From contig NZ_KV917378.1 in assembly GCF_002019735.1 (NCBI RefSeq), forward strand, positions 2,816,869-2,880,868: 64,000 bases of DNA, given 5' to 3'. Of the stretch, positions 1 to 64,000 are shown in pieces. This DNA comes from Salipaludibacillus agaradhaerens. GTDB taxonomy: Bacteria; Bacillota; Bacilli; Bacillales; Salisediminibacteriaceae. Position 1 is the first letter of the stretch. Each line of letters starts with the position of its first letter. The notes beneath the pieces were generated by a model that saw nothing but the letters and a program-made list of their open reading frames with translations, was not told the origin of the DNA and searched no databases. Made by a program: the position numbers and the translations under genes.

Positions 1-365
1 ACCAGCCGTCATATCCAAGCTTTTATTTCGCCTCTGATATGGATTGGAAATACGTCCCTATTCCTATAGCTCATTATCCTGGCTTAGAGGACCAACCATC
101 TCGTGATCCTTTTGAGGTGTTAGAAAGCGCAACAAACGATTATATCTCTGATGGCAGTATTAAAGGACCTCTCATTCGACAATTAGAAAACGCTCTTCGG
201 CAAGCCTCCCAGCAAAGGGAACGAGGGAATGAAGGTCAAGCTGTCCACTTTATAAAAAAGTACACTGAGCATTTAAACAAAAAAAAGAATAACCGTTATG
301 TGACGTCTGAGGCTAAGGAGATACTGACTAAGCTAGCTGAAAAAGTGATCGAAGAATGGTCATAA
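1..365 (+). CDS. C-terminal end of a secreted protein with a FIMAH-type domain (partial)
   Basis: The frame is open to the left window edge, so only about the last 120 residues are seen and the ATG at 39 is internal. The last ~65 residues have the pattern of the FIMAH domain (a pair of basic-acidic helices with GPLIRQLENALRQA, then GNEGQAVHFIKKYTEHLN and a final helix ending EEW). FIMAH domains are known at the C-terminus of secreted Bacillaceae enzymes such as proteases and glycoside hydrolases, so an exported hydrolase is likely. The part upstream of the domain (DMDWKYVPIPIAHYPG) was not recognised, so the enzymatic class is unknown. Confidence 0.6.
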   Translation, partial: QPSYPSFYFASDMDWKYVPIPIAHYPGLEDQPSRDPFEVLESATNDYISDGSIKGPLIRQLENALRQASQQRERGNEGQAVHFIKKYTEHLNKKKNNRYVTSEAKEILTKLAEKVIEEWS

Positions 366-470
366 TTCAAAAAAAGATTTACAGCACAGTCTCACCATGT
401 TAGTCTATTAAAAATGTTTAAACATTTATAGGCAATGAAGAGAAGAGTAAATAATACGTTGTTCTATACA

Positions 471-704
471 GAGAGCCCCAGTTGCTGAAAAGGGGAAAGA
501 ACTGCTTTATTGAACCAAGCCTCTGAGCCCCACATTGGAACGATTTTAGGGATAATGTGGCGGGTACTCCCGTTACAGAGTCAAGGTATAAGCAAGTTCA
601 TCTTGCCGTACCTGATAGGCTTATGGAAGTTTATAAGTAAAATCGAGGTGGCACCGCGCGGACGACCCACGCCCTCAAGACATTTGTCTTGAGGGCGTTT
701 TTTT
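471..704 (+). promoter_or_regulatory. T-box leader with intrinsic terminator upstream of the MFS gene
   Basis: The T-box core GAGGTGGCACCGCG lies at 645-658, followed by a strong hairpin (GCCCTCAAGA at 671 with its complement at 688) and a run of T residues ending at 704. Stem I begins near 471 (GAGAGCCCC) with the distal GTTGCTGAAA element, as in the serS leader of this window. The triplet in the position of the serS UCC codon is CCA (515-517), which would read proline. However, the antiterminator bulge UGGC predicts a tRNA with discriminator G, which does not fit the A expected for a Bacillus tRNA-Pro, so the specifier is unresolved. Uncharged tRNA would favour read-through into the transporter gene. 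Confidence 0.85.
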
Positions 705-749
705 ATTGAATAAATAATCACTTAGTGTTGTTGATTGGAGGGTATGTTT

Positions 750-1976
750 ATGATGACTAATAAACACAACAAATGGGTTTATCCCGGTATTTTACTTATG
801 GCTATAGGGGTTTCACATATTGGTGAATGGGTATTCCTTATCGCTATGAACCTTATCATATTCGATATGACAGGGTCCCCTTTTGCTATCACCATTTTAT
901 ATGCTACAAAACCTTTAGCCGCAGTAATGACGATGGTATGGGCTGGTGGTCTCATTGACAGGTTAAATAAACGCCGGCTTATGATTATTTTAGATGCCAG
1001 CCGCGCATTTCTTATTTGCTTACTCCCTTTTACTTCTTCCCTGGCTATCATTTATATGATGATTTTTATAATTAATATGGGCAGTGCTATCTTCCAACCC
1101 GTTTCCCTTACTTATATAACTAAGTTAATTCCTAAAGAAAAAAGGAAACGGTTTAACTCATTATACAGCTTAATGACCTCTGGCGCTTTTCTAATCGGCC
1201 CAGCTTTGGCAGGAGTCATGTTTATCTTAGGAGACCCACACTTCGCTATTTTTATGAATGCTATTGCATTATTACTATCAGCTATTGTGACTTGCTTTCT
1301 CCCTGACCCTGAGAAAGGAACGCTAAACCCCCCAATATCCCCCTTTTCCTTTTATGAATTAAAAAAGGACTGGATATTGGTGATACATTTTAGTTTTTCG
1401 AATCGTTATATAATGAGCATCTATTTTTTATTTAGCTTAACAATGGTCATTATGACGTCGGCTATCGATTCACTTGAAGCAGCTTTTGCTAAAGATGTTC
1501 TCTTGTTAACTGATGAGAGATATGGTTTTCTCGTGAGTATAGCGGGCGGGGGAATCCTTTTAGGTGCCTTCATAACCACATTTGTTGTTTCCTATATTTC
1601 AACTCATTTTTTAATTGGCTTCGCCAGTCTTTTCGTAGCCTTTGGCTACCTTATTTACGCTACATCTTCCTCCCTTCCAATGGCAGGAGTCGGCTTTTTT
1701 ATCATTGGCTTCTTTATCGCATTCGCAAATACTGGTTTTCTAACATTCTTTCAAAATAACATCCCTGTTAAAGCAATGGGACGCATTGGCAGTGCTTATA
1801 GCTTTATTGAAGCTACTCTAACAGTTGCCGCCACACTTATGATTGGTGTCTCAGCTTCTATTTTCTCGTTACAAACGGTTGTTATATACGGGAGTATCAC
1901 AATGTTAACTTTCGCTTTATGTTTATGTGTGATAAACATACTTCCTATTAAACACATAAAAAAGACACTCTCATAA
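750..1976 (+). CDS. MFS-family membrane transporter under T-box control
   Basis: A protein of about 408 aa with roughly 12 hydrophobic segments, typical of the major facilitator superfamily. The loop between helices 2 and 3 carries GGLIDRLNKRR, a form of the MFS signature loop, and QPVSLTYITKLIPKEKRKRFN follows helix 4. The start is placed at the ATG at 750 because GGAGGG at 737-742 gives a spacing of seven bases; the upstream TTG at 735 overlaps that site. The family resembles drug or small-molecule exporters, but the substrate cannot be read from the sequence. The T-box leader implies a link to an amino acid. The stop codon lies inside the converging rRNA terminator. Confidence 0.8.
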   Translation: MMTNKHNKWVYPGILLMAIGVSHIGEWVFLIAMNLIIFDMTGSPFAITILYATKPLAAVMTMVWAGGLIDRLNKRRLMIILDASRAFLICLLPFTSSLAIIYMMIFIINMGSAIFQPVSLTYITKLIPKEKRKRFNSLYSLMTSGAFLIGPALAGVMFILGDPHFAIFMNAIALLLSAIVTCFLPDPEKGTLNPPISPFSFYELKKDWILVIHFSFSNRYIMSIYFLFSLTMVIMTSAIDSLEAAFAKDVLLLTDERYGFLVSIAGGGILLGAFITTFVVSYISTHFLIGFASLFVAFGYLIYATSSSLPMAGVGFFIIGFFIAFANTGFLTFFQNNIPVKAMGRIGSAYSFIEATLTVAATLMIGVSASIFSLQTVVIYGSITMLTFALCLCVINILPIKHIKKTLS

Positions 1977-1986
1977 GAGAATGTCT
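1964..1986 (-). terminator. Terminator of rRNA operon 1
   Basis: A hairpin GACACTCTC-ATAA-GAGAATGTC, followed on the minus strand by a T run, directly after the 5S gene. It overlaps the last codons of the converging MFS gene and matches the terminator of the second operon at 39364. Confidence 0.85.
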
Positions 1987-1992
1987 TTAGTC

Positions 1993-2108
1993 GCTCAGCG
2001 ACGTCCTACTTTCACAGGGGGAGAGCCCCCAACTATCATCGGCGCTGGAGAGCTTAACTACCGTGTTCGGCATGGGAACGGGTGTGACCTCTCCGCGATT
2101 GTCACTGA
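1993..2108 (-). rRNA. rrf: 5S ribosomal RNA, operon 1
   Basis: The reverse complement has the conserved 5S core (CACACCCGTTCCCATGCCGA, AACACGG, GTTAAGCTCTCCAGCGCCGA, AGTTGGGGG). Ends were set from helix I, where CAGTGAC pairs with GTCGCTG. It is the last gene of a 16S-23S-5S operon and about 85 bases from the 23S 3' end. Confidence 0.95.
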
Positions 2109-2191
2109 ACATATCAAGGTCTTATCGACCTTTCAAAACTGGATAACGGGACTGATAGGACATCATGTCTTAGAGAAAAGACGACTTGCTT

Positions 2192-5129
<2,938 letters not shown>

Positions 5130-5538
5130 TCTTAAACCGCAGATCATCGACAGAGCGCGTCGTCAGCTGCGTTCGCTCACCATCCTCACGTACCTCAGTA
5201 CGTTCCGGTGTTGCGCTCACTTGCTTCCTCGATCTCTTTGATGCTCTTTGTTTAAGCACACTTCTGGCTTATCACCAGGTGGCTTAAACCCTTTCCTTTA
5301 TTAAAAAGGCGGTTTTAGGCGTCTTAATGGCCTTTTTCTAAGACACTCGGTTCTCTCATCGTTTGATTAAATCAAGCGATTGTGAACCGGTGATGTCATT
5401 TATCAGTCTTTCGTTATCCAGTTTTCAAAGGTCGATTCTTACCCAACGGGTAAGTTTTTCTATCTGAGAGTTTAACCTCTCAAAACTAAACAAAATAGCC
5501 AAAGCAAAGTTTTAATAAGCTGAGCTTAATAGCTCCTT
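5130..5538 (-). other. 16S-23S internal transcribed spacer, no tRNA genes
   Basis: This 409-base spacer has no tRNA-Ile or tRNA-Ala gene. It holds the 23S processing arm (about 5320-5435), the 16S 3' processing arm (about 5485-5515, complementary to 7200-7230) and an imperfect palindromic block at about 5150-5260 containing ACGTAC-CTCA-GTACGT. The second operon has the same spacer with only a few base changes near its 23S end. Confidence 0.8.
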
Positions 5539-7108
<1,570 letters not shown>

Positions 7109-7298
7109 GTTCGATGTCTCTGACATCATGTCCAAACTTTCGTCTGGCGTTGTTGAATGTTTCCACTCAACGCTTTGTTTCTTTGACGGGATATTTTCAT
7201 ATCCCACTTTGCTTGGCTTTTTGTTTAGTTTTCAAAGGTCAACTACAAGTAAGATATTATTTGAAAAGAACATCTTATTGTTTTAAAGCGACTAGATC

Positions 7299-7328
7299 AT
7301 CATATCATTTATCACCATATGATGTCAA
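7299..7328 (-). promoter_or_regulatory. rRNA operon 1 promoter P2
   Basis: On the minus strand TTGACA (7323-7328), an 18-base spacer and TATGAT (7299-7304) lie about 190 bases upstream of the 16S gene. The same pair with a 17-base spacer is found before operon 2. Confidence 0.8.
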
Positions 7329-7382
7329 CACTTTTTTTCGTTAGCCGCTTATTCGTTAAGTCTTTTTATAGCGACAAGAAAT

Positions 7383-7411
7383 AATATACCATGAACACAA
7401 ATAAACGTCAA
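7383..7411 (-). promoter_or_regulatory. rRNA operon 1 promoter P1
   Basis: On the minus strand TTGACG (7406-7411), a 17-base spacer and TATATT (7383-7388) lie about 80 bases upstream of P2. Tandem promoters are the normal arrangement for Bacillus rRNA operons. Confidence 0.75.
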
Positions 7412-7436
7412 TGTTTTTCTAAAAAAACTTTTTTAG

Positions 7437-7703
7437 CTATTGAATAATTAATATATCCGTAAAAATTAAAGCAATGATTCCTGGCACACCAAGGAAACCA
7501 GAAACTGACGCTGTAAATAAGTTAATAGGTAAATGATAGTCGAATAGGCCTCCAAACGTATTTAAAAAGAATAATAATAAAGCCCCGACTAAAAGGCGAA
7601 TCGCCCCCGTTCCAATCATTTTAAGAGATTTTACTGGCGCACCTATGAGAAGTAAAAGCAATATTAGACCAGATAACAAAGATAAAACAACAATCGGTTC
7701 CAT
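7437..7703 (-). CDS. bofA: BofA, inhibitor of pro-sigma-K processing
   Basis: An 88-aa membrane protein with two or three hydrophobic segments and the BofA pattern (LLIGAPVKSLKMIGTGAIRL; GLPINL-like LPINLFTASVSGFLGVPGI). BofA is known to sit in the outer forespore membrane with SpoIVFA and hold the protease SpoIVFB inactive until sigma-K is needed, so this organism very likely sporulates. The start at 7703 is chosen because AAAGGAG lies seven bases upstream; an ATG 18 bases further up overlaps that site. It follows yaaL and precedes the rRNA operon, as in B. subtilis. Confidence 0.92.
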   Translation of the reverse strand: MEPIVVLSLLSGLILLLLLIGAPVKSLKMIGTGAIRLLVGALLLFFLNTFGGLFDYHLPINLFTASVSGFLGVPGIIALIFTDILIIQ

Positions 7704-8115
7704 GACAAAACTCCTTTTCATATCAAGATTTATACTTCCATAAGTTAAGAGAAGCTAATATGCTTACGCTCGTCCAATCTGAAAGGAAGCTAAAACTAAT
7801 ATATGCAAGGAAATCATATTTAGAATACTTTATTTATCTAGCTCTTTAATTGAATCAACCAATACACTTACACTTTTTATAAAAACAAATACGTTCAATT
7901 TAAATAGTGTCATTTTAAGACAAGAGTTGTTAATGCCACTGAAAGAGTCTCACGCCTTTCGTTAGCACTAACAATGCTCTGTACAAAACCAGTAATTAAA
8001 CTATTACGGATTTGCCAGTTCATATAAGATTATTTTTGAGCAAATTTCATCTAGCTAACCTCAAGCCTTTATCTATATGAGCTCAAATTGATGTCATAAA
8101 ACCAGAACCTTTAAT
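7704..8115. other. Intergenic stretch between yaaL and bofA
   Basis: About 410 AT-rich bases. No open frame, RNA gene, repeat copy or convincing terminator was found; it probably holds the bofA promoter, but no clear -35/-10 pair was identified. Confidence 0.4.
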
Positions 8116-8334
8116 TTAGTAAAAAGATGTCTTTCTTACCCTAGCTTCTTTTAATAAAAATAAATATTTCGCACGTTCCAATCGCGCTTTGCTGTCGATA
8201 TGGCCATCTATATCTACCGAGCTTCTGACATATGATTCATACTCATCAGCTTTTATTTTAATACTGTCTAATAGCTGAATAAGTTCTGTATCTTTTTGTC
8301 GCCGAAGTTTTCGTTTCTTTTTTTTACCGAACAT
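8116..8334 (-). CDS. yaaL: YaaL, DUF2508 family protein
   Basis: A 72-aa soluble protein with a very basic start (FGKKKKRKLRRQ) followed by helical sequence ending KARLERAKYLFLLKEARVRK. This matches the small YaaL/DUF2508 family found between recR and bofA in Bacillaceae. Its function is unknown. It lies about 60 bases after recR and was probably transcribed with it. Confidence 0.88.
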   Translation of the reverse strand: MFGKKKKRKLRRQKDTELIQLLDSIKIKADEYESYVRSSVDIDGHIDSKARLERAKYLFLLKEARVRKTSFY

Positions 8335-8395
8335 TATCCATCACTACTTTCAAGTTTTTGTTAGCTTTTCCTCTTCAAAAATTTAACACCATCGC

Positions 8396-8992
8396 TTAAA
8401 GCTCACGTCTTCCTTCAATAGCTTTAGACAATGTGACTTCATCTGCATATTCAAGGTCACCACCAACGGGAAGTCCGTGGGCGATCCTGGTAACTTTAAT
8501 GCCTGTTGGTTTAACAAGGCGGGAGATATACATAGCTGTGGCTTCTCCCTCAATATTTGGGTTAGTCGCTATAATAAGTTCCTGTACCGTTTCGTCATGT
8601 AATCTTTTAAGCAGATCTGGGATATAAATATCTTCCGGACCAATGCCATCCACTGGAGATATGGCGCCGTGTAACACGTGATACAAACCACTGTATTCTT
8701 TCATTTTCTCCATAGCTATGACATCTTTTGATTCCTGAACAATACATATTATAGAACGATCCCTAGCTTGGTCTTCACAAATTCTACACGGATCCGTATC
8801 CGTAATATGATGGCAGATAGAGCAATATGTCAATTCACGTTTAGCATTTACTAATGCTTTTGCAAAATCAAGTACGTCATCCTCTTTCATATCTAACACA
8901 TAAAAGGCTAATCGTGCTGCTGTTTTTGGCCCAATGCCCGGCAATCTCATAAATCCTTCAATTAGTTTTGAAATAGGTTGTGGGTATTGCAT
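8396..8992 (-). CDS. recR: Recombination mediator RecR
   Basis: A 198-aa protein acting with RecF and RecO to load RecA on gapped DNA. It has an N-terminal helix-hairpin-helix ([15 protein letters not shown]), a C4 zinc finger ([16 protein letters not shown]) and a Toprim domain with the [11 protein letters not shown] region. The start is the ATG at 8992, with AAAGGAGGT upstream; the longer TTG frame runs through this ribosome binding site. It follows yaaK by about 290 bases, with a hairpin between, so it may also have its own promoter. Confidence 0.96.
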
Positions 8993-9227
8993 TTTGGGAT
9001 GACCTCCTTTCAAGTTTAAAGCCTAATTGTCCCTTTTAGCTGCAAGCTCTCTTACATTAAACAGGGTGTAGGCCAATGTCGTTGTTGATCTGTCTTCTTT
9101 ATTTTACTGCATAACAGGGTGTCTAACAGTGTCATTGTTATTTACACACGCCTCTTAATTTAACGGATTAAACCATTAATATCTGCTTAGGTAGCGTCCC
9201 GTGATGTTCGCGTATTTATTTTTCGTT

Positions 9228-9260
9228 AGAAAAGACTTGGTTTTTCACCAAGTCTTTTCT
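9228..9260 (-). terminator. Hairpin between yaaK and recR
   Basis: A perfect 13-base stem AGAAAAGACTTGG with its complement and a seven-base loop. U-rich sequence on the minus strand is weak, so it may be a partial terminator after dnaX-yaaK or a processing site. Confidence 0.6.
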
Positions 9261-9285
9261 CTTTATTTATATAAGTATTGCAATA

Positions 9286-9597
9286 CTACATGAGTCCTGG
9301 AATGTTCATACCTTTTGTGAATTTACCCATCTTTTCATTCACGAGGTCATCCACTTTAGTTAGGGCTTCGTTTGTAGCTGCTAAAACTAAATCTTCAAGC
9401 ATTTCCACATCATCTGGATCTACCGCTTCTTCATTAATTTGGATATCTAAAATTCTTTTTTCACCACTTGCGATTACTTTTACCATGCCACCGCCTGCTG
9501 TTGCTTCCACTGTTTCTTCTTTTAATTGTTCCTGTGCTTTCGCCATATCTTTTTGCATTTTTTGCATTTGCTTCATCATGTTACCCATATTTTTCAT
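9286..9597 (-). CDS. yaaK: YbaB/EbfC family nucleoid-associated protein
   Basis: A 103-aa protein starting with a methionine-rich helix ([18 protein letters not shown]), then [12 protein letters not shown] and [11 protein letters not shown], the signature of the YbaB/EbfC family. These small dimers are known to bind DNA; their exact role in Bacillus is not settled. The gene sits 30 bases after dnaX, the conserved dnaX-yaaK-recR arrangement. Confidence 0.94.
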
Positions 9598-9626
9598 GTT
9601 AACATCTCCCTTTTTAATGTGTTTTA

Positions 9627-11363
9627 CTAATCCTTTATCTCCAGTAAATCTCGGCCGACTAATTTAACAGCTTCATCGATAACAGGGTTTGCTTCTTCCT
9701 TACTATTTTCAGATGACGAAGACGCCCCCTCCGTGGTGCCATCCACTTTCTGTTCTCTGACATAAGCAGCCTTCACTTCCTCCCAGTGAGGTTCAAGAAT
9801 TGTAAGCATCGTCATATCGTGTTGTGTCACCACAGTCGCCGCTTCCTCAACTAGTTCACGAAATTTTTCATCCACCATATCACGGTGCATCTCATTTCGG
9901 AAAGCAAGCACAAATTGATTGTCAGAGCAAGCTACTGGTTTACAGTCGTTCAACCAAGCTGAAGCTGGAACACTTTTTTGTTTTACTTGTTCTATAACCT
10001 GCCCCCAGCTACTATGAATCGTCTGTAAGTGTTGTTTAGTGGCCTTATGTAGCATTCCTTTTACTTTTTTAGCATGCTCCCTACTTTTCGTACTGTTAGG
10101 CACAGATTTTGGTTTTGGCTTCGGCTTTGATTCTCCAGAAGTGCTTCCATTAGCAGAAATGGTAACACCACTCTTTTGAAGGTGTTTAATGCTAGCTTCC
10201 AGTTCGTCAATTTTAGACTGTAAAGTTTTAATCGCCTCGTTCTCATCGTTAGCATTGGCGCCAGTTGTTAATGTTCCTTTGTTTTTTTGAGCTGATTGGA
10301 CGATAAGAATTTCTAAAAATACTTGAGGATGACTAGCCCATTTCATTTGCTGTTGGAAATGGTTAAGACTTTCGATCATCTGATAAATCCACTGTATATC
10401 AAGACTCTCAACCACTTGTTTAAACGCATCGTCCCCAGTAAGCCTATCCTTAGATTCATCCAAGTCCGGTGCAGCTTTGACCATTAAAACATCTCGCAAA
10501 AAGAAAATAAGGTCTTCAACAAAACGGTTAGGGTCTTTTCCTTCTTTCATTAACTCATCAACTGCTTGGAGACCATCTGCAACGTCACCACTGTAAATAG
10601 CTTCTATAACACGATATAGCAACTGCTGGGATACAGCACCGATAATTGATAAAACGTCTTCTTGTGTCACAGTCTCATCAGCATAGGAAATTGCCTGATC
10701 TAACAAACTCAAAGCATCCCTCATGCCTCCTTCAGATGCCCTAGCTATTAGAGCTAGTGCACCCTCATCAACCTGAACGTCAGAACTTTCTAGAATTTCT
10801 TCCATCCTCTTTAACATGGCATGGGCTGATATTCGCTTAAAATCAAAACGCTGGCACCTAGAGATAATCGTAAGCGGAATTTTATGCGGTTCTGTTGTAG
10901 CAAGAATAAAGATGACATGTGGTGGTGGCTCTTCTAACGTTTTCAATAATGCGTTAAAGGCACCTGTAGACAGCATATGCACTTCATCAATAATATAAAC
11001 TTTGTAACGTGCCGCACTAGGGGCAAATTTCACTTTATCCCTAATATCTCGAATTTCATCGACGCCATTGTTACTTGCAGCGTCAATTTCCATGACGTCT
11101 ACAATACTGCCGTCTTGGATACCTTTGCAAGTAGCACATTCATTACAAGGTTCATCAACAGGCGCTTTTTCACAATTGATTGATTTAGAAATTATTTTAG
11201 CTGCGCTTGTTTTCCCCGTTCCACGCGGCCCCGTAAACAGATAGGCGTGTGAGAGCTTTTCCTGAAGTAATGCATTTTTCAACGTTTTCGTGATATGTTC
11301 CTGACCAACGACATCTGTCAATTGTGTAGGGCGCCACACACGATATAATGCTTGATAGCTCAT
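9627..11363 (-). CDS. dnaX: DNA polymerase III subunit gamma/tau
   Basis: A 578-aa clamp-loader ATPase. Visible are the Walker [10 protein letters not shown], the four-cysteine zinc module ([16 protein letters not shown]), Walker B with [10 protein letters not shown], and the sensor [18 protein letters not shown], followed by a variable, charged tau-like C-terminal region with a lysine/proline linker ([12 protein letters not shown]). The start is the ATG at 11363, preceded directly by a possible GTG; AGGAAAGG is upstream. A promoter was found about 190 bases upstream. The protein loads the DnaN clamp, encoded at 56890, onto DNA. Confidence 0.97.
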
Positions 11364-11544
11364 CACTCTTCAACCTTTCCTCTATTACCAGTGTTGTCAA
11401 AATTAACTCTCTAGAACTTCGTAGATATTTTTTCTTCTCTTTGAATGTTACATTATATCAGGAAGACAAAAAGACATACGATGGCAGTTAGCTTACTATA
11501 TGAAATAACTATTTGACTTTCTCGTTCGTTTACAGCTCATTCCT

Positions 11545-11573
11545 ATTATACCGATTCAAGCAGTTCATTTCAA
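11545..11573 (-). promoter_or_regulatory. Probable dnaX-yaaK promoter
   Basis: On the minus strand TTGAAA (11568-11573), a 17-base spacer and TATAAT (11545-11550). It lies between the SRP RNA terminator and dnaX, the only strong sigma-A-type pair in the interval. Confidence 0.65.
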
Positions 11574-11732
11574 AATGAATCTCTTTTATATTGAGTAATT
11601 TTATCTTGTTTTTTATGGAGAGGTCTTTGTCAATTATTTATTGAACCTCATGAACATTATCCTCTAACTATTTAGAGATTAACGTGAATTGAGTTACCAC
11701 AAAGCCGCCTCCCCATTAATCGAAAGCAAAAA

Positions 11733-11751
11733 AGCCATCCGATCAGGATAG
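11733..11751 (-). terminator. Terminator of the SRP RNA gene
   Basis: On the minus strand GCTATCC-TGATC-GGATGGC is followed directly by TTTTTT, about 20 bases after the SRP RNA 3' end. Confidence 0.85.
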
Positions 11752-11773
11752 CTTTCTAATTATAATAATTTAA

Positions 11774-12046
11774 ATGCCGTGCACCTTTCGTCGATCACAG
11801 CTTCTCAAGCGTTACCTGAGCAGTTTGCTCGATCCAGGCAACTCCGCGGCACACGGAACGACCCGCTTACTGCTGCTTCCTTCCGGACCTGACAGGGTTC
11901 ACGGGATTCCGTTGCGCAGAACCCGGATGTCAACACCACTTACTCAGGGCAGACCATGAGAAACTGCAACCTCGGAAAGGGATTCAGCCTCGCTATAGCG
12001 GATTGCGAGTACAGGGCACCGCTACCTCCCCGCTTAGCACGACAAA
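11774..12046 (-). ncRNA. ffs: Signal recognition particle RNA (scRNA, Bacillus long type)
   Basis: The minus strand has the SRP core CAGGTCCGGAAGGAAGCAGC with its opposite arm, and the Alu-domain motifs of the long Bacillus form (GGGGAGGTAGCGGTGCCCTG at the 5' end, AAGGTGCACGG at the 3' end). The size of ~270 nt equals the mature B. subtilis RNA. It acts with Ffh and HBsu in targeting proteins to the membrane. Its position between tadA and dnaX is conserved. Confidence 0.96.
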
Positions 12047-12089
12047 ATTGATAATGTTTTTAGGCATCACTATGAGCGACGCAAATATT

Positions 12090-12118
12090 AGTATAAAGGT
12101 TTTTTAATATAATTGCAA
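12090..12118 (-). promoter_or_regulatory. SRP RNA promoter
   Basis: On the minus strand TTGCAA (12113-12118), a 17-base spacer and TATACT (12090-12095) lie about 45 bases upstream of the mature RNA, giving a short 5' extension that must be processed as in B. subtilis. Confidence 0.7.
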
Positions 12119-12188
12119 TAGAGAAGCTACTCCCAACAACAGATAATGTCACCCATATAAGGTAAACAATAACACTATATCTATCGAA

Positions 12189-12356
12189 CTACTCCTCCGG
12201 ATCAGTTGACTCCTGTTGTTCCGTCTCGCTTAATTCCGCTCGCTTTAACTTTTCCATTAGAATATGGGGAGGCGTATGCATTACGTGTTCTAAAGGCATG
12301 TTTAACTTTTTGGAAATCATTTGAGCTGTTTCTAATGATATTTGGTTTGGTCTCAC
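12189..12356 (-). CDS. YycC-like small protein
   Basis: A 55-aa protein with the YycC pattern (ISLETAQMISKKLNMPLEHV, then PPHILMEKL). The start is a GTG at 12356 with AAGGAGG eight bases upstream; a longer frame beginning with ATG at 12404 has no ribosome binding site and would add 16 residues not seen in the ~50-aa family. It follows tadA by about 50 bases. Function is unknown. The family matched here is remembered from B. subtilis YycC, which lies elsewhere in that genome. Confidence 0.7.
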   Translation of the reverse strand: MRPNQISLETAQMISKKLNMPLEHVMHTPPHILMEKLKRAELSETEQQESTDPEE

Positions 12357-12405
12357 TTCCAATTCCTCCTTCTTTAAAGTATTTAATATCTGGCTAGCCA
12401 TCACT

Positions 12406-12969
<564 letters not shown>

Positions 12970-13121
12970 TTAATTTTGAAAACTGGATGGAACAAATATC
13001 ACAATGAATTCTCAAAACGAACAAACGAATAATGACACTTTCATGTTTTTAAAATCGGGCTCAGTGAAAGGGAGTGAGCCGGAAGAGCAACGTCGTCTGA
13101 AAAGCCCTTCGTCCGAAAGAG

Positions 13122-13283
13122 TTTATCACAGTAAACGGATCGTACGTAAAACGCCCGCTCAAAATAGTTTAGAGCTAATCGATATAGGCGAGAGATAACG
13201 GACGCTCATGTCCTGATCGACACAACTACTAATCAGTGGAAGATAAACGAAATCACCCACTAATTGTAAGTTCGTTTTATCAC
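13122..13283 (-). repeat. Interspersed repeat family 1, copy A
   Basis: On the minus strand it reads GTGATAAAACGAAC at the start, an imperfect hairpin around TTAGTGGG / CCACTGATTAG, then ATCAGGACATGAGCG, CCGTTATCTCTCGCCTA and CTATTTTGAGCGGGCG, ending near CTGTGATAAAC. The same blocks in the same order occur in six other intergenic places of the window. No protein is encoded. Confidence 0.8.
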
Positions 13284-13393
13284 ATCATTTAGCAGAATTC
13301 GAGCCCTCGAGAAAGTGTCCGTCTGTAACGGTAGGTCTATGTAGAATCTTTTTTACTAGTTTTTTTGTATGAGAAAAGTGCTTCAATCTCAAA

Positions 13394-13420
13394 ATAAAAC
13401 TCGCTTTCAGCGAGTTTTAT
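13394..13420 (-). terminator. Terminator downstream of the Ccm operon
   Basis: A perfect palindrome with AAAACTCGCT and its complement around TTTC, flanked by AT on both sides, 80 bases after ccmG. It could work in both directions. Confidence 0.7.
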
Positions 13421-13498
13421 ACCGTATCTTTTATCTACTTATTAAATGGGCTTGGCCCCTTATTTGAATACTAGCATTACGAAGGTTTATTCTATCTC

Positions 13499-14011
13499 TT
13501 ATTGCAAAGCGGTGATGTGTTCCACGATGTAGTCTTTTGTCACTGATCCGATTATATGGTCAGCTATAACGCCCTCTTTATCGATAATTATAGTTTCAGG
13601 CTGACCGGTTATTCCATAGTGTTCGGAGACACTTAAGTCAAAATCAAATAAATACAGTTTGTCCTCATAACCAGTACGATCGATAAATCTTTCCACAGCT
13701 CTTTTGGATTCCGTCTTGACGATAGTAAATACAAGTACGTCATCTGCATATTCCTTGCTAAGGGCAAGCATGTCAGGTGCTTGTGACTCACATGGTTGAC
13801 ACCATGTAGAGAAGAAATTTAATATGACAGTTTGTCCTTGAAAGTCAGACAGCTGATAAGATGTATTGTCATACCCTTCGAGAACAAAGTCATAAGCTTT
13901 ATCACCAACTCCTACCGTCTCACCTTGAACTTTCAATCCGACAACAAATACAATAAGAATACCGATGACAAATAGACCAGCGATCCCCTGCCCCAACTTT
14001 ACTTTTGCCAT
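13499..14011 (-). CDS. ccmG: Thiol-disulfide oxidoreductase, CcmG/ResA type
   Basis: A 170-aa membrane-anchored thioredoxin-like protein: one N-terminal transmembrane segment (residues ~10-27), then a redoxin domain with Trp70-Cys71-x-x-Cys74 in STWCQPC, and a cis-Pro at GQPETIIID. CcmG/ResA proteins keep the cysteines of apocytochrome c reduced outside the membrane before haem attachment. It is the last gene of the Ccm operon, 26 bases after ccmD. By sequence alone it cannot be told apart from ResA; the operon supports the CcmG role. Confidence 0.85.
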   Translation of the reverse strand: MAKVKLGQGIAGLFVIGILIVFVVGLKVQGETVGVGDKAYDFVLEGYDNTSYQLSDFQGQTVILNFFSTWCQPCESQAPDMLALSKEYADDVLVFTIVKTESKRAVERFIDRTGYEDKLYLFDFDLSVSEHYGITGQPETIIIDKEGVIADHIIGSVTKDYIVEHITALQ

Positions 14012-14037
14012 ATGTCACCCCCCCTTAAACAGACTCC

Positions 14038-14166
14038 TCACTCATCATTTAACTCTCGCAAAAATGATATCTCTTTCATTGCTTTTTGCTGACGCTTACC
14101 AATCACCCACATATAACTTGCCATCAACAGCCACGTGATAGCATAGGCAGCAAATAAATAAGTCAT
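14038..14166 (-). CDS. ccmD: CcmD-like small membrane protein
   Basis: A 42-aa protein with one transmembrane segment (MTYLFAAYAITWLLMASYMW) followed by a basic helix (KRQQKAMKEI). GGAGG lies eight bases before the ATG. Size, topology and position just after ccmC are those of CcmD, which is known to help release haem-loaded CcmE from CcmABC. The sequence is too short for certainty by similarity, so the call rests on these features. Confidence 0.8.
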   Translation of the reverse strand: MTYLFAAYAITWLLMASYMWVIGKRQQKAMKEISFLRELNDE

Positions 14167-14179
14167 CTTCACGACCTCC

Positions 14180-14911
14180 TTAGCTAATCATTTTCTCCCG
14201 TTTTTTAGCTTTCATCGATTGGACATATAGATTTAGTTTCTCCACATACAGTCCCTTTTGTAAAAGCACAATATAAACCAGCGTAAGTGTCATCACAGTA
14301 AATATGAGGGTCACGAGCATACCTGGATCTAAGCCTCCTCCCGTCTCTGTCCCTTCTGAAACAACAACTGGGTGCAAGTTAGACTCCCACCATCTAATAG
14401 ACATGTAAACAATAGGAACATTGGCAAAGCCAATAATGCCAAATACAGCTGCCAACCTGGCGCGCTTTTGCCACGCCATATCCAAATTCCTCACCATAAT
14501 ATAAGCCACGTACATAAAAAACAAAATTAATGTGGTCGTCAATCGCGGCTCCCATGTCCACCAAGTATTCCACGCAGAACGAGCCCAAATCGGTCCAGTT
14601 GTTAATACAATGGCAGTAAAGACTACTCCGATCTCACCACTCACACCAGCAATCAAGTCAAAAGATCGTTTCTTTGTCACGATATAAAGCAAACTGAAAA
14701 TAAAAACAATAAAAAAGGCAAAAAACGCATTCCAAGCTGAAGCTACATGAAAATAAAAGATTTTCTGCACCGGACCCATAACCCTTTCAACAGGTGACCA
14801 TATGAACACGAGATATAACGATATGATTACCATTGGAATAGAAAGTAACAGTAGCACATTGTGTAGCTTGGATGGCGCTAGGTGAGATAGATCATGGTTT
14901 TTAACGGTCAT
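14180..14911 (-). CDS. ccmC: Haem-handling protein CcmC
   Basis: A 243-aa integral membrane protein of the HMP family with about six transmembrane segments. The periplasmic-side tryptophan motif is NTWWTWEPRLTT (WD of the usual WxWD is WE here), with candidate haem-ligand histidines in YFHVASAW and ESNLHPVV. CcmC is known to load haem onto CcmE. GGAGGT precedes the ATG at 14911; a longer open frame upstream overlaps ccmB and is unlikely. Two bases separate it from ccmB. Confidence 0.93.
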   Translation of the reverse strand: MTVKNHDLSHLAPSKLHNVLLLLSIPMVIISLYLVFIWSPVERVMGPVQKIFYFHVASAWNAFFAFFIVFIFSLLYIVTKKRSFDLIAGVSGEIGVVFTAIVLTTGPIWARSAWNTWWTWEPRLTTTLILFFMYVAYIMVRNLDMAWQKRARLAAVFGIIGFANVPIVYMSIRWWESNLHPVVVSEGTETGGGLDPGMLVTLIFTVMTLTLVYIVLLQKGLYVEKLNLYVQSMKAKKREKMIS

Positions 14912-14913
14912 TT

Positions 14914-15606
14914 TTACACCTCCAACACATAGTCGAACAATAAAAATCCTGCGGCAAAAAATATGACATCGTAAGCTGCTATCAACTGAAGCCAACTTAA
15001 TACATCTTGAGTTCCTTCCTGTCCTATTAATACGATTCGAGTTGCTTGAACACCAGCTATCACAACCGGCATTACAAGTGGAAATAATAACACTGGTAAC
15101 AGTATCTCACTGCTTGTTGCATGAGCTACGAGCGCAGCAAGTAACGTCCCCACAGCAATGAAACCAAAGGTCCCCAGAGAAATAATTATTAACAGATATC
15201 CTAGTCCCATGTAATCTACTACGTGAAAATCAAATAAAATGAATAACAGCGGAATAGAGATAAGTTGAACGATCAGAACAAATACAAAATTGGCAAGACA
15301 CTTACCTAAATAAATACTAGCTGGGTCCACTGGAGCAGCCATTAACCCATGAATGTTATCATGCTGCTGTTCAGCCATAAAAGAGCGATTTAACCCAATA
15401 ACGCCAGAAAAAATCGTCATCACCCATATCATTCCTGGAACGAGTGCTTGCACAGCCTGATTTGAGGGGTCAAACGCAAAGCTGAACGTGACGATAACAA
15501 GCCCAGAAAATATAAGCATTGCTGATAACGTTTGCTTTGTCCGCCACTCCATAGAAAGATCTTTCCATGCAATGACTAAGGCAGGCTTTAATAACGTTCT
15601 CAGCAT
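14914..15606 (-). CDS. ccmB: Haem exporter subunit CcmB
   Basis: A 230-aa permease with about six transmembrane segments and the CcmB pattern (IAWKDLSMEWRTKQTL near the start, GLMAAPVDPASIYLGK in the middle, LPVLLFPLVMPVVI near the end). It pairs with the ATPase CcmA; the complex is known to drive release of holo-CcmE. Its ATG lies inside the end of ccmA (seven-base overlap), which suggests translational coupling. Confidence 0.92.
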   Translation of the reverse strand: MLRTLLKPALVIAWKDLSMEWRTKQTLSAMLIFSGLVIVTFSFAFDPSNQAVQALVPGMIWVMTIFSGVIGLNRSFMAEQQHDNIHGLMAAPVDPASIYLGKCLANFVFVLIVQLISIPLLFILFDFHVVDYMGLGYLLIIISLGTFGFIAVGTLLAALVAHATSSEILLPVLLFPLVMPVVIAGVQATRIVLIGQEGTQDVLSWLQLIAAYDVIFFAAGFLLFDYVLEV

Positions 15607-16301
15607 GTTATCTTCTTCCCTGCATACAATGTTTGAATCCATTCAACGGGACGCCCAACTATATTCTCGTCTTGAGAAATTTTCCCTTTTTTTAACACGA
15701 CAACTCTGTCACATACACCATTTATTTGATAAAAATCATGAGTGACCATAATCAAAGTGACGCCAATAGTCTTCAACTTTAGAAGTAACTCATTTAAAAA
15801 GGCAACCCCTTGTTGATCTAGGCCTGTATGGGGTTCATCTAATAGCAAGATTTCAGGATCATGGAGGAGCGACCGAGCAATCGCAAGTCGTTGGATCATC
15901 CCCCGTGAAAATAAACGCACTGGCTCGTGCTTAAAAAAAGAGAGCCCCACAGCATCAATCAGATGATTAATTCTTTCATCTGGGTTTGCTATATTATACA
16001 AGCGAGCAAAAAACTGCAGATTCTCGATCGACGTAAATGCCTCATAAAGAAAACTGCGATGACCAAGGTAACCAATAAGTTTTCGGTTCGTGTAATCTTC
16101 TTTTTTCATCACCTGGCTATTGATAACGACTTCTCCTGACGTTGGTTGAAGTAAACCGGCTGCAATTTTCAACCACGTACTTTTGCCAGCACCGTTTGAT
16201 CCCAATAGGGCCACGGCCTCCCCTCGTTTCACGGATAAGTCAACACCTCGGAGAACCAATTTATCACCTAGCGATTTGGTTATTTGCCGTGTCTCTATCA
16301 T
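15600..16301 (-). CDS. ccmA: ABC ATPase CcmA
   Basis: A 233-aa ATP-binding subunit. Walker A is GSNGAGKST, the signature is FSRGMIQR (an SRG variant of LSGGQ, common in CcmA), Walker B is ILLLDEPHTGLD, and the switch histidine is in MVTHD. Together with CcmB and CcmC it forms the ATP-driven haem relay. Of two adjacent ATG codons the second has the better spacing from AGGAGG. Overlaps ccmB. Confidence 0.92.
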   Translation of the reverse strand: MIETRQITKSLGDKLVLRGVDLSVKRGEAVALLGSNGAGKSTWLKIAAGLLQPTSGEVVINSQVMKKEDYTNRKLIGYLGHRSFLYEAFTSIENLQFFARLYNIANPDERINHLIDAVGLSFFKHEPVRLFSRGMIQRLAIARSLLHDPEILLLDEPHTGLDQQGVAFLNELLLKLKTIGVTLIMVTHDFYQINGVCDRVVVLKKGKISQDENIVGRPVEWIQTLYAGKKITC

Positions 16302-16319
16302 CATTTTCCTCCTCTTTAG

Positions 16320-16715
16320 CTAAGTCATAAAATCATTAAGCTTTTTTTTAATTTCATATAAATACTCTCTGTACTGCCTTGACTTTAACTCATATTCGGC
16401 TTCTGTTATTTTCCCTTCGTGATAGAGCGTATCTATCTCTAACAGTTTGTTTAACGTTATTTTTTTCTTTGTCATGAGCTGTTGGAACCTTTTTTCTTCA
16501 TCCGTGTTTTCCCACGTTTCTTTATTAGATTTGGCTTTATGTTTAAAATGAATTGCCAAACAAGCTCCTGTGATGATTATCATGAGGAAAATAGCGGTCA
16601 TAAGATGAGGCTCAAAACGATTGAGCGGTGACGTATACCACATTTTCATATGACCTTCAGGGTGAAAATTAGGGGTATACACAGGGGGGACAGAAGCTCC
16701 TAACCAATCCAGCAT
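16320..16715 (-). CDS. Ccm-associated membrane protein with CcmI-like helical tail
   Basis: A 131-aa protein with one transmembrane segment (about residues 40-58) and a cytoplasmic or external charged region. The C-terminal helices read LLEIDTLYHEGKITEAEYEL, the same G-K-[IV]-x-E-x-E-Y pattern as in the next gene and in the first gene of the operon. This pattern resembles the N-terminal helical segment of CcmI/CycH and SHOCT-like helices. No enzyme motif is seen. It sits 18 bases before ccmA and three bases after its neighbour. Function is inferred only from the operon. Confidence 0.6.
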   Translation of the reverse strand: MLDWLGASVPPVYTPNFHPEGHMKMWYTSPLNRFEPHLMTAIFLMIIITGACLAIHFKHKAKSNKETWENTDEEKRFQQLMTKKKITLNKLLEIDTLYHEGKITEAEYELKSRQYREYLYEIKKKLNDFMT

Positions 16716-16718
16716 AAG

Positions 16719-17087
16719 TTACTCCCCCTTTCGCTGTGTCTGCAATTCCTCTAATTCCTTGGTTATCTCAAGGTCATACGTGGCTTCCGTTTGATGGGGC
16801 CCCTTTTTACCCTTGTGTTCTACTTCTGCATAGGCCTCCTCTTTTAATAAGGTAACCGCTATTTTTTCATATTGAGACTTTAACTTGTCATACTCACTCT
16901 CAGGCACTTTGCCCATGTTATATTCCATATCAAGTTCATTAAGAGTTGCATAGATTTGCTCTAGTGTAATCGTATCTAGATCATCCTTGAGTGAACCGGC
17001 CTGCCATTCTTTTTGCGATGCAAAAAATGGTTGAATAACGAGGTAGAGACAAAGGCCAATAAGAAGAGCACCCACCACATACGCCAC
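16719..17087 (-). CDS. Ccm-associated CcmI-like membrane protein
   Basis: A 122-aa protein that starts with GTG, has one N-terminal transmembrane segment (YVVGALLIGLCLYLVI) and a helical tail with LNELDMEYNMGKVPESEYDK. This order of one helix in the membrane followed by the helical motif resembles the N-terminal part of CcmI, an apocytochrome c chaperone, but the TPR domain of full-length CcmI is absent. It may therefore be a short CcmI substitute. Placement between ccmH and the next similar gene supports a role in cytochrome c assembly. Confidence 0.6.
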   Translation of the reverse strand: MAYVVGALLIGLCLYLVIQPFFASQKEWQAGSLKDDLDTITLEQIYATLNELDMEYNMGKVPESEYDKLKSQYEKIAVTLLKEEAYAEVEHKGKKGPHQTEATYDLEITKELEELQTQRKGE

Positions 17088-17189
17088 TAAAAATCACATC
17101 CTTTCATTGAAAATGAATGTTTACAAACTCTTTTTACTATCCTATTGAGTCTTGTTAACAATTCCTTGTATATAAGTCATCGAACATCG

Positions 17190-17693
17190 TTAAAGATGGT
17201 GACGTTTCTCCTCTTCAATGAGTGCTTTCATGATGTCATTCTCAGTACTGTCTTGAGATACACCCTTCTCCTGCCCTTCTCTCGCTTCATCTGTTAATTG
17301 TTTATGGCCTTTCACTTGTCTCGTTACTCGTATAATAAATGCCGTTGTTCCTGCTCCTAAGGCGATAAAAGGAAGAATCCATGCGAGGAGACTAAATCCT
17401 GTTTTATTCGGTTCACGAAATCCCTGTTCTCCATACATGGCTTCATAGTCAGCAAGAATATCCTGTTTACTAAAGCCCTCATTAAGCATTTCTGCAATTT
17501 CCTCATAATAGCGTTGCATCGTCGTACACGTGGCTAGATCATGTTCGCTGTGTCCTTCCATAGCTAAGTGACTGGCAATGTCCTTCACTTCAGGAGAGTT
17601 GATCGTATAAATATCCTGACTTTGTACATGATTATAGGTTGGCATCATAATGAATAGAAGTATGCAAACGAGCAGCCATCGCCTTCGAATCAT
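17190..17693 (-). CDS. ccmH: CcmH-like protein with a single cysteine
   Basis: A protein of about 167 aa: signal peptide, a short helical domain, and a transmembrane segment at FSLLAWILPFIALGAGTTAF. The layout and FSKQDILADYEAMYGEQGF fit CcmH/CycL. The known family has L-R-C-x-x-C; here the equivalent is LATCTTMQ, so the second cysteine is methionine. A one-step thiol exchange with apocytochrome would then differ from the classical mechanism. The start is uncertain (ATG at 17693 or GTG at 17702), as the ribosome binding site is weak. Confidence 0.7.
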   Translation of the reverse strand: MIRRRWLLVCILLFIMMPTYNHVQSQDIYTINSPEVKDIASHLAMEGHSEHDLATCTTMQRYYEEIAEMLNEGFSKQDILADYEAMYGEQGFREPNKTGFSLLAWILPFIALGAGTTAFIIRVTRQVKGHKQLTDEAREGQEKGVSQDSTENDIMKALIEEEKRHHL

Positions 17694-17747
17694 ATTTATC
17701 ACATCCGATCTTGCTATTTTAATTTTCAGCCACCCCTTTGGACAAAG

Positions 17748-19727
17748 TTAATACACATTTCTTTCAGGACCAGTGTATCGCGGGTTAACCTGGCCATATC
17801 GACCACCCCATATAGCAAAGACAGCTCCTAAAACAAGGACAAAACTACCGATCCAAATCCACTGAACGAGGGGGTTAATTTTCACTTGAAATGTGGCACG
17901 TCTGTCCTCCTCCCAGCCGCTTAAAACCACATATAAATCTTCACGGAGTGTACTCCGAACCGCTACTTCCGTTGAAGGCTCCTCCCAATTTAAATAAAAG
18001 ACACGTTCTGGATAAATATAACCGAGATCTCGACCATGTTTTTCAATGGCTAATCTAGCAAATACACTCTCATTGACGCCATCACTTCGCTGCCCTAGCT
18101 GCTCATACGTAAGCGTATAATCACCGATTGTCAACGTTTCACCTATAGCTAATGTGTCCATACGTTCAACATCAAAATTAGCGCCTACAATACCGAAAGC
18201 GATTAAAGCGATGCCTAAATGGACGATGTAACCTCCATAGCGACGCCGACTTCGAATCATTAAACGAAATAATGCCACAGGTACGGCCTCTTTTGTTACG
18301 TGGCGTCTTGCTCTTGTTCTACGAATAAATTCCACAAGATGAGTTAATATCATAAACGTGATAATGGTAAACCCGAGGACAGGATAAGCGTCTTGTACTC
18401 CCATAACTACAATAACAATAGCGACAGCAACACTGATAATAGCCGGGATGAGGAATTTATCTTTTATATTCTTAAAGCTTGCACGCTGCCATGCAATAAG
18501 GGGACATATTGCCATAAGAAACAAGAGCGAAAGTAAAATTGGTGACATCACTGTATTGAAAAATGGCACGCCAACCGTTACCTTTGTTCCCCGTACCGCT
18601 TCACTCACTAAAGGAAAAACGGTACCCCAAAAGACTGCAAATGTACCACCAAGCAGTATGAGGTTATTAATTAAAAATGAACTTTCCTTTGATACATAAG
18701 CTTCAAATTGCCCCGTATCCTTTTTTATTAATTGATAGCGGCTCATTAACAAGTACATAGAAAAAATAACCATAAATGCCATAAACACAAGGAAATAGGC
18801 ACCTAAATTCGTCTCACCAAAGGCATGAACCGATGTGAGAACCCCACTTCTCACAAGAAATGTTCCAAACAACGTTAGGGCATAAGATAGAATAATCAAG
18901 CTTAAATTCCATATCTTTAACATGTTTTTACGCTCTTGAATCATGACAGAGTGTAAATATGCCGTCACCGTAAGCCAAGGCATAAATGACGCGTTTTCTA
19001 CAGGGTCCCATGCCCAATAACCACCCCAACCAAGCTCTGTATAAGCCCAATAACCACCAATAACATTACCTAGTGTTAGAAATGCCCAGGCAATAATCGT
19101 CCACCTTCTCGTCATTTGAATCCAAAAAGCATCCATATTTTTTACAATAAGTGAGGCAATTGCAAAAGCAAATGGTACAGCCAGCCCCACATAACCTAAA
19201 TAAAGGGTGACAGGGTGGAAAACCATCCCTGGGTCTTGTAGCATTGGATTCAAGCCCCTTCCTTCCACTGGGGTATTCTCTAAGATGGCGAAAGGTTGGG
19301 TGACAAAGCTTAATATAAAATAAAAGAACATGATGTTTAATAAGAGGATACTTGTAATGTAGGGTGTCATGGGATTGCGCTTCATTTTTTTTGAAAAGGT
19401 AACCATCGCACTGTACATCGTGAGGAAAAATGTCCATAACAATAACGAACCTGCGTTACCCGCCCATAATGCGGCTAATTTATAGATGAGAGGTAAATCT
19501 GAGCTTGTATAGTGAGCCACATACTCAAATTGAAATTGGCTTGTTCCTAGTAGTACAAACATTAACACCATTGACAGACTGGCAAGAATAAAAATACCCA
19601 TCGTAGCACCTTTGCCACTGTCAATAAATCGTTGATCTTGTTTATTAATCCCAAGGATATACACGATAAAAGCATAGATGGATAAAAAGAAAGCCAGGTA
19701 GATGGTGATATTTCCGATTACATGCAT
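17748..19727 (-). CDS. ccmF: Haem lyase subunit CcmF
   Basis: A 659-aa polytopic membrane protein of the haem-handling family. The tryptophan-rich WWD motif is WGGYWAWDPVENASFMPWL. Four conserved histidines are visible in FHPVTLYLG, AYLHSVMIQ, TSVHAFGE and YIVHLGIA, and a large external domain precedes the last transmembrane segment. CcmF is known to ligate haem from CcmE to the CxxCH motif of apocytochromes. The start is the ATG at 19727; a GTG nine bases up overlaps the ribosome binding site. Confidence 0.95.
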   Translation of the reverse strand: MHVIGNITIYLAFFLSIYAFIVYILGINKQDQRFIDSGKGATMGIFILASLSMVLMFVLLGTSQFQFEYVAHYTSSDLPLIYKLAALWAGNAGSLLLWTFFLTMYSAMVTFSKKMKRNPMTPYITSILLLNIMFFYFILSFVTQPFAILENTPVEGRGLNPMLQDPGMVFHPVTLYLGYVGLAVPFAFAIASLIVKNMDAFWIQMTRRWTIIAWAFLTLGNVIGGYWAYTELGWGGYWAWDPVENASFMPWLTVTAYLHSVMIQERKNMLKIWNLSLIILSYALTLFGTFLVRSGVLTSVHAFGETNLGAYFLVFMAFMVIFSMYLLMSRYQLIKKDTGQFEAYVSKESSFLINNLILLGGTFAVFWGTVFPLVSEAVRGTKVTVGVPFFNTVMSPILLSLLFLMAICPLIAWQRASFKNIKDKFLIPAIISVAVAIVIVVMGVQDAYPVLGFTIITFMILTHLVEFIRRTRARRHVTKEAVPVALFRLMIRSRRRYGGYIVHLGIALIAFGIVGANFDVERMDTLAIGETLTIGDYTLTYEQLGQRSDGVNESVFARLAIEKHGRDLGYIYPERVFYLNWEEPSTEVAVRSTLREDLYVVLSGWEEDRRATFQVKINPLVQWIWIGSFVLVLGAVFAIWGGRYGQVNPRYTGPERNVY

Positions 19728-19766
19728 AGTACTCACCTACTTTTGCAAAATATGATTGCTACTCTA

Positions 19767-20222
19767 TTAGTCGTCATCGATGTTTAATTGCCTATCCATC
19801 TCACGGTGAATATCTGGATCATAGTCTTCAGGGTCCTCTCCTTCATAAACAGATGGACATCGCGTTTGAACTTTGTCCGCTTCAAAAATACCGTCTGAAG
19901 TGACATATCCATGTACAATGACAATCACATCATCCGAAAAATTATCAGGCTGTACACCATGGTAATAGACGGATAGTTTATGTCCCTCTTCATCTTGTAT
20001 ATCAAATTGCAGTTCAATAGCATCCGCATTCCAAACAACCGAGTTCTCTATTAAAAAACCCTCAGTGGTAATGTATTTCTCTTCATATTCCTTGCCATTT
20101 TCGTTTAAATGATTAATTGGCACTTCCGCTCCGCTAGATGTTGGAGTAGCAGTAATAAGTAAGACAAGTATGCTCATAAAGATAAGACTTCCAGCCAAAA
20201 TAACTTTCGTATTTTTTTTCAC
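19767..20222 (-). CDS. ccmE: Haem chaperone CcmE, C-x3-Y variant
   Basis: A 151-aa protein starting at GTG: one N-terminal transmembrane helix (residues ~7-25), then an OB-fold-like beta domain (VYYHGVQPDNF; VIVHGYVTSDGIFEADKV). In classical CcmE haem is bound by a histidine in HxxxY; here the same position is RCPSVY, with Cys122 and Tyr126. This C-x3-Y form is known from archaea and some bacteria as a variant System I. The tail is strongly acidic. The gene begins three bases after its upstream neighbour, whose last codons supply the GGAGG. Confidence 0.9.
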   Translation of the reverse strand: MKKNTKVILAGSLIFMSILVLLITATPTSSGAEVPINHLNENGKEYEEKYITTEGFLIENSVVWNADAIELQFDIQDEEGHKLSVYYHGVQPDNFSDDVIVIVHGYVTSDGIFEADKVQTRCPSVYEGEDPEDYDPDIHREMDRQLNIDDD

Positions 20223-20225
20223 TTT

Positions 20226-21245
20226 TCATTCCTCCTTCACTAATGATTTCGTTCGTGCTTGATTATACGTTTCTTCATCGATTTCTCCACGAATGAGTTG
20301 TTGCCTTAATGCTCTAATCTGTTCGGCTTCAACGTCCTTTGAGTCAGACGGTTTAATTGTTTCTATGTGATGTTTAGCACGTGCTCTAAAACCAAAGAAA
20401 ACAAATAAACTAGCAATAATAAGTGAGATACTAATCATAATGGCGCCTTCCAATTCAATAAGAGGTCGCGTTTCTCCTGCCGCTTCCCCCGAGGCATCAT
20501 TCGTTTGAAATTGTGCATGAATCTCATCATTAGGAACCATTTGGTTTTCTAATGCTTCCAAGGTTGTAAAATGATCAGCTTTATCATAAGAAATTAGAAA
20601 CGTAAATCCTTCTCCTTCCTCAGCCTTTTCTTTCTCAAAGGCATAAGCTGGAACACCAAACATTTCTAACTCTCGATCAGGTTCTTCAGATACCGTAAAG
20701 TCCTCTGATCCAAGAGGTTCAAAGATAATGATACTGACGTCATCAGCTCGCCTTTCAAGTTCATAATGATAAGAAAAAGTGTATGTGTCATTGGACACTT
20801 CATAAGGATCAATGAAGTACTCTATGACAAATTGATAATTATCGCTAGACGCTATGGACCCTTCTGTTTCCCACACAATCTCTTGAGCTTCAGTGTCTAC
20901 GGAAGCTTCCACATCGTGTACAATGCCTTCTTCATCAAAAATGCCGACCATAGATAATGTAAACATATGGTTATCGCTAGGAACTGGGACTCGTATTTCT
21001 CCATCATAGGAAGATTCGTTTTCATTTTCTAAGGTCCCATGCTGGCCAACAAGCACTGCTGGTCGTCCTTCTTCCCATCCATCAGGCTCCACATATTGTG
21101 GCATGACCTGAATAACCAATTCTTTGTATGTAAGCGTTGAATTTGCCATCTCATCTTGAGCTGAAGCGACCCCAAAAGTGAAAATGACGTTAAGAAAGCT
21201 AAGTAGGAAAGCAATTCCACATAACCTTGTACGTTGGAGCCCCAT
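20226..21245 (-). CDS. Ccm-operon exported membrane protein of unknown function
   Basis: A 339-aa protein: signal peptide (cleavage probably near VASAQDEM), an acidic beta-rich external domain of about 220 residues, one transmembrane segment (MISISLIIASLFVFFGF) and a charged tail with LRQQLIRGEIDEETYNQA. The tail repeats the helical motif of the two small operon proteins. No known family was recognised. It is the first gene of the Ccm operon, preceded by GGAGGGG, and could be a haem or apocytochrome handling factor; that is inference. Confidence 0.65.
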   Translation of the reverse strand: MGLQRTRLCGIAFLLSFLNVIFTFGVASAQDEMANSTLTYKELVIQVMPQYVEPDGWEEGRPAVLVGQHGTLENENESSYDGEIRVPVPSDNHMFTLSMVGIFDEEGIVHDVEASVDTEAQEIVWETEGSIASSDNYQFVIEYFIDPYEVSNDTYTFSYHYELERRADDVSIIIFEPLGSEDFTVSEEPDRELEMFGVPAYAFEKEKAEEGEGFTFLISYDKADHFTTLEALENQMVPNDEIHAQFQTNDASGEAAGETRPLIELEGAIMISISLIIASLFVFFGFRARAKHHIETIKPSDSKDVEAEQIRALRQQLIRGEIDEETYNQARTKSLVKEE

Positions 21246-21276
21246 AAAGCCCCTCCTTCCTTTTCATTGAAAGTTT

Positions 21277-21440
21277 TATTACAGACAGATAAATGTCCAT
21301 AAAACGTCTGGCTCAAAATAGAGAAGAAAACTAAATTTATTTAAGCGGCAGGTAACGGACGCTATGTCTTGATTCACGCAACGACCACTCAGTAGGATAA
21401 GAACGAAAACTCCTTTGATTGAAATGTCGTTTTATGTGGC
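21277..21440 (-). repeat. Interspersed repeat family 1, copy B
   Basis: On the minus strand the copy carries the blocks AAAACGAC, GTTCTTATCCTACTGAGTGG, GCGTGAATCAAGACATAGCG, TCCGTTACCTGCC, TCTATTTTGAGCCAGACG and ends near CTGTAATAA. It lies directly upstream of the first Ccm gene and would be part of that operon's leader if the promoter is further out. Confidence 0.75.
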
Positions 21441-21632
21441 ATTAATCTACAATAATCAAATCATTCACTTAGATGACCGCGTCCTCATAAAGCTGTATGT
21501 GGATAAAATCGCCTTTAGTCTACAATGGCTATTAGGTTAGAATAGTTATTCCATTTTTATCCTAGCATGTGTGCTCTCACTTTTTTCAGTAAAAAAATGA
21601 ACGGTCTGTGAAATTTTAAAAAATCCCTTAAA

Positions 21633-21648
21633 TGTGATTAACGTCACT
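21633..21648. promoter_or_regulatory. Crp/Fnr-type operator between the Ccm operon and the peroxidase gene
   Basis: TGTGATTAACGTCACT: a TGTGA-N6-TCACT near-palindrome matching the Bacillus Fnr/Crp-type consensus TGTGA-N6-TCACA. Fourteen of its bases recur with two changes upstream of nrfH (25331-25346). It is 125 bases from the peroxidase start and about 390 from the divergent Ccm operon start. A TATAAT at 21708-21713 may be the -10 of the peroxidase promoter. Confidence 0.6.
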
Positions 21649-21772
21649 AAATGGTAAATGTTTCAAAATGTTCACATTTTCAAAATTTATTCCTCGCAAA
21701 GCTTATTTATAATAATAATTAAAAAGGAGGTGTAAAAAAGTAATATCTATTTTATTTTGGGGAGGGTGACAC

Positions 21773-22876
21773 ATGCTAAAGCACATGAAGCTTATTACGG
21801 CGCTTTCCGTCACGTCTGTACTTTTGTTGGCATGCGGAGATACAGAGAACACAGCCACTAAAGAATTTGACAATTCAGGAACAGATGTGACGAATGAACA
21901 AGGTGAGGAAACGGTCCATTCAAACGCTCACGATGACAATGATCCCTTTAGCGAGTTGATTAGCTTGTTTCAACCATTAGGAGACATGGAAATTCCTGAA
22001 GATAACCCAATGACGGAAGAAACCATCGAACTCGGTAAAACGTTATTTTTTGACCCTCGACTATCTGGAGATAATTCGTTAAGCTGTGCCTCCTGTCACA
22101 TTCCTGCTCTGGGGTATGGAGATGGTAAGCCTCTTTTTGAAGGCTTCGATGGTGTTGAAGGCCCTAGAAATACCCCTACCATCATTAATTCAGGTTACTA
22201 TACATCTCTGTTTTGGGATGGACGGGCAGATTCCTTAGAATCTCAAGCACTGGGACCTATTGAGTCTGAAATCGAAATGAATCAAGATTTAGATGAACTA
22301 GTCGTCCAACTATCAGAAATTGCTGGTTATGTGGAGAAATTTGAAAACGCTTTTAATGATGACATTACGGTTGAAAACATAGGAAAAGCACTGGCAGCAT
22401 TCCAACGAACGATCGTGATTGATGACACACCTTTTGATGCTTTTTTAGCTGGAGACTACGATGCCCTAACAGAGGAAGAAATTAAAGGTATGGCGCTTTT
22501 CGCTGGTGAAGCCTCATGCATAACATGTCACACAGGTCCAAATTTATCTGATGATAACTTCCATAATATCGGTATGGAAACAGATGATAAAGGGCGTTAC
22601 GATGTGACTGGTGAAGACGCGGATATTGGGGCATTCCGAACACCAGGCTTATACGGTATTGATCATCGCGGTCCCTACATGCATAACGGGAGCATTGAAA
22701 CGTTGGAAGATGTAATAGACTATTATGATCGGGGAGGGGACGATCATCCTAATAAGAGTGCGTTAATGCAAGAGCTTAATTTAACAAATGACGAGAAAGA
22801 GGCTCTTCATGCTTTTTTATTAGCATTATCTGGCGAGAGCCCACATGTTGATGTCCCTCCTCTTCCAGATTATTGA
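21773..22876 (+). CDS. Di-haem cytochrome c peroxidase (lipoprotein)
   Basis: A 367-aa lipoprotein of the CcpA/MauG family that reduces hydrogen peroxide with electrons from the respiratory chain. A lipobox LLLAC ends at Cys21, an acidic linker follows, and two haem motifs are present: CASCH at 105-109 and CITCH at 249-253. Family landmarks LGKTLFFDPRLSGD, NTPTIINSGY and GAFRTPGLYGIDHRGPYMHN are all visible. GGGAGGG lies seven bases upstream of the ATG. It is the only plus-strand gene in the respiratory block and depends on the adjacent Ccm system for haem attachment. Confidence 0.93.
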   Translation: MLKHMKLITALSVTSVLLLACGDTENTATKEFDNSGTDVTNEQGEETVHSNAHDDNDPFSELISLFQPLGDMEIPEDNPMTEETIELGKTLFFDPRLSGDNSLSCASCHIPALGYGDGKPLFEGFDGVEGPRNTPTIINSGYYTSLFWDGRADSLESQALGPIESEIEMNQDLDELVVQLSEIAGYVEKFENAFNDDITVENIGKALAAFQRTIVIDDTPFDAFLAGDYDALTEEEIKGMALFAGEASCITCHTGPNLSDDNFHNIGMETDDKGRYDVTGEDADIGAFRTPGLYGIDHRGPYMHNGSIETLEDVIDYYDRGGDDHPNKSALMQELNLTNDEKEALHAFLLALSGESPHVDVPPLPDY

Positions 22877-22979
22877 CCTCACAACGATTGACGGACGGAT
22901 AGATAGTCTCATTCAATAACTGTCTATCCGTCCCCAAAGCTTTCCTTATAACTACCTATGTTCTTTTTTCCTCATCATA

Positions 22980-24440
22980 CTAATCGTCTAATTCCAACAC
23001 ATTTGGGAAGTTATCGTTTGTTGCGTGAGTATGTTTTAAATCTGGATCTTCTTCGTTATAAACTGCCTGAATTGTTTCTTCTATTTGAGCCTCTAACTCT
23101 TCTAGGTCCACATCTAATTTAATTAACTCTTCAATAGCGATACTTATCGCTTCATTTGATGCATCAGAGGAGGTTCTCATAGCATCCATCCCCCCTTGAG
23201 GATTATGAAAGCCATCAGAATTTTCAGCAGCGATAATATCCCAAAACCACTGTCCTTTTCGAATATACCATTGAGCTTCCTCAATACGCTCTTGTGGAGC
23301 TCCAACCGTAATCATCCGATTAACGTAATAATGGGCTCGCACTGAATGATCTTGTGTTTCTTCCATAGCTTCCAGGTGGCGTGATTGAATATTTTCAACC
23401 CTTTCCACTAAATCAGCTTCTGATTTATCCGAATGGCACGTTCGACATGTTTGTTCAACGTTATCCATTGGGGAGCTCCAATGATGCGAAGTTATTTTTT
23501 TACTGCCATCTGTTCGTTCATAAGGCATGTGACAATCTGCACAAGACACCCCTGCTTCCCCATGTGGGCCATAACTCCACAACTCAAATTCGGGATGCTG
23601 TGCTTTTAACATAGGCGCGCCAGAAATACTATGAATCCAATCGTATTCGAAGCCATCCTCTTTGGCTTGATTTTCTTTATATTCAAACATTTCTTCTGGC
23701 TTTAACCCATTATCCCAAGGAAAGGTGACCTTTTTTTTATCCGGTTCAAAGTAATATTCCACATGACATTGGGCACAAACATAACTTCTCATATCATTTT
23801 TTGTGGCTTCTGTCACATCTATCCCCTGTCTAGCCATGGCATTTGTAAAAGATGGTCTAGTTATACGCAGCTCCATTGTCACAGGATCATGACAATCAGA
23901 ACAGCCAATAGAAAGATGTCCATATGTGCCTAATTCATCACTTTCAAAGCCTTCTCCATACGCCAATGTTAGTGGGACGATCTCCTCTTTAAAATTAGCA
24001 CTCCAATAATCATCCCCCATCTCATCTAAAAGCGCTGGAACAGCTGTACTTTTACACGTCATACACGACCCTATTGAGTCATCATTAATACGGGCTATGG
24101 ACATAACGTCTTCTAACGCATACGTATGTCCCCTCGTTTTGTTATACTCTAGCATAAACCCATAGTTATGAAACAAAATAGGGAGGTTCGGTTCAATATC
24201 TTCAGCAAATTTTGATGTATTGTCGTTTTCAGGCACCATATTTTTTAAATAACTTTCATATTGAAGTGGAAACTCATCTTTAAAAGCTGAGTTTACGATT
24301 TCGTCAGGTGATAATTGCGTCGTATACATATCTTGATCTGTGGACGTCTCGGACTCACTACAGCTCACCATAAGCGTTGTAAAACTTATCATAAGGAGAG
24401 CAACCAGCCAGTGTACGGGCATTTTTTTGATGGTCGCCAT
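22980..24440 (-). CDS. nrfA: Ammonia-forming cytochrome c nitrite reductase NrfA
   Basis: A 486-aa pentahaem enzyme that reduces nitrite to ammonium outside the membrane. The catalytic haem motif is CMTCK (126-130), with lysine as ligand; the other four are CSDCH (180), CAQCH (222), CADCH (300) and CRTCH (332). CAQCHVEYYF and SGAPMLKAQHPEFELW are strong NrfA landmarks. A lipobox MVSC ends at Cys27, so the protein is probably lipid-anchored, expected in a Gram-positive host. Start at the ATG after GGGAGG. It follows nrfH by 26 bases. Confidence 0.95.
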   Translation of the reverse strand: MATIKKMPVHWLVALLMISFTTLMVSCSESETSTDQDMYTTQLSPDEIVNSAFKDEFPLQYESYLKNMVPENDNTSKFAEDIEPNLPILFHNYGFMLEYNKTRGHTYALEDVMSIARINDDSIGSCMTCKSTAVPALLDEMGDDYWSANFKEEIVPLTLAYGEGFESDELGTYGHLSIGCSDCHDPVTMELRITRPSFTNAMARQGIDVTEATKNDMRSYVCAQCHVEYYFEPDKKKVTFPWDNGLKPEEMFEYKENQAKEDGFEYDWIHSISGAPMLKAQHPEFELWSYGPHGEAGVSCADCHMPYERTDGSKKITSHHWSSPMDNVEQTCRTCHSDKSEADLVERVENIQSRHLEAMEETQDHSVRAHYYVNRMITVGAPQERIEEAQWYIRKGQWFWDIIAAENSDGFHNPQGGMDAMRTSSDASNEAISIAIEELIKLDVDLEELEAQIEETIQAVYNEEDPDLKHTHATNDNFPNVLELDD

Positions 24441-24466
24441 GACCTTATTACCTCCCTTCACAAAAA

Positions 24467-24952
24467 TCAACGTCTTGCATCATAACTGCCCGGATCAAAC
24501 CAATCTTCTGGTTTATGTCCCCCATTCCCATGAGGAACGTGCCGATGGCAATCTACACAACCCCCTTCCTTCACATCATGAAACGCCACATTATCCAAAC
24601 CTGCTTCATGGCATGTTATGCAATTTTTATCGATGACTTCCTGAGATTGGGCAGTGGCATGAATATTATCTGGAACCTGATCAGACCCGAGTGTATTCAT
24701 ATACATGTGGCTTGCCCCAGCTTTTGCTTTAAAAACAAGCTTGGCTGTTAAACTATCATTGGGCGCATGACAATCATTACACGAAAGCGTGGCATGATTT
24801 GAATCCATAAAAGAATCGTAGTAGTCGTCCATAATATGACAGGTGGAGCAAAATTCTGGAGAATCCGTTGCTTTCATAGAGCCCACCGTCCCTGCAAACA
24901 ACACAATCCCTATAAAAATTCCGCTTAATACTAACAGCAACTTTTTCCTCAC
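24467..24952 (-). CDS. nrfH: Tetrahaem quinol dehydrogenase NrfH
   Basis: A 161-aa membrane-anchored cytochrome of the NapC/NirT family that passes electrons from quinol to NrfA. One N-terminal transmembrane segment is followed by four CxxCH motifs: CSTCH (35), CNDCH (58), CITCH and CVDCH. The start is a GTG at 24952 because AAGGAG lies six bases upstream; a TTG at 24976 would add eight residues but has no spaced ribosome binding site. Together with nrfA it forms a two-gene operon. Confidence 0.94.
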   Translation of the reverse strand: MRKKLLLVLSGIFIGIVLFAGTVGSMKATDSPEFCSTCHIMDDYYDSFMDSNHATLSCNDCHAPNDSLTAKLVFKAKAGASHMYMNTLGSDQVPDNIHATAQSQEVIDKNCITCHEAGLDNVAFHDVKEGGCVDCHRHVPHGNGGHKPEDWFDPGSYDARR

Positions 24953-25045
24953 TATAAGCTCCTTAAATGCTCTCAACCCCTTCCCCCCCCTTTTTTAAAA
25001 AAGTTATTCTTTCTTAATAGCAGGCAGTTTTTTTACTTCTAAATG

Positions 25046-25168
25046 ATACGTAAAACGAACCTACAATCAGTGCACGGATGTCGTTCTTCTTCCACTGATT
25101 GGTCGTTCAATGAATCAGGACATGAACGTCTGTTATCTCCTATTTTGAGTCGGGCGTTTGACGATAAA
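25046..25168 (+). repeat. Interspersed repeat family 1, copy C (internally shortened)
   Basis: Carries AAAACGAACCTACAATCAGTG, a hairpin partner CCACTGATTGGTCGTT, GAATCAGGACATGAACGTC and TATTTTGAGTCGGGCG. The middle CTCTC block seen in copies E and G is missing. It lies between the nrf promoter and nrfH, so it would be in the transcript leader. Confidence 0.75.
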
Positions 25169-25302
25169 ACCTTTCTCCACCATTGGACCTTCAGACGTGG
25201 CTGATCTTCCGATAATCACCGTCTTTCAAAACAGACATGTAAAGTTATCATTGGTCGATTTTTCATGGTGAATATTCTTAAAATGAGTCTCATCCACTTA
25301 CC

Positions 25303-25346
25303 ATTGTATAAAGGCCCCCGCACACATTTACGTGATCCACGTCACA
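25303..25346 (-). promoter_or_regulatory. Probable nrfHA promoter with Crp/Fnr-type operator
   Basis: The minus strand reads TGTGACGTGGATCACG (25331-25346), then TACAAT at 25303-25308. A start near 25296 puts the operator centre at about -42, the usual place for an Fnr-type activator. No -35 hexamer is needed at such promoters and none is seen. The resulting leader would be ~340 bases and contain repeat copy C. Confidence 0.6.
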
Positions 25347-25682
25347 TTAAGTTTGACTAAAAAGTGACTTTATTTATTAAAACTTTGAGTGAGTACTAAT
25401 AAACTCTCCCTATGACTTGAAAAATGAGAAGTTTAATTAATTTGAGGGCTGAGCTGAACATTTAATTTCTACTTTAATAGGGTTGTATAAATGTTATTTG
25501 AAATTAAGAACTAAAACATACAAACAAATACAATAATCTGATACATACTGGGGTTTGAATCGCCCAAACTTTTAAATGCTAAAAAGTTGGTGCTTAATCT
25601 ACTTGAGAAGTAATTCGATGGCTTTTATTTCATGAGATGCGTTCTTATAGCTTGGGGGAGAAGGTTAAGAACCGGTCTGAGA

Positions 25683-25886
25683 AATAGACGGAAAAAAATC
25701 TCTTAAATAGTAATGAGCCATGACAACAACTTAAATAGACGGAGAGATTCCGCTAATGACCGGGAAAATCTTAGAAATGGGTCGTTTTGCTTTGCATAAC
25801 CGGAAAAACTCCCCCTATATTTCCCAAAATGGGCTCTTTCCTGCATTTAACCGAAAAATATCCGCTTATTTTACTTTCGCTAATGA
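25683..25886. repeat. Degenerate tandem array, ~50-65 base units
   Basis: Four imperfect units, each opening with a form of AAATAGACGGA or TAACCGGAAAAA, followed by TCCGCTTAT-like and AAATGGG-like blocks. The rest of the 24953-26437 gap holds repeat C, the nrf promoter and a family 2 repeat; no gene was seen in it. Confidence 0.55.
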
Positions 25887-26141
25887 CTCGATTATTGAGA
25901 GACTTCTTATCTAAAGGTAAAGAGGTGAACAGGTTATAAAAAAGGGCATAATGGCAAGCCTGTCCTATTAGGATTTCACTTGTCTTTTTGTCACTAATGT
26001 AATTTAGTTTTAATGTTTCTTAAAGTCAGGTGGTCCCACCTTTAACCTGTTATTCCTTTTTGACTGACTTATTTATGCAATACTAGTACTTCTACTTGAA
26101 TGAATCCCTTAATTTATAATAGACGTGAAAATCCTAATTAG

Positions 26142-26238
26142 TGTGACCTTCACTTCAAACTGTAATTAATCCTCAGAGGCATCGCCGTCTTACGTTTCGA
26201 TCTCTTATTACATCCATAAAATTTATTGTATATTATTA
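26142..26238. repeat. Interspersed repeat family 2, copy 1 (short)
   Basis: Shares with 56532-56706 the blocks TGTGACCTTCA, AATCCTCAG, ATCGCCGTCTTACGTTTC, TACATCC and TATTATT, in the same order and orientation, but lacks about 75 bases of the middle. Confidence 0.65.
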
Positions 26239-26279
26239 AAACACCAGTCTGAATTTACTCCTTAGTGAACAATACAAAA

Positions 26280-26306
26280 AAGATGAAGGTAATGGGCCTC
26301 CATCTT
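26280..26306 (-). terminator. Terminator after the peptide ABC transporter operon
   Basis: On the minus strand AAGATGGAGG and CCTTCATCTT pair around a seven-base loop and are followed by TTTTTT. It lies about 130 bases after the last transporter gene. Confidence 0.75.
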
Positions 26307-26437
26307 CAAGCAATCTCTTATATTTTTAGCTGAATTTTAAAGTTCTTACCATGAATTTCTTCCTCAAAAATTCTAAGTAACCTTTTCCGTAAAAGCAACA
26401 TTTTAGCTAAGGATTGCTATGACATAGAAATTGCAGG

Positions 26438-27328
26438 CTAACGGGTGAACCTAGGATTAAAGGCATCTTTAATGGCTTCACCGATAAAATGAATGGCAAG
26501 AATAGTGAATGTAATAGCTAAGCCAGGCGGTACCCACACCCACCACATAGCCCGAATGACATGAGGTTGGCGAGCTTCTTGCATCATATTCCCCCAACTT
26601 GGCGTCCCATGAGGCACTCCAAATCCTAAAAAGCTGAGAGCGGTTTCTGCAACAATCATAGCGGCTAAAAGTAGCGAAGCTTGAACAATAATTGTCGTCA
26701 TGATATTTGGTAATATATGTTTCCTGATAACTCTATGTGGTCCACATCCAATTGAAATCGCAGCCATCACATACTCATTTTCTTTCTCTGACATCGTTTT
26801 ACTACGAATAATCCTTGCAGCTCCCGTCCAAGAAAGACCACTTAATACTAAAATGAGAGACCATATACCTGCATCACGTACAATAGACGCTAAAACAATC
26901 ACAAAAACTAAAAATGGAAAGTTCATCATAAAATCTGTGAACCTCATTAGGATAGCATCAACCCATCCACCATAATAACCAGATATGGAACCGATTATCG
27001 TCGCAATGGTCATAACTATTAGCGTACAAATAAGTCCAATCGTCAGTGAAGTTCTTGCTCCATAAAGAAGCATCGTCCACACATCTCGCCCAGCATTATC
27101 TGTACCTAACAAATAATCACCACCCGGAGGGAGATTCCGATTGCTAATATCAACACGAGTAGGGTCAGTTGGAGCGATCACAGGGGCTAAGTAGGCTAAA
27201 ACCAACACTACAAGAAGAAAAAGAAGACTAATGACTGCCAATTTATTACGAAGCAATTTCCGCCAAGCTATCTTCCAAGGTGATGGGCCTATTGATTGTA
27301 TTTTACTTTTACCATGGGTAGCTGTCAT
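26438..27328 (-). CDS. Peptide ABC transporter permease, OppC/AppC type
   Basis: A 296-aa inner-membrane permease with six predicted transmembrane segments, the N-terminal OppC extension (GTDNAGRDVWTMLLYGARTS) and the EAA loop AAISIGCGPHRVIRKHILPN that contacts the ATPase. It is known to form a heterodimer with an OppB-type partner, which is the gene before it (10 bases). Substrate may be peptides or nickel; the sequence does not decide. The ATPase subunit gene of this operon is broken. Confidence 0.9.
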   Translation of the reverse strand: MTATHGKSKIQSIGPSPWKIAWRKLLRNKLAVISLLFLLVVLVLAYLAPVIAPTDPTRVDISNRNLPPGGDYLLGTDNAGRDVWTMLLYGARTSLTIGLICTLIVMTIATIIGSISGYYGGWVDAILMRFTDFMMNFPFLVFVIVLASIVRDAGIWSLILVLSGLSWTGAARIIRSKTMSEKENEYVMAAISIGCGPHRVIRKHILPNIMTTIIVQASLLLAAMIVAETALSFLGFGVPHGTPSWGNMMQEARQPHVIRAMWWVWVPPGLAITFTILAIHFIGEAIKDAFNPRFTR

Positions 27329-27338
27329 GGGCCTCCCC

Positions 27339-28304
27339 CTATTTCAACCTTATTCGTGGATCAATTATGCTATATAGAAGATCAGCGAGCAAATTCCCTA
27401 CTAGTGTAGCAAGTGATAGCATAAGAGTAATAGCTACTACAACAGAGGAATCTCGTCTCTCAATAGACGTAATAAGAAGTTCTCCAATACCACGGAACGA
27501 AAAGACAGTCTCTATAATGACAGCCCCACCGATGATACTGGCAATATCAAATCCAAAAAGCGTCACTATTGGAATAAGTGAATTTCTTAAAATATGTTTA
27601 TAGTAAATATTCTGTTCAGAAATTCCCTTTGCCCTCGCTGTAAGTACATACTCTTTTTGTGCATTATCAATAATGTCATTTCGTAAAAATTGAGTATAGC
27701 TGGCTGTCGTTACCCCTCCTAATACGAGTGCAGGAAGGGCAACATGATGGAGACGACTTAAATAATAAGACATCGTCCCTTCCTCTACGCCTGCTCCTAC
27801 ACTACCTGTAGTAGGAAACCATCCAAGCTGAAAGGAAAAAATAAAAATAGCAAACATAGCAGCAACAAAGCTCGGAATAGCCAACATCACATAATTTATC
27901 CCTTGAATACCATAATCACCAATCGTATGAGGGTGTCTTCCTGCATAGCTCCCCATCAAAAAAGAAAGTATATACGTAATTATCAGCGATAAGACGGCCA
28001 ACAACAAGGTATTTGGCAACCGCTGTCCAATCACGTCGGTTACATCCATTCGATGAACATGTGATCGACCGAAATCCCCTTTTACTACACCTGATAGCCA
28101 CCGCCCATATTGAACAGGTATCGGGTCATTCAATCCAAGTTCTTCCCGCATCCCTTCAATATAATCAGCATTTTGATTAGCCGGGTCAATTTGACCAGAA
28201 AGAGCATCCCCCGGCATCATTAAGGCCAAACCGAATACAACGATAGAGATCATCAACATGATTGGGATCATGATAAGGACTCGTTTTAAAATATAGAGTA
28301 ACAT
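27339..28304 (-). CDS. Peptide ABC transporter permease, OppB/AppB type
   Basis: A 321-aa permease with six transmembrane segments, starting YILKRVLIMIPIMLMISIVV as in OppB/DppB, with the EAA loop LTARAKGISEQNIYYKHILR. It lies 24 bases after the binding protein gene. Frames are intact, so decay of this operon appears limited to the ATPase gene, or is recent for the others. Confidence 0.9.
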   Translation of the reverse strand: MLLYILKRVLIMIPIMLMISIVVFGLALMMPGDALSGQIDPANQNADYIEGMREELGLNDPIPVQYGRWLSGVVKGDFGRSHVHRMDVTDVIGQRLPNTLLLAVLSLIITYILSFLMGSYAGRHPHTIGDYGIQGINYVMLAIPSFVAAMFAIFIFSFQLGWFPTTGSVGAGVEEGTMSYYLSRLHHVALPALVLGGVTTASYTQFLRNDIIDNAQKEYVLTARAKGISEQNIYYKHILRNSLIPIVTLFGFDIASIIGGAVIIETVFSFRGIGELLITSIERRDSSVVVAITLMLSLATLVGNLLADLLYSIIDPRIRLK

Positions 28305-28328
28305 GACAATTCCCCTTATTTCAGTGAC

Positions 28329-30044
28329 TTACTGTCGTTTGTACCAAAGGTGAGCATCCGTAACAGCATCTGCAAGATCAGGGGTTACACCACCTGTACT
28401 ATGTGACATACCATAAATATTCACTGGGGAACTTAACGGTATAATAGGCAATTCCTCGTTCACGAGTTGATGCCATTCTTGATAGACCTCACGCCGATAT
28501 TCATCATCAAAAGCCTCCATACTAAGTCCTTTTTCTATTAATTTATCAGATTCTTTATTTACCCAACGCGTATAATTCCATAAATCATCTGATTTCCAGA
28601 GACCAGTAGGATCTGGGTCAGACGTAAGACTCCAAGCACCTAAAAATAAATCTATATCAGGGTCATCTCCTTGTACTAAATCATAAAAAAGGTTGTAATC
28701 ATACAATTGACCATCATGCAATTGGGCATTAATTCCTACATCTTGTAAGTTTTGAATAATATATTGTGCTCTTGGTTCAGCAATGTTAGAAGGGCTATCC
28801 ATAACCGTCAAATTCACCGTAAATTCTTCTCCCTCTGGTGTTTCAACAAATCCATCACCCGTTATATCATCATAGCCAGCTTCCTTTAGTAACGCCATCG
28901 CTTGCTCAGGATCATACTCGTATTGGTTCAACATGCCTTCGTCAGGGTAAGCCCAGCTGATAACAGACTCTGGCGCATTAATCACTGTCCCATATCCTTC
29001 ACTGAACGAATCGATCATACCTTGTCGATCAAGTGCATAGGCAAACGCTTGCCGTAATTGTTTACTTTGGAATTTTTCATTATCCATCACGTTTTGCCTT
29101 TTCTCTACATCCCAATGCCCTAGTTTAAACCCTAAATATGCGTAAGATAAAGCCTCAACTTCTTCAAGTATCACACGTTCGTCATCTTTAAGGGTAACAG
29201 CTTGAGAAGCTTCTAACTTTATAATATCTATCTCCCCTTGCGTTAAAAGCTCAGCTGCTTGGGCGCCATCTACAATACGATAATTAACGCCATCAAGATT
29301 TGGTTTGCCCTTCCAGTAATCATCAAACGCTTCAAATTCAATAAGCTCGCCAGGAATGATTTGTGTCACCCTATATGCTCCTAGCCCAACTGGTTTTTGT
29401 CTTATTTCATCAGCATCCTCAAGTTCACCTACCTCCAAATGCTCCAAATACGCTTTTGGCATCGGATATGGCCAAAGTTGCTCAATAGCATTTGGGTATG
29501 CTTCATTAAATGTGACTTCAAGGGTATACTCATCGATAATATTAACCCCACTTAAAGAATCTGCCTCACCTGTATGATAATCGTTGAAGCCTTGAATGAT
29601 ATTGACATTAGAGACACGTGGACCGGTATAATCTGCATGAGCCATCACTTCCCAAGCAAATTCAAAATCCTCAGCGGTAAGCTTTTCTCCATTATGCCAC
29701 TTCACATTCTCTTCAATAAAAAAAGTCACTGTTTTCTTATCATCTGACCATTCCCACTTTTTAGCTAAATTTGGTTCTGGTCGCAAGTCTTCACCCGTTT
29801 TAAATAAGCTGTCTGGACTAAAGATATTTAGAGCAATACTATCATTAAAATTTTCATAATGTGCCCAATCTAACACACCGGAAAAAGATGATGTCTCCCC
29901 ATATGTTAAAATACCACCTTTGGGTTCTTCCCCTTTTTCTATACTATTAGCTGAATTTATATCATTAGTGTCCCCTGAGTTGCCTTCACATGCTGTTAAA
30001 CTAAAGACTGTTAAAAGTACACATATAACAATTATTTTTTTCAT
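28329..30044 (-). CDS. Peptide-binding lipoprotein of the ABC transporter (family 5)
   Basis: A 571-aa extracytoplasmic solute-binding protein. A lipobox SLTAC ends at Cys19, then a linker and the SBP family 5 fold with WEWSDDKKTVTFFIEENVKW, HNGEKLTAEDFEFAWE and LRQAFAYALDRQGMI. It delivers a peptide-like ligand to the two permeases downstream. The ATG with AGGAGG ten bases upstream is preferred; an ATG nine bases earlier overlaps the site. It lies just after the decayed ATPase gene. Confidence 0.9.
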   Translation of the reverse strand: MKKIIVICVLLTVFSLTACEGNSGDTNDINSANSIEKGEEPKGGILTYGETSSFSGVLDWAHYENFNDSIALNIFSPDSLFKTGEDLRPEPNLAKKWEWSDDKKTVTFFIEENVKWHNGEKLTAEDFEFAWEVMAHADYTGPRVSNVNIIQGFNDYHTGEADSLSGVNIIDEYTLEVTFNEAYPNAIEQLWPYPMPKAYLEHLEVGELEDADEIRQKPVGLGAYRVTQIIPGELIEFEAFDDYWKGKPNLDGVNYRIVDGAQAAELLTQGEIDIIKLEASQAVTLKDDERVILEEVEALSYAYLGFKLGHWDVEKRQNVMDNEKFQSKQLRQAFAYALDRQGMIDSFSEGYGTVINAPESVISWAYPDEGMLNQYEYDPEQAMALLKEAGYDDITGDGFVETPEGEEFTVNLTVMDSPSNIAEPRAQYIIQNLQDVGINAQLHDGQLYDYNLFYDLVQGDDPDIDLFLGAWSLTSDPDPTGLWKSDDLWNYTRWVNKESDKLIEKGLSMEAFDDEYRREVYQEWHQLVNEELPIIPLSSPVNIYGMSHSTGGVTPDLADAVTDAHLWYKRQ

Positions 30045-30086
30045 CGTTGTCATTCCTCCTAAATAAGTGAGCTGACCATAACAGCA

Positions 30087-30900
30087 TTATTTATAAAGCA
30101 AACACGAGACGGTGTGGTGTTCCATCATTTCTATTAATTCAGGCTTCTTAGCACAACATTCTGCCACCGCTTCAGGGCATCCTTCAACTTGGTATTTCAC
30201 CTGATAGATTATTTCGTTTACGTTTCTGCTTGGGGATAGCAGAATTAGAACCTTAGTAGACAGAGGCATCGGTGTATTAAAAAGCCTGTCTACATTCGCC
30301 TTCTCCGCAATTGTCCAGCATACAGAGAACCCGCTCTGCTATTTCCGCTACAACTCCAAGAATGCGCAATTAACCTAGATCTGCCTATAATTTTTGTTTG
30401 TACTGTTACATCCAAAGGAGTCGTTGGTTCATTCCAATTATATAACTTAGGCTGACAAGAGCGCTCTCTGAAGTGGCCCACCAGAAAGTTAATGAGGATA
30501 TTACTTGATAATCTGTTTCGGCCTAGCAATTCCAACTTGTTTTAGTAGAAATATATTTTTACGGCGAATTGCCCTCCTAAGACATCTGTGCATATAAACA
30601 AGTACTTCACTCAATTAAAAAAATAGTAAGAACAGAATTGAATGCTGGCATTGGCTTCTGAAAAATCATACTTAATTACATTTCCACGGAGACGATTCAT
30701 ATCCTCCTCACTTAACAGGATAAGGTTTGTCCCATTATAGTAAATCTCTACCTTTGTTGAGAGTGACAATAACACTAACCTGATTCACCTACGGCACAGA
30801 AGTTTAATGACACCTCTTTAACCGTATAATACTTGCCGCCCTCAATATAAAACCCCTTGTGTAAATTTTTTATATCAAGAAGTTCCTCACGATGGCTTAA
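30087..30900 (-). pseudogene. Decayed OppD/AppD-type ABC ATPase
   Basis: Fragments of one ATPase appear in order in different minus-strand frames. From the N-terminus: LLDIKNLHKGFYIEGGKYYT and VGES near 30780, where the Walker A lysine region is deleted; ILLSEEDMNRLRGN near 30700; QVGIARPKQIIK with stop codons around LSGG near 30490-30540; EPTTPLDVTVQTKI near 30410; LGVVAEIAERV near 30345; and a C-terminal GCPEAVAECCAKKPELIEMM of the oligo_HPY type ending at 30087. Multiple frameshifts, stops and deletions make it non-functional. The adjacent binding protein and permeases are intact. Confidence 0.85.
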
Positions 30901-31235
30901 ACACTCCCCTCTCCTACGTCGCTGCAATCAAGGATTGTTTGGCTATCTTTTCAATTACTTTTCCAAATATTCCCCATCTGACATCAGTTAAAACTATTTA
31001 AATATAAAATGTTTAAGCTCATTTATCAGTATAAGTTCCGTTAAAAACACGCTACCTATCTTGATATTTGTTAGTTGATTACATCCTTTATCATTAACTT
31101 TTCAAAACTTTCACTAATAAATTATACACGCTTTCACATTTTTTTGGGATATTTTTATGAAAATTTATACATAAATCATCCTTCTTTAAGATAGCAATAA
31201 TGGTATTTATTATTTTCAGAACATATTATAAAAAA
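30901..31235. other. Intergenic stretch with no gene seen
   Basis: About 335 AT-rich bases between the decayed ATPase and the serS terminator. No open frame, RNA gene or repeat copy was recognised. It may hold remains of the promoter of the transporter operon. Confidence 0.35.
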
Positions 31236-31264
31236 CTCACCCTTTCGAAAAAGAAAAGGGTGAG
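31236..31264 (-). terminator. Terminator of serS
   Basis: On the minus strand CTCACCCTTT and AAAGGGTGAG pair around a short loop, followed by TTTTTT; it begins eight bases after the serS stop codon. Confidence 0.88.
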
Positions 31265-31272
31265 CCCTATTA

Positions 31273-32550
31273 TTATTTTTTAATTATATTTTTTCCACCC
31301 ATATAAGGGACTAAGACGTCAGGAATATGCACTGTACCATCTTCTTGTTGGTAATTCTCTAAAATGGCTGCTACAGTTCGCCCTATTGCGAGTCCAGAAC
31401 CATTCAACGTATGAACATATTCAGCTTTAGCCGTTTTGTCCCGTTTAAAACGAATATTAGCACGCCTTGCTTGGAAGGCTTCAAAATTACTACAAGAAGA
31501 GATTTCACGATAGGTGCCATTACTTGGCATCCAAACTTCAATATCATACTTTTTAGCAGCGGTAAAACCAAGATCGCCGGTACACATGTTTAGTACACGA
31601 TACGGTAACTTTAATAATTGAAGAACTTTCTCCGCCTGAGACGTTAATAGCTCCAGTTGCTCATAAGAGTCTTCCGGTTTAACAAAGCGAACAAGTTCTA
31701 CTTTATTGAACTGATGCTGACGAATAAGGCCACGAGTATCACGGCCTGCTGAGCCGGCTTCAGAGCGGAAGCAAGCACTGAAAGCTGCATACGCTTTAGG
31801 AAGTTCATTAACATCCATTATTTCGTCCCTATGCATATTTGTTACAGGTACTTCGGCTGTTGGAATAAGGAAGTAGTCCTCTTCTCGAATTTTAAAAGCA
31901 TCCTCTTCAAATTTAGGTAATTGCCCTGTTCCTGTCATGCTGTCACGATTAACCATGTAAGGTGGCAGAACTTCTGTATACCCATGTTCATCCTCATGTA
32001 AATCCATCATAAAGTTAATAAGTGCCCTCTCTAAACGTGCTCCAGCTCCTTTATAGAAGGCAAAACGACTACCTGTCACTTTAGCTGCTCGTTCAAAATC
32101 AACAATGTTCAATTCTTTGGCAATATCCCAATGAGCTTCTTCATCAAAAGAGAAAGAAGGGATCTCTCCCCATTCACGTACGACCGTATTGTCATCCTCA
32201 TCTGCCCCTACTGGCGTACTCTCGTGAGGGATATTTGGTAGAGTTAACAATAAATGAGTGAGCTCCTCATCTAATTGCCGTTGCTCTTCATCCAACTTTT
32301 TAATCTCAGTTGATACTTTTTGCATCTCTTCAATAACATGACTGGCATCTTTCTTTTCCCGTTTCATTTGAGATATTTCCTGGGAAACGGTATTTCTCCG
32401 ACTTTTTAATTCTTCAACATGCTGAATAACACGACGGCGTTTTTCATCCAGTTCTCCGAAAGTATCTAATGCTGTAATGTCCTCGTTACGTTGAGCAAGC
32501 TTTTCTTTCACCTCATTGAAATGGTTTCTTAATAATTTTACATCTAACAT
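31273..32550 (-). CDS. serS: Seryl-tRNA synthetase
   Basis: A 425-aa class II synthetase. The N-terminal antiparallel coiled coil (residues ~30-105) binds tRNA-Ser. Motif 2 lies in [20 protein letters not shown], and motif 3 is [15 protein letters not shown]. Length is normal (425 in B. subtilis). It is preceded by a serine T-box leader and has its own terminator, so it is an independent unit. The start ATG follows GGAGGTCC. Confidence 0.97.
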
Positions 32551-32720
32551 AATAATGGACCTCCTTTTTATTGTATGACACTCTGAGAAAGTTAACGGTA
32601 AAAATAAACCTTAGCATCACCTTATAAGACGTTATGTCCTTTATGGATTTTCTCAATCGTTAAAACAAGAAGAACTAGCATTATTTTGGGTTCATACTAT
32701 GACACTTTCTTCTAAATAAT

Positions 32721-32975
32721 AAAAAACCCCCATCCCTGAATAAATCAGGGACGAGAGTTAACCCGCGTTGCCACCCTGGTTAAAGCAGATTATACCTGCT
32801 TCCACCTTGTCCTCTCTAACGGTCGAGAGCCCGCACCAGCCTAAAGATATTAAACGTGTGAACATCACGCCTATTATACGTTCAGCTAGTGTGCTCGAGG
32901 ATGGATTCACGGAGCATTGACACCGGCTTTCAGCAGATACCGGTTCTCTGAAGACAATGTTCTTCCGTTACTAAT
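32721..32975 (-). promoter_or_regulatory. Serine T-box leader of serS
   Basis: On the minus strand the T-box core AGGGTGGCAACGCGGG is at 32762-32777. The specifier is TCC (GTGAATCCATCC; codon at 32903-32905), a serine codon, and bulge UGGC fits the G discriminator of tRNA-Ser. A terminator with TCCCTGA pairs and a T run follows at 32721-32752. Uncharged tRNA-Ser is known to stabilise the antiterminator in such leaders. Confidence 0.93.
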
Positions 32976-33038
32976 TCCTGTCGTCACATTTACTTATAAG
33001 TTTAGTAATTATAGCATAACCGATTGTCACGATTAAAA

Positions 33039-33626
33039 TCAAGTATGGATCTGGTGATAGTTACGGACCATCTGTACAAAATGCTGATGCATCCGATTAT
33101 CCTCTGTTAATTCAGGATGAAAAGAACAAGCCATGAATGGGCCTTGCTTAGCAGCCACGATATCACCATCAAATGTGGCAAGTACATCTACTTCTGGACC
33201 AACGCGTGTAATAATAGGCGCACGAATAAAGATCGCTTCCACATCCTCACCCACCTGCTCCATTTTTAATGAAGCTTCAAAGCTTTCGCGTTGTCGGCCA
33301 AATGCATTTCGCTCTACCGTCATATTCATTACCGATAAATGGGGCTCTGTTTGACCTACAATTTCAGTAGCCATAAGGATAGCACCTGCACATGTGCCAA
33401 AAATCGGTTTCTCCATTTTAGCAAATGCTTGTAGGGGTTCATAAAAACCATATAAATTAATGAGCCTCCGCATCGTCGTACTTTCTCCACCAGGAAAAAC
33501 AAGCCCATCAATCATATCAAGCTGTTCTTTTTTCTTCACAATTGTAATGGTTACGTCAGAGGCATGTAACGCTTTTACATGCTCTCTAACTGCCCCTTGA
33601 AGGGCTAGGACACCGATGTTAATCAT
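33039..33626 (-). CDS. pdxT: Pyridoxal 5'-phosphate synthase glutaminase PdxT
   Basis: A 195-aa class I glutaminase that supplies ammonia to PdxS. Motifs: GGESTTM (oxyanion region), the nucleophile Cys79 in FGTCAGAIL, and the His-Glu pair in FHPEL near the C-terminus. The start at MINIGVLALQG is that of the family; an earlier ATG adds seven residues. It follows pdxS by 36 bases; the two form the B6 operon. Confidence 0.96.
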   Translation of the reverse strand: MINIGVLALQGAVREHVKALHASDVTITIVKKKEQLDMIDGLVFPGGESTTMRRLINLYGFYEPLQAFAKMEKPIFGTCAGAILMATEIVGQTEPHLSVMNMTVERNAFGRQRESFEASLKMEQVGEDVEAIFIRAPIITRVGPEVDVLATFDGDIVAAKQGPFMACSFHPELTEDNRMHQHFVQMVRNYHQIHT

Positions 33627-33662
33627 GGTGGCACACACCTCTTTCATTTTCCTCCTGGGTCT

Positions 33663-34550
33663 TTACCAACCACGGTCCTGCATCCGGTCTTTCTTTTCAA
33701 TGGCCGAAATTTCAATCCCCTTCATAGCGGGACCTAACCCTTTTGATAATTCAGCAATTAAGGCATAATCATCGTAATGTGTGGTAGCTTCAACAATGGC
33801 TTTAGCAAATTTCGGTGGGTTCTCAGATTTAAAGATCCCTGATCCAACAAAGACACCATCAGATCCAAGCTGCATCATCAGTGCAGCATCAGCCGGAGTA
33901 GCCACACCCCCAGCAGCAAAGTTAACGACAGGTAAACGACCATTACGCTTAATGTCTAGTAAGATTTCATAAGGGGCACCTAAATTCTTTGCTTCAGTCA
34001 TTAACTCATCTTCTGACATGCCAATAACTTTGTTAACTTGAGCTTGCATAAGACGTTGATGACGAACCGCTTCAACAATATTACCTGTCCCAGGTTCACC
34101 TTTCGTTCTAATCATAGAAGCTCCTTCACCGATTCGACGGGCAGCTTCTCCTAAATCACGAGCGCCACATACAAAAGGTACCGTATAATCTCGCTTATTT
34201 AGATGAAAGACTTCATCAGCAGGTGTTAATACTTCACTCTCATCAATATAATCTACACCTAGTGCTTCAAGAAGACGAGCTTCTACAATATGACCGATAC
34301 GCGCTTTAGCCATGACTGGAATTGAAACGGCATTTTGCACTTCTTCGACAATGAGTGGGTCAGCCATTCTTGCTACGCCACCAGCTGCTCGAATATCTGA
34401 AGGCACACGCTCAAGTGCCATGACCGCTACCGCTCCAGCTTCTTCAGCAATTTTAGCCTGTTCAGCGTTCACCACGTCCATGATGACACCGCCTTTTTGC
34501 ATTTCTGCCATACCTCGTTTTACACGATCAGTCCCTACTTGTCTATCCAT
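33663..34550 (-). CDS. pdxS: Pyridoxal 5'-phosphate synthase lyase subunit PdxS
   Basis: A 295-aa (beta/alpha)8-barrel enzyme making PLP from ribose 5-phosphate, glyceraldehyde 3-phosphate and ammonia. Two catalytic lysines are visible: Lys82 in MAKARIGH and Lys150 in [10 protein letters not shown] (81 and 149 in B. subtilis). It forms a dodecamer decorated by PdxT. The gene lies downstream of dacA as in B. subtilis; a TATAAT near 34607-34612 on the minus strand may belong to its own promoter. Confidence 0.97.
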
Positions 34551-34675
34551 GAGGATCCCCCTTTAGATTAGTAATTTATTATCTGCTTAAATTACATACC
34601 TTCTATTATAACTAAAAATCCGATAAAATTAATAGGGTTTTATTTATTATAGTCAGAAAAGTATAAACGTTTAAC

Positions 34676-36076
34676 TTAGAACCAGCCACGCACAGTATCA
34701 GCGACAGTGGACCATAAACCAGCAAAAAAGTTACCAATTCCTTGTAACATAAGTGAAAACCAGCCTGCACGCTCCACATTTTCGGTTGTCACCACGTCTA
34801 CAGAAGTGCTACCTTCTTCTCCTGGCAAGTACGCTTCATCACTTTCACCATTATAGGTTACAACAAGTTGTCCAACTACTGTCCCTTCTTCAATAGGTGC
34901 TTCAAGTTTTCCAGAGGCGGTAAAAAGACTTTCATCGACTTCAAATGAATAGGAGTAAGCTTCTAGATCCTCCTCCTGAATTACCATTGTGATAGCCTCA
35001 CTAGATGCTATCGCGACATCATCCTCTTTCCCTTTGGCAACTGGGACTGTTTCATGGCCTTCCAGCGTCATGTCTGCTGGAAATAGTTCGTGTGCAGAAA
35101 AATTATTGAAGCCCCATGACATAAGTCGTTCAGTCTCATTAAATCGTTCTACTTCGGACTGAGCCCCCATCACGACACTGACAAATCGCTGACCATCACG
35201 CTCTCCTGTTCCAGTAAAAGTAAAACCAGCTGCATTTGTATGACCTGTTTTTAGACCATCAATATACTCATTATCTAATTCCGTTAATTGTGTACCTTCA
35301 AGCATCCAGTTCCAATTCTGCATTGTCACAGCATCTTCTGTGCCATCACGGAAAATCTTTTCTGGAATACTGGCTGTTTCAAGGACTTCAGGATAATCAT
35401 TAACTAAGTGATAAGCAAGAACTGCGGCCGCTTTAGCGGACATGTAATTATCTTCATTTTCCCCAGTACCTTCGGGATGATTCCCATTTAACAGATGATT
35501 TGGTAATCCAGTTGAATTAACAAATTGAAAATCACCTAATCCTTCGTCTGCTACATCATCTATATTTCCAATACCATATTCTTCTCCTGCGTCACGAAGT
35601 GTCGTCCCCATACCAATTTCTTTTCCTGTTTCATTCATGCGTTCTACAAAGGCACCTTCAGACCCTTCGATGAGCTCTGCCAGAGCCATTGTTGCACCAT
35701 TTGCAGAATATATCGCTACAGCTTCATATAATTCTCTTACAGTATATTCTTCATCGATTCTCATCGGTACATTCGATAAACCGCGATCATGGGACAATCC
35801 TGCTAAATATTCACTGACAGGGACAATATCATCCCAAGCAATTTCCCCATTATTAATCGCTTCTAAAATAATGTACTCACTCATCATTTTTGTCATACTC
35901 GCTGGCGGTAAAGCCTGATCTGCATTTTGTTGATACAAAATCTTTCCGCTACCTGCATCTACAAGTATGACTGTGTCAACACCTGCATCATAAGAGGCAT
36001 CGGCTGTTCCAGCAACTGTAAACATACTGGATATCGTAACTAATACAATTAACAACAAAAAACTTAATTTTCTCAC
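34676..36076 (-). CDS. dacA: D-alanyl-D-alanine carboxypeptidase (PBP5)
   Basis: A protein of ~466 aa, with a signal peptide, the penicillin-binding catalytic domain and a C-terminal amphipathic helix (SLMLQGIGNFFAGLWSTVAD) for membrane attachment. Active-site motifs are SMTK, SAN and KTG, in that order. It trims the terminal D-Ala from peptidoglycan stem peptides. The external part is acid-rich, as in halophilic or alkaliphilic relatives. The start is uncertain within four codons; a GTG at 36076 gives the best spacing from AGAGGTGG. Confidence 0.96.
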   Translation of the reverse strand: MRKLSFLLLIVLVTISSMFTVAGTADASYDAGVDTVILVDAGSGKILYQQNADQALPPASMTKMMSEYIILEAINNGEIAWDDIVPVSEYLAGLSHDRGLSNVPMRIDEEYTVRELYEAVAIYSANGATMALAELIEGSEGAFVERMNETGKEIGMGTTLRDAGEEYGIGNIDDVADEGLGDFQFVNSTGLPNHLLNGNHPEGTGENEDNYMSAKAAAVLAYHLVNDYPEVLETASIPEKIFRDGTEDAVTMQNWNWMLEGTQLTELDNEYIDGLKTGHTNAAGFTFTGTGERDGQRFVSVVMGAQSEVERFNETERLMSWGFNNFSAHELFPADMTLEGHETVPVAKGKEDDVAIASSEAITMVIQEEDLEAYSYSFEVDESLFTASGKLEAPIEEGTVVGQLVVTYNGESDEAYLPGEEGSTSVDVVTTENVERAGWFSLMLQGIGNFFAGLWSTVADTVRGWF

Positions 36077-36196
36077 CACTTTTTCCACCTCTTCTTACGA
36101 TCTAATATCTATATAAATCACCTTACCGTGATGGCTTTTAATCTGTTTATCGCAATAGTGAACAAACGTCATTTTACCATATTCCTCACTAAAAAA

Positions 36197-36223
36197 ATAG
36201 ATAGGGGAGACCCCTATCTATTA
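36197..36223 (-). terminator. Terminator of guaB
   Basis: AATAGATAGGGG-AGA-CCCCTATCTATT, a near-perfect 12-base stem, followed on the minus strand by TTTTTTT. It lies 13 bases after guaB. Confidence 0.92.
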
Positions 36224-36235
36224 GTTTATTTCAAC

Positions 36236-37708
<1,473 letters not shown>

Positions 37709-37735
37709 TCACAAATTGGCCAAAATATTATTAGT

Positions 37736-37764
37736 AGATTAACAATAGGATAAACTACTGTCAA
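37736..37764 (-). promoter_or_regulatory. guaB promoter
   Basis: On the minus strand TTGACA (37759-37764), a 17-base spacer and TAATCT (37736-37741), about 45 bases upstream of guaB. Confidence 0.65.
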
Positions 37765-37834
37765 GACAAGGATTATAGTTTAAAGATTCAGTCTTTTATA
37801 CAACCGACAACAATGACTCAAAAAGGAGCTATTT

Positions 37835-38782
37835 ATGGTCAAACAACCACCCTTTACGACATTATTTCAATCTGCAGATTTTGCAAAAAACTACCTAACT
37901 AATCACTATAAAGCCTATTTTACCCATCCTGAAGAAAAAGCATATAAATGCTGTTACTCATTCGTTTATTACATCGATCTCGGCTCTCATTATTTTGATC
38001 AAGGTAAACGTGCTCCCCTTTCCATTAAACCGGTCCTTCTATTTTATGGCCTATCTAATTGGTTAAAAGCAGCGTTATTAACCATTGATCCTGATTATCC
38101 AGCCACAACTCAAGTATTAGCTCATGGTCTATCAGCAAGAAAGCGGAAAAAGCAGGGCTATGAATTCCTTTCAGATGAAGTTAGGTACCAAAAAGAAGGA
38201 CTATTTCCTTATTTATCATCAAAGTTGTTTAATATAAAGCAAGTAACCGGTGAAAAAATAAAAATGCGCCACTTGCTATTCAACATTCCAGAAATGCAGA
38301 CGATTTTATTTTCACTATTTAATGAAACTGGGCTTGTACCATTAAATGTGATGACTGCTCCAGACAATTACTTACTTAAAAAGGCATGCCTAAATTTTAA
38401 AGATCATGAGTTCCAAAGATGGCTTCGTCTCGTAAACGATTTATCTGATCCAAACATAATTGTTCAAAATAAAGAGGAAAGTATTCATTTTAGAATACAA
38501 CCTGAGACTTTATCACAATTGTGTCTTATTCGAGCAAGTATGAGCGGCATAGTATATATCCCTCGTTATCCAGAAGAGATACCACGTACACCTGAATTAC
38601 TCGTTCATTATATGCTGCTCTATCAGCTAAGTATGATTTGCCGTTATGAGACAGAATGGTGGGGAGACCTTATTTATTCTTTCTCCTCTAATGACCTCCC
38701 AGTAATTACAAAGTGGTTAGAAGTCTCCCAATCCAAAAGTCCTTGGCTCATTAATCAATTCTTTTTCCCTAAAAAGGAGTAG
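37835..38782 (+). CDS. yaaC: YaaC family protein
   Basis: A 315-aa soluble protein of unknown function recognised by its sequence (VLLFYGLSNWLKAALLTIDP, AHGLSARKRKKQGYEFLSDE, HYMLLYQLSMICRYE) and its position, divergent from guaB exactly as in B. subtilis. No catalytic motif is evident. AAGGAG lies eight bases before the ATG. A strong palindromic terminator follows. Confidence 0.9.
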   Translation: MVKQPPFTTLFQSADFAKNYLTNHYKAYFTHPEEKAYKCCYSFVYYIDLGSHYFDQGKRAPLSIKPVLLFYGLSNWLKAALLTIDPDYPATTQVLAHGLSARKRKKQGYEFLSDEVRYQKEGLFPYLSSKLFNIKQVTGEKIKMRHLLFNIPEMQTILFSLFNETGLVPLNVMTAPDNYLLKKACLNFKDHEFQRWLRLVNDLSDPNIIVQNKEESIHFRIQPETLSQLCLIRASMSGIVYIPRYPEEIPRTPELLVHYMLLYQLSMICRYETEWWGDLIYSFSSNDLPVITKWLEVSQSKSPWLINQFFFPKKE

Positions 38783-38891
38783 AGTAACGATTTACTTTAC
38801 TTCAAGTAATGCTTACATTTATTTTTAAACCCTCACTTAAAAAAATTTCTATATGTCGTTTATCATCTTATCTCTGAATAACTAACCCTAT

Positions 38892-38930
38892 CTCAAATGT
38901 TATTTTTTATTAAAAAAAATAACATTTGAG
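38892..38930 (+). terminator. Palindromic terminator after yaaC
   Basis: CTCAAATGTTATTTTTT and its complement around a short AT loop. The stem is long; T-rich sequence lies within the stem rather than after it, so it may act in both directions. Confidence 0.6.
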
Positions 38931-39117
38931 GTGCCACTTATTGAAAATGAGGCTTGGATTAGAAAAAAATAGAATGACTTCAGCTATACTCAAAAAAACA
39001 AATTACTATTTCTTTACTTAAGTTAATGGCATTTAAAAAACGGCCCTCTCTCCATTAGCGTTCCTATTAAAAATATTTACTTAATTATGGTTTAATGAAT
39101 TTTGTACGGTCCCTTTT

Positions 39118-39170
39118 TATCACAGATAAACGTCCGTAAAACGCCAATCTCAAAATAGAGAGCAGAGATG
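39118..39170 (-). repeat. Interspersed repeat family 1, copy D (3' end only)
   Basis: On the minus strand it holds TCTCTGCTCTCTATTTTGAG, GGCGTTTTACGGACG and TTTATCTGTGATA, the last third of copies E and G. The join to the 5S-like relic next to it is abrupt. Confidence 0.75.
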
Positions 39171-39213
39171 ACTTCCCAAGGGGGAGGCCTCCAACTTTCT
39201 TCGGCGCTCTGAG
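39170..39213 (-). pseudogene. 5S rRNA-like relic
   Basis: In plus-strand orientation it reads GACTTCCC, GGGGGAGGCCTCCAACTT and CTTCGGCGCT, resembling the real 5S stretch (GACGTCCTAC, GGGGGAGAGCCCCCAACTAT, CATCGGCGCT) with substitutions and a short deletion. It is about 180 bases beyond the true 5S gene of operon 2, in the same orientation. A chance or convergent hairpin is the alternative. Confidence 0.45.
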
Positions 39214-39329
39214 GGATTGGCTGAATGGCGCATCTCTTCGTCACCTACATTCGTCCAGTGCTCATGCCCATAGGGCACTCCGCGCTTCCCTCTCTTGCTT
39301 CCTTGACTTGCTTGTCCTTCCAATCCCTC
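39211..39329. repeat. Large imperfect palindrome near rRNA operon 2
   Basis: A ten-base perfect arm GAGGGATTGG (39211-39220) pairs with CCAATCCCTC (39320-39329). Inside are further partial arms (GTGCTCATGCCC / GGGCACT) and a TTGCTTCCTTGACTTGC block. A similar TTGCTTCCTCG block lies in the ITS of both rRNA operons. Confidence 0.55.
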
Positions 39330-39363
39330 GTTTCAGCGCATCCATTCCTATACATACAAAAAA

Positions 39364-39383
39364 GACACTCTCATAAGAGTGTC
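39364..39383 (-). terminator. Terminator of rRNA operon 2
   Basis: GACACTCTC-ATA-AGAGTGTC, a near-perfect hairpin, followed on the minus strand by TTTTTT; equivalent to the terminator at 1964 with two stem bases different. Confidence 0.88.
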
Positions 39384-39390
39384 CTCAGTC

Positions 39391-39507
39391 GCTCAGCGAC
39401 GTCCTACTTTCACAGGGGGAGAGCCCCCAACTATCATCGGCGCTGGAGAGCTTAACTACCGTGTTCGGCATGGGAACGGGTGTGACCTCTCCGCGATTGT
39501 CACTGAA
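39391..39507 (-). rRNA. rrf: 5S ribosomal RNA, operon 2
   Basis: Same sequence by eye as the copy at 1993-2108, including the helix I pair and the CCCGTTCCCATGCCGA block. Confidence 0.95.
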
Positions 39508-39591
39508 CATATCAAGGTCTTATCGACCTTTCAAAACTGGATAACGGGACTGATAGGACATCATGTCTTAGAGAAAAGACGACTTGCTTTT

Positions 39592-42528
<2,937 letters not shown>

Positions 42529-42937
42529 TCTTAAACCGCAGATCATCGGCAGAGCTCGTCGTCAGCTGCGTTCGCTCACCATCCTCACGTACCTCAGTAC
42601 GTTCCGGTGTTGCGCTCACTTGCTTCCTCGATCTCTTTGATGCTCTTTGTTTAAACACACTTCTGGCTTATCACCAGGTGGCTTAAACCCTTTCCTTTAT
42701 TAAAAAGGCGGTTTTAGGCGTCTTAATGGCCTTTTTCTAAGACACTCGGTTCTCTCATCGTTTGATTAAATCAAGCGATTGTGAACCGGTGATGTCATTT
42801 ATCAGTCTTTCGTTATCCAGTTTTCAAAGGTCGATTCTTACCCAACGGGTAAGTTTTTCTATCTGAGAGTTTAACCTCTCAAAACTAAACAAAATAGCCA
42901 AAGCAAAGTTTTAATAAGCTGAGCTTAATAGCTCCTT
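42529..42937 (-). other. 16S-23S internal transcribed spacer, operon 2, no tRNA genes
   Basis: As in operon 1, with base changes seen at three places near the 23S end (CATCGGCAGAGCTCG against CATCGACAGAGCGCG, and TTTAAACAC against TTTAAGCAC). The processing arms and the palindromic block are kept. Confidence 0.8.
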
Positions 42938-44507
<1,570 letters not shown>

Positions 44508-44699
44508 GTTCGATGTCTCTGACATCATGTCCAAACTTTCGTCTGGCGTTGTTGAATGTTTCCACTCAACGCTTTGTTTCTTTGACGGGATATTTTCATA
44601 TCCCACTTTGCTTGGCTTTTTGTTTAGTTTTCAAAGGTCAACTACACTCTTTTCTTTCATAAAAAATGAGTGCGCTTTCTCTGTTGTTGCGACTTATAT

Positions 44700-44728
44700 A
44701 TCATATCAAAATCTACTCCTTATGTCAA
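44700..44728 (-). promoter_or_regulatory. rRNA operon 2 promoter P2
   Basis: On the minus strand TTGACA (44723-44728), a 17-base spacer and TATGAT (44700-44705), close to the sigma-A consensus. A hairpin CACTCTCACAGTG lies just upstream. Confidence 0.82.
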
Positions 44729-44790
44729 CACTGTGAGAGTGTGATTTTCACCAGAATTAATTTTGATTTGTTTTTTCAGCAACGTTTAAT

Positions 44791-44820
44791 AATATACCAC
44801 AAAAAAATATAGTAATGCAA
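44791..44820 (-). promoter_or_regulatory. rRNA operon 2 promoter P1
   Basis: On the minus strand TTGCAT (44815-44820), an 18-base spacer and TATATT (44791-44796), with an AT-rich stretch upstream. Same tandem layout as operon 1. Confidence 0.65.
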
Positions 44821-44988
44821 CTCTTTTTTTAAAATAAATCATTCTTTCTATATTTATATACACCTTCCATATTTAAATTAAACTAACTATTTAAGTGCCT
44901 TCATAATCCATATTGTATGGAAGGATTTATTTAATGGTGCATGTCACGATTATTTTAATATGGGAATGTTTATTGATCAAAAGAAAAA

Positions 44989-45009
44989 AGAAGGGATATA
45001 CCCCTTCTT
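44989..45009 (-). terminator. Terminator of the HD-GYP gene
   Basis: On the minus strand AAGAAGGGG-TATAT-CCCTTCTT followed by TTTTCTTTT, ten bases after the stop codon. Confidence 0.82.
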
Positions 45010-45019
45010 CCAAGAATTA

Positions 45020-46153
45020 TTACACATTAATTTCTTCTTCTCTATGGAAGTCCAATAATTCTTCCTCGATAACAATCTCTGGGTGCTTCAATAAATCGAG
45101 TAATATTTCTCCTTCATCAATTAGTTTAAGTATTGGACGTGTCGGATGCTGGTAATTTTGATAAAGGACTTCTCCGATCATCCCGTTATTCAAACGGACT
45201 TTTCTTCCAATAGATAAATCTACAGTCATTTGAATAAGGTGGTTTAGTAAAGAGTGATCTAATTTGCCGAATTGGTCCACTTTCAATGAATCAATCACTT
45301 TATAAGGGGACTGTTTAGACCGATAATATCTTTCAGAAGTCATGGCATGGAATACATCAGCAATAGCAATCACTTTTGCATATTTGTGAAGCTTACTTCC
45401 CTTTTCTTTTAGAGGGTAACCACTTCCGTCCTCTCTTTCATGATGTTGTAGAATTCCAACTAACGCATTTTTAGTAAGCCCTTGGGTATCTTCTAACATG
45501 CGATAACCAATGATTGGATGCTTCTTTACCTCTTCATACTGTTCAGAAGTTAAAGTGCTTTTTCTCTCAAATGCGTTAAATGGTAACTTTGCCATACCAC
45601 AATCTGCTAACAGTCCTGCAATCCCTAATTGAATCACTTCTCCGTTTTTCAATCCTAATCGTTTACCCAATAAAGCACTAAAAACACTGACTGCAACTGA
45701 ATGAAAATAAATATAATCTTGCTTTGTACTATAGTGATGGAGTTGCATTAAATCACTTTTAGTGGGGGACTGTTCATATAACGGTAGGAAAACGTTCCTC
45801 ACAGCAAAAGCATCAACTTTTACGCCACCTTTCCAATCATTAAACAACCTTTTAAACTGTTGGACAGCTCGTAAATAATAGTCAATAAAAGTATCTTCTT
45901 TTTCAGGAATGTCTTGTTTTAAATCTGACTCTTTTTCCTCTAACTCTAAACTAATCCCTTCTCCAGGCTTAAAAACCTCACCATTTACAAGGATAGGCTC
46001 TACCTTTACCCGTTCAATTAAAAATACAACTAGCATTCGTAAATGCTCTTCCGTTAGAACGGTTTTCTTCCGTAGCAATGGTGTATTCGATCGTTTATAA
46101 ACATCTTCAGCTAAAATGCATCCAGGGATAAGATTTTGTGTTTTCACATTCAT
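45020..46153 (-). CDS. HD-GYP domain protein with altered HD motif
   Basis: A 377-aa soluble protein. The C-terminal two thirds carry an HD-GYP domain: His151, then LLADCGMAKLP where HDxGK is expected (Ala183-Asp184), His212 in KHP, HHEREDGSGYP with the GYP at 245-247, and RYYRSKQSP. Intact HD-GYP domains hydrolyse cyclic di-GMP. Loss of the HD histidine and of the lysine suggests reduced or no activity, perhaps a binding role. Start chosen at MNVKTQNLIPG after a G-rich site. Position between gyrA and the rRNA operon occurs in other Bacillaceae. Confidence 0.82.
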   Translation of the reverse strand: MNVKTQNLIPGCILAEDVYKRSNTPLLRKKTVLTEEHLRMLVVFLIERVKVEPILVNGEVFKPGEGISLELEEKESDLKQDIPEKEDTFIDYYLRAVQQFKRLFNDWKGGVKVDAFAVRNVFLPLYEQSPTKSDLMQLHHYSTKQDYIYFHSVAVSVFSALLGKRLGLKNGEVIQLGIAGLLADCGMAKLPFNAFERKSTLTSEQYEEVKKHPIIGYRMLEDTQGLTKNALVGILQHHEREDGSGYPLKEKGSKLHKYAKVIAIADVFHAMTSERYYRSKQSPYKVIDSLKVDQFGKLDHSLLNHLIQMTVDLSIGRKVRLNNGMIGEVLYQNYQHPTRPILKLIDEGEILLDLLKHPEIVIEEELLDFHREEEINV

Positions 46154-46288
46154 TATTAATGCCCGCCCTTCGTCCATGTTACTTCTATATTGAAAGTAAA
46201 CTAGGAAAAAAGTCAACTATTTTACCAAAAAATTCATTACAAACATCTTAATTACAAACAAAAAGGCCTAATTCAATACCTGTAAATC

Positions 46289-47248
46289 CTATTTTAAATT
46301 CTTATCGTCACTGAGATAATGTGCGACCTGTGCCAAATGACCCACATGTGTAATATCTTCTTTTAAAAGCGGTATACACAATGTCGGTATGCCGCTAAAT
46401 ACCGTTTCAATCTCCTTTAAGTAAATATGTTGTTGTCTTTTTTGCGCTTTGAAAAAAACTCCTTCAACTTCTTCTGGAAGAATTTTATTAATGATAAGAG
46501 CGCTTACAGGGAAGTCATGACGTTTTAAGGTTGTAACAGCGCGAAATGTTTCTTGGATAGGCAATTTCTCTGGATTCACAACAAAAACAAAAGCTGTTTC
46601 TGTTTTATTTAGCAACGTATGACGTACCTTTGCAAACATCTCCTTTCGTTCTTCCAAAACACGATAAATAGGATCGTCAACAGGTTGCCCGTCAAAAATT
46701 AGCTGTGTATAGTTTTCCATTGTTTTTCCCCGACGTTCTATCATGCCATCCATCCAAGCTCCCATTAATTCAGGTAATGTTATAAGTCGGAGTGTATGAC
46801 CAGTTGGTGCTGTATCAATAATAAGTAAATCATAATGTTCTTTTTCCTCAACAATTAATGTCGTTAATCGTTGAAACAGTGCTGATTCCTCAGCTCCTGG
46901 TGCTGTTTTAGCTAAGTCCAACTGTCGATTGACTTCGTCGATCAGCGTGGCTTTTACAGCATGTTTTAAATGTTGTTTCACTTGAGATATATAGCGATCT
47001 GTTTCTTTCTCAGAATCTATTTCAATCACTGATAAATTTTCAGCCACTTTTTTAGGTTTATGACTTAAACTCGTATGAAATAAATCAGCTAAATTATGAG
47101 CTGGATCTGTAGAAATTAATAGAACCTTTTTTTTATTTTTGGTTGCGGCTATTGCAAGGGAGGAAGCAGTCGTTGATTTTCCCACTCCTCCTTTTCCTCC
47201 ACAAAAGATAATTTTCTTATTTAACATCATTTGCAGCACTTTATTCAT
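46289..47248 (-). CDS. ArsA/GET3-family ATPase
   Basis: A 319-aa soluble P-loop ATPase. The deviant Walker A is GGKGGVGKST at residues 17-26, with ISTDPAHNLAD (switch I) and LLIIDTAPTGHTLRL (switch II), characteristic of the ArsA/GET3 group. No ars genes are nearby, so arsenite export is unlikely. It lies third in a row with the CC-ending small protein and the CstA-type carrier, 41 bases after the former. A role in handling a membrane protein or a metal is inference. Confidence 0.88.
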   Translation of the reverse strand: MNKVLQMMLNKKIIFCGGKGGVGKSTTASSLAIAATKNKKKVLLISTDPAHNLADLFHTSLSHKPKKVAENLSVIEIDSEKETDRYISQVKQHLKHAVKATLIDEVNRQLDLAKTAPGAEESALFQRLTTLIVEEKEHYDLLIIDTAPTGHTLRLITLPELMGAWMDGMIERRGKTMENYTQLIFDGQPVDDPIYRVLEERKEMFAKVRHTLLNKTETAFVFVVNPEKLPIQETFRAVTTLKRHDFPVSALIINKILPEEVEGVFFKAQKRQQHIYLKEIETVFSGIPTLCIPLLKEDITHVGHLAQVAHYLSDDKNLK

Positions 47249-47289
47249 TTATACCATCCCCCTTACAGTTTCACCCTTTTTATTACTAA

Positions 47290-47541
47290 TTAACAGCAGC
47301 GAAAACCGCTAAGAGGTGATTTTTCCATTCCCATTCTTAAATGCCAATCATGAAACTTATCGAGCATATATGGATAAAGCTCTAATGTATAAAACGATAC
47401 AGGGTTAGGGATACCAAGTGCTTCCGAATAAAGAAGTAGAAAAAAAAGATCATCTTCATCTCTTAATTCACGCAGTATTTCCGTGCGATGTCCTTGACGT
47501 AATATATCATCATAAAGTTGTAACCATTGCTTAATGCCCAT
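47290..47541 (-). CDS. Small protein ending in Cys-Cys (cory-CC-star type)
   Basis: An 83-aa soluble, helical protein rich in aromatic residues (SFYTLELYPYMLDKFHDWHL) and ending GFRCC before the stop. The terminal Cys-Cys and neighbourhood with an ArsA-type ATPase fit the family known as cory-CC-star proteins. The function is unknown. It begins 15 bases after cstA and 41 before the ATPase gene, with an ATG after AGGGGG, so it is surely co-expressed with both. Confidence 0.75.
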   Translation of the reverse strand: MGIKQWLQLYDDILRQGHRTEILRELRDEDDLFFLLLYSEALGIPNPVSFYTLELYPYMLDKFHDWHLRMGMEKSPLSGFRCC

Positions 47542-47556
47542 GTTAACCCCCTTTAA

Positions 47557-49299
47557 TTATGTTGAGAAATGATCATTATTGGTATTTTTTCGCCATAAGC
47601 CTGAAAGTGCTTCTAACAATATCCACAAAGCAAATACTAGAATAATGGCTCCAAGTAGGAATAAAAGCAGGTTCATATTTTCTCCTTCAGCTATTCCTGA
47701 CCATTCCATAAAAACTTGATGAGTCATAGCCCAGACTGTCATAATCATTAAGAAAATCATTGGGATCAGAGTAAATAAGTAGTTTCTGCCTTGCCGTTTA
47801 AGCCATAGCGTGACAAGTAGCAGTGTAATCCCTGCTAATAATTGATTAGATGTCCCGAACAATGGCCAAAGAACATATCCGCCTGAACCAAAACCTTGTG
47901 GACCCTCTGGTAGAAGAACAAGAGCTGCACTTGACGTCACTGCCACCGCTGTCGCCACATGCATTTTCGTTAATGGCTTAATGTTATATTCCTGTCCTAA
48001 TTCAGAAATGATATAACGCATCAACCTTACTGATGTATCTAAAGTAGTCGCTGCAAAGCTTACAACAATGATCGCCACGATCGTTGTCGCAATATCTGCT
48101 GGAAGGAAAATCCCCGTTGCAAGTACTCCTGATCCTTCAATAAAATAACCTAGGCCATTAGCATTGGCTGTATCAAATGATGAGTAAGCGCCTATAAAGT
48201 CATTCTCTGAATTAAAATAAGTGACAACGGCTAATATAGCCGCAAGAGCTAATAAACCTTCTCCGATAGCACCGAAATACCCTACAAACCGAGCGTCAGG
48301 TTCTTTGTTTAATTGTTTACTAGACGTGCCGGAAGCCACAAGACCATGAAAACCAGAAATAGCCCCACAAGCAATAGTGATGAATAACAGTGGAAACCAT
48401 GGAATATCTGTACTTATATTCGAGGCAGGTGCTGTTATTGATGGGTTAGAAAATAACAGACCTAAGTATAAAATAGCTAACCCTACAACTAGCTGATGGG
48501 AATTAATATAATCTCTTGGCTGTAGAAGTTTCCATACCGGTAAAGTGGAAGCGACATATACATAAATCATTAAAATGATAATCCAAATGAAAAATGAAAA
48601 GGCAACGCCGTTTAAGCCAAATGCCACAATCGTTTCTTCTCCTCCGAAATATCTCGGCAAATCGATTTGTAAAGCAGGGATACGTGAAGAAAGGATAGCT
48701 GAAAAATACATAATGACGAGAGCACATAAAGAAGGAAGTAGCATGCCACCCCTTTTTTTATAAACGGTATAACCAATCCATATTGCTAGAGGAATTTGAA
48801 TAAATACAGATAAGACTGCTGCGGGGAACTGGATAAATAAATTAGAAATAACCCAAGCAAAGACAGCGTTAACCATTAACACTAAAATAAGAATAATAAA
48901 CAAGAACAGTAACTTTGCTCGTTGACCAATGATTTTACTTGCCAGCGTCCCAACAGACTGCCCTTTATGCCTAACAGAAAGAACTAAAGCACCAAAATCA
49001 TGAACCCCCGCTGCAAAGACAGTTCCAAGGACAACCCATAAAAAAGCTGGAAGCCATCCCCAATACACTGCTATTGCAGGCCCTACAATGGGTGCTGCGC
49101 CAGCAACAGATGTAAAATGGTGTCCCCAAAGCACCCATTTATTTGTAGGAACGAAATCAACGCCATCTTTAAAAGCATGTGCTGGGGTTTGGTAATTTGG
49201 GTCTAGTTGATAAATTCGAGTGGATAAAAATTTCGAGTAATATTTGTAGCCGAGAAAAAAAATCAAGATACCACATACTGCTACAGCAACTGCATTCAT
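47557..49299 (-). CDS. CstA-family transporter
   Basis: A 580-aa integral membrane protein with about 16 hydrophobic segments. Landmarks of the carbon starvation protein family are GHHFTSVAGAAPIVGPAIAV, GVHDFGALVLSVRHKG, SGFHGLVASGTSSKQL and SFAATTLDTSVRLMRYI. Relatives are known to take up pyruvate or peptides; the substrate here cannot be read. The start at ATG 49299 has GAGGAGG eight bases upstream, and the longer frame upstream is not supported. First gene of the three-gene unit. Confidence 0.9.
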   Translation of the reverse strand: MNAVAVAVCGILIFFLGYKYYSKFLSTRIYQLDPNYQTPAHAFKDGVDFVPTNKWVLWGHHFTSVAGAAPIVGPAIAVYWGWLPAFLWVVLGTVFAAGVHDFGALVLSVRHKGQSVGTLASKIIGQRAKLLFLFIILILVLMVNAVFAWVISNLFIQFPAAVLSVFIQIPLAIWIGYTVYKKRGGMLLPSLCALVIMYFSAILSSRIPALQIDLPRYFGGEETIVAFGLNGVAFSFFIWIIILMIYVYVASTLPVWKLLQPRDYINSHQLVVGLAILYLGLLFSNPSITAPASNISTDIPWFPLLFITIACGAISGFHGLVASGTSSKQLNKEPDARFVGYFGAIGEGLLALAAILAVVTYFNSENDFIGAYSSFDTANANGLGYFIEGSGVLATGIFLPADIATTIVAIIVVSFAATTLDTSVRLMRYIISELGQEYNIKPLTKMHVATAVAVTSSAALVLLPEGPQGFGSGGYVLWPLFGTSNQLLAGITLLLVTLWLKRQGRNYLFTLIPMIFLMIMTVWAMTHQVFMEWSGIAEGENMNLLLFLLGAIILVFALWILLEALSGLWRKNTNNDHFST

Positions 49300-49582
49300 T
49301 CTCATCTCCTCCTCGTAACAAATCGTATAGGCATGTTCATTATGCCATCCCATGAGGTAAAAATGAAAATCAATAGCAGCAGATGAGCGCCCAAAATAAA
49401 GCGCTTTCAAAACATTTCTCTTGAATGCTCATTCATTCTTATTATTTAAACTAATTAATCCTGCTCTTCGGTGGACAGTACATCCATCAAAATTAGCCTG
49501 TTCATGCCTGGAAAAATATCTTGTTTTGGACGTCCTTTTTTGTGTCCATTATGTTAAATGAGTTTTAATTTAAACCAGTTGC

Positions 49583-49741
49583 TTATAAAACAAACATTCA
49601 ATCAGTGGGGGTTTTCATTTTTCTCCCACTGATTTGTCGTTGCGTGAATCAGGACACACCCGCCCGTTATCTCCCGGCTATACCGATTTAGCTCTCTCCT
49701 CTATTTTGAGCCAGGAAGTTTACAGAAGGTTATCTGTAATA
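49583..49741 (+). repeat. Interspersed repeat family 1, copy E
   Basis: Full-length copy: ATAAAACAAACATTCAATCAG, the hairpin arms ATCAGTGGGGG and CTCCCACTGAT, GTCGTTGCGTGAATCAGGAC, CCGTTATCTCCCGGCTA, GCTCTCTCCTCTATTTTGAG and GGTTATCTGTAAT. It fills most of the gap between cstA and gyrA, where no gene is seen. Confidence 0.85.
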
Positions 49742-49824
49742 AAAAACAAGGGCTGAATCCTTGCTCGCGGCATTCGATTGTATTTTTGACAAGCAATCTA
49801 AAATAACAAAATATGAATTAAAAA

Positions 49825-49850
49825 ATGGCTCTCACATAAGTGAGGGCCAT
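49825..49850 (-). terminator. Terminator of gyrA
   Basis: On the minus strand ATGGCCCTCAC-TTAT-GTGAGAGCCAT followed by TTTTTT, about 40 bases after the gyrA stop. Confidence 0.9.
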
Positions 49851-49887
49851 TCTTATTCACTGGGTTTTGTCCCAGCCTCTCTATCTA

Positions 49888-52440
49888 TTACTGCTCTTCA
49901 GTTCCTTCATCTGATGACTCATCATCATTTTCTAGTGTTGTATCTTCAGTCTCAGAGCTAGTGACGATTTCAGTATCATCCGTCATCTGTTCTTCTAGTT
50001 CTTCTTCATCACCATCATCTACATTCACGCGGGCAACTGTGGAGACATACTCTTCATCTCCCACACGAATCAGGCGAACCCCTTGCGTATTTCTACTCGT
50101 TTGCGAAATCTCTTCTACGTGCATTCGAATAATAACACCATTCGTTGTAATAACCATTAAGTCGTGATCGTGAGAGACGACTTTAAGGGAGATAAGATTA
50201 CCATTTTTATCCGTAATATTACATGTTTTAATCCCTTTACCACCACGGCTTTGTTGACGATATTCTTCAGCTGGTGTCCGTTTACCGAATCCTTTTTCAG
50301 TGACGATAAGAATATCATGGCCTTCTTCAATAATATCCATGCCAACGACTTCATCATCTTTCTGCAACGTGATCCCTTTAACACCAGCGGCTGTTCGTCC
50401 CATCAATCTTACATCATTTTCATTAAAGCGGATCGACATCCCTTTACGAGTTCCGGCAATGAGTTCCTTACTGCCATCTGTTAATCGCACACCGTGCAAT
50501 TCATCTTCATCACGAAGTTTAATAGCAAATAATCCTCCACGGCGAATGTTAGCAAATGCTTTTAATTCTGTTCGCTTTGAAATGCCATACTTAGTCATAA
50601 AGAAAAGGGAATGATTTTCTTTTTCAAAATCAGAAATCGGGATAATCGTACTAATGTACTCACCCTTTTCAATTTGCAACAGGTTAATAATCGGTATCCC
50701 TTTAGACGTTCGTTTTTGTTCAGGTACCTCATATCCTTTTATTCGATATACTTTACCTTTATTCGTGAAAAATAGGAGGTGATCATGTGAATTCGTCACG
50801 AAAAGGTGACGCACGAAGTCTTCATCATGAGTTCCCATTCCTTGAACACCACGACCACCACGTTTCTGACTACGATAGGTTGAAACTGGTAATCGTTTAA
50901 TATAGCCATGGTGTGAGACAGTGATAACGACATTTTGACGTGGGATAAGATCTTCGTCTTCCATGCTGTCTTCACCTAAAGTAATGATTGTGCGACGATC
51001 ATCTTCATATCGGTCGCGCACTTCCATGAGTTCTTCACGTATAATCTCAAGTACTTTTTCGTCATCACCGAGAATAGCTTTATATTCAGCAATTCTCTCT
51101 GCTAATTCTTTATATTCATTTTCAATTTTATCTCTTTCCAGACCTGTGAGACGTTGGAGTCTCATATCCAAAATAGCTTGTGCTTGATCATGGGACAATT
51201 CATATTTCTCAATTAATCCATTACGAGCAATTTCGGTCGTCTGTGAACTACGAATTAAGCTAATAACATCATCAAGATGATCGAGAGCGATCCTTAGTCC
51301 TTCAAGAATATGAGCACGTGCTTCCGCTTTCTTTAACTCATACTCAGTTCGTCTTCTTATAACAACTCGTTGATGTTCTAGATAGTGATATAACGTTTGT
51401 TTCAACGAAAGTACCTTCGGTTGACCATCAACGAGGGCCAACATATTAATACCGAAGCTCGTTTGCAATGCCGTCTGTTTATATAAATTATTTAATGTGA
51501 CATTCGCATTCATATCACGACGGAGTTCAATGACGATCCTCATTCCCGTTCGGTCTGACTCATCTCTTAAATCGGTAATACCTTCAATCTTTTTATCGCG
51601 AACGAGCTCAGCAATTTTTTCAATAAGACGCGCCTTATTCACTTGGTACGGTAATTCGTTTACAATGATTCTCGGCTTGCCATTATGCTCCTCAATCTCT
51701 GCTTTCGCCCGTATAAGAATGGAGCCTTTCCCTGTTTCATAGGCCCGTCTAATTCCTGATACACCAACAATTTCAGCTCCAGTAGGAAAATCAGGCCCTG
51801 GAATATATTCCATCAGTTCAGGAACGGTTATTTCAGGATTTTTACTTAAAGCCAACACCCCATCAATGACTTCTGATAGATGGTGAGGGGGAATATTGGT
51901 GGCCATACCTACAGCGATACCAGATGTGCCATTTACAAGTAAGTTAGGAAATCTTGCTGGCATAACAATAGGCTCTGATTCAGACCCGTCATAGTTATCC
52001 TGATAATCGATTGTATCTTTATTAATATCTCGAAGAAGTTCCATCGAAATTTTTGACATTTTAGCTTCCGTGTAACGCATAGCTGCTGCTGCATCGCCAT
52101 CGACAGAACCGAAGTTTCCATGACCATCTACGAGCATGTAACGATAGCTGAAATCTTGAGCCATTCGAACCATCGTTTCGTAGACAGCTGAGTCACCATG
52201 GGGATGATATTTACCAATGACTTCACCAACAATACGGGCGGACTTTTTATATGACTTGTCCGCTGTAATACCAAGTTCATTCATAGCGTACAAGATACGA
52301 CGATGAACCGGTTTTAACCCATCACGGACGTCTGGTAGAGCCCGGCTTACGATGACGCTCATTGCATAATCCATAAAGGATGTTTTCATTTCTTGACTGA
52401 TATTAATTTCTATCACTCGAGACTGATCTTGATCAGACAT
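49888..52440 (-). CDS. gyrA: DNA gyrase subunit A
   Basis: An 850-aa type II topoisomerase subunit. The DNA-cleaving tyrosine is Tyr123 in AMRYTEA; the quinolone region has HGDSAVYE with Ser84 and Glu88, the sensitive-type residues. The C-terminal beta-pinwheel has the GyrA-box QKRGGRG. The tail is strongly acidic ([15 protein letters not shown] onward), longer than in B. subtilis. GGAGGT lies six bases before the ATG at 52440. It follows gyrB by about 230 bases. Confidence 0.98.
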
Positions 52441-52547
52441 GTTTGTACCTCCGTTCACGAAAACCATCTAACCCTTCGTTAAACTTAACTAATCATGTTT
52501 TGTTATGTATTGAAGGTGTCGGTTTTTTCGCTATTTTTAACACAGGA

Positions 52548-52577
52548 ACCATGCAGGCCACTTTTTTCCTGCATGGT
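52548..52577. other. Hairpin in the gyrB-gyrA interval
   Basis: ACCATGCAGG and CCTGCATGGT pair around a ten-base loop. No T run follows on the minus strand, so it is unlikely to terminate gyrB; it may be an attenuator or mRNA processing site. Confidence 0.45.
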
Positions 52578-52668
52578 CATCTATTTTTTATACGGATAGA
52601 ACATAACTTTAGCTATCCGTTATCAGGTCCCACCTCTTTATACGATATAGACAGTCTTAAAGTAAACA

Positions 52669-54591
<1,923 letters not shown>

Positions 54592-54690
54592 TCACCTGCA
54601 CTTCTCCTGGCAACTGGCTGCCAAGTAATATGATCATTAGATGTTCATCAAGACAATTTTCAAATAAAATTTATTTTAAAGTGTGAGCAT

Positions 54691-54954
54691 TTAGACGTCC
54701 TCTTCTGACAGAACAGTAATTGTTTCTGCCCGACGTTTTAATGTATGAGAGGAAATAGGAGATAAATATATATCCTTTTTAGTGATCACCATTGATTTCG
54801 GTGTATCATCAGTCACTCTAATCGTGGCCTTCCGTTTTTTATGATCTTTCATCATCTCTTGATTTTCTTCTGAGAGGTCTTGACTATTATGATCAAGGAT
54901 GGCAACGATACTTTCTGCCTTTAAAACCATGTCGCCACCTAAATGAATAAACAT
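54691..54954 (-). CDS. remB: Extracellular matrix regulator RemB (YaaB)
   Basis: An 87-aa protein with the RemB/YaaB pattern (FIHLGGDMVLKAESIVAILD, then KKDIYLSPISSHTLKRRAE). In B. subtilis RemB is needed for normal expression of biofilm matrix genes. The position between recF and gyrB is conserved. About 105 bases separate it from gyrB. Confidence 0.9.
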   Translation of the reverse strand: MFIHLGGDMVLKAESIVAILDHNSQDLSEENQEMMKDHKKRKATIRVTDDTPKSMVITKKDIYLSPISSHTLKRRAETITVLSEEDV

Positions 54955-54973
54955 TGTTTCACATCACCCTTTT

Positions 54974-56086
54974 TTACTGTATGATCCCGTCAGTCACATA
55001 AAATGTGTCAGCTTCTTTCATAAGCTCATGATCAATGCCTCCGACACTTGTCGTCGTCACAAAAGTTTGGACCTTACCTTTTATTGTGTTTAGTAAATGG
55101 GATTGGCGTTGATCATCAAGCTCTGAAAGAACATCGTCCAAAAGCAAGATAGGATAATCACCAGTCTTTTCTTTAATAAGTTCAATTTCTGCTAGTTTTA
55201 AAGACAAAGCGGTGGTACGCTGTTGGCCTTGTGAGCCGTATGTTTGAATATCTCGGCCATTTACTAATAACGTTAGATCATCTCTATGAGGGCCGATAAG
55301 CGTCGTACCACGTTGCATTTCTCTCTCTTGAAGTCCATGATACTGTTCTTGCAAAGTTATCATCATTGTGGACAAATCCATATCTTCTGATACGTGTGAA
55401 GAGGGATTGTACACCACGTCTAATTCTTCTTTTCCATGGCTAATTTCATCATGAACTTGTCTGGCCCATGATTGTAGTTTTTCCAAAAACTCATAACGTT
55501 TTGTTATGACTTGGGCAGCCGATTGAACCAATTGCTCTGTCATCACTTCTAACATAGTGGCGTCAGCATTAATTTTCCGTTGTTGGACATCTTTTAACCA
55601 CTGATTACGTTGCTTAAGTACTTTATGATATTGGGATAAATGGTAAAGATAAATATTGTAGATTTGCCCCATTTCCATATCGAGGAACCTCCGACGGACT
55701 TGAGGACTTCCTTTGACAAGTGTTAAATCTTCTGGGGCAAACATGACAATGTTGCATGATCCTATATAATCACTTAATCTTTTTTTTTCGATGTGATTAA
55801 GCTTCACTTTTTTCCCTTTATTAGAAAACACCACTTCCATGTGAAGTGGTCCATTTCTATTCGTCAAGTGACCTTCAACTTTGGCAAACGGTTGATCCCA
55901 GCGAATTAATTCTTTATCACGAGGGGTTCGATGTGATTTCGCCAGGGCAAGTACATAAATTGCTTCCATGAGATTCGTTTTCCCTTGTGCATTTTCACCG
56001 AGAATGACATTGACTCTATTTTTAAAGTCAATGGACAACTCTTTATAGTTACGATAGTCCTTTATCGTCAGTGTGTTAATGTGCAA
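54974..56086 (-). CDS. recF: DNA repair and recombination protein RecF
   Basis: A 370-aa ABC-type ATPase that with RecO and RecR helps RecA load on gaps. Walker A is [13 protein letters not shown], the signature region is [16 protein letters not shown], and Walker B is [17 protein letters not shown]. It starts with TTG after GAGAGGG. It follows yaaA by 12 bases and precedes remB by 19, in an origin-proximal operon. Confidence 0.97.
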
Positions 56087-56098
56087 AGGGATCCCTCT

Positions 56099-56323
56099 CT
56101 ATTCATCATGATTAGCAATATTAATCGCACCTATCTCATCAATCGTCACACGATCTCCAGGGTAAAGCTTTCTTCCTCTTCGCTGTTCTTCTTCGCCATT
56201 TACCCAGACAGGTACCTCTGAAAGGAACCATTTAGCCTGCCCACCCGAATCAATTACAGCCGCTTCTTTTAATGCTTGTCCCAGTGTGATGAATGTATCT
56301 GAAATCACAATCGTTTCTTCCAA
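56099..56323 (-). CDS. yaaA: S4 domain protein YaaA
   Basis: A 74-aa RNA-binding S4 domain protein (FITLGQALKEAAVIDSGGQA, VWVNGEEEQRRGRKLYPGD). In B. subtilis YaaA lies between dnaN and recF and is linked to late 50S ribosome assembly. The start is TTG with a weak ribosome binding site. Confidence 0.92.
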   Translation of the reverse strand: MEETIVISDTFITLGQALKEAAVIDSGGQAKWFLSEVPVWVNGEEEQRRGRKLYPGDRVTIDEIGAINIANHDE

Positions 56324-56531
56324 AATAAAGTCACTCGCTTTCTTTAGATCACTGCTTAACTAACGCACACGAACTATTTCACTCTATATTGTACTAAAAG
56401 ATTTCAATAAACGCCAATCTGTTTTCAGAAAAAAAAAGTGGATGGGCTCTCAACTCCTTGTTCAAGCTCATTTTTTATTCATGATCTGACTTACCTCAAT
56501 GTATTTCATCATTCAAAATTTCCCTAATAAC

Positions 56532-56706
56532 TGTGACCTTCATTTCAGATAGACGCTTTCCCAAGGGTTTGTCTTCAGCTAACTCTTGCTCGATAAACCC
56601 TTGTAAAAGTGCTCTTCAGACTGCGGTTCATCCTCAGGTTATCGCTGTCTTACGTTTCAGCCACTTTTCACATCCGGATATCAAATGGCATTTATTTCAT
56701 ATTATT
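56532..56706. repeat. Interspersed repeat family 2, copy 2 (longer)
   Basis: Holds TGTGACCTTCATTTCAGA, CTTCAGCTAACTCTTGCTCG, CATCCTCAGG, ATCGCTGTCTTACGTTTCAG and TATTATT. The CTTCAGCTAACTCTTGCT block resembles a common Bacillaceae intergenic repeat as remembered. The 56324-56889 gap otherwise holds only hairpins. Confidence 0.65.
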
Positions 56707-56831
56707 CTTTTCGTTACTTTAACAACATCATTTTGAAATTGAATCCATTTAGGTAGCTATAAATAAATTATCCCCTCTTATATTTAGTTGGGGATAATGA
56801 CTTACAGTTCCCTATTTTAACAAACAAATTG

Positions 56832-56869
56832 AAAAGACTTCCGCCTTAGACTGTACGGCGAAAGTCTTT
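56832..56869 (-). terminator. Terminator of dnaN
   Basis: On the minus strand AAAGACTTTCGCCG pairs with GGCGGAAGTCTTTT, followed by a short T-rich stretch, about 20 bases after dnaN. A second hairpin with TTATCCCC / GGGGATAA lies at 56768-56797. Confidence 0.75.
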
Positions 56870-56889
56870 AAACTCAACTATTTTGGCAT

Positions 56890-58032
56890 CTAGTACGTTC
56901 TCACTGGAGAGAACAGATGTAGCATGTGATCACGATCAGCTGGTTTCATAACAAATGGACTCATAGCACCAGTAAAATCAATGGTAATCTCAGTTGATTC
57001 AATAACTTTTAACGCATCTATGAGATTTTTGCCGTTAAAAGAAATTCGCAATTCTTCTCCTGAGTAGTCAAGTGTATGAACTTTCTCTGTAACTTTTCCA
57101 ACTTCTGGTGTCACCGATGTAATTTCGAGTTCTTTATTTTCTATTGTTTTAACATTTACGACATTATTTTTTCCCTCTCTAGAAAGGAGAAGCCCTCGTT
57201 CAATGGCAGCTAATAGGTATTTAGACTCCAGTTTCACACTAGTTTTTGAATGGTTAGGAATCATATTTTTAGTTGCAGGATAATTCCCGTCTAATAAACG
57301 TGAGAAAAACAAAAGGTTTGTCGATTTAAATAAAATTTGATTATCTGTCACGATAATATCAATTAATTCATCCGTATCATCAATAATTTTACTTAATTCA
57401 GACAAGCTTTTCCCTGGAATGACAACATTTGAAAAAGCCAGTTCTTCAGAGTTCGTTTCCACTTTTGCGTGGCGCATAGCTAAGCGATGGCTATCCGTAG
57501 CCGTGCAAGTTAAAATACCATCATCAATAGCCCAATGGATACCAGTCAAGATTGGACGCGTTTCCGCAGTGGAAACCGCAAAAGCTGTTTGCCTAATTAA
57601 ACTTTTTAGTAAATCTTTAGGCATTTTAAATACGTTGTCTTCTTCAATTTCTGGGAGGCGAGGGTATTCAGCCGGATCAAGACCATTTAAATTAAAAACA
57701 GAGTCACCAGATGTTAGGCGAGTTAAAAATTGGTCTGTAACCATTATTTCTAAAGTATCTTCAGGTAGTTTTTTAACAATTTCAGCGAAGAACTTTGCAT
57801 TTAAGACGATTGACCCTTCTTGCTCAATTGTAACGAGTTCTTGATCATCTATTTCTTTAGGAATAAATGATTCAATCGATATGTCAGAATCGCTCCCCGT
57901 TAATGTAACACCATCGTAAGAAGCTTCAATTTTGATTCCTGTCAAAACTGGAATAGTCGTTCTGGAAGAAATAGCTTTTGAAACATGTTGTACGCTTTGA
58001 ACGAACTGATCTCGTTGAATAGTAAATTTCAT
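56890..58032 (-). CDS. dnaN: DNA polymerase III beta sliding clamp
   Basis: A 380-aa ring subunit made of three similar domains; it tethers the polymerase to DNA. Starts MKFTIQRDQFVQSVQHVSKA and ends MLHLFSPVRTY, both typical of the family. SAVETAK-like AVSTAETRPILTGIH lies in the second domain. It is separated from dnaA by about 200 bases, the origin region, and has its own terminator. Confidence 0.97.
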   Translation of the reverse strand: MKFTIQRDQFVQSVQHVSKAISSRTTIPVLTGIKIEASYDGVTLTGSDSDISIESFIPKEIDDQELVTIEQEGSIVLNAKFFAEIVKKLPEDTLEIMVTDQFLTRLTSGDSVFNLNGLDPAEYPRLPEIEEDNVFKMPKDLLKSLIRQTAFAVSTAETRPILTGIHWAIDDGILTCTATDSHRLAMRHAKVETNSEELAFSNVVIPGKSLSELSKIIDDTDELIDIIVTDNQILFKSTNLLFFSRLLDGNYPATKNMIPNHSKTSVKLESKYLLAAIERGLLLSREGKNNVVNVKTIENKELEITSVTPEVGKVTEKVHTLDYSGEELRISFNGKNLIDALKVIESTEITIDFTGAMSPFVMKPADRDHMLHLFSPVRTY

Positions 58033-58107
58033 TTTCTCTTCCTCACTTTCTTTTTAAAATAGCTTGTATATTAACAGTCTATTAGTTAGTTATTCTTAAT
58101 AAAAAAT

Positions 58108-58222
58108 ATAGTAGTTATCGTAGTAATACCTGTGATTATGTGGATAAGTGTAGAAAAACTGTGAATTTATTAGTTATCCACCTGTGGACAAGCTGTGTAT
58201 AAACTCATGAAAATTATACACA
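58108..58222. other. oriC: Chromosome origin oriC, dnaA-dnaN part (unwinding region)
   Basis: DnaA boxes: TGTGGATAA (58139-58147, perfect), TTATCCACC (58174), TGTGGACAA (58183), TGTGTATAA (58194) and TTATACACA (58214). Next to the perfect box, on the minus strand, is a DnaA-trio-like track TATTACTACGATAACTACTA (58109-58129), then an AT-rich stretch ending near 58080 that is the likely unwinding element. This layout matches the Bacillus basal unwinding system. Confidence 0.9.
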
Positions 58223-58233
58223 GTTTTCACACC

Positions 58234-59592
58234 TCATGAGCGTAATTGATCTTTGATATCTTGAATTTGTTTTTGCAATTCTTCGTCTGTCGTGAAAAGT
58301 CTAGAGATTTTTTCATGAGCATGGATGACAGTGGTATGGTCCCGCCCACCAAATTCATCACCGATTTTAGGGAGGGAATTGTCTGTCATCTCTCGAGACA
58401 AATACATCGCAATTTGTCGCGGATAAGCAACGGTTTTTGTTCGCTTTTTTGCTTTTAAATCATCAACTTTAATCTGAAAAGTAGCAGCCACAGATTTTTG
58501 TACATCCTGAATCGTAATTTTTTTAGGTTTTGAGTTTGGAATAATATCTTTTAGTGCCACGGCAGCTAAGTCTGCATTCATATCTTGATTAATTAGTGAC
58601 GAATAAGCTACAACACGAATGAGAGCCCCTTCAAGTTCTCGAATATTTGTATCGATTTGGTTTGCAATATAAAGCATGACTTCATTTGGAATATCAAGGT
58701 TTTCTGCTTTTGCCTTTTTACGTAAGATGGCAATTCGAGTTTCTAGGTCTGGCGGCGTAATATCCGTTATTAATCCCCATTCAAATCGTGAGCGTAACCG
58801 ATCTTCAAGAGTAGGTATTTCCTTTGGTGGCCGGTCGCTTGAAATGACAATTTGTTTTCTTTCTTCATGGAGGGAATTAAATGTATGGAAAAATTCCTCC
58901 TGTGTCTGTTCTTTTCCCGCTAGAAATTGAATATCGTCTATTAAGAGTACGTCCACATTTCGATATTTATTTCTGAAATGGACTGCTTTATTATCTCTAA
59001 TAGAATTAATAAACTCGTTTGTGAATTTTTCAGATGATAAATAAACGACTTTAGCATCTGGGTTATGGTCGATAACATAATGACCGATAGCGTGCATTAA
59101 GTGCGTTTTTCCAAGACCAACGCCACCGTAAATAAACAGAGGGTTATACGCTTTTGCCGGAGCTTCTGCGACTGCAAGTGAAGCGGCATGAGCGAAACGG
59201 TTACCGCTTCCGATTACAAACGTATCAAATGTATATTTAGGATTAAGCATATGTTTTGGCATTTCTTCATTTGCTGTTACTTGAGGTTTAGGTGCTTGTT
59301 TGGCTTTTTCAAAAAGCTCTAAATCATCATTCTTGTCTTCTTTCGGTAAAATGAATCGAGCTTCTAACTCAGCACCCGTTAATTCATGCAATGTTTCTGT
59401 AATAATGCCAAAATATCGGTTTTCAAGCCAATCTCGGGCAAATTCATTGGGGGCAATAACAGTAATTGTGTTAGAACTTTGATCAATTGAATCCGCTTTG
59501 GTGAATTTAAACCAAGTATCGAAGCTAGGTTTACTTACTTTATCTTCAATTTTTATTAAGGCTTGTTCCCATAAATCATTTAAATTTTCCAA
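58234..59592 (-). CDS. dnaA: Chromosomal replication initiator DnaA
   Basis: A 452-aa AAA+ protein. Domain I (residues 1-~85) with [20 protein letters not shown]; a short linker; domain III with Walker [11 protein letters not shown], Walker [17 protein letters not shown], and the arginine finger region [10 protein letters not shown]; and the DNA-binding domain IV with [15 protein letters not shown]. Start is TTG at 59592 after AAAGGAGGG. DnaA boxes lie on both sides, as is typical for a Bacillus bipartite origin. Confidence 0.98.
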
Positions 59593-59731
59593 TCCTTGAC
59601 CCTCCTTTGCCAGTTACTGTTACACAACAGAAAAGCGAACTCATCAAATGAATTCGCTGCTTGTACAACGAATGTATAACCAAAATGAATGAAACTGAAT
59701 AAATATGCTTGTGTAAAAACTGTGAATAAAC

Positions 59732-59760
59732 ATTATATAAGAAGAGAGACAACATGTACA
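59732..59760 (-). promoter_or_regulatory. Probable dnaA promoter
   Basis: On the minus strand TGTACA (59755-59760), a 17-base spacer and TATAAT (59732-59737). A DnaA box begins 16 bases upstream, which suggests autoregulation. Confidence 0.6.
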
Positions 59761-59775
59761 CGATATACACAAATC

Positions 59776-60037
59776 TGTGGATAATGTTACACAGAGAGTT
59801 GAACAACTATCCACAAAGTTGTTAACAGTTGTGGATAGTTTCTATTTTAACACAGGTTTTCCACGAGAAAAAACAACAATATAATATCAAATAAATGAAG
59901 TGTTGACAATAGGTCCAAGAAGTTATCCACAGCATTCAAGGGGTTGTGGTTGAAAGTTGTCCACATCACAATATCCTGTGTAAAAGCTGTGAAGATGCTT
60001 GTGGAAACGTGTAAAAAAACGACAAAATTTGTCCACA
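59776..60037. other. oriC: Chromosome origin oriC, part upstream of dnaA (DnaA-box cluster)
   Basis: DnaA boxes: TGTGGATAA (59776, perfect), CTATCCACA (59807), TGTGGATAG (59830), TTATCCACA (59923, perfect), TTGTCCACA (59957 and 60029). Weaker ones lie between. With the dnaA-dnaN cluster it forms a bipartite origin about 1.9 kb long. Confidence 0.9.
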
Positions 60038-60084
60038 GGTGAGGTAAAAAGAAATAATAACTTTTTTAACTAAGGAAAAATAGG

Positions 60085-60229
60085 TATAAAACGAACCTTC
60101 AATTAATGGGCTTTTCCCACTGATTGGGCGTTGCGTGAATCTGGACATTAGCGTCCGTAAGTAAGTTATCTCTCGCCTAAATAGATTTTATTTGGAGCAG
60201 GGAGTTTTATGGACGGTTACTTGTGATAC
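60085..60229 (+). repeat. Interspersed repeat family 1, copy F
   Basis: ATAAAACGAACCTTCAATTAA, hairpin part CCCACTGATTGGGCGTT, GCGTGAATCTGGACATTAGC, GTTATCTCTCGCCTAAATAG and ACGGTTACTTGTGATA. It lies between the oriC box cluster and the rpmH promoter. Confidence 0.8.
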
Positions 60230-60408
60230 AACTAATAGCGATTTGTATTAAATGATTCTTCTTAGTGATAAATATTGTGGATATCTTAGTTAATTGCAGT
60301 GGGTCATTTAAATTTTTAAAAAAGATTCTACATATTTTAAAATGTGTGGAGATCCAAGGGACAAACAGTTCTTGTCCTTTAGAATGTATTGAATAGTATG
60401 GTGGGGAC

Positions 60409-60437
60409 TTGACATAAAAGGCCCTGTTTCTTATAAT
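60409..60437 (+). promoter_or_regulatory. rpmH promoter
   Basis: TTGACA (60409-60414), a 17-base spacer and TATAAT (60432-60437): both hexamers are at consensus. It lies ~115 bases upstream of rpmH. Confidence 0.85.
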
Positions 60438-60553
60438 TTACAAGACTGTCTAACTCGGTTAAGTGCAAAGGTAACTAAAATACCACATACGGGTAACCAG
60501 ACTTTTATAACTTCAGATAATGTATGAATTATCATCCTCAGGAGGTGGAATAG

Positions 60554-60691
60554 ATGGGTAAACCAACATTTAATCCAAACAATCGTAAGCGTAAAAAGAA
60601 TCACGGCTTTCGCGCACGTATGGCAACTAAAAATGGTCGTAGAGTGCTAGCAAATCGTCGTCGTAAAGGAAGAAAAGTGCTATCTGCTTAA
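60554..60691 (+). CDS. rpmH: 50S ribosomal protein L34
   Basis: A 45-aa very basic protein ([37 protein letters not shown]), the full L34 sequence. GGAGGTGG lies close before the ATG. In most bacteria it is followed at once by rnpA; here a terminator and repeat copy G lie between. It has its own consensus promoter. Confidence 0.97.
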
Positions 60692-60693
60692 TG

Positions 60694-60718
60694 AGGCCGC
60701 TTTCTAGCGGTCTTTTTC
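60694..60718 (+). terminator. Terminator after rpmH
   Basis: GCCGCT-TTCT-AGCGGT followed by CTTTTTCTC, right after the rpmH stop. It may separate or attenuate transcription into rnpA. Confidence 0.7.
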
Positions 60719-60899
60719 TCTGTAAGACAGACCGTTTTTAAAAATGCGCCAAAAGACACCTATCATCATTAGGGGAGACACCAGATCACGACTTTATCTT
60801 TCAAAAGAAAAAGGGGCTGATCTGGTTTTCTTTTTGTAAAGCATGGGGATGGTTGTTTTTTGATAGTTCTTATTAAATTTAGGGAGCATGTAAGAGACT

Positions 60900-61055
60900 A
60901 CATAAAACGAACCTTTCAATCAGTGGGCGTTTTCTTCTTTCTCCCACTGATTGGTCGTTGAGCGAATCAGGATCTTAACGTCCATTATCCTAAATAGAAT
61001 TTATCTCTGCTCTCTATTTTGACGTAGGAGTTTTCCGGGCGGTTATCTGTGATAA
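60900..61055 (+). repeat. Interspersed repeat family 1, copy G
   Basis: Full-length copy: CATAAAACGAACCTTTCAATC, arms AATCAGTGGGCG and CTCCCACTGATT, GCGAATCAGGATCTTAACG, TCTCTGCTCTCTATTTTGAC and GGTTATCTGTGATAA. It is the best match to copy E and lies between rpmH and rnpA. Confidence 0.85.
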
Positions 61056-61222
61056 GTGAAGAGTTTAACGGACTAAGTGTCATTAAAAGATGAGAGGTTA
61101 ATTGTCATAAAGAGAATGGCGATATGCACAAAATTTCTTTATAATGTAGGTTAGGTTAAAATTGTTCTCTCGTTTGATAAGGAATAGTGTAGAAGCTGGC
61201 GAAACAAGATGAGGTGCAATAA

Positions 61223-61582
61223 ATGAACAAAGAATACCGTTTGAAGAAAAATGAAGAATTTCAACATGTTTTTCAACGGGGGAACTCTGTCGCTAATCGA
61301 CAGTTTGTAGTCTACCAAGTAAAAAAAACAGAGCAAGACACAATTAGGATTGGCTTGTCAGTTAGTAAAAAATTAGGGAATGCGGTTGTCAGAAATCGTA
61401 TTAAACGTCTCATGAAAGAAAACCTTAGAGGATTTGTCTCGAGCCTTCACCAAAATCGAGATGTGGTAATAATTGCTCGTCATCCGGTTGCGGAGATGAC
61501 GTATGATGAGATCAAGAAGTCATTAAATCATGTGTTAAAAGTAGCCAGGCTGTTTAGAAACAACAGGAATATGAAAGCCTGA
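61223..61582 (+). CDS. rnpA: Ribonuclease P protein component
   Basis: A 119-aa basic protein that aids RNase P RNA in 5' tRNA maturation. The RNR motif is visible as NAVVRNRIKRLMKE, after YRLKKNEEFQHVFQRG and IGLSVSKKLG. GAGGTG precedes the ATG. It starts a run with yidD, yidC and jag. Confidence 0.95.
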   Translation: MNKEYRLKKNEEFQHVFQRGNSVANRQFVVYQVKKTEQDTIRIGLSVSKKLGNAVVRNRIKRLMKENLRGFVSSLHQNRDVVIIARHPVAEMTYDEIKKSLNHVLKVARLFRNNRNMKA

Positions 61583-61593
61583 GGTGAGATAAC

Positions 61594-61824
61594 ATGAAAT
61601 GGGTGTTAATCGGGCTGATTAAATTTTATCAACGGTGGATTTCACGTTTTACACCGCCAACGTGCCGTTTTTATCCGACTTGTTCTCATTATGGAATTGA
61701 AGCGATCAGCCGTTTTGGTATTCTTAAAGGGGGGTGGCTTACGTTGAAGCGTATTTTAAAATGTCAGCCTTTTCATCCGGGGGGATTTGATCCTGTTCCA
61801 GAAAAAAAGAAGAAAGAATCGTAA
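61594..61824 (+). CDS. yidD: Membrane protein insertion efficiency factor YidD
   Basis: A 76-aa protein with the YidD pattern [30 protein letters not shown] and [13 protein letters not shown]. It assists insertion of proteins with YidC. It starts 11 bases after rnpA. Confidence 0.93.
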
Positions 61825-61956
61825 GCGAACACATGTATCCGGTCACTCTCATAAGGTTTATCGGTTTTGTGAATCAGCCATACTGGTGATAAACTTTTGT
61901 AGGATGACGTCATTATAGATTATATAAAAGCAGGAAAAGAGATAGGAGGACATAGA

Positions 61957-62757
61957 GTGGCAAGGAAATTAGGCTTAATGTCGCTCTTGATCGGGCTTAT
62001 GGTCGTTATGACCGGGTGTTTTAACATTGAAGAACCGATTAGAGCAGAAAATGATGGGATATGGGATTCGTTCTTTGTTTACCCGTTATCGTGGTTGATG
62101 ACAAACGTAGCAGAGGCGCTAAATAATAGCTACGGATTGGCAATTATTATTGTAACGATTTTACTTCGTATTTTAATATTGCCATTAATGATCAAGCAAA
62201 CAAAGAGCACTAAAGCAATGCAGGCCCTTCAGCCTGAAATGAAGGAACTTCGTGAGAAATACAGTGCGAAAGACCAGCAAACACAGCAAAAGCTCCAGCA
62301 GGAAATGATGGCGCTCTTTCAACAGCACAAAGTGAATCCGTTAGCTGGTTGTTTCCCAGTGTTGATTCAAATGCCAATTTTAATTGCATTTTATCATGCA
62401 ATTATTCGAACACCACAGATTAATCCAGACGTGGATCCAAGCTACACAGGGGCACCACAGGATTTTCTATGGTTTGAACTCGGTTCATCAGATCCGTACT
62501 ATATTTTACCACTTGTTGCTGGTGCAACGACGTTTATCCAACAAAAAATGATGATGGTACAGGATAATCCACAAATGCGGGCGCTTATGTATATTATGCC
62601 TGTTATGATTATTGCATTTGCTGCATTTTTCCCATCAGCATTAGCATTGTACTGGGTTATCGGTAACTTATTTATGATTGTCCAAACTTACTTTATTACA
62701 GGTCCAAATGTAGGTAAAAGTAAAGAGGCCAACTCAGGAGGAGCGAAGACCAAGTGA
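61957..62757 (+). CDS. yidC: Membrane protein insertase YidC (SpoIIIJ type, lipoprotein)
   Basis: A 266-aa insertase of the Gram-positive Oxa1 group. A lipobox MTGC ends at Cys21; five transmembrane segments follow, with the conserved arginine in ILLRILILP of the first. [20 protein letters not shown] is the cytoplasmic hairpin. It starts with GTG after AGGAGG. Its stop overlaps jag by four bases. In B. subtilis SpoIIIJ is needed for sporulation stage III; that link is by homology. Confidence 0.95.
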
Positions 62758-63371
62758 AAAAGGTGACTGTATCAGGGAAAACGGTAGAGGAAGCGGTTGA
62801 GTCAGGGTTAGAAAAGTTGGAAGCTACATTGGAAGACGTTGAATATAATGTTCTGGAAGAGCCACAAAAAGCATTGTTTGGCCTTCTTGGCGGAAAACCA
62901 GCTGTTATCGAAATGAAAGTAAAGCCCGATCCCTTGAAGGAAGCACTTGTATTTTTACGGGAAACGATAGATAAGATGGGTGTTTCCGCTTATGTGGAAC
63001 CTGAAGAGCGTGAAGAAGGGACTTACTTAAATATATCTGGCACTGATATTGGCGTGTTGATTGGCAAACGAGGACAAACACTTGATTCATTGCAATATCT
63101 TGTTAACCTTGTGGCCAATCGTGAGTCAGATAATTACGTACGGTTGTATTTAGACGCAGAAGGCTACAGGGAGAGACGTAAAGAAGCATTAGTCACGTTA
63201 GCGGGGCGGCTTAGTGAAAAAGCTGTTCGTACAAGACGGGAAGTACGTTTAGAACCAATGAATGCCCATGAACGTAAAATTATTCATACGGCTTTGCAAA
63301 ATGTCCAAGGTGTATCAACGTACTCCGATGGGCAAGAGCCCCATCGACGAATTGTTGTCGTACCGAAGTAA
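62754..63371 (+). CDS. jag: RNA-binding protein Jag/KhpB
   Basis: A 205-aa protein with an N-terminal Jag_N domain ([19 protein letters not shown]), a KH domain ([17 protein letters not shown]) and an R3H domain ([13 protein letters not shown]). It starts with GTG, overlapping yidC as GTGA, and so is translationally coupled. Known to act in RNA regulation and cell envelope functions. A terminator follows, instead of mnmE. Confidence 0.94.
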
Positions 63372-63453
63372 TTCTCATCCATCCACAGATTCAGTCATCT
63401 TTAGATATGGTCAAAAGAAAAACTAAAAGAATGAGCTAAGAAGTTCTTATATT

Positions 63454-63491
63454 AAAAGCCTTAAGCTAAGATACTTTAGCTTAAGGCTTTT
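63454..63491. terminator. Bidirectional terminator between jag and the glycine betaine binding protein
   Basis: AAAAGCCTTAAGCTAA and its complement around a six-base loop, flanked by T-rich and A-rich ends. It serves both converging genes. Confidence 0.85.
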
Positions 63492-63508
63492 AAAGTGGTT
63501 AAACCGGC

Positions 63509-64000
63509 TTAGTCGATGTTTTTCCATTCTTCTACACGATCTTGGTTCTCATCGATCCAGGCTTGGGCTGCTTCTTCAGCAGAGAGGTCATTTTCGGCCA
63601 TATCCAACATAACAGCGTTCATATCTTCTGCGTCCCAATAGAAATTATCTAATACTTGGTATGCTACAGGATGGTCCTCCTCTAAACCTTCTCGCACCAT
63701 AGTACGAATCTCCTCTTCTTCAGCGTATATACCTTGAGGGTCTTCTAAGAAATGGATGTCATATGAATTAAACTTCCAGTGTGGTTGCCATGCTGTTACA
63801 ACAACAGGCTCTTCATTAGCAATGGCCGCATCTAGTGCCGCAGTCATTGCAGCATCTGAGCTAGGGACGACGTCAATATCTAAGTCATATGCTTCGATAA
63901 CATCCTCTGTAGCAAGCATAATACCTGCACCAGCATCAATGCCAATAATTTCATCCACCACATCAGAAGAAAGGTCATCAATACTTTCAATATTCATATA
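63509..64000 (-). CDS. Glycine betaine/osmoprotectant ABC transporter binding protein, C-terminal part (partial)
   Basis: The last ~164 residues of an OpuAC-type substrate-binding protein; its frame continues past the right window edge, so ATG 63997 is internal. Landmarks are IGIDAGAGIM, PVVVTAWQPHWKF (with the aromatic residues of the betaine pocket) and YDIHFLEDPQGIY. High content of Asp and Glu suggests adaptation to salt. It transports quaternary amines under osmotic stress. It replaces mnmE, the usual neighbour of jag. Confidence 0.88.
   Translation of the reverse strand, partial: YMNIESIDDLSSDVVDEIIGIDAGAGIMLATEDVIEAYDLDIDVVPSSDAAMTAALDAAIANEEPVVVTAWQPHWKFNSYDIHFLEDPQGIYAEEEEIRTMVREGLEEDHPVAYQVLDNFYWDAEDMNAVMLDMAENDLSAEEAAQAWIDENQDRVEEWKNID

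Follow-up and report, generated by a model that had tools for sequence, protein, structure and literature searches.

The ccm operon and its neighbours

The window analysed here, a stretch of 64,000 nucleotides from Salipaludibacillus agaradhaerens, carries an eleven-gene cytochrome c maturation (ccm) operon on the minus strand between positions 13499 and 21245 (Table 1). All eleven reading frames are open, and Pfam and NCBIfam matches identify CcmE (E 9e-20), CcmF (CcmF_C, 6e-64), CcmB (1e-31), CcmC (cytochrome-c assembly family, 2e-26) and CcmH (1e-10), together with a CcmA equivalog and a CcmD_alt match (6e-12), both above their cut-offs, which confirms the complete variant System I operon described in the first-pass annotation. 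The gene named ccmG encodes a ResA/DsbE-like thioredoxin according to the same databases, and the true start of ccmC is probably internal to the listed frame, near position 14920. The description of I1 and I2 as CcmI-like is not backed by any significant family match, nor is a TPR family found for either among Pfam and NCBIfam matches up to E 1; visual inspection shows both to be small, with a single hydrophobic stretch and a charged tail.

Table 1. Features of the ccm-nrf region, in window positions.
Feature	Position	Strand	Remarks
exp, first gene of the operon	20226..21245	-	Two-beta-sandwich ectodomain and TM helix; no Pfam/NCBIfam family for the ectodomain
ccmE, haem chaperone of C-x3-Y type	19767..20222	-	Cys122, Tyr126
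ccmF, haem lyase	17748..19736	-	WGGYWAWDP motif; candidate ligand His
ccmH, type B paralogue	17190..17702	-	CXXC lost; CcmH family match
I1, small CcmI-like membrane protein	16719..17087	-	CcmI domain E 0.11
I2, second small CcmI-like membrane protein	16320..16715	-	
ccmA, ABC ATPase	15600..16304	-	TIGR01189 over cut-off
ccmB	14914..15642	-	Family match
ccmC, ORF as listed	14180..14995	-	WWTWE in place of WWxWD
ccmD, alternative family	14038..14172	-	CcmD_alt over cut-off
ccmG/resA-like thioredoxin	13499..14011	-	WCQPC
nrfA, pentahaem nitrite reductase	22980..24470	-	Active-site motif CMTCK; proposed client
nrfH, tetrahaem quinol dehydrogenase	24467..24976	-	Proposed client
MauG-type dihaem cytochrome c peroxidase	21773..22876	+	Possible further client
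Fnr-type box, 1 mismatch	21633..21648		Between exp and the peroxidase gene
Fnr-type box, 1 mismatch	25331..25346		Upstream of nrfH

The reported position of the operon beside nrfHA holds as a linkage, with the peroxidase gene lying between nrfHA and exp-ccm on the opposite strand. This gene is present in three of the six congener loci fetched, and one locus without it (L107) ends early at a contig edge. In NrfA, the active-site CXXCK is the first haem motif in all 59 pentahaem frames of the loci collected by NrfA search and, at the named loci, in 63 of 64 NrfA frames; the remaining frame is a fragment. The CXXCK motif is itself present in the window NrfA, which is the presumed client of the operon.

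Relation to known maturation systems

The window CcmE carries Cys122 and Tyr126, i.e., the C-x3-Y site of the cysteine variant recognised in the first-pass annotation rather than the H-x3-Y of canonical System I, and the same site is found in 55/55 Bacilli loci and 37/37 further loci. As expected for System I*, CcmA, B, C, E and F are all present with their haem-handling motifs; in the WWxWD of CcmC, Glu replaces Asp. CcmH was absent in the first description of System I* and is present here; since later work calls this absence uncharacteristic, it no longer defines the class (PMC3601427). According to the available sections of that paper, System I* was already known from Firmicutes, and about one third of bacteria with a C-type CcmE possess CcmH, so that the coexistence of the two, initially taken as unexpected, is not exceptional. 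The System I* examples of Desulfovibrio, archaea and some Firmicutes, as far as they are presented in the accessible parts of Stevens et al. 2011 (PMC3601427) and Gupta et al. 2022 (PMC9084895), share with the window the C-x3-Y CcmE, the CcmABCEF core and the haem-handling motifs; compared with them, the window operon adds CcmD, a CXXC-less CcmH, a CcmG/ResA-like protein and exp, coexists with System II and has a WWxWE motif in CcmC.

Linkage of nrfAH to ccmEFHABC has been reported for Bacillus azotoformans (Heylen and Keltjens 2012, PMC3475470), which likewise combines nrfHA-ccm linkage in a Bacillaceae genome with a CXXCK NrfA. In its available text, the report devotes one sentence to this linkage and is silent on exp, CcmH variants, ResBC and regulation; its locus tags (nrfA 03255, ccm from 03265) leave room for one intervening gene, possibly exp. 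Much of what had seemed surprising at this locus is already published (PMC3601427, PMC3475470, in the sections available). The present analysis adds the co-occurrence of NrfA and CcmE, the CXXCK counts, exp, the Fnr-type boxes, the reduced nrf operons and the CcmH-B paralogue; in the literature searched, whose coverage stopped short of subscription journals, neither exp nor the reduced nrf operons nor CcmH-B was found to be described.

Two systems that handle CXXCK invite comparison. In E. coli, NrfEFG is the CXXCK haem lyase (PMC3601427, PMC12285233, accessible parts). Seven relatives resemble this arrangement, with a second CcmF, CcmH and CcmI-like gene in the nrf operon and the haem-delivery genes elsewhere, while the window's own genome has one CcmE, one CcmF and the full operon. 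Unlike NrfEFG, the window CcmI-like proteins have no TPR match, the CcmH partner lacks CXXC, exp is added, and the background is System I* instead of System I. NrfI of Wolinella succinogenes, a System II CXXCK synthase, answers the same problem, a CXXCK-bearing NrfHA on a System II background, whereas the addition here is System I* and not a second CcsBA (PMC12285233, available sections). According to the accessible part of the same 2025 review, the NrfHA complex relies on System II, and CXXCK haem attachment in such bacteria is unknown, NrfI of Wolinella excepted. Bacilli with NrfHA do not agree with the first statement, and would offer a testable answer to the second question in the form of a dedicated System I* and a candidate specificity factor.

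A CcmH paralogue without CXXC

The CcmH-like protein of the first-pass annotation does belong to the CcmH family, but the CXXC reductase motif typical of that family is missing and a single Cys occupies the region. In this type B paralogue, His51 and Cys59 are invariant over a 34-row alignment. Some NrfA genomes (loci L112-L114, L117, L119, L123 and L126) carry the type A protein alone, so that CcmH-B is not needed for CXXCK. Conversely, the genome G050, with neither NrfA nor exp, encodes CcmH-B and ccm next to a multihaem cytochrome of CXXCH type, and a strict CXXCK specificity of CcmH-B was rejected on both grounds. The loss of CXXC with retention of the rest of the protein bears on whether the function of CcmH is that of a reductase or a scaffold.

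Coexistence with System II and co-occurrence with NrfA

The idea that this genome relies on Ccm without System II does not hold, as a resB/resC search found both proteins outside the ccm operon (ResB at G000:C1:806073-807467, ResC at about 804800-805750). The related assumption that Bacilli are exclusively System II users is not supported, since CcmE occurs in 24 of 150 relatives (and is absent from the other 126) and in 34 of 398 Bacilli. In a 56-genome search, ResB was found in 26/26 genomes of the window's order and in only 2 of 30 CcmE-bearing Bacilli of other orders; the presence of Ccm in this order therefore does not reflect a lack of System II.

Among the first two samples, CcmE is present in 30 of 31 NrfA genomes, the one miss being a genome that is 76% complete, and a congener (G003) has neither CcmE nor NrfA. 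A family-level Fisher test gives 10/10 for NrfA families versus 1/9 (p 1.2e-4). On the CcmF tree, the NrfA state changes only twice and exp three times, and an independent-pairs test does not reach significance (median p 0.5), so that Fisher values overstate the association: only a small number of evolutionary changes underlies these genome-level associations.

Exp and the reduced nrf operons

Exp consists of a signal/anchor helix, two beta-sandwich domains (residues 38-221), a TM helix (265-289) and a C-terminal helical hairpin (303-336) with a weak SHOCT match. Searching the PDB sequences with the exp profile gave no match. Fold comparison matched 8pn9_E (E 2.5e-9, though with an rmsd of 16.9 across 320 columns) and 6ezn_A (E 3e-7, query TM 0.41, with an rmsd of 4.2 across 231 columns). 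Ribophorin I/Ost1 and the N-domains of M1 aminopeptidases have a similar two-sandwich ectodomain at 10-13% identity, a likeness seen at the level of fold only. Ost1 is a membrane-anchored subunit of a modifying complex.

The gene is found in 30/31 NrfA genomes versus 1/25 Ccm genomes without NrfA; of 15 additional NrfA genomes, 14 carry it within the stretch fetched. A strict link to NrfA was nevertheless rejected, as exp is also present in general ccm operons, where a dihaem cytochrome adjoins in 30/30 loci, and in a few unlinked copies: G166 and G186 have an additional exp-like gene away from both nrf and ccm, and the sole exp of G162 lies similarly apart. G171 has exp and ccm, and NrfA was not found there; additional nrfHA or nrfA copies occur at L296, L299, L311 and L312, where the stretch fetched contains no exp.

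A natural series of operons emerges from 69 named loci, which were collected with exp as bait and from which its constant presence cannot be inferred. In seven of them (the reduced class), exp-ccmF-ccmH-I1 stands beside nrfHA without ccmE/A/B/C/D, three of these additionally keeping I2 and ccmG, and in 25 (the minimal class) exp alone is kept. CcmE is encoded elsewhere in 30 of the 31 searchable genomes of the two classes, and seven genomes hold a separate nrf-linked ccmF lineage besides a general ccmF. With C-termini read by eye, 24 of the 25 minimal-class Exp proteins lack the C-terminal hairpin, L199 retaining it. The series of full, reduced and minimal operons should allow the roles of haem delivery, lyase and substrate recognition to be separated genetically.

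Fnr-type boxes

The Fnr consensus behind the pattern scans is the generally known one. Allowing two mismatches, the pattern occurs in the window no more often than chance would give (34 matches versus 31 expected), so the boxes draw their weight from the conservation test only; sigma-70 and terminator scans likewise gave no more than chance. Of 96 exp genes scored, 83 have an Fnr-type box no more than 450 bp away, versus 50 of 1780 random stretches; the 96 genes count some genomes twice, through loci obtained along two routes, and include two pieces of the split gene L218. The corresponding figures are 0/96 for ccmE, 0/92 for ccmC and 1/109 for ccmA.

Proposed role

Altogether, these findings favour a model, to which we assign a probability of roughly 0.6, in which the System I* operon is kept beside ResBC for dedicated, anaerobically induced maturation of NrfA. 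Its main purpose would be the attachment of haem to NrfA, with the active-site haem at CXXCK, and probably to NrfH too. At low oxygen, an Fnr-type regulator, suggested by the conserved boxes, would turn on exp-ccm and nrfHA jointly. By analogy with the families concerned and given their intact motifs, CcmABCD would deliver haem to Cys122 of CcmE, which would pass it to the CcmF lyase; CXXC-less CcmH-B may serve as a docking subunit with CcmF instead of a reductase, and the CcmG/ResA-like thioredoxin is a candidate source of reducing power. Membrane-anchored Exp, with its two-sandwich domain outside, is proposed from its association, layout and fold to hold apo-NrfA and present it to the lyase. 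Housekeeping cytochromes would be served by ResBC, as in many CcmE-less relatives.

A more specific proposal, which we put forward tentatively, is that Gram-positive ammonifiers have their own CXXCK lyase, a nrf-dedicated System I* in which CcmF, the CXXC-less CcmH paralogue and Exp, as a new family of ribophorin-like substrate-presenting proteins, recognise NrfA. Under this proposal, the dedicated operon shrinks to exp-ccmF-ccmH-ccmI and then to exp where a general Ccm is present, and Exp would therefore be the part conferring specificity.

It seems rather unlikely that the operon provides general anaerobic maturation for any multihaem cytochrome, NrfA being merely its commonest client and CXXCK irrelevant. 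G050 and two plasmids, which have related ccm operons and no NrfA, would fit such a role, as would the Neobacillus-type genomes in which the ccm operon adjoins a dihaem cytochrome and the peroxidase gene adjoining the window operon. The Fnr-type boxes, however, mark nrf-linked exp (24/24 scored genes of the minimal class and 7/7 of the reduced class), whereas in the general ccm operons of these genomes only 4 of 30 exp copies have one, and the retention of a nrf-linked ccmF lineage alongside a general ccmF also argues for the dedicated function.

Co-travel of NrfA and Ccm as one operon from one ancestor, with no functional dependence, appears quite improbable. The few changes on the tree and the strong nrf-ccm linkage in most loci are what it would predict, yet the order varies, since nrfHA can precede exp, follow ccmG or lie beyond the stretch fetched; unlinked ccm and nrf are both kept in G157, G159, G162, G166 and G186; and the reduced and minimal classes almost always encode CcmE at another site.

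Origin of the operon

The view taken in the first-pass annotation, a recently transferred respiratory module, is already largely refuted and retains very little probability: patchy spread (10/79 genera) and the plasmid-borne ccm operons of Metabacillus and Cytobacillus (pB218 and p1) speak for it, but the tadA-dnaX neighbourhood is common to three genus-level groups in two families, the CcmF clade matches, and the operons of the two Bacillaceae plasmids form a separate lineage without nrf or exp. In particular, tadA, mostly with dnaX, lies in the same fetched stretch in 5/6 congener loci, in 3/3 loci of another genus of the family (two of them Evansella) and in 3/3 of a second family. The CcmF tree unites the Salipaludibacillus, other-genus and second-family loci (19 rows, 99*), i.e., it places these genes within a long-standing Bacillaceae clade, an outcome that the first-pass annotation had itself named as contrary to its view. 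An ancient acquisition is possible. The GC content of the operon equals that of its flanks.

Proposed role of the operon

The System I* operon of the window, a cysteine-type cytochrome c maturation (Ccm) system, most likely serves the maturation of NrfHA (the pentahaem nitrite reductase NrfA and the tetrahaem quinol dehydrogenase NrfH), and System II (ResBC) would serve the rest. This sequence-based reading draws on the extent of the association, on shared anaerobic-type promoter boxes and on reduced relatives, and the link between operon and NrfHA made in the first-pass annotation is borne out on the same grounds (CcmE in 30 of the 31 NrfA genomes of both samples together, boxes, reduced nrf operons). 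The haem route would follow that of known Ccm families; we hypothesise a role for exp, the first gene, whose membrane-anchored exported product may present NrfA, and a meaning for the loss of CXXC from CcmH. A 2012 paper describes nrf-ccm linkage in B. azotoformans (PMC3475470) and one of 2011 describes System I* in Firmicutes (PMC3601427); the literature listings and passages searched gave no account of the distribution of System I* beside ResBC, of exp, of reduced operons, of the CcmH paralogues or of the promoter-box contrast.

Features of the window
Feature	Position	Strand	Remark
Ccm operon	13499-21245	minus	eleven genes, all open
exp	20226-21245	minus	first gene of the operon
ccmC	14180-14995	minus	WWTWE
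Fnr-type site	21633		1 mismatch; between exp and peroxidase gene
Fnr-type site	25331		1 mismatch; upstream of nrfH
Raised-GC stretch	about 2000-7300		probably an rRNA operon
Raised-GC stretch	about 39700-44750		probably an rRNA operon

The two raised-GC stretches reach up to 0.54 and share a pattern of spurious ORFs.

Genes and motifs

The eleven genes are where the first-pass annotation had placed them. Searches of Pfam and NCBIfam matched CcmE, CcmF, CcmA, CcmB, CcmC, CcmD and a ResA/DsbE-like thioredoxin, with a weak match for CcmH; the names ccmE, ccmF and ccmA-D are thus upheld, and the two proteins called CcmI-like gave no significant family match. The variant haem site of CcmE is indeed present (RCPSVY, with Cys122 and Tyr126), and CcmF has WGGYWAWDP and the candidate ligand histidines. 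As read from its genes, the window carries an intact System I*. Among 55 Bacilli loci, the CcmC motif is WWxWE in 33 (the window's clade) and WWxWD in 22, and NrfA is in the genome for 30/33 of the former vs 0/22 of the latter; one paper counts the Asp (E. coli D126) with the best-conserved residues that crosslink to haem (PMC12077264).

System I* beside System II

The genome is not without System II: the resB/resC search proposed earlier found both ResB and ResC outside the operon. Among 56 Bacilli genomes picked for having CcmE or NrfA, ResB occurs in 26/26 of the window's order vs 2/30 of other orders, so two arrangements exist in Ccm-bearing Bacilli: in the window's order System I* stands alongside System II, and in other orders it is mostly the sole system. 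CcmE was found in 24/150 relatives (10/79 genera) and 34/398 Bacilli (25/146 genera), and is cysteine-type in every one read (the window, 55/55 loci and 37/37 of a later set). A further group of loci (L131, L137-L161), mostly from Bacilli of other orders, has System I* with ResB missing in nearly all; ten of them have a CcmH devoid of Cys in the motif region.

Association with NrfA

NrfA (PF02335) is present in 24/150 relatives, 10/398 Bacilli and 30/397 genomes of the order sample. Among the relatives, 23 genomes have both CcmE and NrfA, one (G050) CcmE only and one, 76% complete (G034), NrfA only; in the Bacilli sample CcmE accompanies NrfA in 10/10 genomes and 24 CcmE genomes are without NrfA. 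The active-site motif CXXCK is the first haem motif in all 59 pentahaem frames from the NrfA search loci that reach 420 residues or more, and in 63/64 NrfA frames of named loci; the remaining frame is a fragment of 204 residues. PF02335 matches in four loci (L103-L106) were rejected as other multihaem proteins; that of L103 (G166) is a 497-residue octahaem protein, with one CXXCK among its eight haem motifs, and not a pentahaem NrfA. Several genomes (loci L295, L299, L300, L311, L312, L115, L123, L126 and L128) encode between two and four paralogues of NrfA, whose motifs read CMTCK, CLTCK, CMSCK or the like, and some copies have no exp within the fetched stretch. In one genome (G162; L089, L271, L316), each of nrfA, ccm and exp has a contig of its own, and the NrfA frame stops after 422 residues, fewer than in most.

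With a profile built from 21 members, exp is found in 31/56 genomes: 30/31 with NrfA (the miss is G034) vs 1/25 with CcmE and without NrfA (G171), Fisher p 1.4e-13 by genome and 1.2e-4 by family (10/10 vs 1/9). The order sample adds 15 NrfA genomes, several of which recur among the 69 loci described below; 14 of the 15 have exp in their fetched stretches, the miss (G644) being 62% complete with a 5-kb contig. On the CcmF tree NrfA changes state twice and exp three times, and an independent-pairs test of the association is not significant; the association is therefore strong in extent and weak in the count of independent events.

Promoter boxes

Fnr-type sites, scored at no more than 1 mismatch within 450 bp of a gene, stand near 83/96 exp genes vs 50/1780 random stretches, near 24/90 nrfH genes, which are often operon-internal, and near 0/96 ccmE, 0/92 ccmC and 1/109 ccmA. 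The cleanest contrast is between nrf-linked exp, with a site in 24/24 scored minimal loci (L198, whose upstream is too short, left out) and 7/7 scored reduced loci, and the general-operon copies of the same genome classes, with 4/30 (dihaem genes, 1/30). In NrfA-free operons, 2/25 ccmE regions (900 bp) have one.

Reduced and minimal operons

A scan for exp in a collection of 84,980 species gave 69 loci, with Bacillaceae-type titles in all but one. The odd one (L179), on a contig named Chryseobacterium sp. ISL-80, bears the Bacillaceae operon; the record is probably mislabelled and probably from the window's order. The full exp-ccm layout occurs in 34/69, 30 of them with nrfA within the locus (two plasmid loci, also typed full in the tally, are outside the 34). 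Seven have a reduced exp-ccmF-ccmH-I1 layout with nrfHA, lacking ccmE/A/B/C/D, three of which add I2 and ccmG (I1 and I2 being the small CcmI-like proteins); 25 are minimal (exp-nrfHA alone) and three have other layouts. For reduced and minimal loci, 30/31 searched genomes encode CcmE elsewhere (L220 left out), the miss being a MAG, and these separate, general ccm operons hold their own exp adjoining a dihaem cytochrome in 30/30 loci.

The CcmF tree, built with FastTree and containing some long branches, joins the nrf-linked ccmF genes of the seven reduced operons with those of Mesobacillus and Cytobacillus in a single lineage (32 rows, 99); a second lineage (58 rows, 97) comprises the window, Evansella and general operons. 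Minimal and reduced nrf copies of exp share a clade with the nrf-linked full operons of Mesobacillus and Cytobacillus (59 rows, 99), outside which the window's exp falls. The series fits a dedicated operon that shed first haem delivery and later the lyase in genomes already provided with a general Ccm; because exp was the bait for the 69 loci, it tells the fate of the ccm genes and cannot be read as exp never having been lost. In one locus (L218, Mesobacillus boroniphilus JCM 21738), exp, ccmE, ccmF, ccmB, ccmC and nrfH are each split over two frames, probably through poor sequence.

CcmH paralogues

Two CcmH paralogues can be told apart by their motif: CxCGC marks type A, and type B has one Cys only, following GH. 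Both types form undivided groups in the CcmH tree (A 94, B 96), and the split persists with only the part after the motif, of few columns (A 88, B 91). Salipaludibacillus loci have A, B or a tandem A + B (the window, B only), and Evansella-type and Anaerobacillus-type loci A or both; type A is found in 28/28 general ccm loci with a CcmH (30 loci, L241-L270) and type B in 7/7 reduced nrf operons. These patterns argue for an old ccmH duplication, sorted differently among lineages. That type B is required for NrfA was rejected, since A-only NrfA loci exist, as was its confinement to NrfA, since G050 has it without NrfA.

The exported protein

The exported part of exp matched no Pfam or NCBIfam family, and its C-terminus gave only a weak SHOCT match. 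An AlphaFold2 model from 58 sequences has a mean pLDDT of 81.8, each ten-residue block of residues 41 to 230 averaging at least 91; a TM helix (265-289) and a helical hairpin (303-336) follow. Its best PDB matches are two entries of ribophorin I/Ost1: 8pn9_E (E 2.5e-9, with an rmsd of 16.9 over 320 columns) and 6ezn_A (E 3e-7, with an rmsd of 4.2 over 231 columns and query TM 0.41); many M1 aminopeptidases rank after these. The match is one of fold and says nothing for a function in common.

Age and place

The earlier proposal of a recently transferred respiratory module is not supported, given a common tadA neighbourhood and a GC of 0.38-0.41 within and around the operon. The fetched stretch holds tadA in 5/6 congener loci (L107-L111), 3/3 of one other genus (L117-L119) and 3/3 of a second family (L123, L126, L128); it was not found in those of the remaining 44 of 55 loci. 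Two large plasmids, one from Metabacillus sp. B2-18 (L162) and one from Cytobacillus firmus M7 (L163), carry ccm operons that have neither nrfA nor exp, and a 51-residue SHOCT-type protein stands where exp would be.
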